From Planotetraspora silvatica (GTDB taxonomy: Bacteria > Actinomycetota > Actinomycetes > Streptosporangiales > Streptosporangiaceae): a stretch of 64,000 nt of DNA. The notes under the pieces are model-generated. The model was not told the DNA's origin. It worked only from the letters and a program-made list of their open reading frames with translations, and did no database searches. The position numbers and the translations under genes were made by a program. The DNA lies in NCBI RefSeq assembly GCF_016863315.1, contig NZ_BOOQ01000023.1, forward strand, positions 186,001 to 250,000, written 5' to 3'. Shown piece by piece: positions 1 to 64,000 of the stretch (position 1 is its first letter; every line of letters begins with the position of its first letter).

Positions 1-1
1 C

Positions 2-1408
2 TTCGCCATCCCCGGGGGACGGGTCGGCCTGCTGCCGCTGGGCCTGATGATCCTTCCCGGGGTGCTGCTCTACCGGGCAGGTCTGTGGATGGCACGAGAC
101 GCCGACCTGCGACTGCGCATGCCGGCCAGGCTCCCGAAGGGCACGCCGCGCGACGCGGAGAACGCCCGGCGGCGTGCGCAACTCGTGCTGATCGCGCAGG
201 CCGGCATCTCGCTCGCCGCGCCCTACTCGCTGCTCGCGGGGATGATCGCGCTCGTCGCGCGCAACCAGGTGACGCAGCCGTTCCTGGGAGAGGCGCTCGT
301 CAGCCACGTCGTGCTCGCCTTCGTCGCCGGGTCGCTCGCCACCGCCCGCACGATCGGGCCGTGGAAGTCGATGTTGCGCCTGCTGCCGGAGCGTCCGCGC
401 TCGGTCGTCGCCGCCACCGCCGTCGCCGTTTCGATACTGCTCGCCGCAGGGGCCCTGCTGGTGCTGGGTGCCATCGTGGTGAACTTCCGGCAGATCCATG
501 AGCTGTCCGGAGTCCTCGCCCCGGGGTTCGTCGGCGGGCTGCTGCTCTTCCTCGTCGAGGGCCTCTACCTGTTCAACGCCGTCGTCTGGGGCATGGCGTA
601 CATCTCCGGGCCGGGATTCGCCCTCGGCGCCGGGACGCTGGTGGCGCCGACGGGCGTCAAACTCGGCGCCGTGCCCTCGCTGCCGTTGCTGGGCGCGCTC
701 CCCGCGCCCGGGGCCTCGCCCGCCTGGGTGATGGCGGTGATCGCGGTCCCGTTCGCGGCGGGGACGGTGGCGGGCGTCGTGATGGCGCGCATCGCGCCGA
801 CGCCGACGATCGAGGTGGCGCCTCTGTGGGGGTTCGTCTGCGGGCTGAGCACCGGGGCCATGGCGGGTCTGCTCGCCGCTCTGTCAGGCGGACCGCTGGG
901 CGGTGCCAGGCTGTCGGCCGTCGGGCCGTCTCCGTGGGAGGTGGCGCTGTCCGTCACGCTGGAGGTCGGCGTGGCGGCCGGCATCTCCGCCGGGATAGCG
1001 AACTGGTGGCTGATCTCCCGCAGGCCCGCGGCCGCGCCCGAGCCCGTCCGCAAGGCGGGCGCGGTCATCGCCAAGGCGGCGAGCCGGGTACGGCTGGCCG
1101 ATCGGAATCCGCGTGTCCTGCCCGGCCACTGGCTCGACGCGACCGAGTCCGACACCCAGCCGATTCCGGTGATCAAGGACGACTGGACCGACGAGCACGC
1201 GGCCGCCACGGCGGAGACGTTCGACGGGATGGGGCCCGGCGAAACCCGCCCGGGTGAACCGAGACCCCCTCAGCCCTCGCAGGGCGGTAAGGCTCCGCGA
1301 CGGAGCGAGCCGCGTCCCCCGCGCAAGGACATCGTGGACGAGTCCGATGATCGTGGCGGGCACGTCATCTACGTCGATCCGTATGCCTGGGACCGCGACG
1401 ACGAGTGA
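2..1408 (+). CDS. DUF6350 family polytopic membrane protein, 5' end outside the window
   Basis: The reading frame is open back to base 2, so the Met at base 47 is internal and the true start lies before the window. The N-terminal two thirds is a series of hydrophobic segments separated by short loops, consistent with about eight or more membrane spans. The last 130 residues are hydrophilic, rich in Pro, Arg and acidic residues, and probably cytoplasmic. Position directly upstream of purN and the overall pattern match the actinobacterial DUF6350 family, whose function is unknown. A perfect hairpin follows the stop. The family name rests on recognition of the pattern and gene order, not on a search. 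Confidence 0.75.
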   Translation, partial: FAIPGGRVGLLPLGLMILPGVLLYRAGLWMARDADLRLRMPARLPKGTPRDAENARRRAQLVLIAQAGISLAAPYSLLAGMIALVARNQVTQPFLGEALVSHVVLAFVAGSLATARTIGPWKSMLRLLPERPRSVVAATAVAVSILLAAGALLVLGAIVVNFRQIHELSGVLAPGFVGGLLLFLVEGLYLFNAVVWGMAYISGPGFALGAGTLVAPTGVKLGAVPSLPLLGALPAPGASPAWVMAVIAVPFAAGTVAGVVMARIAPTPTIEVAPLWGFVCGLSTGAMAGLLAALSGGPLGGARLSAVGPSPWEVALSVTLEVGVAAGISAGIANWWLISRRPAAAPEPVRKAGAVIAKAASRVRLADRNPRVLPGHWLDATESDTQPIPVIKDDWTDEHAAATAETFDGMGPGETRPGEPRPPQPSQGGKAPRRSEPRPPRKDIVDESDDRGGHVIYVDPYAWDRDDE

Positions 1409-1437
1409 CGGCCGCCACCGCCGGCGACCCCGCAGGT

Positions 1438-1465
1438 CCAGGCGCGCCCGATCGGGCGCGCCTGG
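1438..1465. terminator. Perfect palindrome between convergent genes
   Basis: A 28-base perfect palindrome (12-bp GC-rich arms around a GATC centre) lies 30 bases after the DUF6350 stop and 41 bases before the end of the opposing gene. There is no T-run on either side, so it would be an atypical, symmetric terminator serving both convergent genes. Just after it a short motif, gcatcagcggcta, occurs twice. Confidence 0.55.
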
Positions 1466-1506
1466 AGCGACTGCATCAGCGGCTACATCACCGGTTGCAT
1501 CAGCGG

Positions 1507-1911
1507 CTATGCCGGGAACGGGATGTCGGACGGCCAGGCGACGCCGATCTTCTGCTCGATCGCCCGCTTGAACTGGTTGGAGCAGTCCTGCCGAGCCTCG
1601 ACGGTGCCCGCGCCCTTGCTGCACTCGCCGTAGGCCGAGATCTCCGCGGAGAAGTACAGCTGGCCGGCCAGGGCGAAACCTCCGAACAGCAGGGCGACGG
1701 AGGAGATCACGACGGCGCTCGTCGCCATTCCGGTCCGCTGCTTCTTCCGGTGCAGGACGCGCAGATCTCGGATGGCGATGACGAGACCGAACAAGGCCAG
1801 GACCAACCCGCCCGCGGGCAGGTACAGAGAGAAGACCAACGCCATGAGGGCGAGACCGAGTGCCCTCCGGCCGCCCATCTCCGGCATGGACATCTGGATG
1901 GGTGTTGTCAC
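1507..1911 (-). CDS. Small DUF4190-like membrane protein
   Basis: A 134-residue protein with two hydrophobic segments (about residues 17-46 and 62-86) joined by a basic loop containing HRKKQR. The extracytoplasmic C-terminal tail has two Cys residues (in GECSKG and QDCSNQ) that could form a disulfide. The two-helix pattern with a small soluble tail resembles DUF4190-type proteins of actinobacteria. Function is unknown. The gene converges on the DUF6350 gene and is divergent from purN. Confidence 0.6.
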   Translation of the reverse strand: MTTPIQMSMPEMGGRRALGLALMALVFSLYLPAGGLVLALFGLVIAIRDLRVLHRKKQRTGMATSAVVISSVALLFGGFALAGQLYFSAEISAYGECSKGAGTVEARQDCSNQFKRAIEQKIGVAWPSDIPFPA

Positions 1912-2085
1912 AGTCTCCTCGCCTCACGTTGCGCCGCACCTCGACCGTCGTGGGTCGTGGTGACCGGGGCCCGATACCCTTTGTCCTGCGTCGAGGGTCA
2001 TCACCCTCCGCGCTCGTACGCGTCTAAGCAATCATCTCTTCGGCGTCATCCGCAAAACGAAGCCCGCACATGAAGGAGTTCCATC

Positions 2086-2703
2086 CTGTCCTTCCGGCTC
2101 GTGGTCCTCGTCTCCGGTTCGGGGACCAACCTACAAGCGCTGCTCGACGCCTCGGCCGACGAGGCGTTCGGTGCACGCGTGGTCGCCGTCGGCGCCGATC
2201 GTGACGGCATCGAGGGACTCACGCGGGCTGAGCGGGCGGACGTGCCGACGTTCGTCCAGAAGGTGGGCGATCACGCCACCCGCGAGAAGTGGGACGAGGC
2301 GCTCACCGCGCAGATCGCCGAGTTCAAGCCCGACCTGGTCGTCTCCGCGGGTTTCATGAAGATTCTCGGGCCGCGCGTCCTGGGGTCGTTCTCCGTGGTG
2401 AACACGCATCCGGCGCTGCTGCCCGCCTTCCAGGGCGCGCACGCCGTGCGCGAGGCGCTGTCGTACGGCGTCCGCGTCACCGGCTGCACCGTGCATCTGG
2501 TGGACGCGGGAGTGGACACCGGCCCGGTGATCGCCCAGGAGGCCGTGGCCGTACAGGACGGGGACGACGAGGAGTCGCTCCACGAGCGGATCAAGACCGT
2601 CGAGCGAAGGCTGCTGGTCGAGATCGTCGGGCGCATGGCCAGAGACGGCTGGACGGTGTCCGGCCGCACGGTCCGTCTCGGCCGGGCGGCAAGCCGCTCA
2701 TGA
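2086..2703 (+). CDS. purN: Phosphoribosylglycinamide formyltransferase (GART)
   Basis: Transfers a formyl group from 10-formyl-THF to GAR, the third step of de novo purine synthesis. The N-terminal SGSGTN phosphate-binding loop, the NTHPALLP motif with the catalytic His, and the later HLVDAGVDTGP segment are all present. The Met-type codon at 2101 (GTG) would cut into the first beta strand and has no Shine-Dalgarno at a suitable distance. A CTG at 2086 gives the family-like N-terminus MSFRLVVLVSGSGTN and has AAGGAG at 2073-2078, seven bases upstream; I chose it. The product is then 205 residues, normal for the family. purH follows after 67 bases. Confidence 0.93.
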   Translation: MSFRLVVLVSGSGTNLQALLDASADEAFGARVVAVGADRDGIEGLTRAERADVPTFVQKVGDHATREKWDEALTAQIAEFKPDLVVSAGFMKILGPRVLGSFSVVNTHPALLPAFQGAHAVREALSYGVRVTGCTVHLVDAGVDTGPVIAQEAVAVQDGDDEESLHERIKTVERRLLVEIVGRMARDGWTVSGRTVRLGRAASRS

Positions 2704-2770
2704 GGACAGGTAAGGCTGTAGGGGAGCCGGCTGAGACCAGCCACTCCCAGCAATGAGGGAGGACCAGGAA

Positions 2771-4315
2771 GTGACCCGCATCGCCATCCGGCGCGCGCTC
2801 ATCGCGGTATACGACAAGACGGGGCTGGAGGAGCTGGCCCGAGGACTCGAGGCCGCGGGCGTGGAGATCGTCTCGACCGGTGGCACCGCCGCCGCGATCG
2901 CCTCGTTCGGCGTGCCGGTGACGAAGGTGGAGTCCCTGACCGGCTTCCCCGAGTGCCTGGACGGCCGGGTCAAGACCCTGCACCCCCGCGTCCACGCGGG
3001 CCTGCTCGCCGACGGGGAGAACCCCTCGCACGTCAAGCAGCTCGAAGAGCTCGAGATCGAGCCGTTCCAGCTCGCGGTGGTGAATCTTTACCCGTTCGCT
3101 GAGACGGTCGCGTCCGGCGCCTCCGACGCGGAGTGCGTCGAGCAGATCGACATCGGCGGTCCGGCCATGATCCGGGCGGCCGCCAAGAACCACAACACGG
3201 TGGCCGTGGTCGTCGACCCCTCGGCCTACGGCGAGGTGCTCGCCGCGGTCGGTGAAGGCGGCTTCACGACGGCCGACCGGCGGCGGCTCGCGGCGGCCGC
3301 CTACGCGCACACCGCCTCGTACGACGTGGCCGTGGCCTCGTGGTTCGCCAACGGTTACGCGGCCGACGACGACCGGTGGCCGTCGTTCATGGGCGCGACC
3401 TGGAAGCGCAAGACGGCCCTCCGGTACGGGGAGAACCCGCACCAGGCGGCCGCCCTCTACTCCGGGCAGGCCGGCGGCCTCGCCAACGCCGAGCAGTTGC
3501 ACGGCAAGGAGATGTCCTACAACAACTACGTGGACGCCGACGCCGCGTGGCGGGCGGCGTGGGACTTCGCGGACCCCTGCGTGGCGATCATCAAGCACGC
3601 CAACCCCTGCGGCATCGCGGTGGGCGCCGACGTGGCAGAGGCGCACCGGAAGGCGCACGAGTGCGACCCCGTCTCGGCGTACGGCGGTGTGATCGCCGTC
3701 AACCGCGAGGTGACCGGTGAGCTGGCCGGGCAGATCGCGCCGATCTTCACCGAGGTCGTCGTGGCCCCGTCGTTCGCCCCCGAGGCCGTGGCGGTCCTGA
3801 CGGAGAAGAAGAACATCAGGCTCCTCGTGTGCCCGTCCGGGCCGGCGAACGCGGCCGAGTTCCGCCGGATCGACGGCGGCCTGCTCGTCCAGACCGTCGA
3901 CCGGGTGGACGCCGCGGGCGACGACCCCGCGACCTGGGAGCTCAGGGCGGGCTCGGCGGCCTCACCCGAGGTGCTGGCGGACCTGGCGTTCGCCTGGAGG
4001 GCCTGCCGTTCGGTGAAGTCCAACGCCATCCTGCTGGCGTCCGGCGGCGCGACCGTGGGCGTCGGGATGGGTCAGGTCAACCGGGTCGACTCCGCGAGGC
4101 TGGCCGTCAGCCGGGCAGGTGAGCGCGCCCGCGGCTCGGTCGGGGCGTCGGACGCGTTCTTCCCGTTCGCGGACGGCCTGGAGGTCCTGGCGGAGGCCGG
4201 GGTGAAGGCGATCGTCGAGCCGGGCGGGTCCGTCCGCGACGAGGAGGTCATCGCCGCGGCCGAGGCCGCGGGCATCACGCTCTACTTCACGGGGACGCGT
4301 CACTTCTTCCACTGA
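2771..4315 (+). CDS. purH: Bifunctional AICAR transformylase / IMP cyclohydrolase
   Basis: Catalyses the last two steps of IMP synthesis. The N-terminal half (about residues 1-190) is the MGS-like cyclohydrolase domain with STGGTAAAI and the [10 protein letters not shown] motif; the C-terminal half is the AICAR transformylase with [17 protein letters not shown] and the closing GTRHFFH. An ATG at 2753 is in frame, but the GTG at 2771 has GGGAGGA at 2757-2763 with seven-base spacing and gives the family-like start [10 protein letters not shown]. Length is then 514 residues, usual for PurH. It lies between purN and folD, which supplies its 10-formyl-THF, so the three form a coherent one-carbon/purine operon. 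Confidence 0.97.
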
Positions 4316-4377
4316 GGCGCCGAACGGCACGAGCGCCGCGAAGGCACCCAAACGTACACATGGAAGGATGACCAGTC

Positions 4378-5223
4378 ATGAGCGCGCAGATTCTGGACGG
4401 CAAGGCCACGGCGGCCAAGATCAAGGGCGAGTTGACGGAGCGGGTCAAGTCGCTGGCGGCGAAGGGCGTGACGCCGGGCCTCGGCACGATCCTCGTCGGT
4501 GACGACCCGGGAAGCCAGATCTACGTCGCGGGCAAGCACCGCGACTGCGCCGAGGTCGGCATCGCCTCGATCCGCAAGGATCTGCCCGCCACGGCGACGC
4601 AGGCCGAGGTCGAGGCCGCGATCGACGAGTTGAACGCCGACCCGGCCTGCACCGGGTACATCGTCCAGCTCCCGCTGCCCCGCCACCTGGACACCCAGGC
4701 GCTGATCGAGCGGATGGACCCGGAGAAGGACGCCGACGGTCTGCACCCGATCAACCTGGGCAGGCTCGTGCACATGGTCGACGCCCCCCTCCCGTGCACC
4801 CCGCGCGGCATCGTGGTGCTGCTCCGGGAGTACGGCGTGCCGATCAAGGGCGCCGAGGTCGTGGTGGTCGGGCGCGGCATCACGGTGGGCCGCCCGCTCG
4901 GCCTGCTGCTCACCCGCCGGTCGGAGAACGCCACGGTGACCCTCTGCCACACCGGTACGCGGGATCTGGCCGCGCACGTGCGCGACGCCGACATCGTCGT
5001 GGCCGCCGCGGGCGTGCCCGGCCTGGTCAGCGCGGAGATGGTGAAGCCCGGCGCCGCGGTCCTCGACGTGGGCGTCTCGCGCGTGGACGGCAAGCTCGCC
5101 GGCGACGTGGCGCAGGACGTCAGGGAGGTCGCGGGGTTCGTCGCCCCCAACCCCGGGGGCGTAGGCCCGATGACGCGGGCGATGTTGCTGGTCAACGTGG
5201 TCGAGGCCGCCGAGCGGCTCTGA
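4378..5223 (+). CDS. folD: Methylenetetrahydrofolate dehydrogenase / methenyl-THF cyclohydrolase
   Basis: A 281-residue cytosolic enzyme that interconverts 5,10-methylene-THF and 10-formyl-THF, the donor for PurN and PurH just upstream. Visible motifs are the substrate-binding YVAGKHRDC region with its Lys, the [10 protein letters not shown] loop, the NADP-binding [11 protein letters not shown] segment and the C-terminal [12 protein letters not shown]. An AAGGA sequence lies about nine bases before the ATG. In many actinobacteria a DUF3017 gene follows directly; here DUF3017 lies almost 7 kb away at 12067. A 16-bp tandem repeat and a strong hairpin end the operon. Confidence 0.97.
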
Positions 5224-5228
5224 TCGCC

Positions 5229-5286
5229 GCCTGACGCCTGACGCGCCTGACGCCTGACGTGCCTGACGCCTGACGTGCCTGACGCG
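5229..5286. repeat. 16-bp tandem repeat, 3.6 copies, after folD
   Basis: The unit gcctgacgcctgacgt occurs at 5229-5244 (one base different), 5245-5260 and 5261-5276, then a partial copy at 5277-5286. Each unit is itself nearly two 8-bp gcctgacg repeats. It lies between the folD stop and its hairpin, in noncoding DNA. Confidence 0.9.
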
Positions 5287-5312
5287 CTCGCCGTGGTCTT
5301 CCGCGGCGAGCG
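5285..5312 (+). terminator. Hairpin downstream of folD
   Basis: A 12-bp stem (cgctcgccgtgg with ccgcggcgagcg, one G-U pair) around a TCTT loop. It lies 61 bases past the folD stop and overlaps the end of the tandem repeat. No T-tract follows, as is common for actinobacterial terminators. Confidence 0.7.
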
Positions 5313-5347
5313 GGCGGGAAGGGCACGAAGAGCCTGGCCGGGCCTTC

Positions 5348-5596
5348 TCAGGGTTTCGTCATGTCGCGCGCCTCGGCGTTCAGCCGGTCGGCTTCCTCGC
5401 GGAGAAGGGTCGCCGCGGTCCCGCAGCGTGTCTTCCATGTTCTGATCTCGCCGCGCACCCGGTCGGTCAACGGGCCGGACCAGTCCATCTTGGCGGCCTC
5501 GGTATGCACCGTATTCGCGAGTTTCTCCACTTCATCGGCTAATTTGTGGATTTTGAGGGCCCTGCTCTTGAGCTCCTCCACCTCGGGCGGCGGCAC
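5348..5596 (-). CDS. Small WSG-motif helical protein, WXG100-like
   Basis: An 82-residue, largely helical protein with the motif MDWSGPLTDRVR at mid-length, fitting the WXG turn between the two helices of ESAT-6/WXG100 proteins, which are substrates or partners of type VII secretion. The GTG at 5596 was chosen because GGAGGAGG (5601-5608 on the complement) lies just upstream; the longer frame from 5620 has no such site. It is divergent from the 458-residue protein starting at 5656. Assignment to the WXG100 family is by motif and size only; it lacks a clear YxxxD/E tail. Confidence 0.6.
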   Translation of the reverse strand: MPPPEVEELKSRALKIHKLADEVEKLANTVHTEAAKMDWSGPLTDRVRGEIRTWKTRCGTAATLLREEADRLNAEARDMTKP

Positions 5597-5655
5597 ACTA
5601 CCTCCTCCGTTAAAGCACACAATTAGCCGATAAGTTACATGTACACTCGCCGCTC

Positions 5656-7032
5656 GTGGGTGGAGATGACAAGCGCGGTTTCAAGCCCGACCAACTCGAG
5701 CGCCTTGCCGGCCTGATGGCCGACCTCAACACCTCCACGGACGAGATGTTCAAACGCGCGTCGTCCCTGCAGGCATCCCAATTCCTCAATTCGTTGCGGG
5801 AAATGCCCCGTTGGGGAAGCGACAGTGCCAAGGACCTGACAAAACGCGCCGCCCTCCTCCGGCTGACGACGGGTGACCCCTTCTCCGGGCTCGCATGGGC
5901 GGGATTCTCTCCGCTCGAGATCGCCGCGGGTGGCGACAAGCTGGACCCGACCACGCTGATCTACATCAACACGGTCGCGGACTGGGCGAACAAGACCGGC
6001 AACGTCATGTTCGGGCGCAAGCCCGGTGAGTCGCTGGACGACTACCTGAAGCGGCTCGAGGCCGGGGCCATCACCAAGATCATCCCTGATCTCAAGCCGC
6101 ACGAGGCGACGGTCGCGCAGGTGCTCGAGATCGCCGGTGACGTCCGAGGGGTGACCACGACGGCGCCGCTCGTCACCGCCCAGGCCACGTCGCTCAGCCG
6201 GCTCCTGCTGAACAACTATGCCTGGCGGCCGATCACCAGCAAGTTGACCGGCGGGCGATGGGCTCTGCAGACCCGATCCGCCGTTTCGCCGGGCACCGGC
6301 ATCGCCGGCCTCACCCGCCAGCTGTTCATGAAGAGCAGCCTCTACCGCGACTTCGCGGCCATGCTTCCCGAATACACGGAGATGGACCAGGTCGCCCGGG
6401 CGGCGAACGCGGGCAGGGCCCTTCTCGGCGCTCGTGTGAACAGCCTCCTCGACCTGGCGTTCGGCAGCAACAAGCTCGCTTCCGTGCTCGCGGGCACCAC
6501 CCACTCCGGCCAGGTCGTGAGCGTTTCCGGCCAGGCCAACCTGCTCAAGGTCTGGGCCTCCACCGCGAACCCCTCGAAGCTGGAGGCCGCGGCCCAGGTT
6601 CTCAGGGTGGAACCGGCGGCCCTCGCCCGGCTGGGGACGGTCGGCAGGCTGGGGATGGTCGCCAAGACCGCGGGCGCCTTCCGGACACTCGGGGTCGTGG
6701 GCGGCGTCGCCTCCACCCTCTACAGCGGCGCCAACGTGATCTCGCAGGGCAATCCTGTAACCGCCTTCAAACGCAACGGCGCGGGCTATGTCGCCGACGT
6801 CGCCGAACTCGGCTTCAACGCCTCCCTCACCGCCGCCATGGTCTGCCCCAATCCCGTCACCATCGGCGCTACCGTCGTCTTCGGAGCCGTGTACGTCGGC
6901 GCGAAGGTCGTCGAGCACTGGGACGACGTCAAGGCGGGCGCGAAGAAGGTGGGCGACGCGATCGGCGACGGAGCCAAGAAGGTCGGCGACGGCGCCAAGA
7001 AGGTTTTCAAGAGTCTCAATCCGTTCGGCTAG
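5656..7032 (+). CDS. Unknown 458-residue protein with hydrophobic C-terminal third and Lys-rich repeated tail; possible type VII-associated protein
   Basis: I do not recognise the protein as a whole. The N-terminal 100 residues are predicted helical, and residues about 290-430 are Ala/Gly/Val-rich with stretches that could enter a membrane. The last 40 residues carry repeated GAKKVGD units ending KSLNPFG, a tail style I associate with large actinobacterial WXG/type VII-linked proteins. The start is GTG at 5656 with only a weak ribosome site. Divergent to the WSG protein at 5348, and followed on the same strand after 21 bases by the gene at 7054. No enzymatic motif is visible. A secreted effector or a structural scaffold are both possible. 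Confidence 0.55.
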   Translation: MGGDDKRGFKPDQLERLAGLMADLNTSTDEMFKRASSLQASQFLNSLREMPRWGSDSAKDLTKRAALLRLTTGDPFSGLAWAGFSPLEIAAGGDKLDPTTLIYINTVADWANKTGNVMFGRKPGESLDDYLKRLEAGAITKIIPDLKPHEATVAQVLEIAGDVRGVTTTAPLVTAQATSLSRLLLNNYAWRPITSKLTGGRWALQTRSAVSPGTGIAGLTRQLFMKSSLYRDFAAMLPEYTEMDQVARAANAGRALLGARVNSLLDLAFGSNKLASVLAGTTHSGQVVSVSGQANLLKVWASTANPSKLEAAAQVLRVEPAALARLGTVGRLGMVAKTAGAFRTLGVVGGVASTLYSGANVISQGNPVTAFKRNGAGYVADVAELGFNASLTAAMVCPNPVTIGATVVFGAVYVGAKVVEHWDDVKAGAKKVGDAIGDGAKKVGDGAKKVFKSLNPFG

Positions 7033-7053
7033 CGCAGGCAGGAAGATCAACCA

Positions 7054-7881
7054 ATGCCGTCCTTCGACAGCGCACGTGACCGTTTCCGGCTCGGCCCGGC
7101 CCACCTGGGCGTGCTGGGCTGCCTGTACGACGGGAAGCGCGTCACCTCCGACCTCGTGGCAGCTCGTGACGAGCTGCGTGAAGCCGGGCTCGTCAGCGAC
7201 GACGACGCCGTCCTCCCGGAGCTCGCCGGCCTCACGGGCGCGCTCGCCGAGCCGATCGTGCTCGTCGTGATCGAGATCACCGGAGCGCATGGGCTGACCA
7301 GCCACGGCGCGGTCATCGGCAACGACGCCTGCTACACGTACGAGACGTGGCCGGGCGAGACCGAGTCCGAGTACGTCCGCACCGACCTCAGCACGCTGGT
7401 GTGGTCGCTGGCCCGGATCGTCGGACTGCGCGACAAGGAGGCCAAGCCGCCCGTGGCGCCGGTCGTCACCACGAAGATCGGCGTGATGGACGCCGGCTTC
7501 ACCGCCCTGGCCGAGCTGGACAGCGATGACGTGGTGGAGGCGGCCGAGCGGCTGCGCGCGCTGTTCTCCGAGGCCGGGCTCGCCGATCCCGAGCTGACCG
7601 TCTTCACACATCTGCTGCTCCAGCTCAACGGCAACTGGCGGATGACCGTCGCCTGGGACAACCGGGAGGGCAAGGGCACCGACATCCGCGGCATCGCCGT
7701 CCTCGACTGCGGCCCTCTCGGCTACTGGGTGCGCGAGCTGCCGGCCGAGCCGATCGGCCCCGGGACGGTCACCCCCGACAGCGACCTCAGGTTGGTCTAC
7801 ACCGATGTGCGGCAGGTGTGGGAGCTGATCACCGACCTCCTGCCCGACACCGCGGACCTGCCCGTCCCCGTCGAAAGGTGA
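7054..7881 (+). CDS. Possible EspG-like ESX secretion-associated protein
   Basis: A 275-residue soluble protein with alternating helices and strands and no signal peptide. A beta-rich C-terminal part runs from WRMTVAWDN through IRGIAVLDCG to the helix VRQVWELITDLL. This arrangement and size resemble the ESX-secretion EspG family, cytosolic chaperones for type VII substrates, but similarity is weak and judged by eye. Its position, 21 bases after the 458-residue gene and in a run of four genes on the same strand, agrees with a role linked to that protein. Alternative: an unrelated actinobacterial hypothetical protein. Confidence 0.5.
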   Translation: MPSFDSARDRFRLGPAHLGVLGCLYDGKRVTSDLVAARDELREAGLVSDDDAVLPELAGLTGALAEPIVLVVIEITGAHGLTSHGAVIGNDACYTYETWPGETESEYVRTDLSTLVWSLARIVGLRDKEAKPPVAPVVTTKIGVMDAGFTALAELDSDDVVEAAERLRALFSEAGLADPELTVFTHLLLQLNGNWRMTVAWDNREGKGTDIRGIAVLDCGPLGYWVRELPAEPIGPGTVTPDSDLRLVYTDVRQVWELITDLLPDTADLPVPVER

Positions 7882-7887
7882 CGTGAG

Positions 7888-8460
7888 ATGTCCGGGTTCA
7901 CGTTCGATCTGGCGCGGCGAACGCCTACTCGTCCCGCCGAGATGCGGACCACCCATCTCGTCCTGACCGGTACGGCGGGGCCGTACGGGGAGGTGACCGT
8001 CACGGTCGGCACCGTTTCCCGGTTGGCGGCACTCGCCGCGACGGGGCTGCCCGAGGCGTCCGTCTCCCATCCCGATGAGACGAGGCAGGGGCTGATCGCC
8101 GTGGACGAGCGCACGCGGATCAGCGTGGGCGGACTCCCCGCCGTCCTCAGCCAGAACCGGCGTTCCCTCGGCAAGAAGGGTCGCGGCATCGGCATCAGGC
8201 TGGATGACCGGGACTACACCTACCTCAGCGTCGCCGTCGCCGAGGAGGAGTTGCGTGACCGGGAACGCGGCCCGCTGGTACGGCTGAGCAGCCCCTTCGT
8301 GTCGTCGAAGGTCGGAGTCACCGTCCTGCCCGCGGCCGACGCGAGCGATCTCGCGCTGGCTCTGGTCCTGCAGGGGGCGGACAGGACCGGATTGACGATC
8401 ACGCAGTCGGCCGTCTCCGGAGTCCTCTCATTCCTCAACAACGGCAAGGCTGATGTCTGA
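7888..8460 (+). CDS. Hypothetical soluble protein, third gene of the 5.7-8.9 kb operon
   Basis: A 190-residue protein without membrane segments or signal peptide. It reads as a beta-rich fold (THLVLTGTAGPYGEVTVTV, then TRISVGGLPAVL). I recognise no family. It starts seven bases after the previous stop and its last eight bases overlap the next gene, so it is very probably translated together with both neighbours. Confidence 0.6.
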   Translation: MSGFTFDLARRTPTRPAEMRTTHLVLTGTAGPYGEVTVTVGTVSRLAALAATGLPEASVSHPDETRQGLIAVDERTRISVGGLPAVLSQNRRSLGKKGRGIGIRLDDRDYTYLSVAVAEEELRDRERGPLVRLSSPFVSSKVGVTVLPAADASDLALALVLQGADRTGLTITQSAVSGVLSFLNNGKADV

Positions 8461-8923
8461 CACGGATGTGGTGTACCGCGAACGCCCCGGCAAGCTGAAA
8501 CTGTGGTTCGGCATCCCCTGGGCGATCTGGGCCGTCGTCATGGTGTGGAGCTTCTGGGATCACTGGTCGCGCACCGGCGAAGTCCCTCTCGACGCGCTGC
8601 TCGTCCTCGGCCCGTTGTTCTTCGCCGTCTTCTCCATTCCGGGACTGGTGTCGTACAGCAAGCGCCGCTATCACACGATCACCCTGACGCCGCAGACTCT
8701 CCGTGTCGGCCGGGACTCGTTACCGGTCGCCGGCCTCACCCTCGAGTCGCCGGACTCGGGCAGGCCGCCTCGCCTGCTGGGTGGGGCCTCGGGCGTGCCG
8801 ATGGGAATGCGCGAGGTCGTCTTCGGCGGCAGTGGAGGGGAACGCTACCTGGTCGCGGTGCTCGATCCTGACGCGTTCCTCGCCGCGCTGGGACGTGTGA
8901 TCTCACCGTCCTCGCAGGGCTGA
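8453..8923 (+). CDS. Hypothetical membrane protein with two N-terminal spans and a PH-like soluble part
   Basis: 156 residues. Two hydrophobic helices (about residues 17-34 and 46-64) are followed by a small beta-rich domain (YHTITLTPQTLRVG, then REVVFGG and YLVAVLDPDAFLAAL). This layout of a short membrane hairpin followed by a bacterial PH-like domain is common in actinobacterial proteins of unknown role. Its ATG overlaps the end of the preceding gene by eight bases, so it closes the four-gene operon that begins at 5656. Confidence 0.6.
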   Translation: MSDTDVVYRERPGKLKLWFGIPWAIWAVVMVWSFWDHWSRTGEVPLDALLVLGPLFFAVFSIPGLVSYSKRRYHTITLTPQTLRVGRDSLPVAGLTLESPDSGRPPRLLGGASGVPMGMREVVFGGSGGERYLVAVLDPDAFLAALGRVISPSSQG

Positions 8924-8934
8924 CGCGTCTCCCC

Positions 8935-9549
8935 TCAGAGCGCGTCGATCTCCGTGAGATCGATGTCGATCTCGAAGGGGACCGAGAGTCGCAACTTGTC
9001 GTGGTGGATCCCCATCAGTGCGTAGGCGCCGGTGGCCGGGTCCAGTTCGTAGACGTACACCGTCGGCAGTCCGTCGTTCTGCTCGACCCGCCAGAAGTGA
9101 CGGATCCCGGCCGCGGCGTAGAGCTGAGGCTTTCGCTCCCGGTCACGTGTCTCTGAATCCGGGCTGACGACCTCGACGGTGAGAACGGCCTCGGCGGCCT
9201 GATAGGCGGTGACGTCCGGCCCCAGGTCTGCGGTCGCGCGGATGACGACGACGTCCGGTTCCGGTCGCTGGCGAAGCCCCAGGATCACACTCATCTCCCG
9301 ACGTACCCGGAGATCGGCGGGCACGGTCCTGCGCAATCCGTTTTCGAGCACAGTGATGATCAGTCCGTGAAAGGAAGCCTGGGGACTCACGAAGACCAAG
9401 CTTCCATCCACCAACTCTGTGTGTGCAGGCAAATCCGGAAGGTGATCGAGGTCGTCGGCCGTGAACCCTCCAGGCGGTGGGAACAGCCAGCCGGGAATCT
9501 GCGGGTCTGTCATCTCTTCACTCCGGACCTCGGCTGTCATGTTCTCCAC
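8935..9549 (-). CDS. Uma2 family (DUF820) restriction endonuclease-like protein
   Basis: A PD-(D/E)XK-fold protein, usual length about 190-205 residues. The family core is visible: EPDVVVI in the middle, then LTVEVVSPDSETRDRERK with the conserved Glu and Lys, followed by YAAAGIRHFW. Biological roles of this very abundant family are poorly known. Three starts are possible: GTG at 9549, ATG at 9540 and ATG at 9513. The last has a GGAG seven bases upstream and may be the true one. The gene converges on the 5.7-8.9 kb operon, ending 11 bases after it. Confidence 0.85.
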   Translation of the reverse strand: MENMTAEVRSEEMTDPQIPGWLFPPPGGFTADDLDHLPDLPAHTELVDGSLVFVSPQASFHGLIITVLENGLRRTVPADLRVRREMSVILGLRQRPEPDVVVIRATADLGPDVTAYQAAEAVLTVEVVSPDSETRDRERKPQLYAAAGIRHFWRVEQNDGLPTVYVYELDPATGAYALMGIHHDKLRLSVPFEIDIDLTEIDAL

Positions 9550-9600
9550 GCTAGCAACCGCACCCCTGCTCTCCAGGGAGATTGCCCCGGACTCCGGCCA

Positions 9601-10030
9601 TCAGAAGTGGCCGAAACCGCCATGCCCGCTGCCGCTGCCGTGCCCGCCGCCCCCGTCATGCCCGAAGCCCCCGTCGTGTCCGACGACTCCCGGGCTTGTG
9701 GGCCAACTGCCGATGGAGGGCCCGGGTGTGGGACCACTTCGCGCCGGAGGGGCGGACGGGCGTGGCCACGGATCAAGGCGGTCGTTGCGCGTCGCCACCG
9801 CCATGATCCGCTTGTGCTCGTACCAGGACCCATGGTCCCCCGTGCGGCCGGCACAGTACTCGCGGAGGAGACTTCCGTCCGGATCGGCCTGGTCGTAGCG
9901 GACCCACTGCTCGGAGAGGAAGAGGAACACCAGGTGGCGAGAGTGATCCTCGGGCAGGTAGCCGGCCTCGACATTCCCAGAAGGAGAACTCGGACGATTG
10001 CCCCAGCCAGTTCGCCACCTGGTGCCTCAC
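9601..10030 (-). pseudogene. Frameshifted small gene with Gly/His-rich C-terminus
   Basis: A GTG at 10030 with GGAGGG ten bases upstream begins a frame VRHQVANWLGQSSEFSFWE; near base 9972 the plausible protein continues one frame over as EAGYLPEDHSRHLVFLF through to 9601. Neither frame alone has both a ribosome site and the coding-like remainder. Joined, they give about 143 residues, with a soluble first half and a C-terminal stretch of GHDGG-type repeats. I recognise no family. A one-base indel or a sequencing error would explain it. If translation starts at the GTG at 9930, the second frame alone would give 109 residues. Confidence 0.45.
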
Positions 10031-10105
10031 CCGCTGACATCCCTCCGTTGTCGCCTCAAGTCCATCCTCATCGCGCCGGGACGATCGGTCGCGCGAGAAC
10101 GGTGG

Positions 10106-10753
10106 CTACGAGGCGCGGCGGTTGGCCGTCTGCGGGGGCGATTCGGCCGTTCCGGTCGCCCGCTGTGGAGGCACGACCGGGGTGGGGCGGACCAGGCCGA
10201 GGGCCACGACCTCGTTGGCCAGCCGCGTCCGCCGGTTGGTGCCCTCCGGGATGCGGAACTTCTGGTAGAGCCGCAACAGGTGCTGTTTGACCGCCGCCTC
10301 CGTCACCACGAGGTCGTCGGCGATCTCCCGTGCCGTCGCGGGGGCCACGAAGGCCTCGTCCGAGAGGGCGGGACGGCACAGGGAGGTCAGGACGTCGACC
10401 TCACGACGGGTCAGCTCGGGCGCCGCGGCCCTGCGGAGCTCGACCTCGGGCGCGAAGTCCTCGCGCGGGATGCCGCCGACCCGTGCGCGAGCCGCTCCGA
10501 AGGACACGACGTCGCCGTCGTCGAGCACCCTCCTGGCGATCGGCCTGCCGTTCACCCGGGTGCCGTTGCGGGACAGGCCCAGGTCGACGACGTACAGGTA
10601 GGGCCCTCGGCGGACGAATTCGGCGTGCAGACGGGACACGCTCGGATCGGTCAACCGGATGTCCACGCCGCGGCCTCGGCCGATCGTGGTGACCTCGGGA
10701 CGGAGCGGGACGACCTCACCGCTGTCCTCGATCCGAATGAACGGCCCCTCCAC
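10106..10753 (-). CDS. FHA domain fused to a LuxR/GerE-type helix-turn-helix
   Basis: A 215-residue regulator. Residues about 10-95 form a forkhead-associated phosphothreonine-binding domain with GRGRGVDIRL, the SRLHAEF strand and SRNGTRVNG. Residues about 110-190 form a helix-turn-helix: ELTRREVDVLTSL, then TAREIADDLVVTEAAVKQH, in the LuxR style with KFRI after the recognition helix. The tail is unstructured and Pro-rich. FHA domains read Ser/Thr kinase signals, so it may couple phosphorylation to transcription; kinase and targets are unknown. It is divergent from citrate synthase across 181 bases that contain two small inverted repeats. Confidence 0.85.
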   Translation of the reverse strand: MEGPFIRIEDSGEVVPLRPEVTTIGRGRGVDIRLTDPSVSRLHAEFVRRGPYLYVVDLGLSRNGTRVNGRPIARRVLDDGDVVSFGAARARVGGIPREDFAPEVELRRAAAPELTRREVDVLTSLCRPALSDEAFVAPATAREIADDLVVTEAAVKQHLLRLYQKFRIPEGTNRRTRLANEVVALGLVRPTPVVPPQRATGTAESPPQTANRRAS

Positions 10754-10814
10754 GGCAGTTCCTCCCCAGGTAGCCCGCCGTTACTTTCGCTACAGCTCCG
10801 GCTTACCCAAACGT

Positions 10815-10854
10815 GGCGATGGGGAATCGCCTTTGCCAGAAGGAGAATCCTTCT
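10815..10854. promoter_or_regulatory. Two inverted repeats in the divergent FHA-HTH / citrate synthase promoter region
   Basis: The pair ggcgat/atcgcc (10815-10820, 10826-10831) and the pair agaagga/tccttct (10838-10844, 10848-10854) lie side by side in the 181-bp intergenic region. They are candidate operators for the adjacent FHA-HTH protein or another regulator. The evidence is position and symmetry only. Confidence 0.3.
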
Positions 10855-10934
10855 TGAAATTGGTCTGGACCTCTGTGAAGCGGTTTACCTGCTCACGGGT
10901 AGACTTCGGGCCAAGATAAGCGGAGGAAACAGTT

Positions 10935-12056
10935 ATGGCGGACAAGCCCACCAAAGGCCTCGCCGACGTCGTCGCCGCGTCCACAGCGCTCAGCGACATC
11001 GACGGCAAGGCCGGTCGCCTCTTCTACCGTGGCTACGACATCCACGACCTGACCGGCCGCACGACCTTCGAAGAGACCGCCCATCTGCTCCAGCACGGCT
11101 CGCTGCCGACTCGCGCGCAACTGGCCGACTACGGCGCCGAACTGGTCAGGGGCCGGACGCTGGGGGCGCTCGTCGAGAGCAACATCCCCGAGATCGCCGA
11201 GAAGCAGGGGCCCATGGAGGCACTGCGGACTCTGGTCTCGCTGAGCGGCGCCGAGGACCCGGAGAAGGACTCCAACGCACCGGAGGCCAACCGCCGCAAG
11301 GCCGCCCGCCTGACGGCGCAGCAGCCGATCCTGGTGGCCAGGTACCACGCCGCACGGACGGGCGGCGCCGTACTCGATCCCGATCCCGAGCTGAGCGTCG
11401 CCGCCAACTTCCTGCGGCAGATCACCGGGCGGGACCCGTCCCCGCGCGAGGTGGCGATCTTCGACGCCTGCCTCGTGCTGCACGCCGACCACACGATGAA
11501 CGCCTCCACGTTCGCCGCTCGCGTGTGCGCCGCCACCCTGTCGGACATGCACTCGGCGATCGTCGCGGCCATCGGCACCCTGAAGGGCCCCCTCCACGGC
11601 GGAGCCAACGAGCAGGTCATGCGTACGCTGGAAGGGCTGGACCCCGAGGGGGTGGCCCAGGCGGTACGGGACAAGCTGGCCGCGGGCGAGAAGATCATGG
11701 GATTCGGGCACCGCGTGTACAAGACCGAGGACCCGCGGGCGACGCATCTCCGGCGGATGTCGCAGGAACTCGGCGAGGCGTCCGGAGACGACACGTTCTA
11801 CCGCATGTCCAAGGAGATGGAGGAGGTCGTCTTCGCGGAGAAGGGCCTGTATCCCAACGTCGACTTCTACGCCGCGACCGTCTACCACTACCTTGGCATC
11901 CCGACGGATCTGTTCACGCCGGTGTTCTCGGTGAGCAGGATGTCCGGGTGGACCGCCCACGTGATCGAGCAACACGCCGACAACCGCCTGATCCGGCCGG
12001 ACAGCGAGTACATCGGTGAGCGCGACCAGAAGTGGGCTCCGATCGACGAGCGATGA
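10935..12056 (+). CDS. Citrate synthase (type I fold, short actinobacterial form; 2-methylcitrate synthase possible)
   Basis: Condenses acetyl-CoA with oxaloacetate. 373 residues, the length of the short dimeric citrate/2-methylcitrate synthases. Catalytic motifs are present: LHADHTMNASTFAARV with the first catalytic His, LHGGANE with the second, GFGHRVYK, and VDFYAATVYHYLGIP with the catalytic Asp. No prp genes are nearby, and NADP-isocitrate dehydrogenase lies 0.4 kb downstream, so a TCA-cycle role is favoured over the methylcitrate cycle. The ATG follows GGAGGAAAC at a good distance. Confidence 0.93.
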   Translation: MADKPTKGLADVVAASTALSDIDGKAGRLFYRGYDIHDLTGRTTFEETAHLLQHGSLPTRAQLADYGAELVRGRTLGALVESNIPEIAEKQGPMEALRTLVSLSGAEDPEKDSNAPEANRRKAARLTAQQPILVARYHAARTGGAVLDPDPELSVAANFLRQITGRDPSPREVAIFDACLVLHADHTMNASTFAARVCAATLSDMHSAIVAAIGTLKGPLHGGANEQVMRTLEGLDPEGVAQAVRDKLAAGEKIMGFGHRVYKTEDPRATHLRRMSQELGEASGDDTFYRMSKEMEEVVFAEKGLYPNVDFYAATVYHYLGIPTDLFTPVFSVSRMSGWTAHVIEQHADNRLIRPDSEYIGERDQKWAPIDER

Positions 12057-12066
12057 GTGCGACAAC

Positions 12067-12354
12067 GTGAAGAAGCGAGACAACGGCACGGCCTGGGGGT
12101 CGTACCTGCTGGTGGTGGTGGGCGCGGCCGCCGGCCTCGGGGTGGTCGGCTTCGGCGGAGCCCCCTGGGTCGGCGGTGTGATCATGGGAGCCACCCTGCT
12201 GGTGGGCTCGGCCGTACGACTGGTCCTCTCCGAGGAGCGGGCCGGGGCATTGGCGGTGCGGACCAAGAAGACGGACGTGGTCGTGCTCGCCGTCATCGGG
12301 CTCGCCCTCGTGGGCGGGTCGCTCAGTCTGCTGCTCAAGCTGCACAACACCTAG
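12067..12354 (+). CDS. DUF3017 small membrane protein
   Basis: A 95-residue protein with three hydrophobic segments (about 10-27, 31-50 and 72-92) and a basic loop with RTKKTD, the pattern of the DUF3017 family. An in-frame ATG at 12016 would overlap citrate synthase by 41 bases; the GTG at 12067 fits the family N-terminus better, although neither has a strong ribosome site. In other actinobacteria this gene normally sits right after folD; here it is separated from folD by about 6.8 kb. Function is unknown. Confidence 0.8.
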   Translation: MKKRDNGTAWGSYLLVVVGAAAGLGVVGFGGAPWVGGVIMGATLLVGSAVRLVLSEERAGALAVRTKKTDVVVLAVIGLALVGGSLSLLLKLHNT

Positions 12355-12448
12355 TCACGGGCGCAACACGCCCGTCCGATAGCCTCAACGGCCAGTGAGC
12401 CTCATAAGGACTGTATGGCCGAGTTAGTTCAGAAGGGGAACCCCACGC

Positions 12449-13666
12449 ATGCCCAAGATCAAGGTAGCGGGTCCGGTCGTCGAGCTTGACGGCGACGAGA
12501 TGACCCGGATCATCTGGCAGTTCATCAAGGACCAGTTGATCCTGCCCTACCTGGACGTCGACCTGAAGTACTACGACCTCGGCATCGAGCACCGGGACGC
12601 CACCGACGACCAGGTCACGATCGACTCCGCTCTCGCGATCAAGAAGTACGGCGTCGGCGTGAAGTGTGCGACGATCACGCCGGACGAGGCCCGGGTCGAG
12701 GAGTTCGGCCTCAAGAAGATGTGGAAGTCCCCGAACGGGACCATCCGCAACATCCTCGGTGGTGTGATCTTCCGTGAGCCGATCATCATGTCGAACGTGC
12801 CTCGGCTCGTGCCCGGCTGGACGAAGCCGATCATCGTCGGCCGTCACGCCTTCGGCGACCAGTACCGCGCCACCGACCTGAAGATCCCCGGCGAGGGCAC
12901 GCTCACGCTGACGTTCACGCCGAAGGACGGCGACGAGCCGATCGAGCTCAACGTCTTCGACTTCCCCGGCAGCGGCGTCGCGCTGGCCATGTACAACCTG
13001 GACGAGTCCATCCGCGACTTCGCCCGCGCCTCGATGCGGTACGGCCTGGCCCGCAACTACCCGGTCTACCTGTCGACGAAGAACACGATCCTGAAGGCCT
13101 ACGACGGCCGCTTCAAGGACATCTTCGCCGAGGTCTTCGAGAGCGAGTTCAAGGCCGACTTCGAGGCCGCCGGCATCACCTACGAGCACCGCCTGATCGA
13201 CGACATGGTCGCCGCGTCCCTGAAGTGGGAAGGCGGGTACGTCTGGGCGGCGAAGAACTACGACGGCGACGTCCAGTCCGACACGGTCGCCCAGGGCTTC
13301 GGTTCGCTCGGCCTGATGACCAGCGTTCTCATGACGCCGGACGGCCAGACCGTCGAGGCCGAGGCCGCCCACGGCACGGTGACCCGGCACTTCCGCCAGC
13401 ACCAGCAGGGCAAGCCGACCTCCACGAACCCGATCGCCTCGATCTTCGCGTGGACCCGCGGCCTGCAGCACCGCGGCAAGCTCGACAACCAGCCCGAGGT
13501 GATCGACTTCGCCGAGAAGCTCGAGCAGGTCTGCATCGAGACGGTCGAGGGCGGTCAGATGACCAAGGACCTCGCGCTCCTGGTCGGCGGCGACGCCGAG
13601 TGGCTGACCACCCAGGACTTCCTCGCCGCTCTGGACGAGAACCTGAAGAAGAAGATGGCTCTGTAA
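12449..13666 (+). CDS. icd: NADP-dependent isocitrate dehydrogenase, homodimeric eukaryote-like type
   Basis: Oxidatively decarboxylates isocitrate to 2-oxoglutarate. 405 residues, typical of the subfamily II dimeric enzyme. Motifs include LDGDEMTRI, the substrate-binding SPNGTIRN with its Ser, RHAFGDQY, the IDDMVA segment with metal-binding Asp, and [11 protein letters not shown] with the NADP site. AGAAGGGG precedes the ATG. The last codons (LKKKMAL, stop) and the following terminator form the left copy of a direct repeat whose other copy lies 2.3 kb downstream, indicating that a mobile element inserted at this 3' end and left the gene intact. Confidence 0.97.
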
Positions 13667-13686
13667 ATGAATCTGGCCCCTACCTG
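13642..13686 (+). repeat. Left attachment-site repeat at the icd 3' end
   Basis: This 45-bp segment spans the final seven codons, stop and following bases of icd. It matches 15920-15964 at 42 of 45 positions. The three differences are a synonymous third-position change in the last Leu codon, a TAA/TAG stop change, and one noncoding base. Similarity continues weakly through the hairpin and beyond. Direct repeats of a gene's 3' end bounding an insertion are the signature of site-specific integration. Confidence 0.8.
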
Positions 13687-13709
13687 CGGGTTCTCCGTTA
13701 GGTAGGGGC
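13676..13709 (+). terminator. icd terminator hairpin (left copy)
   Basis: A perfect 10-bp stem, gcccctacct with aggtaggggc, around a 14-base loop. It begins ten bases after the icd stop. The same stem, with a different loop, occurs after the duplicated icd end at 15953. Confidence 0.75.
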
Positions 13710-13739
13710 AATTCGCCTCTCTGGGCCGTCTCTGGGCCG

Positions 13740-13885
13740 TCAGGCCCTTGGGGCGGCTCCAAAGACAGCCGCGATGGCCTTCCGGGGTGTGCTCTTGGCT
13801 GCTCGGCATGAGGTGGGTATAAGTACGCAGGGTGAAACCTGGATCATGATGCCCGAGGTACTCGCTCAGAGCCAGGCGAGCCCAG
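13740..13885 (-). pseudogene. C-terminal remnant of a tyrosine recombinase (integrase)
   Basis: The complement reads [18 protein letters not shown] then YTHLMPSS, the conserved end of actinobacterial phage/AICE-type tyrosine integrases: the LGH motif with the catalytic His region and the nucleophilic Tyr of YTH. After EHT one extra C in a C-run shifts the frame; past it the expected tail KAIAAVFGAAPRA ends at TGA 13742-13740. The N-terminal 85-90% of the enzyme is missing. It points at the icd 3' end and lies 54 bases from the left repeat, the usual arrangement of an integrase gene and its attachment site. Confidence 0.78.
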
Positions 13886-14102
13886 CAGTCCGTCTCCGCC
13901 GCCGCATGCCCGGCTGTGTCCGTTGGCGTCCGATCACCGTGGAAGGCGCACAGGCGAAGGGACACGTCAAGCCGGGCTTGCACCTCTGTCGCCGGCCCGC
14001 TGCCGCTTCGCGGTGGGTCGATGGCAGACGGGATGGACAGCAGGCCTTCTGCGCGCCGTCATCTGCCGGCCTTTGGCTGCTTTCGGTTCTCGTTCTTATC
14101 CG

Positions 14103-14330
14103 CGCGGCCACTGCCAGATCGAGGCCCTGCACCACCTCCGCGACGTCAGCTACGACGAAGACGCCTCCCAGATCCGCACCGGCAGCGGACCCCAGGCCAT
14201 GGCCGCCCTGCGCAACCTGGCCATCGGCATCTTGAAAACGGCCGGGCACGCCAGCGTCGCCGCCGCCTGCAGGCACCACGCCCGGGACGCCACCCGGACC
14301 CTCGAAACCCTCGGACTGCGCCCAGCATGA
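14103..14330 (+). pseudogene. C-terminal remnant of an ISAs1-family transposase
   Basis: The frame reads [40 protein letters not shown] and then [14 protein letters not shown] before a TGA at 14328. This is the recognisable end of ISAs1-type DDE transposases, where RGHW.IE carries the catalytic Glu followed by RDVxxxED and the QVRTGxGPQ motif. Upstream in the same frame the sequence is no longer transposase-like, so only about 75 residues survive. No terminal inverted repeats were found. Confidence 0.75.
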
Positions 14331-14446
14331 GCAAAGCGGACACGACGCGGCTACGCCGAGGCCCTGGAGGTTGCTGTACTCCTCTGCCGTACCGTCACCG
14401 CCTGACCCTCGCAGAGGGTGAAGTTGCCGACGTGGCCTGCGCTCGC

Positions 14447-15292
14447 TCAGGTGACCCGCGCGGCCACCAGGGTCTCGAAGGTATAGGGCCGCAGGCCATC
14501 GGTACGGCCGGCGAAGTACCGCTGCTGGAGGTCTGCACGTGCGGGGTGGTCCACGACCTTTAGCCCGCACCGGCTGATCAGCCTCTCGATCTCGGATACC
14601 GGCCAGCCAGGCTGAAGAGGCTCGCCGGCAGAAGCCGCGATCGGCGTGTAGATACGGGCGAATTCCGTCCCCGCGTCGTCGAGCGCACAGTCCTCGGCCC
14701 GGTAGGAGAACACCACCTCAGACCCGGGAGCAGCCGCCGCGATCGTGCGCAACGTCGACTCGATCGCCTGTGCCGTCAGATAGGGGGCGACGCCCGTCCA
14801 GCAGAACATCGCCGGCTGCGCCCAGTCGAACCCAGCCGGGCTCAGAACATCCTGAACCGGTCCGGCCTCGAAATCAACCGACACGAATACCTGCGAGTCG
14901 CTGAGCGGCAGGCCGAGCTCCCTGACCCGCTCGAGCTTCCAGGCCTGAGAGGCAGGGTGATCAACCTCGAACACCGTCAGCGAGCCGAGCAGATCCGGCC
15001 GCCGCCACGCAAACGAGTCAAGCCCCGCGCCAAGAATCACGTACTGCGTGAAGGCACCAGCAGCCAGCCGGTCCTCGGCGTACCGGCTGCGGGTGCAGAC
15101 AGCCGCACGGGACTCGCTGCGGACCGGGCCGGGGAACAGCGGATCGAACTGGTCTCGCAGCTGCTGCCATACCGGGCCGACAAGCACCAGGGCCAGCGCA
15201 TCGTCCAGTACCCACGGCGACGCCGTCTCCAGGCGAAACAATCCACGCGACACGGCCGCAAACATCGCCGTCCTGCTCGGCGCGCTTTCCAT
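14447..15292 (-). CDS. Class I SAM-dependent methyltransferase of the LCMT/TIGR00027 type
   Basis: A 281-residue methyltransferase. The SAM-binding motif I reads VILGAGLDSFAWR, followed by the acidic end of strand 2 in VFEVDHPASQAWK; both are hallmarks of the leucine-carboxyl-methyltransferase-like family that often methylates small molecules. GAGGAGG lies five to seven bases before the ATG at 15292. It is the only intact gene inside the decayed element and is a candidate cargo gene. It lies opposite to the transposase remnant. Substrate cannot be deduced. Confidence 0.85.
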   Translation of the reverse strand: MESAPSRTAMFAAVSRGLFRLETASPWVLDDALALVLVGPVWQQLRDQFDPLFPGPVRSESRAAVCTRSRYAEDRLAAGAFTQYVILGAGLDSFAWRRPDLLGSLTVFEVDHPASQAWKLERVRELGLPLSDSQVFVSVDFEAGPVQDVLSPAGFDWAQPAMFCWTGVAPYLTAQAIESTLRTIAAAAPGSEVVFSYRAEDCALDDAGTEFARIYTPIAASAGEPLQPGWPVSEIERLISRCGLKVVDHPARADLQQRYFAGRTDGLRPYTFETLVAARVT

Positions 15293-15919
15293 GCGTTCCT
15301 CCTCGCCGGCCAGAACCCAGCATGCCGGCCACGCCCGGCCACTCCGCGCACTTCACAGGATGCGCCTGAAGCGCCCTGACGGCCATAGGCAGATGGACGT
15401 CTGGCTATGTGACGATCTCTGCCGAGCATGATCCGCCCCAGAAGCCGGACGCAGCGGCCCAACCAGACCACGCAGCCTTGCCGCCAGATCAGCGGCACAT
15501 TCAGGGCACATGTTGACGCCCCAGTTCCGTTTCAGTTCCGTTTGAGGCCGTAAAACGTCGGAAGTCGACGGGAGACGTTGAGAGCTATTTTGCCTGGTCA
15601 GGCGCTACTCGGCGTGATCGGCGCAGGTGGAGAAGTCGCAGGCTGGAGTTCGAGCTCTACTGCGACGTGACCTCCCAGGGGCTCAGCCCTGCCGCCCGGC
15701 TGATCGTTGTCGTGCATCCTGATGCCGAAACCGTGGGACTAGGGAATGCGTGGCGTGATGGCTGTTCGGAAGAAGTGGGGCCAGAAGGCCTGGACGATGT
15801 TGTTGGTCTGGACCGAGGTGACCAACGATGACGGACGGCGACCAGAGTTGATGGCTTGGAGTCGAGGTCAACGCGATGAGCATGAGGATGCCGCAGGTCC
15901 CGTTCCCTGGAGATCACTC
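15293..15919. other. Gene-poor right part of the icd-inserted element
   Basis: No convincing gene. A reading of the plus strand from the GTG at 15667 (VTSQGLSPAARLIVVVHPDA) to the stop near 15830 looks slightly coding-like but is short and matches nothing I recognise. Two direct copies of agttccgttt lie at about 15522-15544. The segment ends at the right attachment-site repeat. Confidence 0.5.
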
Positions 15920-15964
15920 CCTGAAGAAGAAGATGGCTCTCTAGTTGAATCTGGCCCCTACCTG
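15920..15964 (+). repeat. Right attachment-site repeat: duplicated icd 3' end
   Basis: A detached copy of the icd end encodes LKKKMAL and a stop, although no icd body precedes it. It matches 13642-13686 at 42 of 45 bases. It is followed by a longer and more perfect hairpin than the one beside intact icd, so it may be the original chromosomal end, with the copy now serving icd supplied by the element. Confidence 0.8.
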
Positions 15965-15988
15965 ACGGCGAAGCCGCAGGTAGGGGCC
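15953..15988 (+). terminator. Ancestral icd terminator hairpin (right copy)
   Basis: A perfect 12-bp stem, ggcccctacctg with caggtaggggcc, whose loop itself folds as cggc-gaa-gccg. Same outer stem as at 13676. Confidence 0.75.
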
Positions 15989-16066
15989 AGTTCCGCTCTC
16001 CGGGCCGTCTCCGTACGTCTTCAGGACGGCCCTGACCGGGCCCAGGCGCCGCCTCCCGCCGGGTTG

Positions 16067-17047
16067 TCAGGACCGGTGGACGGGAGCCGCGCCGACCCAG
16101 CGGTGATAGGCGTCCAGGTCGACGTTGCCGCCGCACACGATGGTGACCACGTGCCGGCCGGCGAAGCGGTCACGGTCTTCGAGGATCGCCGCGATGCCGA
16201 GCGCGGCCGACGGTTCGACGACGAGGCCGGCGTGGTCGAGGAGCATCCGCATACCGGCGACGATCGACGCCTCCTGGACCAGGACGGCGTCGTCGGCGAC
16301 CAGGAGCAGGTCGTCCAGGACGGCCGGGATGGGACGCCGGCCGGCGACGCCGTCAGCGATGGTGTCGGTCGACTCGGTGGTGACGACGCGCCGTTGACGC
16401 CACGAGTGCGTCATCGCCGGCGCGCCCAGCGGCTGGACGCAGATCACCTCGACTTCGGGCGCCAAGGCCTTCACCACATGACCCACACCGGTGGCCAGCG
16501 CCCCGCCGCCGAGAGCGATCAGGACGGCGTCGAACGACGGAGCGGTGTTCACCAGTTCCAGGCCGATGGTCGCCGCGCCCTCGCAGGTCTCGATGTCCAG
16601 GCTGTCTTCGACCAGCCGGATGCCGTCGTACCGCGCGACGGCCGCCGCCCGCTCGCGAGCCATGTCGAAGTCGCCGTCCACCAGCTCCAACCTGGCGTCC
16701 AGCGCGCGGATGCGATCAAGCTTGGCCGCGGGCGCGAAGCGGGATGCCACGACGGTGACGTCGAGCCCCCGGCCGCGACCGGACCAGGCGAGGGCCTGGC
16801 CGAGGTTTCCCGCGCTGGCGCACACCACGGCTCGCGGGCCGTTGCCGGCGAGCAGGCTCGCGACCACCTCGGTGCCGCGGGCCTTGAAGCTGCGGACCGG
16901 GTTCGCCGTTTCGAGCTTGATGCTCACCGAGCACCCGAGGCCGGGCTCCAGCGCCTCGCAGCGGTACAGCGGAGTGTCGAGGAAAATCGGGTCGATCACC
17001 CGGCGAGCCGCCTGGATCCGAGCAGTGTCGAGTCGCGTCTCCTGCAC
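16067..17047 (-). CDS. Threonine dehydratase-like PLP enzyme (fold type II)
   Basis: A 326-residue PLP enzyme of the tryptophan-synthase-beta family. The PLP Lys is in NPVRSFKARG, the substrate loop is CASAGNLGQAL, the phosphate-binding glycines are in ALGGGALATG, and the strand near the end is VCGGNVD. Length fits catabolic threonine/serine dehydratases or serine racemase-like enzymes without an ACT domain. No biosynthetic partners are adjacent, so the exact substrate (Thr, Ser or a hydroxy-amino acid) is open. Starts at ATG 17047. Confidence 0.85.
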   Translation of the reverse strand: MQETRLDTARIQAARRVIDPIFLDTPLYRCEALEPGLGCSVSIKLETANPVRSFKARGTEVVASLLAGNGPRAVVCASAGNLGQALAWSGRGRGLDVTVVASRFAPAAKLDRIRALDARLELVDGDFDMARERAAAVARYDGIRLVEDSLDIETCEGAATIGLELVNTAPSFDAVLIALGGGALATGVGHVVKALAPEVEVICVQPLGAPAMTHSWRQRRVVTTESTDTIADGVAGRRPIPAVLDDLLLVADDAVLVQEASIVAGMRMLLDHAGLVVEPSAALGIAAILEDRDRFAGRHVVTIVCGGNVDLDAYHRWVGAAPVHRS

Positions 17048-17354
17048 GACACGACAGCGTAGCTCCGCCGTGGCAGCCGGCCGATCGTGCGCACACGCGG
17101 GTTGCGGCCGCCGGCCCGCCGTTCGACATGGAGACCTGTGGGCTGGACCTGGGTCGCCTGCGGGCGGCTCTTTCGGGTTCCGGGCTCAAATTCATTGAGG
17201 AACTAAACGATGATTCCGGCCTGCCTCAATGGTTTCTGTCGCATAAAACACCACAAAACCGAAGGTTACGGCGCGGTCTCGAGGGGCTGAGTATGAGCCC
17301 GGCGGGACGTAAAGTTTTTCTCGACATCGTTTCACTGAATCGTGGGGATCCTGG
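17048..17354. other. Intergenic region between the PLP enzyme and the receptor kinase
   Basis: The region is more AT-rich than its neighbours near 17180-17260. A short open frame begins at 17128 but overlaps the kinase start and has no ribosome site, so I do not call it. It presumably holds the kinase promoter; no clear -10/-35 pair could be chosen. Confidence 0.4.
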
Positions 17355-19514
17355 ATGCCGGAGGTCGAGCCGCTAGGTCGGGGTGATCCGACGCAGCTGG
17401 GTCCGTTCGTGTTGACCGGACGCATCGGCGAGGGCGGCCAGGGTGTGGTCTATCTGGGGGAGAACGAGGCGGGGGATCGCGCCGCGGTCAAACTGCTGCA
17501 CATCAAGTTCAGCGGGGACACGATCGCGAGGTCTCGCTTCGCCCGGGAGCTGAAGGCCGCTCAGCGGGTCGCCGGCTTCTGCACCGCGCGCGTCATCGCC
17601 GCGGACCTGGACGGGGACACTCCGTACATCGCGAGCGAGTACATCGACGGGCGCTCCCTGCGGGAGACCGTCGAGTCGTACGGCCCGCTGAACGGGGCGG
17701 CGCTGGAGCGTCTCGCGGTCGGGACGGCCACCGCGTTGATCGCGATCCACCGCGCCGGGATCGTGCACAGGGACTTCAAGCCCGACAACGTCCTCATCGC
17801 CGAGGACGGGCCCCGGGTGGTCGACTTCGGAATCGCCCGCATCGTCGACTCCACCGGCACGGTCACCAGCCGGGCGGTCGGGACGCCCGCCTACATGGCC
17901 CCCGAGCAGATCTCGGGTGAGCCGGTCGGACCGCCCGCCGACGTCTTCGCCTGGGGCTCGACCATGGCGTTCGCCGCGACGGGGACCGCGGTGTTCGGCG
18001 GCTCGTCGATCGCGGCCGTGCTGAACCGCATCCTCAACCACGACATCGACGTGAGCGTTTTGCCGGAGCGCATCCGTGACGTCGTGAATTCATGTCTCAC
18101 CAAGTCGGCCGCGTCCAGGCCCACCGCGGAGCAACTCCTGCTTCGCCTGCTCGGTCACGCCGAATCGCCGGGCCCGTCCACGGGCGTCCTGTCGGCGGTG
18201 GAGCCCGAGGCGTCCGAGAACGCCGGCATGACCGCCGTCGCCGCGAGCGCGGGCGCCACCGTGAACTCAGGCGGCGGATCCGGTCAGGACAGGCCATCGG
18301 GCCCGGCGGACGTCGGCCCCGGCCGGGAATCCACCCGCGACCTCACCGCCGAGCCCGTAGCCCTGCCCGTCGCCGAACCCGTCGCCCTGCCGATAGCTGA
18401 GCCCGCCGCCCCGCCGATCGCCGAGGAGGAGCCGGCCGAGACGACGAGCCCCGACTGGATCGCGATCTTCAGGGGGAGCCCGGCGATCGTCGATCGGCCC
18501 CGGCCTCCGGCCTCCGCCGGTTCCCGCGCTCCGACCGAGTTCCGTACGGGCTCGCCGCCGGGGGGCCACGGCGGCAGGCCCCGGCCGCGTTCGAAGGGCG
18601 GCAGGGCACGATGGATCGCCGTCGCCACGGCGGCGGTGGCTCTGGCCGCGACCGGCGCGGTGGTGCTCTCCAACAAGATCGCGTCGGAGAGAGGCGGCGG
18701 CGCCGATCCCACCGGCATCTCCACGAGCGGTCCTCCGGCCGCCGCGCTCGTGCCCGTGATCGACAAGGCGCGGAGCACGCATCGGCTGACCATCGCGGTA
18801 AAGGGCGACCTGCCCGGGGTCGGCCTCGAAACCGGCGGGGCCTTCACCGGCTTCGAGGTGGACGTCGCCACGTACATCGCGGGCAAGCTCGGGGTCCCGG
18901 CGAGCGGGATCACCTTCCGCAGGGTCGCGAGGAGCGAACGGACCGGGGCGCTCAAGAACGGCGACGCCGACATGGTGCTGGCCACCTACTCCTACGACGA
19001 GAACAAGGGGGACGGCGTCACGTTCGCCGGCCCGTACTACACCGCCCACGCCGACGTGCTCGTGCGCGAGGACTCCGGGATCCGCGGTCTGAAGGACCTC
19101 GCCGGGCATGTCCTGTGCGCACCGCAGGGCACCGACGCCTACCGGGTCGTCGAGCGGACGGTCGGGGGAGCGGAGGCCGGCGGCGTCGAGGGGGTGCCGG
19201 CGGCGAACTACGCGGTCTGCATGGACCTGCTCGCGCAGGGCCGTGTGGACGGCGTTCCCGGGGACGACCTGATCCTCGCCGGGTTCGCGGACCGGGCCCA
19301 GGGCATGGACCTGGCGGTGCTCGGGGTCAAGCTGACCGACCAGCGGTACTCCGTCGGGTTGCCGCCGAAGGACGCCCGAACCTGCGCGGTCGTACGGGAC
19401 GCCATCGCGGAGATGTACGCGGACGGGACCATGAAGACCCTCGCCGAGAAACATTTCTCGCACGTGCGGTTCGACCTGCAGCAGAAGGCCCCGCCGGTGT
19501 TGTCCTGCGACTAG
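17355..19514 (+). CDS. Transmembrane Ser/Thr protein kinase with extracellular amino-acid-binding (SBP_bac_3) domain
   Basis: Three parts in 719 residues. Residues about 17-270 are a Hanks-type kinase: Gly loop GEGGQGVVYLG, AVKLL with the Lys, catalytic HRDFKPDN at about 137, DFGIA, and APE. A Pro/Ala/Glu-rich linker follows with repeated PVAEP/PIAEP units, then one transmembrane helix at about 417-438. Residues about 470-710 form a periplasmic substrate-binding domain of the polar amino-acid type: LTIAVKGDLPGV, FTGFEVDVATYIAGKLGV, DADMVLATYSYDENK, FAGPYY and C-terminal PPKDARTC. This would let an extracellular ligand control the kinase directly. The kinase motifs look active. No ABC partner genes adjoin it. 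Confidence 0.93.
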   Translation: MPEVEPLGRGDPTQLGPFVLTGRIGEGGQGVVYLGENEAGDRAAVKLLHIKFSGDTIARSRFARELKAAQRVAGFCTARVIAADLDGDTPYIASEYIDGRSLRETVESYGPLNGAALERLAVGTATALIAIHRAGIVHRDFKPDNVLIAEDGPRVVDFGIARIVDSTGTVTSRAVGTPAYMAPEQISGEPVGPPADVFAWGSTMAFAATGTAVFGGSSIAAVLNRILNHDIDVSVLPERIRDVVNSCLTKSAASRPTAEQLLLRLLGHAESPGPSTGVLSAVEPEASENAGMTAVAASAGATVNSGGGSGQDRPSGPADVGPGRESTRDLTAEPVALPVAEPVALPIAEPAAPPIAEEEPAETTSPDWIAIFRGSPAIVDRPRPPASAGSRAPTEFRTGSPPGGHGGRPRPRSKGGRARWIAVATAAVALAATGAVVLSNKIASERGGGADPTGISTSGPPAAALVPVIDKARSTHRLTIAVKGDLPGVGLETGGAFTGFEVDVATYIAGKLGVPASGITFRRVARSERTGALKNGDADMVLATYSYDENKGDGVTFAGPYYTAHADVLVREDSGIRGLKDLAGHVLCAPQGTDAYRVVERTVGGAEAGGVEGVPAANYAVCMDLLAQGRVDGVPGDDLILAGFADRAQGMDLAVLGVKLTDQRYSVGLPPKDARTCAVVRDAIAEMYADGTMKTLAEKHFSHVRFDLQQKAPPVLSCD

Positions 19515-19524
19515 GTGCACTCGG

Positions 19525-20067
19525 TCAGGCCGTGCCCGATCGCCGTTCGACGTCGGCGATCGAGTCGTCGGCCCACTCCATGACGCCGCGTGTCTGGCGG
19601 ATGCCGAGGTCCAGGGCGTAGGCCCCGAACATGCCCCATCTCCCGGCCGGGTCCGCGATCGCGTTCCGCGCGGCCCGCAACTCCTCCAGTTCCGCGAGAT
19701 GTGCCTGCGCGCTCGTCTTCATCCTGCGCAGGACCGTCACGGCCTCGTCGGGCTCGAGCAACGGCACCAGGAAGGACTGGAGGGCCGTTTCGCTGCGCGT
19801 CGTCGTGGACGGGCTGTGGTCGAGGAGCCACCGCCGCAGCTCGGCTTGGCCGTCCGGGGTGACGCTGTAGATCTTCCTCCCGCGCGCGCCCTCGGCCCCG
19901 ACCGCCAGGAGCCCGTCGGCCGTCATCTTGGCGAGCTCCGGATAGATCTGGCTGTGCCCGGCCTGCCACACGTGGGCGACGGACTTCTCGAACTTCTTCG
20001 CCAGGTCGTAGCCGCTGGAGGGCCCGGAGACCGTCAGCAGGCCGAGCAGCGCGATACGCAGGGACAT
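19525..20067 (-). CDS. PadR family transcriptional regulator
   Basis: 180 residues. The N-terminal winged helix is typical of PadR: LRIALLGLLTVSGPSSGYDL, then HVWQAGHSQIYPELAKM and GRKIYSVTPDG in the wing. A C-terminal helical dimerisation part follows. The ATG at 20067 is chosen; the longer frame to 20100 adds residues not seen in the family. No ribosome site precedes it and a TATGCT box lies about seven bases upstream, so the mRNA is probably leaderless. It is divergent from an MFS exporter with a palindromic repeat between them, so it most likely represses the exporter and itself. Confidence 0.9.
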   Translation of the reverse strand: MSLRIALLGLLTVSGPSSGYDLAKKFEKSVAHVWQAGHSQIYPELAKMTADGLLAVGAEGARGRKIYSVTPDGQAELRRWLLDHSPSTTTRSETALQSFLVPLLEPDEAVTVLRRMKTSAQAHLAELEELRAARNAIADPAGRWGMFGAYALDLGIRQTRGVMEWADDSIADVERRSGTA

Positions 20068-20088
20068 GCATTGCAGCATATACCAAGG

Positions 20089-20113
20089 TTGACATGTCAC
20101 TCCTTACATGTCA
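20089..20113. promoter_or_regulatory. Probable PadR operator
   Basis: The palindrome gacatgtc (20091-20098) and a second acatgt (20106-20111), both within a repeated acatgtcac, lie 15 bases apart in the divergent region. ATGT/ACAT dyads are known PadR-family operator cores. The first overlaps a ttgaca that could be a -35 element. Confidence 0.5.
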
Positions 20114-20123
20114 CCTTCGACAC

Positions 20124-21569
20124 ATGCCACGCAAGAACGGAATCCTCCTCCTCGCCGTGCTCGGCGGGATGTTCCTCGCGATGCTCGACCAGACGATCGT
20201 GGGGACGGCGCTGCCCCGGATCACCGCCGAACTCGACGGGACGGACCTCTACACCTGGGTCGTGACCGCCTATCTGCTGACCTCCACCGTCACCGTCCCC
20301 CTGTACGGCAGGCTGTCCGACGTCCACGGCCGCAAGCCGCTGCTGCTCATCGGGGTGACGGTCTTCCTCGTGGGCTCGATCCTCTGCGGGGCGGCACAGA
20401 GCATGGGCCAGCTCATCGCCTTCCGCGGGCTGCAGGGACTCGGCGCCGGCGCGCTGCTGCCGCTCTCCCTGGCGCTGGTCATCGACCTGTTCCCGCCGGA
20501 GCGCAGCGGCCGGGTGCAGGGCGCGCTCGGCGGCGTGATGGCGCTCAGCTACATCGCCGGGCCCTTCCTCGGCGGGCTGTTCACCGATCACGCGAGCTGG
20601 CGCTGGGCCTTCTACGTCAACGTGCCCATCGGCATCGTGCTGATCGCGATCATCTGGACGACGCTGCCCCACCGGGCCGGTGACAGCGACGGCGCGCGAC
20701 CCGACTATCTGGGCATCGCGGTCTTCGCCGCCGCCATCAGCGCGCTGATGGTCGGCCTCACGGAGAAGGGGCTCGACGGTCACACCTGGACGAGCGGCCC
20801 GGTCATCGGCCCGATCGCGGCGGCCCTCGTGCTGCTCGCCGTGTTCGTCGCCGTCGAGCGGCGCGCGCGGCAGCCGATCGTCCCGTTGGGGCTGTTCGCC
20901 AACCGCACCTACACCCTGGTCAACGTGGCCTCGTTCTCCACGGCCTTCTGCCTGTTCGCCGGAGTGGTCTTCCTGCCCCGCTACTTCCAGGAGGCCCACG
21001 GGCTCAGCGCCACGTCGTCGGGCCTGCACATCTATCCGCTGATGCTCGCGATGGTCGTGGGCAGCGTGGTGACCGGTGCGCTGATCTCCAGGACCGGCCG
21101 CTACAAGCCCTGGCTCGTGACCGCGCCGATCTTCCTCGTCGTGGGCACGTTGTTGTGCGCGAACCTGGCCGTCGACACCTCGACGCTCATGCTCACCGTG
21201 TGGATGGCCCTGATCGGCCTCGGGATCGGCCCCATGTTGTCGGGGCTCACGGTGGCGATCCAGTCGTCGGTCCCGCCCAGCCACATCGGGACCGCCAGCG
21301 CGAACCTGACGTTCTTCCGCCAGATCGGCGGGTCCGTGGCGCTGGCCGTCGCGGGCACGGCCTACACGTCCGTGGTGGCCCGAGAGGCTCCGGTGCACGG
21401 GCTCCAGGCCGCGCACGCCGCCGCGACCGCGACCGTCATCCCCTGGCTCGGTGTCGCGGGCGCCGTCGTCGCCCTGGTGGCGCTGGCGCTGATGCCGGAC
21501 GGCGGCCTGCGGCGCGGCCCCGCCGCACAGGACCGCACACCGGCCGCGGCCCAGCCGGAACCGGTGTGA
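20124..21569 (+). CDS. MFS drug exporter, DHA2 (EmrB/QacA) type
   Basis: 481 residues with about 14 hydrophobic helices. Family motifs: LDQTIVGTALPRI in helix 1, LYGRLSDVHGRKPLL (motif A) between helices 2 and 3, GLQGLGAGALLPL, and SYIAGPFLGG (motif C, typical of antiporters). Proton-driven export of toxic compounds or metabolites is expected; substrate unknown. The ATG at 20124 was chosen over one at 20094 because the latter lies inside the palindromic operator and would add a non-family leader. Divergent from the PadR gene. Confidence 0.92.
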   Translation: MPRKNGILLLAVLGGMFLAMLDQTIVGTALPRITAELDGTDLYTWVVTAYLLTSTVTVPLYGRLSDVHGRKPLLLIGVTVFLVGSILCGAAQSMGQLIAFRGLQGLGAGALLPLSLALVIDLFPPERSGRVQGALGGVMALSYIAGPFLGGLFTDHASWRWAFYVNVPIGIVLIAIIWTTLPHRAGDSDGARPDYLGIAVFAAAISALMVGLTEKGLDGHTWTSGPVIGPIAAALVLLAVFVAVERRARQPIVPLGLFANRTYTLVNVASFSTAFCLFAGVVFLPRYFQEAHGLSATSSGLHIYPLMLAMVVGSVVTGALISRTGRYKPWLVTAPIFLVVGTLLCANLAVDTSTLMLTVWMALIGLGIGPMLSGLTVAIQSSVPPSHIGTASANLTFFRQIGGSVALAVAGTAYTSVVAREAPVHGLQAAHAAATATVIPWLGVAGAVVALVALALMPDGGLRRGPAAQDRTPAAAQPEPV

Positions 21570-21663
21570 GCATCACGGAGAACGAATGTTTCCCCTGCGT
21601 GTCGAACGGTTGAGCGCGTGCCCGCACACGATTGAATTGATCTCGAGTGTTCGGGGGAGCGGT

Positions 21664-22494
21664 ATGGGTCGCAGGGTCGTCACGGGTTTGGTGTGCGTTC
21701 TCGTCGCCGGAGCGCCGCAACCGGCGCTCGCGGCGGAGCAGTGGGGAGCGGCCGACCTCTCGGTCGGCATCTCCGCCTCGCCGAAGGTCGCCCAACCGGG
21801 CCAGCCGCTCACCTACCACATCAAGGTGCACAACGACGGCCCCGGAGACGCGGTGTTGCCGGTCCTGCGGGTCCACACGCCGCGCGACTTCCAGATCATC
21901 AACGTCGACGTCGCCGAATGTACGCCCGGCAGAGGGATGAACGAGGTGATCTGCCGGGCGTCGCAGGACGTCCTGGCCGGAGGCTCGGGAAGCATGACGA
22001 TCACCGGTCTCATCAGGCCGGGAGCCGAAGGGCCGCTCCGCGCGGAGGCCAGGCTGTCGTCCGAGATCGTGGACTCCGACAAGTCGGATAACACCGCCGA
22101 GACGCTGACCAAGGTCGACGGGGGCGCCGACCTGGCCGTGCGATTCGGCGAATCCACCAGGTTCACCCGGCCGGGCCACTGGTTCGCGGTGCGCGCCGAG
22201 GTGCGCAACCGCGGGCCCCGGGTCGTCCGCGACGCCTACGTCTTCCTGCAGCCACGGGAGGCCAGGCTCGAGTCGGCGACGGGGGGCAGGTGCCGCCGGG
22301 GCCCCGCCTTCGTCGGGTGCTCGCTCCCGCCGATCAGGTCGGGGGCCACCGGCCTGCTGCAACTGGTGTTCCGGGTGCCGTCCCGGGCGTCGCACGCGGT
22401 GGACACGATGGCCACCGTGTACTCCCGCCGTCTCGGCGATCGCCGCCCGAACAACAACAAGGCGCGGATGCGGGTCGCCCTCCGCCGCGGCTAG
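21664..22494 (+). CDS. Secreted protein with two DUF11/CARDB-like beta domains
   Basis: 276 residues. The N-terminus is a Sec signal peptide, MGRRVVTGLVCVLVAGAP, ending in ALAAEQ. Two related immunoglobulin-like domains follow: one from ADLSVGISASPKVAQPGQPL and one from ADLAVRFGESTRFTRPGHWF, each with the phrase N.GP typical of DUF11 repeats. There is no anchor or sorting signal, so it is probably released or wall-associated. GGGGGAG lies before the ATG at 21664. Function is unknown. Confidence 0.8.
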   Translation: MGRRVVTGLVCVLVAGAPQPALAAEQWGAADLSVGISASPKVAQPGQPLTYHIKVHNDGPGDAVLPVLRVHTPRDFQIINVDVAECTPGRGMNEVICRASQDVLAGGSGSMTITGLIRPGAEGPLRAEARLSSEIVDSDKSDNTAETLTKVDGGADLAVRFGESTRFTRPGHWFAVRAEVRNRGPRVVRDAYVFLQPREARLESATGGRCRRGPAFVGCSLPPIRSGATGLLQLVFRVPSRASHAVDTMATVYSRRLGDRRPNNNKARMRVALRRG

Positions 22495-22513
22495 TTGACG
22501 AGCCCGCGGACCG

Positions 22514-23476
22514 TCAACTCCGGTAGGCCGCCCAGGCGTCGGCGACGATGCCCTCCAGTGAAGTGTGGTCGGGCTTCCAGCCGAGCTCCCGCTGGATCTT
22601 GTCCGAGGAAGCCACCAGGAAGGCGGGGTCGCCGGGCCGCCTCGGCGCCGTCACCACGGGGATCTCATGCCGGGTGACCTCCCTGCACACGTCGATGACG
22701 TCCCGCACGGAGAACCCCGTGCCGTTGCCGAGGTTGAAGATCCGGTGGGTGCCGGCCGTACAGGCGCCGAGGGCGAGCAGGTGGGCGCGGGCGAGGTCGG
22801 AGACGTGCACGTAGTCGCGGACGCAGGTGCCGTCGGGCGTCGGGTAGTCGTCGCCGAACACGTTCACCGACTCCCGCTCCCCGAGGGCGACCTTGAGGAC
22901 GTTGGGGATCAGATGCGTCTCGACCGTGTGGCGCTCACGGAACCGGCCATACGCCCCGGCCACGTTGAAGTAGCGCAAACTCACGGCGGCCAGGCCGTAC
23001 AGGCCGGCGAACGTGGTCAGCGCGGTGTCGACCGCCAGCTTCGACGCGCCATAGGGGTTGGTCGGCCGGGTGGGGTCGGTCTCCACGATCGGCCGGGCGG
23101 CGGTTCCGTCGGCGGAGGGATCCCCGTACGTCGCCGCGGTGGAGGAGAACACGATCCGGCCGACGCCCGCCTGGCGCATGGCGTCGAGCAGGGTCAGGGT
23201 GCCGCCCAGGTTGTGCGACCAGTACAGCCCGGGCTTTTCGACCGACTCGCCCACGAGGGACTTGGCCGCGAAGTGGAACACCGCGTCGAAGCCCTCGGCC
23301 AGCAGGTCGTGGGCCCGGGTGATCGAGCCCTCCACGAACCGGGCTTCGGCCGGCACCGCGTCCCTGTGCCCGGTCGACAGGTCGTCCAGCACCGTGACGT
23401 CGTGCCCCTCCTCGGCGAGCTGGGCCGTCACGACGCTGCCGATGTACCCTGCTCCACCAGTAACCAGCAGCTTCAC
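22514..23476 (-). CDS. galE: UDP-glucose 4-epimerase
   Basis: 320-residue extended SDR. The N-terminal nucleotide site is TGGAGYIGS, the catalytic Tyr and Lys are in YGASKLA, the catalytic Ser/Thr region is FSSTAATYG, and the substrate region [10 protein letters not shown] and the segment [16 protein letters not shown] are all as in GalE. It interconverts UDP-glucose and UDP-galactose for glycan synthesis. It is divergent from the CNNM/CorC gene and ends 20 bases after the secreted protein gene on the opposite strand. Confidence 0.93.
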
Positions 23477-23642
23477 TGTGTACTCCTGTTGGGTTTTGTT
23501 GGATTATGTACGGCGCGCCCTAGCTTACGCGGTTCGAGTACGAGTGGGCGGGAACCCCAGGCAGTACCGTGATCTGAGACGTCGGCACGAGATCGCGAAC
23601 AGCCAGCGGCGCGATCACCAATCCCTTGAACGGACTGATGAC

Positions 23643-24965
23643 GTGGACAACGTCGCGTTGACCCTCACACTGGTCCTGATATTCATTCTGATCTGCGGGT
23701 TCTTCGCCGCCGCGGAGATGGCCCTGGTCTCGCTCCGGGAGAGCCAGATCCGGCGGCTGAGCGCGACCGGCCGTCGTGGCGCCCGGGTGCAGAAGCTCAC
23801 CCGCGATCCGAACAGGTTCCTGTCGTCCATCCAGGTCGGCGTGACCGTCGCCACGGTGTTGTCCGCCGCGCTCGGCGCGGACGCGCTGGCCGGCCGGTTG
23901 CAGCCGCTGCTGGTGGGCTGGGGGCTCAAGCAGGGCGTCGCCGCCCCGGTCGCGTTCGTGATCGTGACACTCGGCATCTCCTACGTGACGCTCGTGCTGG
24001 GCGAACTCGCGCCCAAGCGGTTCGGGCGGCAGCGCGCCGAGTCGATCTCCCTCCTGGTCGCCCCGCTGCTCGACCGCATCGCGACGTTGTCGAGGCCGGT
24101 GATCTGGGTGTTGTCCCAGTCCACGAACGGGATCGTCCGGCTGCTCGGCGGCAACCCGCTGGCCGATCGCGCCGCCATGACCACGGAAGAGCTCAAGGAC
24201 ATGGTGGTGGGCCACAAGGAGCTCACCCAGGACGAGCGTGATGTGATCGCCGAGGTCTTCGCCGCGGGCAAGCGCCAGCTCAGGGAGGTGCTGCTGCCTC
24301 GGACGGAGGTCGAGTTCATGGCGGCGGACACCCCGCTCGCCGAGGCCGCGATACTCGCGGCGGGGTTGCCGCACTCCCGTTTCCCGGTCTACCGGGACTC
24401 CTACGATGACATCATCGGCTTCGTCCACGTGCGGGACCTGCTGGACCCGGTCCTGACCGGCCGGATCGAGCCGATCAGCGAGCTCGTCCCGATCCGGCCG
24501 GTCAAGCTCGTGCCCGCGAGCAAGCGGGTGCTCGTGACGCTGGCCGAGATGCGCGACGAGGGCCACCACCTGGCGATCGTCGTCGACGAGTACGGCGGCA
24601 CCGACGGCATCGTCACCCTGGAGGACCTGGTCGAGGAGCTCATCGGCGACATCAGGGACGAGTACGACGACGACGGGCAGGCCGTCCGCGTCATCGCGGG
24701 GGACATGGAGGTCGAGGGCCTGGTCAACCTCGACGAGTTCGCCGACCAGACGGGAGTCCGGCTCCCGGACGGGCCCTACGAGACGCTCGGGGGATACATG
24801 ATGGCCGCCCTCGGGCATCTGCCGCAGACCGGCGAGACCGCCGAGGCGCCCGGCGTCAAGCTCACGGTGACCGAGATGGACGGCCGCCGGGTGTCCCGTG
24901 TCCGCGTCACCCCGACGGTCCCGTCCCCGCCCGCTGAGGACGACGCGCCGGAGCCCGGGGAGTGA
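23643..24965 (+). CDS. CNNM/CorC (hemolysin C) family transporter-like protein
   Basis: 440 residues: an N-terminal DUF21 domain with four hydrophobic helices (about 1-190, with [14 protein letters not shown] and [11 protein letters not shown]), a CBS pair (about 210-330, with [15 protein letters not shown] and [19 protein letters not shown]), and a C-terminal CorC_HlyC domain ([17 protein letters not shown]). The family is implicated in Mg or Co efflux and ion homeostasis. The GTG at 23643 is chosen because it gives the family-like start [15 protein letters not shown]; upstream sequence in frame is not conserved-looking. The ribosome site is weak. Confidence 0.88.
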
Positions 24966-25008
24966 CCCTGTCGCGGATACCCACCGAACCCTGCCAGAAT
25001 GGGATGCC

Positions 25009-26013
25009 ATGGCTCGACCTCGCGTTCTGTCCGGCATTCAGCCCACCGCCGACTCCTTCCACATGGGCAACTATCTCGGTGCGGTGCGGCAGTACGTCGC
25101 GCTCCAGGAGACGCATGAGGCGTTCTACTTCATCGCCGACCTCCATGCTCTGACCGTCACCCCCAAGCCGGACGAGTTGCGCCGCCGTACGAGGATCGCC
25201 GCGGCCCAGCTGTTCGGGGCGGGACTCGACCCCGAGCGCGCCGCCGTCTTCGCGCAGAGCCACGTCCGTGAGCACTCCGAACTGGCGTGGTACCTCATCT
25301 GCCAGACGGGCATGGGCGAGGCGGGCCGGATGACCCAGTTCAAGGACAAGTCCGCCAGGTACGGCGAGAACGCGGCCAGCGTGGGCCTGTTCACCTACCC
25401 GATCCTGCAGGCCGCCGACATCCTGATCTACCAGGCCGACCAGGTGCCGGTGGGCGTCGACCAGAAGCAGCACCTCGAGCTAAGCCGCGACCTCGCGCAG
25501 CGGTTCAACAGCCGGTACGGCCAGACGTTCAAGGTGCCGAACCCGTACATCCTGAAGGAGGTCGAGAAGATCGGCGACCTCCAGGACCCGACGGCCAAGA
25601 TGTCGAAGTCCTCGTCGAGCCCCCAGGGCATCCTCGACGTGCTGGAGGAGCCGGCGGCGCTGCGCAAGAAGGTCATGCGGGCCGTGACCGACACCGGCAG
25701 CGAGATCGTCGCCGACGAGGAGAACAAGCCGGGCGTCACCAACCTGCTGCGGATCCACTCGGCGATCTCGGGTGTCGCGATCGCCGAACTGGAGGCGCGG
25801 TTCGCCGGCCAGGGTTACGGCGCCCTCAAGAAGGAGATCGCCGAGATCGTCGTGGAGGCGTTCGGGCCGATCCGGGAGCGCACGGAGAAGCTGCTGGCCG
25901 ACGAGCCCGAGCTCGACCGGCTGCTCGCCGCGGGCGCGGCCCGGGCGCGCGCGGTCGCCCGGGAGACCATGGAGCAGGTCCGCGACCGGCTGGGGCTGCT
26001 TCCCACGCCCTGA
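25009..26013 (+). CDS. trpS: Tryptophanyl-tRNA synthetase
   Basis: Class I synthetase of 334 residues. The HIGH-type motif is HMGN at residues 18-21, preceded by SGIQPTADS. The signature [20 protein letters not shown] is present, and the KMSKS loop reads [11 protein letters not shown] at about residue 197. An ATG five bases upstream is out of frame. The gene starts 43 bases after the CorC-like gene and may be cotranscribed with it and with yihY downstream. No tRNA gene is nearby. Confidence 0.96.
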
Positions 26014-26109
26014 GCGGTGGGTACCGGACGCGCGGGCCCCGTCGTGGGCGACGCGGAAACGATGCCGGCGCGCCCGCGTCGGCCGTGTTTCGTGGGGTAA
26101 TGACCGGCC

Positions 26110-27054
26110 GTGGGAACAGGGATGGTGCAACGGGTCACACGGCGCGTCGACGCCGCGCGGGCCTGGGGCCGGGACGTCGTCGAACGGGAGCGGATCCGCT
26201 TCCACTGGCTCGACCATGTGATCCGGACCGTCCAGCGGTACCAGGTGCAGTCCGGCGACCGGCTGGCCGGGGCGTTCACGTACTTCGCCTTCCTGTCGTT
26301 CTTCCCGCTGATCGCGCTGGCCTTCGCCGTGATCCAGTTCCGTACGCCCGAAGTCGTGGAGACCCTCGTCAAGGCGATCAACGAGCAGCTCCCCGGGCTG
26401 GCGTCGAAGCTGCAGATCGACAAACTCAAGGACGTCCAGACGAGCGCCGGGGTCTTCGGACTGGTCGGCCTCTTCTACGCCGGCCTGGGCGCGATGGACG
26501 CCCTGCGTTCCGCCCTGCGGGAGATTTGGATGCTCGCGGAGCCGCCGCTCAACTACTTCCTGGGCAAGCTCAGGGACCTGGTCGCACTCGTGCTCATCGG
26601 CGTCACCATGCTCGTGTCGGTGGCCGTGGGCGGGTTCGCGACCGGCGCGACCGGAACGGTGACCGGGTTCATCGGGCTGGACGACACCGTCCTCGCCGGG
26701 CCGTCCGTCTGGATCACCGGCGTCCTCGTGAGCCTCGCCGCCGATCTGCTGCTCTTCCTGATCATCCTCGGCTGGCTCGCGAAGCCGCCGCAGCCCTTCC
26801 GGGTGATCGTCAAGGGCGGACTGCTGGGCGCCGTGATGTTCGGGCTGCTCAAGCAGGTCGCCACGCTGGTCCTCGCCGGCACGCTGCGCAACCCGGTCTA
26901 CGGCGCGTTCGCCGTGATCGTGGGCCTGCTGCTGTGGATCAACCTGGCGGCCCGGGTGATCCTCTACTCCGCCGCGTGGACGGCGACGGCCACGATGGGC
27001 CCGCCTCCCGAGCCCACCCCCGTGCCGTCGACCATCATCGGCGGTCAGAGCTGA
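26110..27054 (+). CDS. YihY/BrkB family inner-membrane protein
   Basis: 314 residues with about six hydrophobic segments. Family features: the N-terminal DRLAGAFTYFAFLSFFPLIA, the EIWMLAEPPLN segment and the LLLWINLAARVILYSAAW near the end. Function is unresolved; the family was once wrongly called RNase BN. Starts at GTG or ATG near 26110 without a strong ribosome site. Downstream, ctgatcacggg is repeated three times before the opposing carboxypeptidase gene. Confidence 0.88.
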   Translation: MGTGMVQRVTRRVDAARAWGRDVVERERIRFHWLDHVIRTVQRYQVQSGDRLAGAFTYFAFLSFFPLIALAFAVIQFRTPEVVETLVKAINEQLPGLASKLQIDKLKDVQTSAGVFGLVGLFYAGLGAMDALRSALREIWMLAEPPLNYFLGKLRDLVALVLIGVTMLVSVAVGGFATGATGTVTGFIGLDDTVLAGPSVWITGVLVSLAADLLLFLIILGWLAKPPQPFRVIVKGGLLGAVMFGLLKQVATLVLAGTLRNPVYGAFAVIVGLLLWINLAARVILYSAAWTATATMGPPPEPTPVPSTIIGGQS

Positions 27055-27089
27055 TCACGGGCTGATCACGGGCTGATCAGGGCTGATCG
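27052..27089. repeat. Short tandem repeat between convergent genes
   Basis: ctgatcacggg occurs three times in tandem with a final shortened ctgatcagggctgatcgg. It covers the yihY stop and the 3' end of the carboxypeptidase gene on the other strand; the repeated tgatca cores could also pair as a weak hairpin. Confidence 0.6.
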
Positions 27090-28387
27090 GCCGCCCGCCT
27101 GCGGCGGCGCAGGCCGTACCCGAGGGCGAACGCTCCAGCGAGCCCGACGCCGAGGACCGCGGTGGCCACCAGCGGGGCGTGGTCGGTCCACCCGGCGCCG
27201 GAGACGGGCGCCTGCGCCGCGGGCGAGTGCCGTACGGCCAGGGACGAGGGCTTGGGCGAGGGCGGGGGAGTGGGCTTGACCAGCTCGCCCACCGGGGTGA
27301 CCTTGCCGTCGGCGGCGAAGCCCCAGTCGAGCAGCTTCTCGACCTCCTCCCAGAACCCGCCGGGGTGATGCATGATCACGACGATGATCGTGTGGCCGTT
27401 GCGGGTGGCCGCCCCCACGAAGCTGCCGAGCGCCTTCGTGGTGTAGCCGTTCTTGATCCCGATCATGCCCTTGTACTTGCCGAGCAGCTTGTTGTGGTTG
27501 GCGATCTCGTAGTAGGCAGGGGGGGTTTTCGTCGGCGTGGGTGTGTCGCGGTCGTCGTCGCCCTGCCTGTTGCGATCCTTCTTCTTGCCGAAGTCCTTCG
27601 GCGCGGGGAATTTGGAGGTCCGGGTGCTGACGTATTTGCGGAAGTCGGGCATGGCCAGCCCGGCCCGGGCGATCAGCGCGAGGTCGTAGGCCGAGCTGCG
27701 CTGCCCCGGCTTGTCGAGGCCGTTCGGCGTCTTGGCGACCGTGTCGTACGCCTGGAGCTTCCTGGCCTCCTTGTTCATGTCGGCCAGCGTCTTGGCCAGG
27801 CTGCCGTTGGCCTCGGCGAGGGCGTCGGCCGCGTCGTTGCCGGAGACGATCAGCATGGCGCGCATCAGGTCGTCGATCTGGTAGATCGGCTCGGGGACGA
27901 TGCCGACGGCGCTGCCCTCCTCGTCGCAGGCCCACTGGCTCGGCTTGACCCAGCGGTCCTTGTCGAGCTTGGGGATGAGCGTCACGGCGGTGAGGGTCTT
28001 CAGCGTGCTGGCCGGCCGGTAGTGCCCGTGCGGGTCCTTCGCGGCGAGGACCTGGCCGGTGTCGGCGTCCGCGATGAGGAAGGCCGAGGCCTCGGTCTTG
28101 GGCGGCGGAGCGATCCCCGCGGGTGCGATCAGCCCTCGCCCGCCGAGCAGCCGGCCGCCGATCGAGCTCACAGCGGCCTGAGTGTCGTTCAGCCGCCCGG
28201 TGTCGGGACTGGCGCTCGCGGAACTCTCGGCGTCAACGGTCGCCGTGTCGGGGGCGCCGGTCTCGAGGCCGGATCCGTCGGCCAGGCTTCCGCGCACGAT
28301 CGTCGCGCCGGCGGCGGGTGCGGCCGTCAGCCCGATCAGCGTTGTCGTGATGAGCGCGGCCGCGAGGGCTCGCTGGTTCGTCCCCAT
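27077..28387 (-). CDS. D-alanyl-D-alanine carboxypeptidase (peptidase S11)
   Basis: 436-residue penicillin-binding protein that trims the terminal D-Ala of peptidoglycan stem peptides. A signal peptide is present at the N-terminus. The three catalytic motifs are STLK (in YRPASTLKTLT), SGN (in IVSGNDAADAL) and KNG (in GIKNGYTTKALG; KTG is usual, and KNG is a frequent variant in actinobacteria). A Pro/Ser linker and a C-terminal transmembrane helix with a basic tail (RRRRRA) anchor it. A Lys/Asp-rich insert with KKKDRNRQGDDD lies before the KNG motif. Convergent with yihY. Confidence 0.92.
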   Translation of the reverse strand: MGTNQRALAAALITTTLIGLTAAPAAGATIVRGSLADGSGLETGAPDTATVDAESSASASPDTGRLNDTQAAVSSIGGRLLGGRGLIAPAGIAPPPKTEASAFLIADADTGQVLAAKDPHGHYRPASTLKTLTAVTLIPKLDKDRWVKPSQWACDEEGSAVGIVPEPIYQIDDLMRAMLIVSGNDAADALAEANGSLAKTLADMNKEARKLQAYDTVAKTPNGLDKPGQRSSAYDLALIARAGLAMPDFRKYVSTRTSKFPAPKDFGKKKDRNRQGDDDRDTPTPTKTPPAYYEIANHNKLLGKYKGMIGIKNGYTTKALGSFVGAATRNGHTIIVVIMHHPGGFWEEVEKLLDWGFAADGKVTPVGELVKPTPPPSPKPSSLAVRHSPAAQAPVSGAGWTDHAPLVATAVLGVGLAGAFALGYGLRRRRRAADQP

Positions 28388-28479
28388 AGGGGGATCAGCC
28401 TAGCTTCGGGTCTTTTCGCATGTAGGGACATGTCCCCCAAAGATCGCGGACGCACTCGTCGGATGGCTCCACCGATACT

Positions 28480-28686
28480 GTGAGGATGACGAGACGTGTA
28501 TCGGTCTTTCTGTTGGCCCTCGCCGCTTTCATGATCTTTGAATGGATCAACCTGGGGTTCAACCTCGCGGACGGGCATCCCACCGCGTTCTATGTCGTCC
28601 ACGGCGTCCTGATCGCGGTCAACATCATCCTCGCCCTCGTGCTCGGGACCATCGGCGTGCGCGCGTGGAAGAGGGGTAGGCCATAA
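28480..28686 (+). CDS. Small two-helix membrane protein
   Basis: 66-68 residues with two hydrophobic helices, one near the N-terminus (VSVFLLALAAFMIF) and one from about 42 to 60, and a basic C-terminus. Start may be GTG 28480 or ATG 28486; a GATACT box immediately upstream suggests a leaderless message. The family is unknown to me. It precedes the YbdK-type ligase by 29 bases on the same strand. Confidence 0.6.
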   Translation: MRMTRRVSVFLLALAAFMIFEWINLGFNLADGHPTAFYVVHGVLIAVNIILALVLGTIGVRAWKRGRP

Positions 28687-28715
28687 AGGGAGATTCCGAG
28701 TCACGGAGGCATGCG

Positions 28716-29888
28716 GTGGCGATCGAGTTCAATCCTTCGCGCGGTGCGACGCTGGGTGTGGAGTGGGAGCTTCAGCTCGTCGACAGGCACACGCGCCAGC
28801 TCCGGCAGGACGCCAAGGAGGTGCTCGCCGCCGTTCCCGAGTTGAGCGAGGGCCGGCGTCCGAAGGCGATGCACGAGCTGATGCAGTCGCAGATCGAGAT
28901 CGTCACGGACGTCTGCAACACGGCGGGCGAGGCCGTACAGGACCTGAAGAGGAGCCTCGAACGCCTCCAGGAGGTGGTGGAGCCGCGGGGGACGGGCCTC
29001 GCCTGCACGGGGACGCACGCCATCAGCGACTGGCGGGACGCGGTCTACGCGCCGGTGCAGCGCTACGCCGAGCTGGTGGAGGAGATGCAGTGGCTCGCGT
29101 GGCGGATCCAGACGTTCGGCGTGCACGTCCACGTGGGCGTCACGGATCGGGAGAAGGTCATCCCGATCGTCAACGCCCTGGCGGCCCACCTGCCGCACTT
29201 CCTCGCGCTGACGTCGTCCAGCCCCTATTGGGGAGGGCAGGACACGGGGCTCGCGTCGAGCCGCGCCATCGTCTTCGGCGCCCTGCCGACCGCGGGCCCG
29301 CCGCATCTGCTGGCCGACTGGGCCGAGTTCGAGGAGTACATGGGCACGTTGCTCCGCGCGGGGACGATCAGGAGCATCAAGGAGGTGTGGTGGGACATCC
29401 GGCCGCATCCCGACTTCGGCACCATCGAGGTGCGGATGTTCGACGGCATCCCCACGCCGCGTGAGGTCGGCATGGTGGTCGCCCTGAGCCAGTGCCTGGT
29501 GCACCAGTTCGACCAGCAGATCGATCGGGGGTACAAGCTGCCGCATCCCGCGGCGTGGGTCGTGCGCGACAACAAGTGGCGCGCCACGCGCTACGGCCTC
29601 GACGCGGACGTCATCACCGACGACCATGGCAGCACGGCGCCGATGCGCGACGTATTGTATGAACTCCAGCGCGAACTGGAACCGGTGGCAGAAAGACTCG
29701 GCTGTGCCGAGGAGCTCGCCGTCATGACGGACGTGCTGGAGCAGGGGAGTTCCTGTGAGCGCCAGCGGGCGATCCTCGCTGACGGCGGAACCCTCGAGGA
29801 CATCGTGGACGCCACGTTGATCGAGCTCGCCGAAGACCGGTTCGTGACCTCGAACCCCAACCGAGGGTCCGGACATTCGAGCGCCTGA
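28716..29888 (+). CDS. Glutamate-cysteine ligase-like carboxylate-amine ligase (YbdK/GCS2)
   Basis: 390 residues of the GCS2 family. Visible motifs: GVEWELQLVD with the metal-binding Glu residues, ELMQSQIEIVTDVC, FGVHVHVGV, RPHPDFGTIEVRMFDG and NKWRATRYGLDA. These enzymes form gamma-glutamyl bonds with weak Glu-Cys ligase activity in YbdK proteins; the true substrate is uncertain. The GTG at 28716 is preceded by GGAGG at 28705-28709 and is preferred to an out-of-frame ATG at 28711. Confidence 0.9.
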   Translation: MAIEFNPSRGATLGVEWELQLVDRHTRQLRQDAKEVLAAVPELSEGRRPKAMHELMQSQIEIVTDVCNTAGEAVQDLKRSLERLQEVVEPRGTGLACTGTHAISDWRDAVYAPVQRYAELVEEMQWLAWRIQTFGVHVHVGVTDREKVIPIVNALAAHLPHFLALTSSSPYWGGQDTGLASSRAIVFGALPTAGPPHLLADWAEFEEYMGTLLRAGTIRSIKEVWWDIRPHPDFGTIEVRMFDGIPTPREVGMVVALSQCLVHQFDQQIDRGYKLPHPAAWVVRDNKWRATRYGLDADVITDDHGSTAPMRDVLYELQRELEPVAERLGCAEELAVMTDVLEQGSSCERQRAILADGGTLEDIVDATLIELAEDRFVTSNPNRGSGHSSA

Positions 29889-30130
29889 CACGTATGTCTG
29901 ATTTGCAGGCCAAAGGAAACCGACTTCTGACATCACGCAGTTGCCGGTGTAAATACTGGGCAATCCACCGCCTAGGACGGACGATGCGTGGAAAGATTGT
30001 GAAGGAAGGGTCGGTGGTGGCGTGATGCCCGCACGACCCTTTCGATCTTTTGACACGACCTCCTCGGCTCGATTGCTTTCGACGATCCCGCGATCCGTGA
30101 CTGGGCGGCTCGCCGGAGAAGGGAAGACCT

Positions 30131-31375
30131 GTGACCACCTCATCGAAGCTCGCCCCGCCTGATATGGCTCCGCCCGGGGGAAACGACCTGGCTGGGCAGC
30201 TGGCGGGCTTCCTTCGCGAGCACAACGATGAGCTGATCGAGTTCCGGCGCGACGTCCACGCCCACCCGGAGATCGCCTTCAGCGAGCACCGCACCACCGA
30301 GAAGATCGCTGAGCGTCTGACGGACGCGGGCCTGACGCCCCGGCTGCTGTCGCGCGGCACGGGTCTGTGGGTCGACCTCGGTGAGGGCAGCGGGCCGACG
30401 GTGGCGCTGCGCGCCGACATCGACGCCCTGCCCATGGAGGACGAGAAGGACGTTCCGTACCGGTCGACGAATCCGGAGGCCTGCCACGCGTGCGGGCACG
30501 ACGTGCACACCGCGGTGGTCCTCGGCGCCGGGTTGTTCCTGGCGACGCAGGCGGACGCCGGCGCCCTTCCCGGCCGCGTGCGGCTGATCTTCCAGCCCGC
30601 CGAGGAGGTGGCGGGCGGCGCCCTCGAGGTGATGCGCGACGGCGGCCTCAACGAGGTCGACCGGATCTTCGCCCTCCACTGCGACCCGAGGATCGACGTC
30701 GGGCAGATCGGCCTGCGCACCGGCCCCATCACCGGCTCCTGCGACCACATCCAGATCCAGGTGTCCGGCCCCGGCGGTCACACCGCCCGCCCGCACCTCA
30801 CCGTCGACCTGGTCTACGCGCTGAGCAAGATCATCACTGAGCTCCCCGCGGCCCTGTCCCGCCGAGTCGACCCGCGTTCCAGCCTCAGCCTGGTGTGGGG
30901 TCAGATCACCGCCGGCTCGGCCTTCAACACGATCCCCGACGTCGGTACGGCCCAGGGGACCATCAGGTCGCTGGACGAGAACGCCTGGCACTCGGCGCCC
31001 GACCTCGTCAAGGCGCTGCTCGACTCGGTCGCCGGGGCGTACGGCGTTGACGCGGAGCTGAACTACAAGCGTGGCACGCCTCCCACGGTCAACGAGGCGA
31101 CGAGCATCCAGATGCTGCACGACGCCATCGACCAGATCCTCGGCGAGGGGGCGGCCGTCCCCACGCCGCAGAGCCTCGGCGGTGAGGACTTCTCGTGGTA
31201 CGTCGAGTCGGTGCCGGGCGCTCTGGCCAGGCTCGGCACCAGGTCGCCCGGCGCGATCGACGAGGTCGACATCCACCGGCCGGAGTTCGACGTCGACGAG
31301 CGGGCGATCGGCTACGGCCTGAAGGTGATGGCCGCCACCGCGCTGACCGCCCTGTGGGGTGGGGAGAGCCGCTGA
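30131..31375 (+). CDS. M20D family metal-dependent amidohydrolase
   Basis: 414 residues. Hydrolyses N-acyl amino acids (hippurate or indole-acetyl-amino-acid hydrolase relatives). The family motifs are RRDVHAHPEIAF at the start, LRADIDALPMED, the metal site CHACGHDVHTAV with Cys and His ligands, IFQPAEE with catalytic Glu residues, LHCDPR, and the dimerisation insert GPGGHTARP. Near the end, LGGEDFSWY matches the closing motif. No signal peptide. The 240-base upstream gap has no gene I can support. Convergent with the AI-2E-family permease, ending 11 bases from it. Confidence 0.92.
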   Translation: MTTSSKLAPPDMAPPGGNDLAGQLAGFLREHNDELIEFRRDVHAHPEIAFSEHRTTEKIAERLTDAGLTPRLLSRGTGLWVDLGEGSGPTVALRADIDALPMEDEKDVPYRSTNPEACHACGHDVHTAVVLGAGLFLATQADAGALPGRVRLIFQPAEEVAGGALEVMRDGGLNEVDRIFALHCDPRIDVGQIGLRTGPITGSCDHIQIQVSGPGGHTARPHLTVDLVYALSKIITELPAALSRRVDPRSSLSLVWGQITAGSAFNTIPDVGTAQGTIRSLDENAWHSAPDLVKALLDSVAGAYGVDAELNYKRGTPPTVNEATSIQMLHDAIDQILGEGAAVPTPQSLGGEDFSWYVESVPGALARLGTRSPGAIDEVDIHRPEFDVDERAIGYGLKVMAATALTALWGGESR

Positions 31376-31385
31376 CGCCGGGCGG

Positions 31386-32645
31386 TCACGACCGGTCGAG
31401 ACGCGGGAAGGCGATCTCGTTGAGCAGCAGCCGGAGGGCGGCCGCGACGGGGATGGCGATCAGCGCGCCGACGATGCCGAGCAGGGTTCCGCCGATGAGG
31501 ACGGCCAGAACCGTGACGACTCCGGGCACGTTGACCGCCCTCCCCATGATCTTGGGGACGATCAGGTAGTCCTCCACGAAGCGGTAGGCGATGTAGAAGC
31601 CCAGCGTGGCGAGCGCGACCGGGAGGGAGACGAGGAGCGCCACGAGGCAGACGACCACTCCGCCGATCGTGGACCCCACCACCGGCACGAGGTCGATGAG
31701 GGCGACGAACAGCCCCAGGAGCACCGGGTAGGGCACCCCGAAGATCACCAGCCAGAGGAAGGTGGTCACGCCGGCGATCACCGACGTGATCAGGTTGCCC
31801 AGCACGTAGGCGCCCACCTTCATCAGCACCTCGTTGGTGATGAGGATGGCCCTGGGCCGGCGGGAGTGCGGGATGCACCGGTAGACGGTGTTGGTGATGC
31901 GCGGCAGGTCCGCCAGGAAGTAGATCATCAGCACGCAGACGACGAACGAGGACGCCGCGGTGCTGAGGACGATGCGGCCGGCGCCCAGCAGGCCGCCCGC
32001 CAGGGAGAGCCCGGTCCCGGACGACGTCAGCTCCGTGAGGCGCTTTTCCACCTGGAAGCGCTGGTTGAGGCTCCCCAGCAGCGAGTGACTGTCCTGCAGG
32101 CTGTGCAGGTAGCCCGGGAGTTGTTTGGCGAACTGGCCGCCCTGGTCGACCAGGGCGGGGATGGCCAGCGCCAGGAAACCGCCGGCCAGTCCCAGCGTCG
32201 CCAGCACGATGGCGGTCACCGCCGCCCAGCGGGGCAGGCGCTTTTCCACCAGCCATTCCACCGCCGGGTTGAGGCCGATCGCGAGGAACATCGCGAGCCC
32301 GATCAGCACCAGGACGTCGCGGGAGCTGATCACCAGTTGGATCAGGGCGTACGTGACCGCGACCCCGGCGGCGCCGGCCATCCCGACGAAGAACGGCGAC
32401 CGGCGGTTGAACGGGCGGCCGAGCCTGCCGAAGGGCCGGTCGTCGTCGGAGACGGCGTCCGCGGTGACGATCGCCGCCTCCACGGTCCTGTCCTCCGTGG
32501 TTCTGCCCGTGGTGGTCGTGTCCGTGGTGGTCCTGTCCGTGATGGTCGTGTCCTTCACGGGCTGTCCGGGGGCGCTCTCCGTGTGCTTCGGGGGAGTGCT
32601 GTCGGCCGGGTTCGCTCCCTTGCCGGTGGCGTTGTCGTCCGCCAT
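31386..32645 (-). CDS. AI-2E (YdiK/PerM) family transporter
   Basis: 419 residues. The first 85 residues are hydrophilic, with Thr/Asp repeats such as DRTTTDTTTTGRTTEDRT. About eight hydrophobic segments follow. Family landmarks are DVLVLIGLAMFLAIGLNPAVEWL and the late GLFVALIDLVPVVGSTIGG and YLIVPKIMGRAVN. Members export quorum signals or ions; substrate unknown. The ATG at 32645 has GAGGAAG upstream; the frame continues to 32909 but that extension is arginine/proline-rich and unlikely to be translated. Confidence 0.88.
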   Translation of the reverse strand: MADDNATGKGANPADSTPPKHTESAPGQPVKDTTITDRTTTDTTTTGRTTEDRTVEAAIVTADAVSDDDRPFGRLGRPFNRRSPFFVGMAGAAGVAVTYALIQLVISSRDVLVLIGLAMFLAIGLNPAVEWLVEKRLPRWAAVTAIVLATLGLAGGFLALAIPALVDQGGQFAKQLPGYLHSLQDSHSLLGSLNQRFQVEKRLTELTSSGTGLSLAGGLLGAGRIVLSTAASSFVVCVLMIYFLADLPRITNTVYRCIPHSRRPRAILITNEVLMKVGAYVLGNLITSVIAGVTTFLWLVIFGVPYPVLLGLFVALIDLVPVVGSTIGGVVVCLVALLVSLPVALATLGFYIAYRFVEDYLIVPKIMGRAVNVPGVVTVLAVLIGGTLLGIVGALIAIPVAAALRLLLNEIAFPRLDRS

Positions 32646-32985
32646 GGCGGCACTTCCTCTCGTTGACGCCTCGCCTACCCTCAGACGGGCGTTCCACCGG
32701 GGACGGGGTGGTCGATGCGGTCCGGGTGTGGGCCGGATTCCACGGCGACGACCGACGAGAAACGCGAGAATCGCCGATAACGGGCTCATCACGGCCGGCG
32801 CCGCCGTACGGCGGATGAAAAGCGCCATCAGGTGAAGAGCGTGACGCCGGTGGCGTCGCCGGCATGAGGTCGTCCACAAATTCGGAATAAAGTTCACAAA
32901 TTTGGACAAATATTGTATTGGTCGCTAGTTATCTCTTACCCGGCATAAGCCACATTAGTGGGTCAATGTCAATGAAGGAGGTCTC
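32646..32985 (+). promoter_or_regulatory. Intergenic region and probable promoter of the nucleoside importer operon
   Basis: The 340-base gap has no convincing gene. The segment from about 32873 to 32945 is strikingly AT-rich for this genome and holds two near-identical direct repeats, cacaaattcgga and cacaaatttgga, 18 bases apart. A ttggac about 18 bases before tagtta could be the -35 and -10, leaving the repeats as an operator for a nucleoside-responsive regulator. Confidence 0.45.
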
Positions 32986-34008
32986 TTGCGGTCGATCGCC
33001 GTGCTGATGGCCGGAGCTCTGGTCGCGGCCGCCGCCGCGTGCGGTGGCAAACCGCCCGACTTCTCCGGGTCGGACGCCTCCTCGATGAAGGTGGGGCTGG
33101 CGTACGACATCGGCGGTCGCGGGGACCAGTCGTTCAACGACGCCGCCGCGGCCGGGCTCGATGACGCCAAAAGGAGCTTCGGCCTCCGAACGGTGAAAGA
33201 GCTGACGGCGACTCCCGGGGAGACCGACGCGCAGAAGGCCGAGCGCCTGCGCGTTCTGGCGGAGGCGGGATACAGCCCGATCATCGCGGTGGGCTACGCC
33301 TATTCGGAGCCGATGAAAAAGGTCGCCCCCGATTTCCCCGACATCCGCTTCGCCATCGTGGACGACACGATGGCCAGGGGACCGAACATCTCGAATCTGC
33401 TGTTCGCCGAGGAGCAGGGCTCGTTCCTGGTGGGCGCGGCCGCCGCGCTGAAGTCGCGCACGGGCCACATGGGCTTCGTGGGCGGCGTCGAGTCGCCGCT
33501 GGTGAAGAAGTTCCAGTACGGCTTCGCCCAGGGGGTCAAGTACATCAGGCCGGGCGACACCGTCGCGGTGAAGTACCTGACCCAGCCGCCCGACCTCACC
33601 GGGTTCGACGACCCGGCCAAGGCCCGGATGGCCGCCCAGGGCATGTACGACGCCGGGGCGGACGTCGTCTACCAGGCCGCGGGCGGATCGGGCGCCGGTG
33701 TGTTCGAGGCCGCGAAGGAGCACCGCGCGTGGGCCATCGGCGTCGACTCCGACCAGGCGATGACGGCCGACCCCGAGGTGCGCGGAAACATCCTCACGTC
33801 GATGGTGAAGAAGGTCGACGTGGCCGTCTACGACTACCTCGCGAACATCATGGACGGCACGGTGAAGGCGGGCCCGACTGTCTACGATCTGAGGCTGGGC
33901 GGGGTGGACTACTCGACCACCGGAGGCCACATCCGGGACATCCAGCCACGGCTCGAGGAGCTCAAGCAGGAGATCATCGTCGGCAAGATCAAGGTGCGTG
34001 CGGCCTGA
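32986..34008 (+). CDS. BMP family substrate-binding lipoprotein, first copy
   Basis: 340 residues, anchored outside the membrane. The N-terminus is a lipoprotein signal with cleavage before Cys in AAAACGGK. The BMP/PnrA fold, which binds nucleosides, is shown by GLAYDIGGRGDQSFND, IIAVGYAYS, NLLFAEEQGSFLVG, MGFVGGVE and YQAAGGSGAGVFEA. The start is TTG at 32986 with AAGGAGG four bases upstream. It is followed by a second, clearly paralogous copy at 34175 and then the ATPase and permeases of the importer. Confidence 0.93.
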   Translation: MRSIAVLMAGALVAAAAACGGKPPDFSGSDASSMKVGLAYDIGGRGDQSFNDAAAAGLDDAKRSFGLRTVKELTATPGETDAQKAERLRVLAEAGYSPIIAVGYAYSEPMKKVAPDFPDIRFAIVDDTMARGPNISNLLFAEEQGSFLVGAAAALKSRTGHMGFVGGVESPLVKKFQYGFAQGVKYIRPGDTVAVKYLTQPPDLTGFDDPAKARMAAQGMYDAGADVVYQAAGGSGAGVFEAAKEHRAWAIGVDSDQAMTADPEVRGNILTSMVKKVDVAVYDYLANIMDGTVKAGPTVYDLRLGGVDYSTTGGHIRDIQPRLEELKQEIIVGKIKVRAA

Positions 34009-34174
34009 CCTCCTGGTCACGGGGCGGCGTGAGCTGCATAACGGACCTATTGCGGACTTGTGTGCTGGTTTGGTCTATGCAGGTCAAACAACTATCTTCC
34101 GTGCAGGGTTGCCGTGCGTTCTGCGTGCGTGCACCGGAAGTTTGACGGCGCGGACACGGAAGGGGAGTTACACC

Positions 34175-35233
34175 TTGCTCCGCAATCGAGTTAGCAAGTT
34201 GGCCGCCGCCACTGCCGCGGGAGCCATGCTCATGGCCGCCGCCGCGTGTGGAGGTAGTGACAGCACGACATCGGCAGCCACCCCCGGCGCCTCGGCGCCT
34301 GCCGCCTCCGCGGTCAAGGTGGGTCTCGCATACGACATCGGCGGTCGCGGGGACGGGTCGTTCAACGACGCCGCCGCGGCCGGCCTGGACAAGGCCGTGA
34401 CCGAGCTCAAGGTCGAGAAGAAGGAACTGGAGGCGACCCAGGGCGAGACCGACGCCCAGAAGGAGGAGCGCCTCCGCCTCCTCGCCTCCGGCGGGTACAA
34501 CCCCGTCATCGCGGTGGGCTTCGCCTACTCCGCGCCGCTCGGGAAGGTGGCGAAGGAGTTCCCCGACACGAAGTTCGCCATCGTCGACGACCCGGTCGCG
34601 GCCCCGAACATCACCAACCTGCTGTTCGCCGAGGAGCAGGGCTCGTTCCTGGTCGGCGCGGCAGCGGCGATCAAGTCGAAGAAGGGCAACATCGGCTTCG
34701 TCGGCGGCGTCGACGTCCCGCTGATCCACAAGTTCGAGGCGGGCTACGAGGCCGGCGCCAAGGCGGTCAAGCCGGACATCAAGATCCAGTCGAAGTACCT
34801 GACCCAGCCCCCGGACTTCGGCGGCTTCGGTGACCCGGCCAAGGGCAAGACCGCGGCCCAGGGAATGTACGACGCCGGTGCGGACATCGTCTACCAGGCG
34901 GCGGGCGGCTCGGGCGGCGGCGTCTTCGACGCGGCCAAGGCCGCGGGCGCCCTCGCGATCGGCGTCGACTCCGACCAGGCCGCCCTCCCGGCCTACAGCG
35001 GGGTCAAGGACGTCATCATGACCTCCATGATCAAGAAGGTCGACGTCGCGGTCTTCGACTTCCTCCAGCACTTCGTGGCCGGTACGGTCAAGGAAGGCCC
35101 CGCCGTCTACGACCTCAAGGCCGGCGGTGTCGACTACTCCACGACCGGTGGCCAGCTCGACGACATCAAGTCGCAGATCGACGAGTACAAGCAGAAGATC
35201 ATCAGCGGCGAGATCACGGTTCCCTCTTCCTGA
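34175..35233 (+). CDS. BMP family substrate-binding lipoprotein, second copy
   Basis: 352 residues with the same motifs as the first copy: GLAYDIGGRGDGSFND, NLLFAEEQGSFLVG, IGFVGGVDVPLIHK and YQAAGGSGGGVFDA. It differs by a longer Ser/Ala/Pro linker after the lipid-anchored Cys (AAAACGGSDS). I chose TTG at 34175, giving a proper lipoprotein signal, with GGGGAG about seven bases upstream; the longer frame to 33998 overlaps the first copy and lacks sense. A strong hairpin follows, likely reducing transcription into the ATPase gene so that binding protein is made in excess. Confidence 0.92.
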   Translation: MLRNRVSKLAAATAAGAMLMAAAACGGSDSTTSAATPGASAPAASAVKVGLAYDIGGRGDGSFNDAAAAGLDKAVTELKVEKKELEATQGETDAQKEERLRLLASGGYNPVIAVGFAYSAPLGKVAKEFPDTKFAIVDDPVAAPNITNLLFAEEQGSFLVGAAAAIKSKKGNIGFVGGVDVPLIHKFEAGYEAGAKAVKPDIKIQSKYLTQPPDFGGFGDPAKGKTAAQGMYDAGADIVYQAAGGSGGGVFDAAKAAGALAIGVDSDQAALPAYSGVKDVIMTSMIKKVDVAVFDFLQHFVAGTVKEGPAVYDLKAGGVDYSTTGGQLDDIKSQIDEYKQKIISGEITVPSS

Positions 35234-35246
35234 CCTGCGCTGTAGC

Positions 35247-35274
35247 GGGGCCCGCGGGCATAGCCCCGGGCCCC
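35247..35274 (+). terminator. Hairpin between binding protein and ATPase genes
   Basis: An 8-bp outer stem, ggggcccg with cgggcccc, and an inner cgggc..gccc pair, followed by ttggtct. It lies 14 bases after the lipoprotein stop and 59 bases before the ATPase start, so it probably attenuates rather than ends the operon. Confidence 0.65.
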
Positions 35275-35333
35275 TTGGTCTACTGTCACAAAACAATGTC
35301 CGTCACCAGGCACTCCGCAAGGAGGAGGCCGCC

Positions 35334-36869
35334 ATTTCCACCGCGACCGCCACAGAACCTGCTGTAGAGCTCGCCGGGATCACCAAGAGATTCCCCGGAG
35401 TCGTCGCGAACCGAGACATCGATCTGCAGGTCGCGAAGGGCCGGATCCACGCCATCGTCGGGGAGAACGGCGCAGGCAAGTCCACGCTCATGAAGATCCT
35501 CTACGGCATGCAGCGTCCGGACGAGGGTGAGATCAAGGTCGACGGGTCGCCCGTCACCTTCCACACGCCCGGTGACGCCATCTCCCACGGGATCGGCATG
35601 GTTCACCAGCACTTCATGCTGGCCGACAACCTCACCGTGCTCGAGAACGTCATCCTCGGCAGCGAGCCCCGCCGGGGCGGCGTCGCGGTCGACTTCCGCG
35701 CGGCCCGCAAGAAGATCAAGGAGATCTCCGACGCGTACGGCCTCGCGATCGAGCCCGACCTCCCCGTCGAAGAACTCGGAGTCGGCGCCCGGCAACGCGT
35801 GGAGATCCTCAAGGTCCTCTACCGCGGCGCCCGCATCCTCATCCTCGACGAGCCGACCGCCGTCCTCGTGCCCCAGGAGGTCGACGAGCTCTTCGACAAC
35901 CTGCGAGGACTGGTCCGCGAGGGTCTCACGATCCTGTTCATCTCCCACAAGCTCGACGAGGTGCTCCGCGTCGCGGACGCGATCACCGTGATCCGCCGCG
36001 GCACGACCGTCGCCACGGTCGACCCCAAGGACGTGACCGCCCGGAGGCTCGCCGAGCTGATGGTCGGCAGTGAGCTTCCCAGCCCGGAGACCCGGGAGTC
36101 GACCGTCACCGATGTGGTGGCGCTCGCCGTACGGGACCTGACCGTCCGGACGGCCGCGGGCCGGACGATCGTCGACGGCGCCACGTTCGAGATCCGCAAG
36201 GGCGAGGTGCTCGGCATCGCGGGTGTCGAGGGCAACGGCCAGGCGGAGCTCGTCGAAGCGATCATGGGGATGCGCGCCGGCTCGACCGGAACCATCACCC
36301 TCGCCGGCGAGGACATCAGCCAGTGGTCCACGCTGAAGAGGCGGGAGGCGGGCATCGGGTACATCCCGGAGGACCGGCACCGCCACGGCCTGCTGCTCGA
36401 GTCGCCGCTCTGGGAGAACCGGATCCTCGGTCACCAGACTCGCCGGCCCAACTCCAAGGGCGTCTGGGTCGATCGCGCCGGCGCACGGGCGGACACCCGC
36501 AGAATCGTCGACGCCTACGACGTCCGCACCCCGGGCATCGAGGTGGACGCGGCCGCGCTGTCCGGCGGCAACCAGCAGAAACTCATCGTGGGCCGGGAGA
36601 TGAGCGGCGATCCCGTGCTGCTGATCGCCAGCCATCCGACGCGCGGCGTCGACGTGGGCGCGCAGGCGGCGATCTGGGACCACCTCCGAACGGCACGTGC
36701 CGCCGGTCTCGCCGTCCTGCTGATCTCGGCCGACCTCGACGAGCTCATCGGCCTGTCCGACTCACTCAAGGTGATCCTTCGCGGAAGGATCGTCGCGGAC
36801 ATCGACCCGACCTCCGTGACTCCCGAGCGTCTCGGCTCGGCCATGACGGGCGCCGGGGAGGGCGCATGA
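35334..36869 (+). CDS. Nucleoside ABC importer ATPase (two fused nucleotide-binding domains)
   Basis: 511 residues. Domain 1 has an intact Walker A, GENGAGKST, a signature-like VGARQRVEILK and Walker B ILILDEPTAVL. Domain 2 has a degenerate Walker A, GVEGNGQAEL, with LSGGNQQK and VLLIASHPTRGVD, the asymmetry normal for NupO/YufO and sugar-type ATPases. The start is unusual: AAGGAGGAGG (35319-35328) sits ideally for an ATT at 35334 (then STATATEPAVEL); there is no ATG, GTG or TTG in frame near it, and the ATG at 35296 is in another frame. The stop overlaps the permease start (ATGA). Confidence 0.92.
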   Translation: MSTATATEPAVELAGITKRFPGVVANRDIDLQVAKGRIHAIVGENGAGKSTLMKILYGMQRPDEGEIKVDGSPVTFHTPGDAISHGIGMVHQHFMLADNLTVLENVILGSEPRRGGVAVDFRAARKKIKEISDAYGLAIEPDLPVEELGVGARQRVEILKVLYRGARILILDEPTAVLVPQEVDELFDNLRGLVREGLTILFISHKLDEVLRVADAITVIRRGTTVATVDPKDVTARRLAELMVGSELPSPETRESTVTDVVALAVRDLTVRTAAGRTIVDGATFEIRKGEVLGIAGVEGNGQAELVEAIMGMRAGSTGTITLAGEDISQWSTLKRREAGIGYIPEDRHRHGLLLESPLWENRILGHQTRRPNSKGVWVDRAGARADTRRIVDAYDVRTPGIEVDAAALSGGNQQKLIVGREMSGDPVLLIASHPTRGVDVGAQAAIWDHLRTARAAGLAVLLISADLDELIGLSDSLKVILRGRIVADIDPTSVTPERLGSAMTGAGEGA

Positions 36870-37990
36870 GCACCTTTCTCGACCGGCTACTCGGACGGGT
36901 GAAGCTGGGCGGCTGGCTGGCCTTGGTCGCCCCGCTCCTCGCCATCCTGTTCGCAGTGGTGATCACCTCTATCGTGCTTCTCGCGACGGGCAAGCCCCCG
37001 CTGGAGACGTTCAACGCCCTCGCGCAGTACGGCTCCCAGCCGCGGACGATGGCCGTGATCGTCAACACGGGCACCGAGTACTACATCTCGGCCCTGGCCG
37101 TCGCCATCGGCTTCCGGATGAACCTGTTCAACATCGGTGTGGACGGTCAGTACCGCCTCGCCGCGGTGGTGGCGGCGGGAGTCGGCGGAGCGGCCCTGCT
37201 CCCCGGCGTGCTCAACATCATCTTGATCGTCGTGGTCGCGGTGGTCGTGGGCGCGCTCTGGGCCGCGATCGCGGGCCTGCTGAGAGTGACGCGCGGGGTG
37301 AGCGAGGTCATCTCGACGATCATGCTCAACTCCATCGCCACCGGCATCGGCTCATGGCTGGTGACCAACTACTTCGGTGTGCTCAAGGGCAACGAACTCG
37401 CCACGAAGGAGATCCCCCAGGACTCCCGCGTGCCGGGTATGGCGCTCATCCCCGGCACCCAGTTGCAGGTCACCGGCTTCGTCGTGGTGGCGATCATTCT
37501 CGGCATCGCCTACTACGTCCTGCTGAACCGGACCCGGTTCGGATTCGAGCTTCGGGCCACGGGACAGTCGGAGTCGGCGGCGATCGCCAGCGGGATCAGC
37601 GTCAAGAAGATGATCGTCGTCACGATGGTCGTCTCCGGCGTGGTCGCGGGACTGATCGGCATGCCGGAGCTTCTGGGCGCGTCGTACAAGTACAGCACCA
37701 ACTTCCCCACGGGCCTCGGATTCACCGGCATCGCGATCGCCCTGCTCGGCCGCAACAACGCGGTGGGGATGGCGATCGGCGCGCTGCTGTGGAGCTTCCT
37801 GGACAACTCGTCCGACACGCTCCAGTTGCTCGACATCTCCAAGGAGATCGTGGCGATCATGCAGGGAGTGATCGTGCTCTCCGTGATCATCGCGTACGAG
37901 CTGGTCCATCGGTACCGCATCGTGGCGGAGCAACGGCGGGTCAGCCGTGAGCTGGCCACCCCCCAGCAGGCGGAAGGTGCCGCGGCATGA
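36866..37990 (+). CDS. Nucleoside ABC importer permease 1
   Basis: 374 residues with 8-10 hydrophobic helices, of the BPD_transp_2 family that serves BMP-type nucleoside importers. Motifs: FRMNLFNIGVDGQYRLAA, VSEVISTIMLN and ATGQSESAAIASGI with the coupling-helix EAA-like loop. Its ATG overlaps the ATPase stop by four bases, so the two are translationally coupled. Confidence 0.92.
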   Translation: MSTFLDRLLGRVKLGGWLALVAPLLAILFAVVITSIVLLATGKPPLETFNALAQYGSQPRTMAVIVNTGTEYYISALAVAIGFRMNLFNIGVDGQYRLAAVVAAGVGGAALLPGVLNIILIVVVAVVVGALWAAIAGLLRVTRGVSEVISTIMLNSIATGIGSWLVTNYFGVLKGNELATKEIPQDSRVPGMALIPGTQLQVTGFVVVAIILGIAYYVLLNRTRFGFELRATGQSESAAIASGISVKKMIVVTMVVSGVVAGLIGMPELLGASYKYSTNFPTGLGFTGIAIALLGRNNAVGMAIGALLWSFLDNSSDTLQLLDISKEIVAIMQGVIVLSVIIAYELVHRYRIVAEQRRVSRELATPQQAEGAAA

Positions 37991-38057
37991 GCCAGCGACC
38001 CACACAACACTGCCGGCGGCCGGTGAGCGCCGCCGGATCGCTCATCGAGGAGAGCGC

Positions 38058-39329
38058 ATGAGCGTGACGGACCTCGCCGCGGGCCGTCCCGTGGAGGCAT
38101 CGCCGAACCGGCGGTTCAAGCTGACCTTCCCGATGTTGCTGCTCGGCGTCGTGGCCCTCATCGTGCTGCTGTCCATCGCCCGCGTGGTCACGGGGGCGAA
38201 CGACATCACCTCGGGCGGCACCGTCAGCGCGGCGCTCGGGCTGGCCGTGCCGATCGGGCTCGCGGCCCTCGGCGGCCTGTGGTCCGAACGGGCCGGCGTG
38301 GTCAACATCGGCCTCGAAGGCATGATGATCCTCGGCACCTGGTTCGGAGCCTGGGGCGCGCTCCAGTTTCACAACCCCTGGGCCGGGGTCGTCGCGGGCG
38401 CGATCGGCGGCGCGCTGGGCGGCGCGATCCACGCCGTCGCGACCGTCACCTTCGGAGTGGACCACATCATCTCCGGTGTGGCGATCAACATCGTCGGCGT
38501 CGGCTTCACCCAGTACCTGTCCAAGCTCGTCTTCGACGGCATGCCGGGCGGCGGTGCCAAGCAGTCGCCGCCGGTCCCCCCGATGAGCACGCTGAGCATC
38601 CCGGGGATCGGAGATCCGCTGCGGACGCTCGAGGCGAAGCACTGGTTCGTGCTCTCCGACTTCGCCGGGTTGCTGCGGGGGCTCACGCAGAACGTGTCCG
38701 CCTTCACGATCCTGGCGATCCTGCTCGTGCCGCTGACGTACTACGTGTTGTGGCGTACCGCGTTCGGCCTGCGCGTGCGGTCGGTCGGTGAGCGGCCCGT
38801 CGCCGCCGAGTCCCTCGGCGTCAACGTCTACCTGTACAAGTGGATCGCGGTGCTCTTCTCCGGCGGCCTCGCCGGACTGGGCGGCGCGTTCCTGTCGATC
38901 GTGGCCGCGGGTATCTACCGTGATGGGCAGACCGGCGGCCGCGGATACATCGGCCTCGCGGCCATGATCTTCGGCAACTGGCGGCCCGGCGGCCTCGCCG
39001 GAGGCGCGGCGCTGTTCGGATACACCGACGCGCTGCAGCTCCGGCAGGGCGGGACCTCGGTCCACGCGCTGCTGCTCGTCGTCGCGCTGCTGCTCGCCGC
39101 CGTGGCGATCTACCAGCTCGTACGGCAGGGGCGCAACAAGGCGGCGCTGATCACGGGGATCGGCGCGGTCGTGGTCTACGTGGTGTTCGCGGTGACGGAC
39201 ACGGTGCCCGAGCAGTTCACCTCGTTCACCCCCTATCTGACCACGCTGCTGGTGTTGTCGCTGGCCTCCCAACGGCTGCGTCCGCCGGCCGCCGACGGCA
39301 TTCCGTACCGGAGGGGGCAGACGACATGA
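38058..39329 (+). CDS. Nucleoside ABC importer permease 2
   Basis: 423 residues, second membrane subunit of the importer. Family landmarks are ALGGLWSERAGVVNIGLEGMM, VDHIISGVAINIVGVGFT and VGERPVAAESLGVNVYLYKW. About ten hydrophobic helices. The ATG at 38058 follows GAGGAGAGC, and its stop overlaps the start of cytidine deaminase by four bases, tying uptake directly to nucleoside breakdown. Confidence 0.92.
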   Translation: MSVTDLAAGRPVEASPNRRFKLTFPMLLLGVVALIVLLSIARVVTGANDITSGGTVSAALGLAVPIGLAALGGLWSERAGVVNIGLEGMMILGTWFGAWGALQFHNPWAGVVAGAIGGALGGAIHAVATVTFGVDHIISGVAINIVGVGFTQYLSKLVFDGMPGGGAKQSPPVPPMSTLSIPGIGDPLRTLEAKHWFVLSDFAGLLRGLTQNVSAFTILAILLVPLTYYVLWRTAFGLRVRSVGERPVAAESLGVNVYLYKWIAVLFSGGLAGLGGAFLSIVAAGIYRDGQTGGRGYIGLAAMIFGNWRPGGLAGGAALFGYTDALQLRQGGTSVHALLLVVALLLAAVAIYQLVRQGRNKAALITGIGAVVVYVVFAVTDTVPEQFTSFTPYLTTLLVLSLASQRLRPPAADGIPYRRGQTT

Positions 39330-39715
39330 CCATCGACTGGGAGACACTCCACGCCGAGGCCAGAGAGGCCATGGCGAAGGCGTACGCGCCGTACTCCAAG
39401 TTCCCTGTGGGAGCGGCCGCGCTCGTCGACGACGGACGTGTCGTCACCGGGTGCAACGTCGAGAACGCGTCGTACGGCCTCGGGCTGTGCGCGGAATGCG
39501 GGCTCGTCTCGGCGTTGCACGCGACCGGCGGCGGGCGGCTCGTGGCGTTCACCTGTGTGGACGGCCACGGCGAGCTTTTGATGCCGTGCGGCCGCTGCCG
39601 TCAGCTGCTCTTCGAGCACGGCGGACCGGAGTTGCTGGTGGAGACGCCGGAGGGGCCGTGGCGGCTCGCGGACCTGGTGCCGTTCGCCTTCGGCCCCGAC
39701 GACCTTTCGCGATAG
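39326..39715 (+). CDS. cdd: Cytidine deaminase
   Basis: 129-residue zinc enzyme converting cytidine and deoxycytidine to uridines. The metal and catalytic motifs are CAECGLVSAL (a Cys in place of the usual His, as in tetrameric CDAs, with the catalytic Glu) and PCGRCRQ with two Cys ligands. The substrate segment YAPYSKFPVGAA and NVENASYGLG are also present. Starts at an ATG overlapping the permease stop and is followed nine bases later by thymidine phosphorylase. Confidence 0.95.
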   Translation: MTIDWETLHAEAREAMAKAYAPYSKFPVGAAALVDDGRVVTGCNVENASYGLGLCAECGLVSALHATGGGRLVAFTCVDGHGELLMPCGRCRQLLFEHGGPELLVETPEGPWRLADLVPFAFGPDDLSR

Positions 39716-39723
39716 GGGTAAGC

Positions 39724-41010
39724 ATGGGTTTCGACGCGATCGACGTCATCATCACCAAGCGGGAGCGTGGCGCGCTGTCCACCGCCCAGATCGACTGGGT
39801 GATCGACGCGTACACGCGTGGCGCGGTGGCCGATGAGCAGATGTCGTCGTTGCTGATGGCGATCCTGCTCAACGGGATGGACCGCCGGGAGATCGCGGAC
39901 TGGACCCAGGCCATGATCCGGTCGGGGGAGCGGATGGACTGGTCCGTCCTCGACCGGCCGACCGCGGACAAGCACTCCACCGGCGGGGTCGGCGACAAGA
40001 TCACCCTGCCGCTGGCCCCGCTCGTGGCGGCGTGCGGCGCCTACATCCCGCAGCTCTCCGGCCGCGGGCTCGGCCACACCGGGGGCACGCTGGACAAGCT
40101 GGAGTCCATCCCCGGCTGGCGCGCGTCCCTGTCCAACGACGAGATGCTGGGGGTCATCCGCGCGGCCGGAGCGGTCGTCTGCGCGGCCGGCAGCGGGCTG
40201 GCGCCCGCGGACAAGAAGTTGTACGCGCTACGGGACGTCACCGGCACCGTCGAGTCGATCCCGCTGATCGCTTCGTCGATCATGTCGAAGAAGATCGCCG
40301 AAGGCACCGGGTCCCTGGTGCTCGACGTGAAGGCGGGATCCGGCGCGTTCATGAAGAACGTGGACGACGCCAGGGAACTGGCGCGGACGATGGTGGAGCT
40401 CGGCACGGACGCGGGCGTGCGGACCGTCGCCCTGCTGACCGCCATGGACCGGCCCCTGGGGTTCGCCGTGGGCAACGCCCTGGAGGTCGAGGAGTCGGTC
40501 GAGGTCCTCGCGGGAGGCGGCCCCTCCGACGTGGTGGAGCTGACCGTACGGCTGGCACGGGAGATGCTGGAGGCCGCCGGCGTGCGGGGTGCGAAGGACC
40601 CCGAGGAGGCGCTGAAGGACGGCTCGGCGATGGACGCCTGGCGGCGCATGATCAGCGCGCAGGGGGGCGATCCCGACGCGGTCCTTCCCAGGGCGGCCGA
40701 GTTCGTCGAGATCGCCGCGCCCGAGTCGGGCGTGCTGGCGAAGCTGGACGCGCTGGCCGTCGGTGTCGCCGCCTGGCGGCTGGGCGCCGGACGGGCCCGC
40801 AAGGAGGACCCGGTGTCGGCGGGAGCGGGCATCACGTTGCACGCCAAGCCGGGGGACGTCGTCACCAAGGGCACGCCGCTCATGACATTGCACGCGGACG
40901 AGACCGCGCGGTTCGAGCGGGCGCTGGAGGCGCTGGAGGGCGCCTACGCGATCGGCGAGGACGGCGGCGACGACCTTCTTCCGCTGGTCATCGACCGGAT
41001 CACCGCGTAG
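39724..41010 (+). CDS. deoA: Thymidine phosphorylase
   Basis: 428 residues. Cleaves thymidine or uridine with phosphate to the base and (deoxy)ribose-1-phosphate. Motifs: DKHSTGGVGDKITLPLAP (the pyrimidine phosphorylase signature with the phosphate site), ADKKLYALRDVTGTV, SSIMSKKIAEG, and the C-terminal PYNP domain with AGITLHAKPGDVV. Spaced eight bases from cdd, so it is the last gene of the importer-catabolism operon. A MarR gene on the opposite strand follows after nine bases. Confidence 0.96.
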   Translation: MGFDAIDVIITKRERGALSTAQIDWVIDAYTRGAVADEQMSSLLMAILLNGMDRREIADWTQAMIRSGERMDWSVLDRPTADKHSTGGVGDKITLPLAPLVAACGAYIPQLSGRGLGHTGGTLDKLESIPGWRASLSNDEMLGVIRAAGAVVCAAGSGLAPADKKLYALRDVTGTVESIPLIASSIMSKKIAEGTGSLVLDVKAGSGAFMKNVDDARELARTMVELGTDAGVRTVALLTAMDRPLGFAVGNALEVEESVEVLAGGGPSDVVELTVRLAREMLEAAGVRGAKDPEEALKDGSAMDAWRRMISAQGGDPDAVLPRAAEFVEIAAPESGVLAKLDALAVGVAAWRLGAGRARKEDPVSAGAGITLHAKPGDVVTKGTPLMTLHADETARFERALEALEGAYAIGEDGGDDLLPLVIDRITA

Positions 41011-41019
41011 CCGTCGCCG

Positions 41020-41478
41020 TCAGGCGGACAGGACGGGCGCGGAGTCGCTGCGCTCGTTCTCCGGGCATCGCATGTTCGCGAGGTACGGGGAGAGTTCTGA
41101 GTCGAGGACGGCCCGGTGCGTCGGGGCGGCCTCGGCCTGCCGCCGGAGGCCGTCCTCGGTGATCTGCACGAACACGCCCCGCCGATCGTCGGCGCACATC
41201 GCCCGGGCGACAAGGCCCTCGCGTTCCAGGCGGGCGATCAGCCGCGACATCGCGCTCTGGCTGAGATGAACCTGGTCCGCCAGCTCCTGCACCCGGAACT
41301 TGAACTTGGCCGTGTCGTCGCCGCAGCTCCTGGCCTCGGCCATCCGGTCGAGCACCTCGAACTCGCTCACCCCGAGCCCGTGCTTGTCGCCGAGCTCGCG
41401 ATCCAGCGCGCACGAGACCTGCGCGTGCCGGGCGAGCAGTTCACGCCATGCCATGACCACGAAGTCGGTGTCGTCCAT
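41020..41478 (-). CDS. MarR family transcriptional regulator
   Basis: 152 residues. The winged helix reads FRVQELADQVHLSQSAMSRLIARLE followed by the wing CADDRRGVFVQIT, the classic MarR pattern. N- and C-terminal helices would form the dimer interface. It is divergent from an MFS exporter, and the 108-base space between holds several ATGCA/TGCAT dyads, so it most likely represses the exporter and itself until a ligand binds. Confidence 0.93.
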   Translation of the reverse strand: MDDTDFVVMAWRELLARHAQVSCALDRELGDKHGLGVSEFEVLDRMAEARSCGDDTAKFKFRVQELADQVHLSQSAMSRLIARLEREGLVARAMCADDRRGVFVQITEDGLRRQAEAAPTHRAVLDSELSPYLANMRCPENERSDSAPVLSA

Positions 41479-41516
41479 GCGTCCTCAAGACCGCCTTTCT
41501 GCGCGGGAACATACCA

Positions 41517-41575
41517 TGATTGTGCAATATATGCAAACGCATTAAATGTTTGTGCATTGAATGCATGTGCATGTA
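41517..41575. promoter_or_regulatory. Probable MarR operator cluster
   Basis: An unusually AT-rich stretch with repeated TGCA cores. The clearest element is tgcatt-g-aatgca at 41553-41565. Other half-sites are attgtgcaat (41517-41526), atgcaaac (41531-41538), gtttgtgca (41548-41556) and atgtgcat (41565-41572). Spacing of about 10-12 bases suits binding of several dimers on one face. Confidence 0.55.
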
Positions 41576-41586
41576 CCTTCTCTCGC

Positions 41587-43002
41587 ATGACCCCTCCTGT
41601 TAAGGATGAGCGCTGGGGGGCGCGCCTGTGGGGTGCCCTCTCGGTTCTCTGTGTCGTCCTATTCCTCGATGCTCTTGATGTCTCCATGGTTGGCGTGGCC
41701 CTGCCCTCCATCCAGTCCGACCTCGGCATGACCACCTCGTCGCTGCAATGGGTGGTGAGCGGCTACGTGCTGGGCTACGGCGGCCTGTTGCTCCTCGGGG
41801 GCCGGACCGCCGACCTGCTCGGCCGCCGCAGGGTGTTCCTCGCCGCCCTGGCCGTCTTCGCCGTCGCGTCGCTGCTCGGCGGGCTGATGAACGACGGAAC
41901 CCTGCTGATCGCCGCACGCTTCGTGAAGGGCATCAGCGCGGCCTTCACGGCTCCGGCCGCCCTGTCCATCATCACCACGACCTTCGCCGAGGGGCCCGCG
42001 CGCAACCGGGCGCTGAGCATCTTCTCCGCCTGCGGCGCCAGCGGCTTCTCGCTGGGTCTCGTGTTGTCGGGCCTGCTGACGGAGATCGGCTGGCGCTGGA
42101 CCTTCCTCATGCCCGTGCCCATCGCCATCATCGCCCTCATCGCGGGGCTGCGCCTGCTCAGCCGTGGCGAGGAGCGCGGCGAAGGCGGTCACGACCTCCT
42201 GGGCGCCGCCACCATCACGGCGGCCATGCTGCTCCTGGTCTTCACCGTCGTGGAGGCGCCGCAGGTCAGCGTGCTCCGTACGGTGCTGTCCGTCGTCGGA
42301 GTGGTCGTCCTGGTGGCCCTGTTCGTGGTGGTGGAGCGCCGGGTCAGGCATCCTCTGGTCCGCCTCGGCATCCTGCGTTCGGCGCCGCTCGTCCGGGCGA
42401 ACATCGGGCTTGTGATCTTGTTCGGCTCGTACGTCGGCTTCCAGTTCGTCGCCATGCAGTACTTCCAGAACCTGCTCGGGTGGAGCGCCCTGCACACCGC
42501 TCTGGCCTTCCTGCCCGCGGGCCTGCTGGTGGCGATCACCTCGACGAAGATGGGCAAACTGGCCGACCGGTTCGGCACGGCGCCGCTGATCGCCCTGGGG
42601 ACGCTCTCCCTGATCGCCGGTTACGTCCAGTTCCTCAGGGTCGACGAGCACCCCAGCCTGGCCACGATGGTGCTGCCCGGCATGGTCCTGCTCGGCATCG
42701 CGTTCGCGCTGACCTTCCCGTCGCTCAACATCCAGGCCACGAACGGGGTCCGCGACGAGGAGCAGGGTCTCGCCTCGGGTCTGCTCAACACCTCGGGGCA
42801 GGTCGGCGGCGCCGTCGTCCTGGCGGTCGTGACCGCCGTCCTGACGTCGGGCTCGCAGGCCGATCCGATCGCGGGTTTCCGGGCGGCGATCACGGTGTCG
42901 GTCGTGTTCGCCCTCATCGGCCTCGTCGTCGCCCTGACGGGGGTGCGGTTCCGGTCCCGTACGAAGACCACCGCGGACGAGAAGGTCTTCGAGATGGTCT
43001 GA
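41587..43002 (+). CDS. MFS exporter, DHA2 (14-helix) type
   Basis: 471 residues. Motifs: LFLDALDVSMVGVALPSI in helix 1, GGRTADLLGRRRVFL (motif A) and about 14 hydrophobic helices; a long loop before helix 7 contains RGEERGEGGHD. Closest by eye to actinobacterial drug exporters of the EmrB/QacA group. The ATG at 41587 is chosen since the longer frame runs back through the MarR gene. Probably controlled by the divergent MarR. A strong hairpin follows. Confidence 0.9.
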   Translation: MTPPVKDERWGARLWGALSVLCVVLFLDALDVSMVGVALPSIQSDLGMTTSSLQWVVSGYVLGYGGLLLLGGRTADLLGRRRVFLAALAVFAVASLLGGLMNDGTLLIAARFVKGISAAFTAPAALSIITTTFAEGPARNRALSIFSACGASGFSLGLVLSGLLTEIGWRWTFLMPVPIAIIALIAGLRLLSRGEERGEGGHDLLGAATITAAMLLLVFTVVEAPQVSVLRTVLSVVGVVVLVALFVVVERRVRHPLVRLGILRSAPLVRANIGLVILFGSYVGFQFVAMQYFQNLLGWSALHTALAFLPAGLLVAITSTKMGKLADRFGTAPLIALGTLSLIAGYVQFLRVDEHPSLATMVLPGMVLLGIAFALTFPSLNIQATNGVRDEEQGLASGLLNTSGQVGGAVVLAVVTAVLTSGSQADPIAGFRAAITVSVVFALIGLVVALTGVRFRSRTKTTADEKVFEMV

Positions 43003-43023
43003 TCTGTCTGATCGCGTGAAGCT

Positions 43024-43052
43024 GGGGGCGTCCCGATGCACGGGGCGCCCCC
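43024..43052. terminator. Hairpin between convergent genes
   Basis: A 7-bp stem, gggggcg with cgccccc, with an inner cccg/cggg pair, followed by ttctcg on the plus strand. It lies between the MFS stop and the end of the opposing 2.2-kb gene and can serve both. Confidence 0.7.
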
Positions 43053-43063
43053 TTCTCGTGTGG

Positions 43064-45277
43064 CTAACCGAGCGTTCCGGGGGCCCAGACCTCGACGGCG
43101 TCGTACGATCCCGTGCCGGTGACCTCCCGGGCAGCGCCCGTGATCACGTCGACGATGTAGGTGTAGTAGCCGTCGTCATCGTCTGAGACGTCGACGAGCA
43201 CCTCGCGATCGTTGACCCAGCCGTGGACCTCATCGATGTAGGAGTACTTCGGAAGGGCGGCCTCCGTCAGGGTGCGGACCTTTCCGGTGCGTGCGTCGAG
43301 CGTGACCAGCCGGTTGTGCCCGTCGCCGCTCGGATGGGCCGGCTCCACGGCGACGGCGAGGACCTTGCCGTCGCCGGACAGCGCCCCACCGCTGTCGAAC
43401 AGTTCAGGCTCCACGCGCGTGCGGCTCAGCACATGACCGTCCGGCCGCATCCGGACGAGGGTGGTGGTGTGGACGCGGCCGGGCTCGTTCCGCACATCGC
43501 CCGTCATCGTGGCGGTGACCGTGCCGTCGTCGGACACGGCCAGGAGATTCAGGTATCGCGGCAGGGCCCAGGACCGGTTCGTGGTGAAGTCGTGCAAACG
43601 GGGCCGGGGAGCACCCTCGCCCTGTCCGTAGCCGACGGCCAGCCACCGCCCAGCGGGCGAGAAGTCCAGTTCGGTGTCGAAGTCCACCCGGTCGGCGTCC
43701 GAGATGAGGTCGGTGATCTCTGGCGTCGTATCGTCACGGCTGACCATGACCACCGCGTCGGCCGAGGTGTCGTAGTAGGCCAGGCGGGCGCCGTCCGCGC
43801 TCATCGCGAACAGCGTCCGGTCGGAACGGGTGTCCGCATCGGGGATCCGCCACTCGTCGAACCCGGTGCTCACCACGCGCCAACTCCTGCAGTCGCCGTA
43901 GTCGGCGTACTCGGAATCGTCGGGGTCGCAGTAAGGGCGGTAGGCGTACCGGAACGGGTTGGGGATGCTGTAGTCCAGCACACGAGGCACGTCCTGGCCC
44001 TGCTGGTCCTGGGGGTCGCCGCCGTCTCCGAGGGCCTGCAGGCCGGGGCCGGCGCGGCGGGCGCTGTCCTGGATTCCGCCGACCAGGGCGGACATCCCCG
44101 CGATGACGCCGACGCCCACGAGCCCCGCCGCCGCGACGCCGGCGATCGTGGCCCGGACGCGTCGCCGCGTGCGACGACGCCGTGCCGTACGGAGGATCTC
44201 CCCGGTGACACCGGGGACGTCGACGGCGGGGGTCTCCGCGGCGAGCAGCGCCAGGTGGCGCCGCAACGCCTCGTGCGCCGGGTCCTCGGCCGCCTGGGGT
44301 CCCATGAACGGTGTCACGGGTGGCACCGGCTGCGGCGCCGGGTGCGGCCTCGGCCCCGGTGCGGCCGCCGGTGGCGGGTACAGAGGTGTGCCGTGCGGGC
44401 CGCTGAGGGGCACCGGAGGCGCCCATGAGGCTCCCGGTGACGCCGGGGCGCTCTGCGGCTCGGGCGGCGCCCAGGACGTGCTGTGGGCCTCAGGCGGCGT
44501 CTGGGCCTCGGGCGCCGTCCAGGACGTGCTGTGGGCCTCAGGCGCCGTCCAGGACGTGCTCTGAGGCGGTGGAGGTGCCCACGCCGTGGAAGGAGCGGCG
44601 GCCGGAGCCTCCGGAGCGGTGCCTGAAGCCGGAGCGGTGCCTGAAGCCGGAGCGGTACCGGGGGTCGGAGCCGTACCTGACGCCGGAGGAGCATCGAGGG
44701 CCGGAGCCGTATCGACGGCGGCCGCGAGGACGGGAAGGCGGCCCTTCAGCTCCGACAGGGCGGCGGCGATCTCGGTCCAGGCCGTCCGGGCGTCCATCTT
44801 GCACAGCGCGGCCGCGTGCTCCACGGAAAGTCCCTCGTGGAAGCGCGCCACGATGAGGGCACGGCGACGGGGGGTCAGCGCCCTCATCGCCTCGGACACC
44901 TGGAGTGTGAGGCTCCGGCCGTCCGGCCCCTGCGGCCCGGCGTGGAGGCCCGTGCCCACACGCGCCGTGTCACCGCTCGAAGGCCGGTTCAGGATCGGCG
45001 GAGCCTTCGGCGGGCGGGTGAGGTAGGCCCCGAACAGCTCCCTCAGCGCGGCCCGGGCGGGGGACGACCACCGCAGGGTGTTCCACCGGTTCCCGACCTT
45101 GGTGAGGGCCGCGACGACGAGATGGCGTGCCGCCGTGCCGTCACCGGTGAGCAGGAACGCCGTACGGGTGAGAGCCGGGGCGTGGTCCGCGACGAAGGCG
45201 TCGAAGCCGGGGAGGTCCCTGGCGGCCGCCCTCGTCGGAGAACTCGGGAAGGGCCGGGCACCGGGGGGGACATTCAC
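43064..45277 (-). CDS. SigE-like sigma domain fused to a transmembrane helix and a beta-propeller-like sensor
   Basis: 737 residues in four parts. Residues about 22-100 resemble ECF sigma region 2 of the SigE type (FDAFVADHAPALTRTAFLLTG). Residues about 131-178 resemble region 4 (ALTPRRRALIVARF, then SVEHAAALCKMDARTA). A long Pro/Ala/Thr linker with repeated ASGTAP and STSWTAPEA units follows. One transmembrane helix at about 372-400 leads to an extracytoplasmic domain of about 330 residues with WD/TolB-like blades (MSADGARLAYYD, FSPAGRWLAVGY, GDGKVLAVAVEP). Region 2 looks reduced, so it may not be a working sigma factor. Starts at GTG 45277 with GAGG upstream. Confidence 0.75.
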   Translation of the reverse strand: MNVPPGARPFPSSPTRAAARDLPGFDAFVADHAPALTRTAFLLTGDGTAARHLVVAALTKVGNRWNTLRWSSPARAALRELFGAYLTRPPKAPPILNRPSSGDTARVGTGLHAGPQGPDGRSLTLQVSEAMRALTPRRRALIVARFHEGLSVEHAAALCKMDARTAWTEIAAALSELKGRLPVLAAAVDTAPALDAPPASGTAPTPGTAPASGTAPASGTAPEAPAAAPSTAWAPPPPQSTSWTAPEAHSTSWTAPEAQTPPEAHSTSWAPPEPQSAPASPGASWAPPVPLSGPHGTPLYPPPAAAPGPRPHPAPQPVPPVTPFMGPQAAEDPAHEALRRHLALLAAETPAVDVPGVTGEILRTARRRRTRRRVRATIAGVAAAGLVGVGVIAGMSALVGGIQDSARRAGPGLQALGDGGDPQDQQGQDVPRVLDYSIPNPFRYAYRPYCDPDDSEYADYGDCRSWRVVSTGFDEWRIPDADTRSDRTLFAMSADGARLAYYDTSADAVVMVSRDDTTPEITDLISDADRVDFDTELDFSPAGRWLAVGYGQGEGAPRPRLHDFTTNRSWALPRYLNLLAVSDDGTVTATMTGDVRNEPGRVHTTTLVRMRPDGHVLSRTRVEPELFDSGGALSGDGKVLAVAVEPAHPSGDGHNRLVTLDARTGKVRTLTEAALPKYSYIDEVHGWVNDREVLVDVSDDDDGYYTYIVDVITGAAREVTGTGSYDAVEVWAPGTLG
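44440..44690. repeat. Minisatellite coding for the Pro/Ala-rich linker
   Basis: Within the linker of the sigma-like fusion, a unit of about 30 bases containing caggacgtgctgtgggcctc is repeated three to four times (about 44470-44570), and an 18-base unit, gtgcctgaagccggagcg, is repeated about three times (about 44614-44665). Both keep the reading frame. Confidence 0.7.
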
Positions 45278-45414
45278 GACTTTCCTCGCTTTCTAGCCGG
45301 GAAAGCATATAGCTGATCTTTGCTGCTCAGGCCATGTTTCGCGGCAGATTCCCGAACCGAGCCCTTGATCATCACGTCTAATGAGTCAGGATCAGCAGAA
45401 AGAGAGCCGTCGCC

Positions 45415-46080
45415 ATGAAGACCCGTCTCGTCCTCGCAACCATGCCCCTCGCCGGCCTCGTGGCCTGCGGCGGCGCCGCGTCGGGGTCGTCGGCCGCGCC
45501 CTCCCTGGCGGGGACGCCGGCCGCGTCAGCCCCCGGTACCCCGACCACGGACGGCCCCGAGCCCGTCACGTCACCCACCCAGGTCACGCCGACCACGCCG
45601 ACTCCGTCGGTCAAGCCGGTCACGTCGTCCCAACCTGCAGACGCGCCACCGCCGACCTCGACGAAGCCGATCAGTGTGGAACGTTCCCCCGTGCCCCCTC
45701 CCATGGTCACCGGAGTCAGGTACGCGCGCCACGCGGCCTTCGACCGCGTCGTCGTCGACCTCGCGGGGGCGAGGACCGGCTACTCGGTCAACTGGGTGCC
45801 CAAGCTCGTCCAGGACGGATCGGGAGCCGTCGTCAAGATCAAGGGTGGCGCGTATCTCCAGGTCGCACTGTTCCCCGCCTACGCGCACAACGAGGCCGGC
45901 CAGCCGACGTGGAAGGGCCCGCGTGAGGTCGCCGTCAAGTTGCCGAACGTCACCCACGTCGTCAAGACCGGTGACTTCGAAGGCATGGTGGGCGTCGGAC
46001 TCGTGCTCAAGCACAAGGCCGGATTCCGCGTGATCGAGCAGTCGTCGCCGACCCGCCTCGTGATCGACGTGGCGCACTGA
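45415..46080 (+). CDS. AMIN-like domain lipoprotein
   Basis: 221 residues. A lipoprotein signal ends at Cys in LAGLVACGG. A Ser/Thr/Pro-rich linker (about 25-95) is followed by a beta-rich domain from VTGVRYARHAAFDRVVVDLAG to PTRLVIDVAH, the AMIN-like fold that binds peptidoglycan or related ligands in the cell wall. Starts at ATG 45415. It is divergent from the sigma/propeller fusion, with 137 bases between, so a shared regulatory region is possible. Confidence 0.82.
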   Translation: MKTRLVLATMPLAGLVACGGAASGSSAAPSLAGTPAASAPGTPTTDGPEPVTSPTQVTPTTPTPSVKPVTSSQPADAPPPTSTKPISVERSPVPPPMVTGVRYARHAAFDRVVVDLAGARTGYSVNWVPKLVQDGSGAVVKIKGGAYLQVALFPAYAHNEAGQPTWKGPREVAVKLPNVTHVVKTGDFEGMVGVGLVLKHKAGFRVIEQSSPTRLVIDVAH

Positions 46081-46093
46081 CACACTGGACGGC

Positions 46094-46447
46094 ATGGTCA
46101 GGAAGATCGATGCGCCGGCGCGTGTCCCCGTGCCCGGCGGCAAGCTGATAGATGAGTACTTCGGCCGCGTCAACAGCGGCGACGACCAGGTGTCCATCGC
46201 GCACATGGTGGCGCCCCCCGGCTGGGAGGAGCCGGCGCAGACGCCGGGTTTCGCCGAATACACCGTGGTCCTCAAGGGGTCGGTGATCGTCGAGCACGCC
46301 GAGGGCACCACGCTCGTAGAGGCGGGCCAGGCGTTCGCCAGCGACGCGGGGGAGAAGATCCGGTACAGTTCGGGCCCTTCCGGCGCCGAATACGTCGCCA
46401 TCTGCCTTCCGGCCTTCTCGCCGGAGACGGCCAACCGAGACGACTGA
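46094..46447 (+). CDS. Cupin domain protein
   Basis: 117 residues, a single small beta-barrel. The first cupin motif is loosely seen around PPGWEEPAQTPGFAEYTVVLKGSVIVEH and the second at EAGQAFASDAGEKIRYS; the His ligands of motif 1 are largely missing, so metal binding is doubtful. Starts 13 bases after the lipoprotein stop. Function is unknown. Confidence 0.75.
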   Translation: MVRKIDAPARVPVPGGKLIDEYFGRVNSGDDQVSIAHMVAPPGWEEPAQTPGFAEYTVVLKGSVIVEHAEGTTLVEAGQAFASDAGEKIRYSSGPSGAEYVAICLPAFSPETANRDD

Positions 46448-46526
46448 TTTCCCGTCATACCCTGCAAGATCGCCTATGCGCGCGAAGGTAGGGTTGCTGG
46501 ATGAGTGACGGGAGCGAGGAGGGCGC

Positions 46527-47615
46527 ATGAGCCGGCTGCCGACTCTTGAGGAGATCCGCGCGGTCCCCAAGGTGCTGCTGCACGACCACCTGGACGGCGG
46601 TCTCCGTCCATCGACGATCGTCGATCTGGCCCGCGACTGCGGCCACACGCTGCCCACCACCGACGTGGACGGGCTCGCGTCCTGGTTCCGTGAGGTCTCC
46701 GACGCGGGCTCGCTCGAGCGCTATCTGGAGACCTTCACGCACACCGTCGGGGTCATGCAGTCGCGTGAGGCGCTGGAGAGGGTCGCCGCGGAGTGCGCAC
46801 AGGACCTGGCCGACGACGGCGTCGTCTACGCCGAGGTCAGGTACGCCCCGGAATTGCACACCTCCGGCGGGCTCAGCCTCGACGAGGTCGTGCAGGCCGT
46901 GCTCGAGGGTTTCCGGGTGGGATCGGCGGGCCCGGACGGCCGGCCGAGGATCCGGGTCGGCACGCTGCTCACCGCGATGCGGCACCAGGCGAGGTCGATG
47001 GAGATCGCCGAACTGGCCGTGCGCTACCGCGACGTCGGCGTGGTCGGCTTCGACATCGCCGGCGCCGAGGCGGGCTACCCGCCCACACGGCACCTCGACG
47101 CGTTCGAGTACCTGCAGCGGGAGAACGCGCACTTCACCATCCACGCGGGTGAGGCCTTCGGGCTGCCTTCGATCTGGCAGGCCATCCAGTGGTGCGGCGC
47201 CGACCGCCTGGGGCACGGCGTCCGCATCATCGACGACGTCGCGGTGTCCGGAGACGGCGAGGCCAAGCTCGGCAGGCTGGCCGCGTACGTGCGCGACAAG
47301 CGGATCCCCCTCGAGATGTGTCCCGCGTCCAACGTGCAGACGGGGGCCGCCGCATCGATCGCCGAGCACCCGATCGGGCTGCTGCGGCGACTGCACTTCC
47401 GCGTCACCGTCAACACCGACAACCGGCTGATGAGCGACACCAGCGTGTCACGGGAGTTCGCCTCACTGGTCGACGCGTTCGGCTACGGCTGGGACGACCT
47501 GCAGTGGTTCACGGTCAACGCGATGAAGTCGGCCTTCATCCCCTTCGACGAGCGGCTCGCGCTGATCAACGATGTGATCAAGCCGGGCTTCGCCCAGATG
47601 GCGCGGCGCGGGTGA
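46527..47615 (+). CDS. add: Adenosine deaminase
   Basis: 362 residues, TIM-barrel zinc hydrolase converting adenosine to inosine. Motifs: [11 protein letters not shown] with the first two metal His (LHxHLDG), [22 protein letters not shown] with the third His and catalytic Glu, RLGHGVRI with the catalytic His, and [11 protein letters not shown] with the Asp ligand (TDN in place of the commoner TDDP). GAGGAGGG precedes the ATG. Its product feeds purine nucleoside phosphorylase at 49967. The stop overlaps the next start (GTGA). Confidence 0.95.
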
Positions 47616-48211
47616 ACAAGCAGATCTTCCGGTCGAAGGTGGCCTGGCTGTTCGGCTGGGTCTGGCTGGTGTTCGCCGCCTGGAACGTCTGGGACCTCAC
47701 CCGCCACGGCTCGATGCCCTCGGCTCTGATCGCGGGAGCGGCGCTGGGCGTCATCACCGCGCTCGTGTTCCTGCTGGCGCTGCGCCCCGCGATCGTGGCC
47801 GAGGCGGGAGGCGTCCACATCCGCAACCCGCTCAGGGACGTCTACATCCCCTGGAGCGAGGTCGGCGAGGTGCTGGTCACCCATTCGATCATCATCGAGT
47901 CGGGCCACACGACCATCCGCTGCTGGACGCCGCAGGCCACGGCCCGTGAGCGGGCCAAGGCCACCCGGCGGGCCGAGCGAGGCAGGAAGCCCGTCATGGA
48001 GGCGAACGTCTCCAAGGGCGAGCAGGCGGCCGCCGAGTTGCTGGCCGGTCGCACGCACGCCGACTGGGTGGCGCTGCAGTTGACGGAGATGAGCGTCTCC
48101 CGCGCCGCCGACTCGTCGGGTGAGACGAGGGTGGCCTGGTCGCCGTACTCGCTCGCCGCCGTGGCCGCGGCCGTCGTGCTCGTCGTGGTGACGATCGTCG
48201 CAACGATCTGA
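47612..48211 (+). CDS. PH-domain membrane protein
   Basis: 199 residues with two N-terminal membrane helices (about 12-60), a beta-rich PH-like domain starting [21 protein letters not shown], a basic helical stretch ([16 protein letters not shown]) and a C-terminal membrane helix. This layout is common in actinobacterial proteins of unknown function. Its GTG overlaps the adenosine deaminase stop, so the two are cotranslated, although no functional link is obvious. Confidence 0.8.
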
Positions 48212-48213
48212 CG

Positions 48214-48312
48214 CCCCAGGACGGCGGCCTACAGCCCCAGGACGCCGGCTACACGCCCCAGGACGGCGACTACAGTCCCAGAACGGCGACTACAGCCCCA
48301 GGACGGCGGCCA
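48214..48312. repeat. 20-21-bp tandem repeat derived from the end of the sugar mutase gene
   Basis: Five units of the type gccccaggacggcggctaca occur in tandem; the last lies inside the 3' end of the mutase gene. On the complement each unit reads as a copy of the final codons AAVLGL and a stop, so the array looks like repeated slippage duplication of the gene end. Confidence 0.85.
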
Positions 48313-49939
48313 GGTCCTTCTTGAGGGCGTCGAGGTCCCGCACGGCTCGAGCCCGCGCGGCGGTCACGCCGCCCTCGGGACCGTCCTCCACGGGGATGAC
48401 GATCTCCAGATAGCACTTGAGCTTGGGCTCGGTTCCGCTTGGCCGTACGACGACGCGGGCGTCTCCGGAGAGGTGATAGCGGAGTCCGTCGGTCGGCGGC
48501 AGGCCGGCCACCCCCTCCGCCAGGTCCTCGGCCGACTTCACCGCGCGGCCCGCCAGTTCGGCGGGCGGTACGGCCCGCAGCCGCGCCATCGCATCGGTGA
48601 TCAGCGACAGGTCGTCGACCCGGACGGAGAGCTGGGCGGTCGCGTGCAGGCCGTGGCGGCGGGCCTGGTCGTCGAGCAGGTCGGTGAGCGTCCTGCCGTC
48701 CCGCTTCGCCTGGGCGGCCAGACCGGCCACGGCGAGCGCGGCCCCGATGCCGTCCTTGTCGTGGACGGGCAGACCCGCGTCCGAGCCGACGCTGTACCCG
48801 AGGGCCTCCTCATAGCCGAAGACGAGCCCCGGCCCCGCCTTCATGATCCACTTGAATCCGGTGAGGGTCTCGGCGTACCCCACGCCGCGATCCGCGGCGA
48901 TCTTCCCGAGCAGCGACGAGGAGACGACGGACGTGGCCACGAGACGGCCGTCGCCCGACGTGCTTCCCAGCACGTGCTCGGCGAGCAGACCGCCCACCTC
49001 GTCACCGGTGAGCATGCGGTAGCCGCCCCCGGGCAGCGGAGTGCCGACGGCGCACCGGTCGGCGTCGGGGTCGTTCGCCAGCACGAGGTCGGCGCCGGTC
49101 CTGGCGGCCAACTCGAGCGCGAGATCCATCGCGCCCGGCTCCTCCGGGTTGGGGAACGACACCGTGGGGAACTCCGGATCGGGCAGAGCCTGCCGCTCCG
49201 CCATCACCGGCGCCTTGAAACCCGCCCTGACCATGGCATCGGAGAGGACCTGCCCGCCCACGCCGTGAAGCGGGGTGTAGGCGATCGACAGCTCGCGGGC
49301 CTCCCCGATCGGGAGTGACGTCACCGCGTCGAGGTACGGCTCGACGATGTCCCGGTACCCCAGCGTCGTCCAGCTCTCGCCCAGCGGCAGCCCGTCGACG
49401 CGGCCGACCGCGTCGATGGCCCGGGAGATCTCACCGTCGATTGGCGGCACGATCTGCGCCCCGTCGCCCCAGTAGACCTTGTAGCCGTTGTCACGCGGCG
49501 GATTGTGCGAGGCGGTGACCATGACGCCCGCGTCCGCGCCGAGATGCCGTACGGCGAAGGCCAGCACCGGCGTCGGCCAGTGGCTCTCCATGACCGACGC
49601 CCGCAGGCCCGCACCGGTCAGCACCGCGGCGGTGTCGGCGGCGAAGACGTCCGAGTTGTGCCGGGCGTCGAAGCCGACGACCACGTGCTTGCCCGGCCCC
49701 AGCACGCGGGCCAGCCCGGCGGCGGCCCGCATGACGGTGACCCGGTTCATCCGGTTGGGCCCGGCGCCCAATTCACCGCGGAGACCAGCGGTGCCGAACT
49801 CCAGTTTGGCCCCGAACCGCTCCGCCAGCTCGGCGTGATCCTCCAGGCGGAGGATCTCCTCAAGCTCCGCCCGGGTGCCGGGATCGGGGTCCTGGGCGAG
49901 CCATTCGAGAGCCGGCCGTACGAAGTCGGTGGAGGTCAA
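48290..49939 (-). CDS. Phosphohexomutase/phosphopentomutase-like enzyme (phospho-sugar mutase)
   Basis: 549 residues, alpha-D-phosphohexomutase family. The N-terminal FGTAGLRGELGAGPNRMN, the active-site Ser in VTASHNPPRDNGYKVYW, the metal loop DPDADRCAVG, the sugar-binding GYEEALGYSVG and the C-terminal phosphate site VRPSGTEPKLKCYLE are all present. In actinobacteria this gene neighbours nucleoside salvage genes, and family members include phosphopentomutase activity that would use ribose-1-phosphate from PNP and DeoA. It starts at TTG 49939 with GGAG seven bases upstream. Confidence 0.9.
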   Translation of the reverse strand: MTSTDFVRPALEWLAQDPDPGTRAELEEILRLEDHAELAERFGAKLEFGTAGLRGELGAGPNRMNRVTVMRAAAGLARVLGPGKHVVVGFDARHNSDVFAADTAAVLTGAGLRASVMESHWPTPVLAFAVRHLGADAGVMVTASHNPPRDNGYKVYWGDGAQIVPPIDGEISRAIDAVGRVDGLPLGESWTTLGYRDIVEPYLDAVTSLPIGEARELSIAYTPLHGVGGQVLSDAMVRAGFKAPVMAERQALPDPEFPTVSFPNPEEPGAMDLALELAARTGADLVLANDPDADRCAVGTPLPGGGYRMLTGDEVGGLLAEHVLGSTSGDGRLVATSVVSSSLLGKIAADRGVGYAETLTGFKWIMKAGPGLVFGYEEALGYSVGSDAGLPVHDKDGIGAALAVAGLAAQAKRDGRTLTDLLDDQARRHGLHATAQLSVRVDDLSLITDAMARLRAVPPAELAGRAVKSAEDLAEGVAGLPPTDGLRYHLSGDARVVVRPSGTEPKLKCYLEIVIPVEDGPEGGVTAARARAVRDLDALKKDLAAVLGL

Positions 49940-49966
49940 CGTCGTTCTCCAGTACGCGGGAGCGGG

Positions 49967-50770
49967 TTACAGCTTGTCGACGACCTTGGCGAGGAGCCCG
50001 CCCATGCGGGCCGCGGTCGCGCGGCCCACCTCGAGGACCTCCTCGTGGTTGAGCGGCTCGCCGACCAGGCCGGCGCCCGGGTTGGTGACCAGCGAGACGC
50101 CCAGCACGTCGGCGCCGGCCTCGCGCGCGGCGATCGCCTCGAGGACCGTCGACATGCCGATCAGGTCGCCGCCCAGCGTGCGCAACATGCGGATCTCGGC
50201 CGGGGTCTCGTAGGTCGGGCCGCGGAACGCCACGTAGACGCCCTCGGCCAGCGACGGGTCCACCTCCCGGGCGAGCTCCCGCAGGCGCGGCGTGTAGACG
50301 TCGGTGAGATCGACGAAGGTGGCGCCGGTGATCGGGTTGCTCCCGGTCAGGTTGATGTGGTCGCTGATCAGGACCGGCTCGCCGACGCTCTGCGTCTCGG
50401 GCCGGAGCCCGCCCGCCGCGTTGGTCAGCACCACCGTGCGGACTCCGGCGGCGACAGCCGTACGGACTCCGTGGACGACCGGCTCGACGCCCCTGCCCTC
50501 GTAGAGGTGCGTGCGGCCGAGGAAGATCAGCGCGTTGAGCCCGGCCGCGGTGCGTACGGCCCGCAAGGTGCCCGCGTGCCCCGCGACGGAGGGGGGCGAG
50601 AAGCCGGGCAGCTTGGTCACGGGGAACTCGGCGACGGTCTCACCGATGGCGTCCGCGGCCGGCACCCAGCCGGACCCGAGGACGATGGCCACATCGAAGG
50701 ACGCGGTGCCGGTGAGATTCCTCAGCGTGGTCGCGGCCTCTGCCGCCAAGCCGTAAGCGTCGTTGGTCAC
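49967..50770 (-). CDS. Purine nucleoside phosphorylase
   Basis: 267 residues, trimeric PNP type. Motifs: [14 protein letters not shown] with the phosphate-binding Ser, [61 protein letters not shown] and [10 protein letters not shown] with the base-contacting Asn. Phosphorolyses inosine, guanosine or their deoxy forms. It ends 27 bases upstream of the mutase start on the same strand, so the pair converts nucleosides to base and pentose-5-phosphate. GTG at 50770 with a tacgct box about seven bases before it suggests a leaderless message. Confidence 0.93.
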
Positions 50771-50854
50771 TTTAGTGAGCGTACAGAAGGTACGAAGCGC
50801 CCCGACCAGGACACCTCACGATGGCGTCACGGTGCCACACGGCCGGTGACGGCA

Positions 50855-51307
50855 TCAGTCGCCGAGGGACTTGCACGGGCGGGCCCGCAGCGCGCCGACG
50901 TAGTCGTCGGGAGCGCCCGCCTTCTCCGCGGCGTCGGCCAGGATGCCGAGATAACGCGCCGAGGGCAGGCCGCCCTCGTAGGAGTCGAGCACATAGGACC
51001 AGGCCAGCACATCACCGTCCAGCGTGGCGACGCGGAGCCGTACCTTGCGGTAATAGCCCAGCTCGGTGCCCGTCCACTTGTCGAGCGACCCCTCGTCCCA
51101 CTCGGGGACGTCATAGAGGACGACGAAGACCTGGTCGTCGGCGTCTTCGACGATCGTGGCGAGCGCGCCCTCCCAGCTGACGTCCTCCCCGCCGAACGTC
51201 AGTCGCCAGCCGGAGAGCCAGCCGGTGCCGCGCACGGGCGAGTGCGGAGCACGCTCTGCCATCTGTTTCGGGTCCATGTTGCTGCCATAGGCGGCGTAAA
51301 CAGGCAC
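50855..51307 (-). CDS. Gamma-glutamylcyclotransferase-like protein
   Basis: 150 residues. The N-terminal VPVYAAYGSNMDPKQM carries the YGSN signature of the GGCT/AIG2 fold, and the later YYRKVRLRVATLDG and the catalytic Glu region (YDVPEWDEGSLDKW) fit. It may cyclise gamma-glutamyl amino acids to 5-oxoproline. The GTG at 51307 is preferred since the upstream 26 residues are not family-like; there is no ribosome site, and a taatct box about ten bases upstream suggests leaderless translation. Divergent from the LpdA-type gene. Confidence 0.85.
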   Translation of the reverse strand: MPVYAAYGSNMDPKQMAERAPHSPVRGTGWLSGWRLTFGGEDVSWEGALATIVEDADDQVFVVLYDVPEWDEGSLDKWTGTELGYYRKVRLRVATLDGDVLAWSYVLDSYEGGLPSARYLGILADAAEKAGAPDDYVGALRARPCKSLGD

Positions 51308-51440
51308 GGCACACAAGATTAATCCAAGATCCCGAAAGTTGAACGAAGAGAGCGCCGGGACACCCGGTACGGGGGAGAAATCCACGTAGTCGGGTGGTTA
51401 CGCGCCCCTCTTCGGGAGGAGGTCGGCGGGATGCGGAAGA

Positions 51441-52841
51441 ATGGACGGCGTGACGAAAATCGTGATCATTGGCGGCGGTCCCGGAGGCTATGAGGCGGCG
51501 CTCGTCGCCGCGCAACTGGGAGCACAGGTCACAGTGGTCGAGCGGGAGGGCCCCGGAGGGGCCTGCGTGCTGACCGACTGTGTGCCGTCGAAGACCCTGA
51601 TCGCCACATCCGTCCGCAAACAGGCGCTGCTCGACGCGTCCTCTCTCGGGGTGTATTTCAGCGGTGGGGAGGACGGCGACGTCGGCGGGGTCACCGCGGA
51701 CATGCCGCTGGTGAACAGGCGCGTCAAGGAGCTCGCCCAGGCGCAGTCCGGAGACATCGCCGCCCGGCTCGCCGCCGAGGGCGTCGAGGTGGTCAGGGCC
51801 GACGGCCGGCTGGTCGATCCCCAGCGGGTGCGAGCCGGCGACCGGACGATCCGGGCGGACGTCGTCATCGTGGCCACCGGGGCCCACCCGCGTGTCCTCC
51901 CGGGCGCCGAGCCCGACGGCGAGCGCATCTTGAGCTGGCGGCAGCTGTACGACCTGAAGGAGCTTCCCGAGCACCTCATCGTCGTCGGGTCCGGGGTGAC
52001 CGGCGCCGAGTTCGCCGGCGCCTACCAGTCGCTCGGCTCCGAGGTGACGCTGGTCTCCTCCCGGGACCGCATGATGCCGAACGAGGACGCCGACGCCGCG
52101 GAGGTCCTCGAAGAGGTCTACCGCCGCCGCGGCATGAACGTCATGGGCCGCTCACGGGCCGCGTCGGTCAAGCGCACCGAGGACGGCGTGGTCGTCACGC
52201 TGGAAGACGGCAGGACCGCCGAGGGCACCCATTGCCTGATGACCGTCGGCATGATCCCCAACACCGCGGGGATCGGGCTGGAGGACAACGGCGTGCGCCT
52301 GGACAAGAACGGCTTCATCGAGGTCGACAAGGTCTCCAGGACGTCGGCGCCGGGCGTCTACGCGGCCGGTGACTGCACCGGCGTGCAGATGCTCGCCTCC
52401 GTGGCGGCCATGCAGGGCCGGATCGCCGTCTGGCACGCGCTCGGCGAGGCCGTTCAGCCCATCAGGCTGGCGACGGTCGCCTCCAATATCTTCACCGACC
52501 CGGAGATCGCCGCCGTAGGTGTCTCGCAGAAGCAGATCGAGAGCGGCGAGATCGAGGCCAACGTCGTCAAGCTGCCTCTCGCCACCAACGCCAGGGCCAA
52601 GATGCAGGGCTTCAACGACGGCTTCGTCAAGTTGTTCTGCCGGCCGAACACGGGCATCGTCCTCGGCGGCGTCGTGGTCGCGCCCAGGGCGTCCGAGCTG
52701 ATCTTCGCCCTGTCCGTCGCCGTGCAGCACCGGCTGACCGTCGACCAGCTCGCTCACACCTTCGCGGTGTACCCCTCGCTGTCGGGCTCGATCCCCGAGG
52801 CGGCCCGGCGTCTCACGTCACCCCTGTCGGTGGACATCTGA
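51441..52841 (+). CDS. lpdA: NAD(P)H-quinone dehydrogenase, LpdA type
   Basis: 466-residue flavoprotein of the pyridine nucleotide disulfide reductase family. FAD site IIGGGPGGYEAAL, redox pair in GGACVLTDCVPSK (CxxxxC), NAD site VVGSGVTGAEFAGAYQSLG and second FAD site TSAPGVYAAGDC are clear. At the C-terminus the lipoamide-type HPT..E dyad is replaced by VYPSLSGSIPEAARR, the hallmark of the actinobacterial LpdA that reduces quinones and not lipoamide. Start is ATG 51441 or GTG 51450. Its 3' end overlaps the opposing pentapeptide gene by 24 bases. Confidence 0.92.
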   Translation: MDGVTKIVIIGGGPGGYEAALVAAQLGAQVTVVEREGPGGACVLTDCVPSKTLIATSVRKQALLDASSLGVYFSGGEDGDVGGVTADMPLVNRRVKELAQAQSGDIAARLAAEGVEVVRADGRLVDPQRVRAGDRTIRADVVIVATGAHPRVLPGAEPDGERILSWRQLYDLKELPEHLIVVGSGVTGAEFAGAYQSLGSEVTLVSSRDRMMPNEDADAAEVLEEVYRRRGMNVMGRSRAASVKRTEDGVVVTLEDGRTAEGTHCLMTVGMIPNTAGIGLEDNGVRLDKNGFIEVDKVSRTSAPGVYAAGDCTGVQMLASVAAMQGRIAVWHALGEAVQPIRLATVASNIFTDPEIAAVGVSQKQIESGEIEANVVKLPLATNARAKMQGFNDGFVKLFCRPNTGIVLGGVVVAPRASELIFALSVAVQHRLTVDQLAHTFAVYPSLSGSIPEAARRLTSPLSVDI

Positions 52842-53996
52842 CACCCGCCTTCTGGCCGCCTCCAGGGTCTGCCGCCCGTGCCGTACGGCCGCGGCGACTC
52901 CCTGGAGCTCCTGCGGTGTCTGCGCGATGAGCAGCGACCGCTTGGCGGCCTCGTAGGCGTCGAGAGTCGCCTGCCATTCGGTGCCGGGACCGCTCAACCG
53001 GCTGATCTCCATCTCGAAGTCCAGCGCGTCGATCTCCTCGCCGAATCGGGTGACGTCCTCCTCCGCAGCCCGGCGGGCGACCGCGTAGCCCGCGGAGGAG
53101 CGTCGCCGGTGCCGGTGGGCGGCCCCCCAGATCATGAGCGTCGCGCCCAGGCCGAGCGTGCTGAGGACGACCAGGACCACGGCGGTGGACGGGCCTTCCC
53201 CCGACCCGGTGAGCACACCGGTGATCGGGTTGCCGGCGTCGGCGGGCAGGATGGCGTCGTCGGGGACGTCCTCGGCAGAGCCGCGGGTCCCGGTGAGGTT
53301 GAGGTCGTCGGCCTGGACGAAGGTCGCGTCCTTGACGTCGGCGCCCCGCAGATCGGCCCCCTGGAGGTTGGCCTGGGTGAACTGGGCCTTCTCGAGATCG
53401 GCGTCCTTGAACACGGCGTACTGCAACTCGGCCTGGTCGAACGTGGCGTCCCGCAACCGGGCTCGGGTGAAATCCGCCGTACGGGCCTTGACCTGGCCGA
53501 GCTCGGCGCCCCGGAGATCGGCGTCCTTGAGGTCGGCGTCGGTGAGGTCGGCCTGGGTCAGCACGGTCCTGGTGAGGACGGCCTCGGTCAGGTCGGCATG
53601 CGGGAACTCGGCCTGACCGGCCTCCGCGTCGATGAGGACGGCCCCGCGGAAGTCGGCCTGCTTCGCCCGTAACTGGCCGAGATCGGCTTCACTCAGGTCG
53701 GCGCCCCGAAGATCGGCGTACTCCACATGGACCTGCGTCAGGTCGGCCTCCTTGAGGGACGCGTCCCGCAGGATGGCCCCGGTGAGGTCCTTCTGGCTCA
53801 GGTCCACCTCGTCGAGCTTGGCCTTGGTGAGGTCCGCGCATCGCAGGTCGGCGGGGAGGGGTGCGCCGCCGGTGAAGTCCTTGCCGCGAAGGTGGGGCCC
53901 ACTGCCGGGCTTGCACGGCCCCGCGGACGCCTGTACGGCCGTCGCCGGGGCGATCGCGAGGAACGCGGCGACGATGAGGGGGATGATGCGACGCAA
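52818..53996 (-). CDS. Membrane-anchored pentapeptide-repeat protein
   Basis: 392 residues. Signal peptide (LRRIIPLIVAAFLAIAPATA), then about 40 consecutive pentapeptide units of the A(D/N)LxX type (for example ADLRGADLSEADLGQL) covering about residues 50-250, which would form a right-handed beta-helix outside the cell. One transmembrane helix follows (VVLVVLSTLGLGATLMIWG), then a cytoplasmic helical domain beginning EEDVTRFGEEIDALDFEMEI. That last domain is shared with the neighbour at 54522. The TTG at 53996 has AGGAGG five bases upstream; the frame to 54128 passes through the repeat array. Ends overlapping lpdA. Confidence 0.88.
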   Translation of the reverse strand: MRRIIPLIVAAFLAIAPATAVQASAGPCKPGSGPHLRGKDFTGGAPLPADLRCADLTKAKLDEVDLSQKDLTGAILRDASLKEADLTQVHVEYADLRGADLSEADLGQLRAKQADFRGAVLIDAEAGQAEFPHADLTEAVLTRTVLTQADLTDADLKDADLRGAELGQVKARTADFTRARLRDATFDQAELQYAVFKDADLEKAQFTQANLQGADLRGADVKDATFVQADDLNLTGTRGSAEDVPDDAILPADAGNPITGVLTGSGEGPSTAVVLVVLSTLGLGATLMIWGAAHRHRRRSSAGYAVARRAAEEDVTRFGEEIDALDFEMEISRLSGPGTEWQATLDAYEAAKRSLLIAQTPQELQGVAAAVRHGRQTLEAARRRVSDVHRQG

Positions 53997-54062
53997 AGGA
54001 GCCTCCTGAACAACCCCCCCGAGTTTTTCCCACCCCGATCTTAACCTCCACCCCCACCCCGC

Positions 54063-54507
54063 CGTGATCATGCACAGGTTCGGGATCATGTCCTCTGGCC
54101 TGCGGATTTCCCGCGCGTGATCATGCACAGGTTCGTGAAAGTAGCCATTGACCAGCGCATTCTCGATGCGTGATCATGCGCGGATGCGGCCGGTGGGTGG
54201 CTGACCTGGGTCGTCGTCTTCCGTGATCATGCAGGCGTCCCGGGTTGTGTGCCCGTAGAACGCTTGTGGCCTTGCCCTCCTGGAGCGGAGCGCAAGGCCA
54301 CAAGGGTCGTACGGCAGGTCATCGTCGTCCGGCTCGTGCATGATCACGCACCATGAATGCGCCGGTCATGCACGTTGATCACGAACCTGTGCATGATCAC
54401 GGATAAGGAATCCGCTGGTCGCGGACCATGATTCCGAATCCGTGCATGATCACGACTCGGGAATGCACTGGTCGATGCCTGCTTTTGCGAATGTGTGCAT
54501 GATCACG
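54063..54507. repeat. Array of eight 53-bp units, four in each orientation, around a central hairpin
   Basis: The 20-bp block cgtgatcatgcacaggttcg starts at 54063, 54116, 54169 and 54222 (plus) and its complement at 54329, 54382, 54435 and 54488, each exactly 53 bases apart. Copies 54063, 54116 and 54382 are identical; others differ at a few positions. The 33-bp remainder is variable but keeps a block like gaccagcgcattc at the same offset (seen at 54150, and inverted at 54355, 54408 and 54461). The whole region is therefore an imperfect 445-bp inverted repeat centred on 54285. A period of 53 is not a multiple of three, so it is not coding. Confidence 0.92.
54263..54304. terminator. Hairpin at the centre of the 53-bp array
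   Basis: A perfect 13-bp stem, cttgtggccttgc with gcaaggccacaag, around a 16-base loop that contains ctcc/ggag. It lies at the symmetry centre of the array. No T-tract follows; it may act as a terminator of the TPM-like gene transcript or as the tip of a longer RNA fold. Confidence 0.6.
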
Positions 54508-54521
54508 GGGGGGTTGGGGGG

Positions 54522-55907
54522 TTACCAGTCGCCGCCGCCGCCGAAGTCTCCTCCGCCGAAGTCGCCGCCACCCCAGTCGCCTCCGCCGCCACCCCAGTCT
54601 CCGCCGCCGCCGAAGTCGCCTCCGCCGGCGTCGACGCCGTCCTGGTAACCGGCGTCGTATCCGCCGCCGCCGTAACCGCCGCCCCAGCCGCCGAACGCGC
54701 CGCCCAGCATGGTGCCGACGAGCATGCCGGTCAGCAGGTCACCGCCGAAGCCGCCGTAGTAGCCGTAGGCGTAGGGCTGGTAGGCGGGACCGGCGTCCCA
54801 GTACGGCCGGCGCTGGCCGTTGACCACGACCTCGCGCATCTGCGGGTCGAAGCCGCGCTCGACCGCCTCGGCGTCCGCGGCGCAGGCCGGAACCTCGCGC
54901 ATCGCGCCCCCGGGAGGGGACCAGCGCACGTTCTTGACCGAGGGGCCGTGCTGCGGGTTGAAGAAGCACGGCGGAAGCCGCTCGGGGAGCGGCTGGTTGT
55001 TCACGCGGGCCTTGACGCACGCGAGGGCGTAGCGGCCGTCCTCCAGGGTGGAGGTCACCGTGCGCAGGTCCTCCGAGCGCTTTACCGCGTCGAGCTCGGT
55101 CTTGGACCGCTCGTAGGAGTCGAGCGCCCGCTGCCAGTCGGCCGAGGTCTCGGCCTGCGGAAGCATCTTGACGTCCACGTCGAGGGCGGTGATCTCCTCA
55201 CCGAACTTGGTGACGTCCTCCTCCACGGTCTGCTTGACCGCGGCGAGTTCGGCGGCCTCGCGCTCCTCGCGCTTGCGCTTCATACGACGGGAGACGACCC
55301 ACAAACCGGCACCTCCGACGACGGCGATTCCGAGAATGCCCACCAGGATGCCGCTGCCACCGCCGCCACCGGCCGCGCTGCCGCTCTCGCCGGCGCCCCT
55401 GACGTCGCCTTCGACGGCCTTGTTCACCCGGTTGACGAAGTCCTCGATGCCGGGGACCAGTTCGCTGTTGTTGCCCGTGGAGAGCCTGGCCAGCTGGCCC
55501 GCCGAGACGTTGCGCGGCAGGGCGCTCGAACCGGCGAAGAGGCTGGTGCCGTCGAGAACGATCACCGTGGCGGCCGAACGGCCCGCCGCGTCGAGCTGGG
55601 TGCCCAGGGAGGTGATGTACTGACCGGCCTGGGCCGTGGTCACCGTGCCGTCAGGCATCGCGACCGCGTAGATCTTGGACTTGGACTCCTCCAGAGCCTT
55701 GCGGATGTCGCCCTGCTGGCCCGACGACAGGGGTGCTCCGCTCTGAACGAAGAGCGGGTCCCCACCTCGCCATCCCGCGAGCACGGTGGCGGGATCGGGC
55801 GGGGCCGCGGCGAGGGCGGCCGGGGAGAACGCGAACAACGCCAAGAGACCGACGGCCAGGGCCGCTATCGTGGCCCCCACACGGCTCAGCGGATGATTGA
55901 TCGTCAC
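54522..55907 (-). CDS. TPM-like membrane protein with Gly/Asp/Trp-rich C-terminus
   Basis: 461 residues. A signal peptide (AALAVGLLALFAFSPAALAA) precedes an extracytoplasmic domain of about 130 residues resembling the TPM/Psb32 fold (SSGQQGDIRKALEESKSKIYAVAMPDG). A Gly/Ser spacer and a transmembrane helix follow (GILVGILGIAVVGGAGLWVV), then a basic stretch and the helical domain EEDVTKFGEEITALDVDVKM that also ends the pentapeptide protein at 52818. A Cys-containing region with PPCFFNPQHGP and a tail of GGGDFGGGGDW repeats close the protein. Starts at GTG 55907 with GAAGGAGG about 12 bases upstream. Function unknown. Confidence 0.82.
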   Translation of the reverse strand: MTINHPLSRVGATIAALAVGLLALFAFSPAALAAAPPDPATVLAGWRGGDPLFVQSGAPLSSGQQGDIRKALEESKSKIYAVAMPDGTVTTAQAGQYITSLGTQLDAAGRSAATVIVLDGTSLFAGSSALPRNVSAGQLARLSTGNNSELVPGIEDFVNRVNKAVEGDVRGAGESGSAAGGGGGSGILVGILGIAVVGGAGLWVVSRRMKRKREEREAAELAAVKQTVEEDVTKFGEEITALDVDVKMLPQAETSADWQRALDSYERSKTELDAVKRSEDLRTVTSTLEDGRYALACVKARVNNQPLPERLPPCFFNPQHGPSVKNVRWSPPGGAMREVPACAADAEAVERGFDPQMREVVVNGQRRPYWDAGPAYQPYAYGYYGGFGGDLLTGMLVGTMLGGAFGGWGGGYGGGGYDAGYQDGVDAGGGDFGGGGDWGGGGGDWGGGDFGGGDFGGGGDW

Positions 55908-56234
55908 GGCTTCAAGCCTCCTTCGCCCTACTGGACGAACGGCAGGGCGCGATAGTTCCTCTCGGCAAAACGGTATCGGCTCCGATGGCGGAGGCGCCTG
56001 GAAGTCCTGATGACGACGTTCGCGGGCACCGCATCGCCCCTGGTTTCGGCGTCTCGGCGTGTGACCGCCGAATCAGGTCATCCGGCGATCCGCGGGGGGA
56101 GCGACGAATTCACCGACCCCGCATAAGGCTCTTTAACGAAAGAGCGCACAAAAATGGCAAAACGGACTAATTTGCCGGTCGTTCAGGACCCCGGCCGCAG
56201 TGCCCGTACAGCCCGGGCCTGGGTGAATGAGGGC
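55908..56234. other. Intergenic region upstream of the TPM-like gene
   Basis: The 327 bases hold the ribosome site of the TPM-like gene and an AT-richer segment near 56130-56165. A short frame at 55985-56170 has no ribosome site and is not called. No terminator with a clear stem was found after the carboxylase stop at 56235. Confidence 0.4.
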
Positions 56235-57980
56235 TCACGCGTCCTTGATCTCGCAGATGACGGCGCCGGCGGAGACGGTCTGCCCGACGGAGGCGGCCAG
56301 GCCGGTGACCGTGCCGGGCTTGTGGGCCTGCAGGGGCTGCTCCATCTTCATCGCCTCGAGCACGACGATCGTGTCGCCCGCCGCCACGGTGTCCCCGTCG
56401 GACACGACGACCTTGACGATCGTGCCCTGCATCGGGCTCACCAGCGCGTCCCCGCCCGCCGCGGCCTGCTTGCCGGCGCTCCGGGCGTTCCGCCGCGGCG
56501 ACGCCTTCGTCGCGGTACGGCCGGCCGTGCCGAGGCCGGAGGGGAGCACGACCTCCAGCCGCTTGCCGCCGACCTCGACCGTGATGCGCTCGCGTCCCGC
56601 GGGCTCGCCGCTCTCGACGGGCCCGTCGAAGGGCGGGATGTCGTTGACGAACTCCGTCTCGATCCACCGGGTGTGGATCGAGAAGGGCTCCGTGGTGAAG
56701 GCGGGGTCCTCGACGACGGCCCGGTGGAACGGCAGGACGGTGGGCATGCCCTCGATCTCGAACTCGGCCAGCGCCCGGCGCGAGCGCTCCAGCGCCTCGC
56801 GGCGAGACGCGCCGGTGACGATCAGCTTGGCGACGAGGGAGTCGAACGACTGCGGAACCGTCATCCCGGTCTCGTAGCCGGAGTCGAGCCGCACGCCCGG
56901 CCCGGACGGGGTGCGCATCGCCGTCAGCGTGCCGGGAGCGGGCAGGAATCCGCGACCTGCGTCCTCGGCGTTGATCCGGAACTCGATGGAGTGGCCGCGC
57001 AGCACGGGGTCGCCGTAACCGAGGGACCCGCCGTCGGCGATGCGGAACATCTCCCTGACCAGGTCGATCCCCGCCACTTCCTCGGAGACCGGGTGTTCCA
57101 CCTGCAGTCGTGTGTTGACCTCGAGGAAGGAGATCGTGCCGTCCTGGCCGACCAGGAACTCACACGTGCCGGCTCCGACGTACCCGGCCTCGCGGAGGAT
57201 CGCCTTCGACGACGAGTAGAGGAGCGCACGCTGCTCGTCGGAGAGGAAGGGCGCCGGCGCCTCCTCGACGAGCTTCTGGTGGCGGCGCTGCAGCGAACAG
57301 TCACGGGTGCTCACCACGACCACGTTGCCGTGCGCGTCGGCGAGGCACTGGGTCTCGACGTGCCGCGGACGGTCGAGGTAGCGCTCGACGAAGCACTCTC
57401 CACGGCCGAAGGCGGTCACGGCCTCGCGGACGGCGGACTCGTAGAGGTCGGGGATCTCCTCCATCGTCCGCGCGACCTTCAGGCCGCGGCCTCCACCGCC
57501 GAACGCCGCCTTGATGGCGACGGGCAGGCCGTGCTGCTCGGCGAAGGCGATGACCTCGTCGACCCCGGAGACGGGGTCGGGGGTGCCGGCGACGAGTGGC
57601 GCGCCCACGCGCTGGGCGATGTGACGGGCCTGCACCTTGTCGCCGAGCGCGGTGATCGCGGCGGGCGGCGGGCCGATCCAGATCAGGCCCGCGTCGAGGA
57701 CGGCCTGGGCGAAGTCGGCGTTCTCGGCCAGGAAGCCGTAGCCGGGATGAACGGCGTCGGCGCCGGTCTGCTTCGCCACGGCGAGGAGCTTGCCGACGTT
57801 GAGGTAGGTCTCCGCGGGGGTCTGCCCGCCGAGCGCGTGCGCCTCGTCGGCCACCCGCGCGTGCAGGGCCTCCAGATCCTGGTCGGCGTACACCGCGACG
57901 CTGGCGAGCCCCGCGTCCTTGCAGGCACGGGCGATCCGTACGGCGATCTCGCCGCGGTTGGCGATGAGGACCTTCTGCAC
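56235..57980 (-). CDS. Acetyl/propionyl-CoA carboxylase alpha subunit (biotin carboxylase + BCCP)
   Basis: 581 residues. The biotin carboxylase part has [17 protein letters not shown], the ATP loop [27 protein letters not shown], and [17 protein letters not shown] linker of about 100 residues leads to a C-terminal biotinyl domain with the biotin Lys in [11 protein letters not shown]. This is the AccA2/AccA3-type actinobacterial subunit that pairs with separate AccB/AccD carboxyltransferases, which are not in the window. The GTG at 57980 gives the family start [12 protein letters not shown]; an ATG at 58019 adds 13 residues and lacks a ribosome site. Confidence 0.93.
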
Positions 57981-58168
57981 CGGCGTCTTACCTTCCTCCC
58001 AGGCCTGGCGAGCCTCCATGGAGTGTAAGCGGCCACCCGCGTCCCGAGATCCCCGGCCCCGATATAGCGCGTCTGCTCAGATTTCCGGAAATGCCTCGTC
58101 TGTCGATCTAACTCGTTATTGTGGTCTCGATTAATCATGAGACAAATGGGACGAAGGGGGTAATTCCA

Positions 58169-58441
58169 ATGGGTGACAAGGTCGGCGGAATCCTGCCGGA
58201 CATGGACAAGATGGCCCAGGTCTTCCGTACGCAGGGTGACGCCGTGATCTCAGTCCAGAAGGCGCTCGACGCCGAGGCCAAGAAGATCCCGGCCTCCTGG
58301 TCCGGCCCCAACGCGCAGAAGTTCCTCGACGCGTGGGAGAGCTACAAGAAGACCTTCGAGAACGTCCAGCAGACTCTGATCGAGGCGCAGGACGGCATCA
58401 AGAAGAACCGCGAGGCCATCGCCGCCGCGACCGGTTCCTGA
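58169..58441 (+). CDS. WXG100 family protein (ESAT-6-like)
   Basis: 90 residues, the canonical size. Two helices flank the WSG turn in ASWSGPNAQKFLDAWESY, and the end KKNREAIAAATGS is the flexible tail. These proteins are dimeric type VII secretion substrates or partners. The ATG at 58169 has GAAGGGGG upstream; a longer frame from 58121 is not family-like. It converges on the FtsK/EssC-type ATPase gene with a strong terminator between, so it has its own promoter in the 148-base gap after the carboxylase gene. Confidence 0.92.
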   Translation: MGDKVGGILPDMDKMAQVFRTQGDAVISVQKALDAEAKKIPASWSGPNAQKFLDAWESYKKTFENVQQTLIEAQDGIKKNREAIAAATGS

Positions 58442-58452
58442 ACCACGGGTGG

Positions 58453-58490
58453 AGGGGGCCCGGCCATTCGGCCGCGGCCCCCTTTCTTTT
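58453..58490 (+). terminator. Rho-independent terminator after the WXG100 gene
   Basis: Outer stem agggggcc/ggccccct, inner stem cggcc/ggccg with an ATTC loop and one bulged C, followed by ttctttt. It is one of the few hairpins in the window with a true T-tract, and also lies 29 bases after the ATPase stop on the other strand. Confidence 0.85.
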
Positions 58491-58518
58491 GCCCTCTCAC
58501 GCCGGAAGGGCGGGTCGT

Positions 58519-61500
58519 TTACGTCGCCGACGGCGTGGCCACCTGGATCTGCTCCCAGGCTCCGCCGATCACCAGAAGCCCGCGACCGGCCGGTCCCGCC
58601 CCGCTCGCGAGGCTGCGCGGCAGCCGTACGCCGAGAAGGTCGCCCTGGCCGGTCGAGCTGGGCCGCAGGAGCAGCCCGGTGCGGGACTTCTTCATCGCGA
58701 CGACGGGCCCGCGGTACATCGAGTCGAGGTCGTCGGCGCTGCCCGCCCCGATGACCAGGGAACCCGTGTCGCGCAACTCGCCCACGTGCTCCGTGATCCA
58801 CTCGGCCAGCTCGCTGTCGCTGCCGAGCAGCTCCAGGTCGTCGATCATCAGCACGTGCCGGCCCGTGCCGATCACCTGCCGCACCTCGTCGACGGACGCC
58901 TCGGCCGTGAAGGAGCCCCGCACACCGGGACGGTCGGCGAAGTCGCGCAGCGGGCTGCGCCGGGGCGTGATGAGCACGGCCTCGTACGACTGGTCGAGCA
59001 GCCGGCACAACATGGTGCACAGCGCCGTGCTGCGCCCGGTCTTGGGCGGCCCGGCGACCACGATGCCGGGGCCGTGCTCCTCGGCGCGGAAGTAGCGCAG
59101 GCCGAGGGTGTCGCCGCCCACGCCGAACACGACGGCGTCCTGCGGCAGTGGGCCTTCCGCGAGCGTGAGGGCCTCCGGCAGGCCGATGAGGGCCGGCAGC
59201 GCGTCGACCCGGAACGGCCGTGCGGCGCGGGGGACGTCGCCGGCGCGTGCCCGTGCCGTACGGGCGATCTCGTGCAGCGCGGCGACCTGCGCGGTGCCCG
59301 CGGGCTCCTCGGCGAGCAACGCGATCTGCACCTCCCTGATGCCGGTGGAGGCGCGGAAGCCGCGCCCCGGCGGGAGGTGCTCGGGCACGTCCTTCGCCTT
59401 GATGCCGACATAGGAGTAGTCGATGGGATCGGTCAGCTTGAGCACGAGCCGGTCGTCGAACTGCGTGGAGATCCGGCCGACCAGCGTCGAGCGGTCACCC
59501 GACATGATGATCTTGATGCCCGCTCCCGCGCCCTCCTGCAGGATCTGCAGCCACTTGTCGACCAGCGTGCCGTTGTCGTAGGACTCGAAGGCCGCCATGA
59601 AGCCCTCCCACCGGTCGAACAGCACCAGCACGTATGGCAGGGGCACGTCGGAGGCGGCACGCTGCTCGGACACGTCGGCGAAGCCCTGCGCGGCGAGGAG
59701 TTGCTGCCTCTGGGAGATCTCGGCCAGCAGCCGGTCGGTCAGGCGGCTGAGCCGTTCGGGGGAGTCACGGCCGACCACCGCACCCGTGTGGGGCAGGCCG
59801 ACGAGGGGGAGCAGGGCGTTGTTGCCGCAGTCGACGGCGTAGAGGTGCACGTCACGAGGGTCGGTGTGGGTGCCGACCGCCCCGGCGAGCGCCCGCAGGA
59901 CCGTCGAGCGGCCGCTGCGGCTCGCGCCGCTGATGAGCAGATGTCCCGAGGCCGCGAGGTCGTAGCACTCCGGTGCGCGGTCCTGCTGGGAGGGGATGTC
60001 GGCCAGGCCGAACGGCAGCCGGCTCCAGTCCTCCAGCGGCAGCGAGCCGAGCGTGAGTGCCTCGGGCAGCGGCGGAAGCCAGGGGCTGCGCTGCTTGGGC
60101 ACTCCCACCGCGCGCGCGGTCTGTCCGATCGTGTCCACCAGGACGGCGAGGTCGGTCACCATCGACTCGTCGCCGTCGTCGTCCTTCCTCGCCGGGAGTG
60201 GGAGGCCGAGGCGGGTCCAGCCGAGCGGGACCACGTCGATCGGCTCCGCCTTCGCGGGCCCGCTTCCCGGGCGCCGCCCGCCGATCCGCGCGGACTGCAC
60301 GGCGTGCAGGGACGACGCTCCCGACCGCACGTAGCAGCGACCGGGCGTCGATTTGGAGATCGCCGCCGCGTTGGGCGAGTTGATCACGTCGCTCGACTCG
60401 GCGCCGCTGGTCACGCGCAGCGCGATGCGCAGGTTCGTGTTGGCCGCGATGTCCGGGGTGACGACGCCCGCGGGCCGCTGGGTGGCGAGGATCAGATGGA
60501 CGCCCAGCGAGCGGCCTCGTCTGGCGATGTCGACCAGGCCCACCACGAAGTCGGGCAGTTCCTGAACCATCGCCGCGAACTCGTCGATGACCAGCAGGAG
60601 TCTCGGCATCGGCTCCAGTTCGGCCGCCTGGCCGTACTGGGGGGAGGACAGGGCGCGGTCGCGCAGGTCGTTGTAGTCCTCGATGTCCTTGGCGTCGGCG
60701 GCGAGCAGGAGATGCTCACGTCGTTTGAGCTCGGCCGCCAGCGATTCCAGCGCCCGGATGGTGAGGTGGCCGTCGAGGTCGCTGACCATGCCGACCGTGT
60801 GGGGCAGCTTGGCGCAGTCCTTGAACGCGCTGCCGCCCTTGTAGTCGATCAGGACGAACGTCATCTCGTCCGGCCGGTTGGCCACCGCCAGCGACGCGAT
60901 GATCGACTGGAGCAGCTCGGACTTACCCGCGCCGGTGGTGCCGGCGACCAGGCCGTGCGGGCCGTCCAGGCGGAGGTCGACGAGGAAGGGTCCGTCCGCG
61001 CCCAGCCCGATGGGCACCCTCGTCGTGCGCCCGCGCCGCCAGAAGGACTCGATCTGCTCGGGGCGGGGGTCGGGCATGCCGAGCAGGTCGAGGAGCCGGG
61101 CGGAGCCGGGGATGGCCGAGTCGGCGTCCTCCCGGCTGACGTCGCGCACGGCGGCCATCGCGCGGGCCGTGCGGTCGCACCAGCCGAGGGTGACCTGGTC
61201 GCCGAGGATCTCCTGCGGGTTGTCGAGTCCGGCGCCGCGGAGCCGTACGAGCCAGGGGCGCTCGATGTCGCAGGCCGCGACGACGGCGCACTCCTCCGGC
61301 AGCAGTCGCTGGTCGTCGTCCACGCAGATCGCGTGGACCCCGGCGGTCGGGCCGAGCTGGAGCACCTGGGGCATGCCCGGGAGGCCGCGGAGCACCCGGG
61401 CGCCGTCGAGCACCACCAGGATGTTGTACGGCTGGGTGCTCGCGTACCCCTGCGGCGCGTCGCCGAAGCCCGACGCCGAGGCGGCCGCCCTGCGCTCATT

Positions 61501-62958
61501 GATCTTGTTGACGAGTTCGGTGACCCGGCGGGCCGCCGACTCCTGGTCGGTCCCGACCAGCGCGACGCAGTCCTCCCCGTCGTGCGGGGCGCAGTGCGGC
61601 AACCACCGGACCCAGCTCCAGCTGCTCTCCGCCTCGGGATCGGCGGACAACACGACGATGGCGAGGTCCCGGGGGCTGTGCAGGGCCGCCGCCTGGGCGA
61701 CGAGCCAGCGCGCCAGGGCCCTGGAGGCGGGCCGCGCCCCCGTGACGCCCATCACGCCGAGCCGGGAGAGCGGCACGGTGACCGGTACGGCGTGCGACAC
61801 GGGGACCTCGGGCAGGCCCTTGTCGTCGCCGAAACCGCGCTCGGGGACGAGCTCGATGTTGGCGGGCTGGTCGGCCAGGCCGACGCGCAGGTTCAGCGTG
61901 TCGACGTCGTGGATCCGCCGCTCCCACAACCTCCTGCGCGGGCCGGTCGCCGTGAGCAGCACCTCGGCGGGGTCGGGGCATTCCGCCCTGCGCTCCGCCT
62001 GGTCGACACCGGTGAGGCGCTCGAGTTCGGCGCCGAAGGCGGCCTTCTTCTCGCGGAACTCCTTGAGCGCCTGGCTGTGCCGTTTCCTGCCGTAGCGGCG
62101 GTCGCTCCACCACTGGCCCACCATGCCCAGCGGGGTCAGCAGGGCCATGAGCAGGAACAGCGGCTGATGGAACAGGATGGCCATGACGATGCCGCCGACG
62201 GCGAAGATCATGGTGGAGAACAGCTGCAGCCGGTGGTGGTCGGGCCGCGCCGGTTCCGCGGGGACTTCGAGTCTCCGCGTCCGCGCCGGGCCGACCAGCC
62301 GGGGCGGCCGGTTGTAGGCCAGGCCCCCGTCGGGGAGCGGCGTCAGGTGGGCGTCGGGGTTCTCGGGGACCTTGAGGGTGAACGTCGACGCCCCCGCGCG
62401 CAGCACCCCGCCGTCAGGCCAGGGGCGGGCCTCGGTCAGCGGCCGCGCGTCCAGGGTCAGTACGGCTCCCGCCACGGGCTCGACCACCGCCTCACCCGCG
62501 GACACGTGCACATGGGCCACGGTGTGGGGGATCAGCGGATCGTCGACGTCGATCGCGCCCGCGCCGCCCAGGGCGGCCGTGCCGAACCCGAGCCGGTGGA
62601 CCTTCCCGGCGGCGGGCCCTCCGGAGACCCGGATCTCGACGATGCCCCTCGGCTCGTCCCGCCGGGTCGCCGCGGCCGCGCCGGAGTCGAGGGTGACCAT
62701 GTCGCCGTCACGCAGGGCCTGGCCCGCGCGGGCCTGCGGGTCGAGCCGCAGCCCGTTGGCCCACAGGTCCACTCGTGCGGGGATGCGCTCGTCGCCGCCC
62801 CAGCGCGGATGCCGCACCACCTCGGCGAGGCGCTGCCCGCGCACGTCCAGCGTCTGCGCGAGGGCCTCGGCGATCCCGCTCACCGTGGCCTGGTCGTCGG
62901 CGCTGGCGAGAACGTCCCTGGGGCCGTTGGGGGTGAGCGCCGTAAGAGAGATACGCAA
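58519..62958 (-). CDS. Type VII secretion FtsK/SpoIIIE ATPase with N-terminal FHA-like domains (EssC/EccC type)
   Basis: 1479 residues. The N-terminal 200 residues form two beta-rich FHA-like domains, as in EssC and unlike mycobacterial EccC. Two transmembrane helices follow at about 248-290 (MIFAVGGIVMAILF, FLLMALLTPLGMVG). Three ATPase domains follow: the first has an intact Walker A, GTTGAGKS at about 670, with LLLVIDEFAAM; the second and third have Arg in place of the Walker Lys (GASRSGRST near 1005; GPPKTGRST near 1300), suggesting regulatory substrate-binding modules. The start is TTG at 62958 with AGGAA upstream. It drives secretion of WXG100-type proteins; the small WXG gene upstream is cotranscribed. 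Confidence 0.93.
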   Translation of the reverse strand: MRISLTALTPNGPRDVLASADDQATVSGIAEALAQTLDVRGQRLAEVVRHPRWGGDERIPARVDLWANGLRLDPQARAGQALRDGDMVTLDSGAAAATRRDEPRGIVEIRVSGGPAAGKVHRLGFGTAALGGAGAIDVDDPLIPHTVAHVHVSAGEAVVEPVAGAVLTLDARPLTEARPWPDGGVLRAGASTFTLKVPENPDAHLTPLPDGGLAYNRPPRLVGPARTRRLEVPAEPARPDHHRLQLFSTMIFAVGGIVMAILFHQPLFLLMALLTPLGMVGQWWSDRRYGRKRHSQALKEFREKKAAFGAELERLTGVDQAERRAECPDPAEVLLTATGPRRRLWERRIHDVDTLNLRVGLADQPANIELVPERGFGDDKGLPEVPVSHAVPVTVPLSRLGVMGVTGARPASRALARWLVAQAAALHSPRDLAIVVLSADPEAESSWSWVRWLPHCAPHDGEDCVALVGTDQESAARRVTELVNKINERRAAASASGFGDAPQGYASTQPYNILVVLDGARVLRGLPGMPQVLQLGPTAGVHAICVDDDQRLLPEECAVVAACDIERPWLVRLRGAGLDNPQEILGDQVTLGWCDRTARAMAAVRDVSREDADSAIPGSARLLDLLGMPDPRPEQIESFWRRGRTTRVPIGLGADGPFLVDLRLDGPHGLVAGTTGAGKSELLQSIIASLAVANRPDEMTFVLIDYKGGSAFKDCAKLPHTVGMVSDLDGHLTIRALESLAAELKRREHLLLAADAKDIEDYNDLRDRALSSPQYGQAAELEPMPRLLLVIDEFAAMVQELPDFVVGLVDIARRGRSLGVHLILATQRPAGVVTPDIAANTNLRIALRVTSGAESSDVINSPNAAAISKSTPGRCYVRSGASSLHAVQSARIGGRRPGSGPAKAEPIDVVPLGWTRLGLPLPARKDDDGDESMVTDLAVLVDTIGQTARAVGVPKQRSPWLPPLPEALTLGSLPLEDWSRLPFGLADIPSQQDRAPECYDLAASGHLLISGASRSGRSTVLRALAGAVGTHTDPRDVHLYAVDCGNNALLPLVGLPHTGAVVGRDSPERLSRLTDRLLAEISQRQQLLAAQGFADVSEQRAASDVPLPYVLVLFDRWEGFMAAFESYDNGTLVDKWLQILQEGAGAGIKIIMSGDRSTLVGRISTQFDDRLVLKLTDPIDYSYVGIKAKDVPEHLPPGRGFRASTGIREVQIALLAEEPAGTAQVAALHEIARTARARAGDVPRAARPFRVDALPALIGLPEALTLAEGPLPQDAVVFGVGGDTLGLRYFRAEEHGPGIVVAGPPKTGRSTALCTMLCRLLDQSYEAVLITPRRSPLRDFADRPGVRGSFTAEASVDEVRQVIGTGRHVLMIDDLELLGSDSELAEWITEHVGELRDTGSLVIGAGSADDLDSMYRGPVVAMKKSRTGLLLRPSSTGQGDLLGVRLPRSLASGAGPAGRGLLVIGGAWEQIQVATPSAT

Positions 62959-63045
62959 CGTCGTTTCCTGAAGTCTCTGATGGTCGGGAGTTGCCCGGCG
63001 GGGTCGTCGTCCGAACCGGCCGGTGGTCGGGCCTCGGCTCGCGGG

Positions 63046-63357
63046 CTAGTGGAGTGCCTGCTTGGCGTCCTCGCGGAGCTTCCCCGCCGAACGGCGCAGG
63101 TTCGCCGCGGTGGTGCGGCAGTTCTCCGCCAGGGCGTCGGTCTCGGCCCTGCGGTCCTTGACGGTGCCGGTGAACCGCTCGGCGGCGGGGCCGGTCCAGA
63201 CCTCGGTGCCCTTGGCCGTCGTGGAGACACGCGCGAAGAACGACTCGAGTTGCGTCGCCCAGCCGTCGAAGCGGCCCGCGAGCTGCTCCTTGGCCTCCGC
63301 ACGGTTCAACAGCGACGCCCGGCTGGGGCCCTGGTCCTCAGGGGGGATGGGCGACAC
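63046..63357 (-). CDS. WXG100-like protein encoded upstream of the type VII ATPase
   Basis: 103 residues with the WXG turn in VWTGPAAERFTGTV between two predicted helices. A Pro-rich N-terminal 12 residues precede the first helix. The GTG at 63357 follows GAGGAGG and starts just after the stop of the gene cut by the window edge (63360), so the two are coupled. Eighty-seven bases separate it from the ATPase gene downstream. A type VII substrate or partner. Confidence 0.85.
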   Translation of the reverse strand: MSPIPPEDQGPSRASLLNRAEAKEQLAGRFDGWATQLESFFARVSTTAKGTEVWTGPAAERFTGTVKDRRAETDALAENCRTTAANLRRSAGKLREDAKQALH

Positions 63358-63359
63358 GG

Positions 63360-64000
63360 TCAGCCTCCTCGTTGCTTCAGCGCGTCGACGATCGGTTCGA
63401 AGTAGAAGCCTTCGATCGCATTGGCCAGCAGCACCTCGTCCGTCTTGCTCAGCGGTGGCTTGCCGGCGTCCACCAGGCGCTGGTTGTAGCGATCGATCTG
63501 TTCCTTCGCGAGGGCCTCGGCGAGCGCGCTCGCCTCCCCGTCCTCGTTGCCGTGTTTGAACCAGCCACCGATGACCGGAAGGCCGCTGAACCATCCGCCC
63601 TCGTCCTTGTCGAGATCCTTGGTGATCAAATCCTCGAGCTTGCTCATCCCGGGGCCGCCGATCTCGCCGACCGGCTCGAGCACCCGGCCGACGACCGCGT
63701 CCACCGGCATGAGCGCGACCTGGACCAGGAGCTTGCGCCTGTCCTCGGCGTTCGTGTCGAGCAGGTGCACGCCGCTGACCATCAACCCGCCCAGGCCCGA
63801 GGCCGTCGCCATCGCGAGAGTGAACTTCTCGCGGTCCGCGGGGTCGTTGAGGTTCCCGCCGCCGACATCGAGCGTGTTGAGGTACTTGCGGAACTCCGCC
63901 ATGACGGAGGCCCGGCCCTCATCGCGCTGGAAGGTTCCCGCGATCAGGGTGGCCAGTTCGTCCTCGCTCAGCTTGCCGTCCCAGGCGCCGCCCGGGTTGA
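63360..64000 (-). CDS. C-terminal part of a large protein of the type VII locus, truncated by the window edge
   Basis: The frame is open to the last base, reading NPGGAWDGKLSEDELATLIA before the Met at 63902, so that Met is internal. 213 residues are visible. They are mostly helical, with a hydrophobic segment (ATASGLGGLMVSGVHLL), repeated GGWF motifs (GGWFSGLPVIGGWFKHGNED) and a C-terminal helix ending DALKQRGG. I recognise no family. Being first in a three-gene run with a WXG100 protein and an EssC-type ATPase, it is a candidate secreted substrate, comparable in style to the 458-residue protein at 5656, although I see no direct sequence match. Confidence 0.7.
   Translation of the reverse strand, partial: NPGGAWDGKLSEDELATLIAGTFQRDEGRASVMAEFRKYLNTLDVGGGNLNDPADREKFTLAMATASGLGGLMVSGVHLLDTNAEDRRKLLVQVALMPVDAVVGRVLEPVGEIGGPGMSKLEDLITKDLDKDEGGWFSGLPVIGGWFKHGNEDGEASALAEALAKEQIDRYNQRLVDAGKPPLSKTDEVLLANAIEGFYFEPIVDALKQRGG

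Follow-up and report, generated by a model that had tools for sequence, protein, structure and literature searches.

What is the element that lies between two genes at positions 54063-54507 of the window, i.e. of the whole 64,000-nucleotide stretch of Planotetraspora silvatica DNA analysed here? A 12-bp word of the CGTGATCATGCA type (hereafter R) occurs there four times forward and four times inverted, and every step between R copies on the same strand is exactly 53 bp, as the initial annotation had described; the central hairpin with a 13-bp stem that it reported was also confirmed on the window sequence, the stem being perfect (Table 1). The outer R copies run on as the CAGGTTCG type, and a second block (TGACCAGC type, also given as TGACCTGC type) follows R at a fixed offset. 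This block had been ascribed to every unit, and it is indeed present at a constant offset in three units per arm, but the innermost R of both arms has neither the block nor TTCG, so that each arm consists of three spacers bounded by four R copies. As for the flanking genes (gene calls throughout come from a purpose-made codon-usage caller), their products do have a domain in common, with 35% identity over 80 amino acids (E = 4e-13). It had been described as C-terminal in both, whereas it is C-terminal in the pentapeptide-repeat protein and central in the 461-aa protein, which has a Gly-rich tail. A small ORF elsewhere in the window (58169-58441) presumably resembles a WXG100 protein.

Table 1. 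Features of the array and its flanking genes (window coordinates).
Feature	Position	Strand	Basis
C-rich tract ahead of outermost forward R	54046..54062	+	window sequence; C enrichment upstream of outer R across 180 arms
R1, outermost, left arm, CGTGATCATGCA then CAGGTTCG	54063..54074	+	window sequence
Second block, left unit 1, TGGCCTGC	54096..54103	+	window sequence; unit profile
R2, left arm	54116..54127	+	window sequence
Second block, left unit 2, TGACCAGC	54149..54156	+	window sequence; unit profile
R3, left arm	54169..54180	+	window sequence
Second block, left unit 3, TGACCTGG	54202..54209	+	window sequence; unit profile
R4, innermost left arm, without TTCG or second block	54222..54233	+	window sequence; rule from 180 arms
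Central hairpin, perfect 13-bp stem 54263-54275 / 54292-54304	54263..54304	.	window sequence
R4', innermost right arm	54337..54348	-	window sequence
Second block, right unit 3	54361..54368	-	window sequence; unit profile
R3', right arm	54390..54401	-	window sequence
Second block, right unit 2	54414..54421	-	window sequence; unit profile
R2', right arm	54443..54454	-	window sequence
Second block, right unit 1	54467..54474	-	window sequence; unit profile
R1', outermost right arm; stop codon of right-hand gene 14 bp away	54496..54507	-	window sequence
C-rich tract, right arm (G-rich on +)	54508..54521	-	window sequence
Flanking gene, 461 aa, 3' end abuts array; no Pfam match at E 0.01	54522..55907	-	codon-usage gene call; Pfam search
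Flanking gene, pentapeptide-repeat protein, 392 aa, 5' end facing array	52818..53996	-	codon-usage gene call; Pfam search

The window array is one of a large family of several hundred similar arrays, which lie mostly at gene ends. Within G000, the genome of the window (8.66 Mb in 117 contigs), the array itself was matched 183 times and a three-block pattern 260 times forward and 245 times in reverse, as opposed to not once for a reversed-pattern control. A weight matrix of the 20-bp core (threshold 14) had 625 matches in the loci collected at that stage and none in base-shuffled copies of them. In 1.62 Mb of contiguous sequence from this genome we counted 81 arms, i.e. about 430 per genome by extrapolation. 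Pattern searches found the family both genome-wide and in related genomes, and the array is therefore not peculiar to one assembly. Members of the family are scattered among ordinary genes, so the location of the window array between two related ones, which the initial annotation had pointed out, is incidental.

Across 631 units and 180 arms (a set that mixes species and holds orthologs; its counts are not independent), an arm can be described as n spacers bounded by n+1 R copies 53 bp apart and preceded by a C-rich tract. When the R copies of these arms are counted from the inside, all except the innermost are followed by TTCG in 98-100% of cases and by the second block in 92-96%, as opposed to 12% and 6%, respectively, for the innermost R. 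The C fraction at -15 to -6 upstream of the outer R is 0.58-0.73 in the same arms, and it is 0.55-0.64 in three arm classes as compared with 0.40 downstream of stop codons without arrays. Of the 269 same-strand R-to-R steps of up to 120 bp in the 1.62 Mb, 242 are exactly 53 bp and 12 are 52 bp. R is almost confined to the arrays, with four isolated matches (two of them intergenic) against the 81 arms; one isolated site, at C2:319812 of G000, is coding, in a host sequence that we take to be LipB-like, and was left out of the ortholog count.

Arms either stand alone or face each other (>>>> <<<<), and the contiguous set contains 27 facing pairs and 29 solos, i.e. arms with no facing arm within 300 bp. 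In one set that mixes species and includes orthologs, and whose counts are thus not independent, successive arms within 300 bp of each other faced inward in 61 cases and never stood back to back. Facing innermost R copies lie at variable distances with a peak at 25 bp, which accounts for 20 of 76 cases overall (again a mixed, non-independent set) and eight of 26 in the G000 contigs. Inward-facing arms may also bracket one or a few genes, at distances of 0.5-3.7 kb (L019, L033, L057, L061, L076 and L082, and in G000 C13:113438, C13:195082, C26:7572, C26:25371 and C26:175887). Along the chromosome, element positions are Poisson-like (CV 0.96), which does not bear out the regular spacing hinted at by one contig, and a strict alternation of solo arms, present on one contig, fails on others.

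Are these arrays maintained, as the initial annotation suggested, or are they recent duplications of a segment? We compared orthologous arrays in 15 comparisons (one locus being set against two copies of the same species), excluding pairs with flanks below 78% or shorter than 250 bp, or with less than 70% identity over the array. Substitutions affected 2.8% of positions in R plus TTCG (38/1339), 9.3% in the second block (50/540) and 20.9% at variable positions (357/1709), while losses amounted to about 2% per position; the conserved blocks are under selection, in agreement with a maintained structure. Between loci the variable positions are saturated (mean identity 0.331, in a set that mixes species and orthologs and is not independent; 0.8% of sampled pairs of loci exceed 0.6), and the spacing is nonetheless kept. 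For the six array loci of a 100-kb region, G003 and G004 have arrays at all six, with place and orientation unchanged, and G002 at five, the orthologous arrays differing in unit number. Five arrays that are solo in G000 are also solo in G003 and G004; of these five, one has a facing partner in both G078 and G102. The position and exact spacing of the arrays are held by selection.

All five genomes of the window's genus that were searched carry the family, Planotetraspora mira, P. kaengkrachanensis and P. phitsanulokensis being among the matches listed. In a survey of 345 genomes of the order, based on exact-pattern searches that diverged versions can escape, the pattern was abundant in the five Planotetraspora genomes, G078 (277 forward and 275 reverse matches), G102 (102/131) and G053 (20/28). 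It was also abundant in four of the 15 genomes of another genus, g79 (G202, with 103/106, G136, G231 and G209), where G215 had 1/4 matches and the ten other genomes 0 or 1. The gap range of a class-wide search was one base short of the 53-bp step, giving 25 matches in the window's genome versus 630 otherwise, and the near-absence of matches outside the family therefore carries little weight.

The motif that follows R differs between genera, being ACAGGTTCG in Planotetraspora, ACAnnTTCC in G078, TAGTTTGTCGCA in G202 and CGAATTCTCGCA or CAGTTTCTCGCA in G102 and G053. Even so, arrays of different genera share places. Among 27 elements from G078, G202 and G102 with flanks anchored in the collected Planotetraspora regions, ten had an array no more than 500 bp from the anchor and 17 had none, where one or two shared places would be expected (30 elements in 935 intergenic regions); this was a manual count with a loose pattern, in which some anchors are one-sided and some two-R matches perhaps due to chance. 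One element common to Planotetraspora, G202 and G102 has its own motif in each and the 53-bp step in all, and another is solo in Planotetraspora and a facing pair in G078 and G102. A binding protein that co-evolves with its sites would leave this trace, motifs changing in concert while their places are kept. In a further genus, G070 has the same layout with eight steps of 41 bp, one of 43 bp and two of 53 bp, although these are few elements at four loci of one genome, two of the loci having been chosen by the 53-bp pattern.

Several other sequences were seen in the course of these searches. In G107 (L275:508-538) and G067 (L276:496-532) a gene end is followed by a lone perfect palindrome R..R', preceded by C-rich sequence; such a single palindrome, which occurs with a C tract in genus g62, may be a minimal form of the element. 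In G373, from another family of the class, a C tract is followed by CGTGATCATGCAATCCCGCCACCC in tandem at 49-52 bp (L277, L278 and L279), perhaps a distant cousin. Two repeat copies in G106 (L176:1500-1581 and L180:1481-1562) contain near-perfect palindromes, GTGATCTTGCTCC..GGAGCAAGATCAC, 53 bp apart, and were left out of the family: both copies share other flanking sequence, suggesting a separate repeat family. At L160:7978-8215 of G202 an element is present where relatives have further genes between the same neighbours, and the left gene is extended by two codons, its stop being the TGA inside R. At G000 C2:235262-235441 (L103) the innermost R and the beginning of the next reading frame downstream overlap, as they do throughout Planotetraspora, G202 and G102 at this element.

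With respect to gene orientation, elements were found in 12 of 183 convergent, 15 of 559 tandem and three of 193 divergent intergenic regions of 1.22 Mb, and in 10 of 114, 14 of 359 and one of 122, respectively, in a smaller set. On the outer side of an arm one usually finds a gene 3' end (53 of 77 arms, p = 0.0013), the median distance being 16 bp to 3' ends and 82 bp to 5' ends, and in 15 of the 53 arms that face 3' ends the stop codon is the TGA inside R. The G102 counterparts behave alike, with 13 of 19 arms facing 3' ends and the TGA of R serving as stop codon in five of the 13. Solo arrays in tandem regions appeared to be biased towards the sense direction (25/33, p = 0.0046) in a non-independent set that mixes species and contains orthologs and pattern-selected loci, but this bias was not reproduced in the contiguous G000 set, which is free of both and hence trusted more and in which 8/17 are in sense. 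It follows that the 53/77 excess reflects mainly convergent versus divergent settings. Avoidance of promoters would, on its own, likewise yield a preference for 3' ends. In addition, the element common to three genera has a xanthine-dehydrogenase-like subunit gene on one side and an 8-oxoguanine-deaminase-like gene on the other (functions assigned by eye from the translations), and these two genes look like one purine-catabolic operon; an element inside an apparent operon argues against a strict terminator.

How, then, might such an element work? The array probably serves as a landing site for a DNA-binding protein. The suggestion that as DNA it offers eight phased sites fits both the fixed spacing and the selected blocks, and the arrays look like predicted binding sites in that their spacing fits helical turns and their putative contacts are selected. 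Steps of 53 bp (about five turns) and 41 bp (about four turns), with a near-absence of other steps, point to a DNA-bound protein on one face of the helix. Strong contact would be made by R with TTCG, and the second block would serve as a degenerate inverted half-site. The predicted protein would oligomerise along a single helix face, on which the 53-bp step would place one protomer after another, protomers on successive in-phase units cooperating. Because each genus has its own version of the motif, the protein would have to co-evolve with its sites, genus by genus. Our main reading, to which we assign a rough probability of 0.5, is thus that the array is a high-avidity, helically phased platform for a sequence-specific protein, with a guessed function as barrier or boundary. 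Its parts differ in strength. That the arrays are bound by such a protein we consider likely, and that this protein oligomerises on one helix face is still a favoured, if less secure, expectation.

As to function, a barrier is our best guess. Arms lie close to stop codons, favour convergent gene ends and are scarce in divergent promoter regions; for this reason the bound array may form a barrier or boundary where transcription units end, one that a facing pair would render two-sided. On the other hand, facing arms frequently enclose a gene or a small number of genes, which counts against a barrier, and the loss of the sense bias in the G000 set made us lower a barrier to transcription from a position somewhat short of even odds to a tentative one. 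Equally speculative is a boundary system of the Streptosporangiaceae in which a co-evolving protein would coat hundreds of phased arrays at transcription-unit ends and facing arms would isolate the DNA between them; such a system would be the bacterial equivalent of oriented insulator or terminator arrays.

The main rival retains the protein-bound array and gives it a role in chromosome architecture (topological boundary or nucleoid anchoring) instead of transcription, the preference for 3' ends then reflecting harmless sites or the collection of supercoils. BIME elements are thought to have such roles. The wealth of elements in convergent regions and their scarcity in divergent ones agree with this, as do the large extrapolated number of arms per genome, the kilobases that sometimes separate inward-facing arms and the lack of direction bias among solos in the cleaner set. 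The spacing between facing inner R copies has, furthermore, a weak helical phase (p ~0.003 at 10.5 bp), which the 53-bp lattice alone may explain. Against it stand the Poisson-like positions and a placement some 16 bp from stop codons that is closer than architecture requires. We consider an architectural role possible, though no better than that, and about as likely as a barrier or boundary. One may also consider that the array acts once transcribed, the RNA folding into a long hairpin or forming a 3' UTR to which a protein binds, and so determines the end or stability of the mRNA; we hold this to be quite improbable. Arms do begin near stop codons, the two arms of a facing pair are complementary, strong hairpins occur at some centres, and the identity of facing arms at mirror positions is slightly raised (0.396 versus 0.344 at non-mirror positions and 0.331 between loci, in mixed, non-independent sets; strongest at the outer units). 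This excess could be due to copying between arms, and leaves slight room for such copying or for arm-to-arm interaction. However, in a covariance test of the imperfect unit dyad (TGCACAGGT .. ACCTGCGCA) in 594 units, pairing was close to expectation at all 13 pairs tested, the two halves varying independently, and this speaks against an RNA hairpin. Folding energies of units were close to those of column-shuffled ones (-14.1 versus -13.8), and in the window Rfam gave no match at gathering score, two sub-threshold matches falling at the array. Moreover, solos are as frequent as pairs and in tandem regions run in either direction, and exact spacing is maintained through near-neutral spacers. The 445-nt RNA hairpin envisaged by the initial annotation is accordingly not upheld as the functional form; of the two signs of function it had named, conserved position is found in relatives (G002, G003, G004 and other genera), and covariation within units is absent.

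Two further readings must be set against the protein platform that we prefer. The arrays might be MITE-like mobile remnants, their arms being transposase-binding ends and the centre or the bracketed genes cargo, in keeping with inverted arms that contain direct repeats, with dispersal, with a patchy occurrence over genera and with pairs that bracket genes. Of nine bracketed proteins tested (a sample excluding C13, C26 and G102; the bracketed genes of G001 and G078 were judged by eye), two stand out: a partial ISL3-type transposase at L076:1900-2334 (E = 4.7e-31) and a small HTH_17 protein at L033:2569-2772. The other seven are ordinary or matchless (TypA/BipA, P450, glycosyl hydrolase 20, DUF309, RibD_C, AraC-type and one without match), and with one partial transposase in nine we rejected a cargo transposon. 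The saturated variable positions, with so few pairs of loci alike, the purifying selection on the blocks and the places common to several genera despite a changed motif likewise make mobility unlikely. No array match was found in the phage and plasmid sequences searched, and a phage origin was also dismissed, as the five matches in viral contigs seem, when inspected, to be due to chance. The comparison with an empty site, made at one locus, was not clean, since gene order differed between the species. Finally, a few adjacent units are identical (in G003), as chance tandem expansion without function would produce; recurrence genome-wide, selection and places shared across genera refute that explanation for practical purposes.

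Do the arrays belong to a known kind of repeat? The nearest known class comprises the BIME/REP clusters of enterobacteria and the REPINs of Pseudomonas, which occur as hundreds of dispersed extragenic copies at gene 3' ends, in inverted pairs and lineage-specific versions. The arrays are alike in extragenic dispersal, 3' ends, inverted pairs and lineage-specific sequence, but differ in their direct-order units at a fixed 53 bp, in arms built as R-spacer-R with a special innermost R, and in units that are not conserved hairpins (594 units). The Y1 (RAYT-type) transposase, PF01797, had no match in seven of 12 array-bearing genomes (G000, G002, G003, G004, G078, G202 and G231) and matched in six of eight array-free ones, and a REP/RAYT identity was rejected on its absence from those seven. 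BIME/REP is thus like the arrays in place and dispersal and unlike them in unit structure, order and transposase. Mycobacterial interspersed repetitive units are actinobacterial tandem units between genes that touch stop codons, as do the arrays (compared here by description only), which differ in having inverted arms, saturated spacers at fixed spacing and selected blocks. In eukaryotes, Sal boxes form a terminator array downstream of rDNA that is bound by TTF-I; the likeness, tandem oriented putative protein sites past a gene end, is an analogy of working only, and the arrays belong to another domain of life, occur at hundreds of loci and form inverted pairs. Spacers of the arrays share the second block and TTCG, in contrast to the unrelated spacers of CRISPR.

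One listed ARG box of S. coelicolor contains GTGATCATGCAC (PMC5839063), and in the arrays R is deployed at 53-bp steps. ArgR is single-copy in 20 of 21 genomes, array-bearing or not, and none was detected in the array-rich G102; with no extra or array-linked copy, ArgR is not supported as the array protein. The literature that we could search, which covers few subscription journals, yielded no description of the element. For every repeat family named here, one or more of the defining features tested proved absent from the arrays, and we therefore set them apart as a kind of their own; if "dispersed extragenic repeat" is counted as one known kind, the arrays are a variant of that kind.

Hundreds of arrays per genome, with fixed spacing, an often fixed position across genera and a genus-wise motif, suggest that actinomycetes possess an abundant DNA-binding system, and the several hundred sites form a natural archive of how protein and DNA co-evolve. 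The ending of transcription units and the organisation of the chromosome in high-GC actinobacteria are poorly understood, and the arrays would open these questions to testing.
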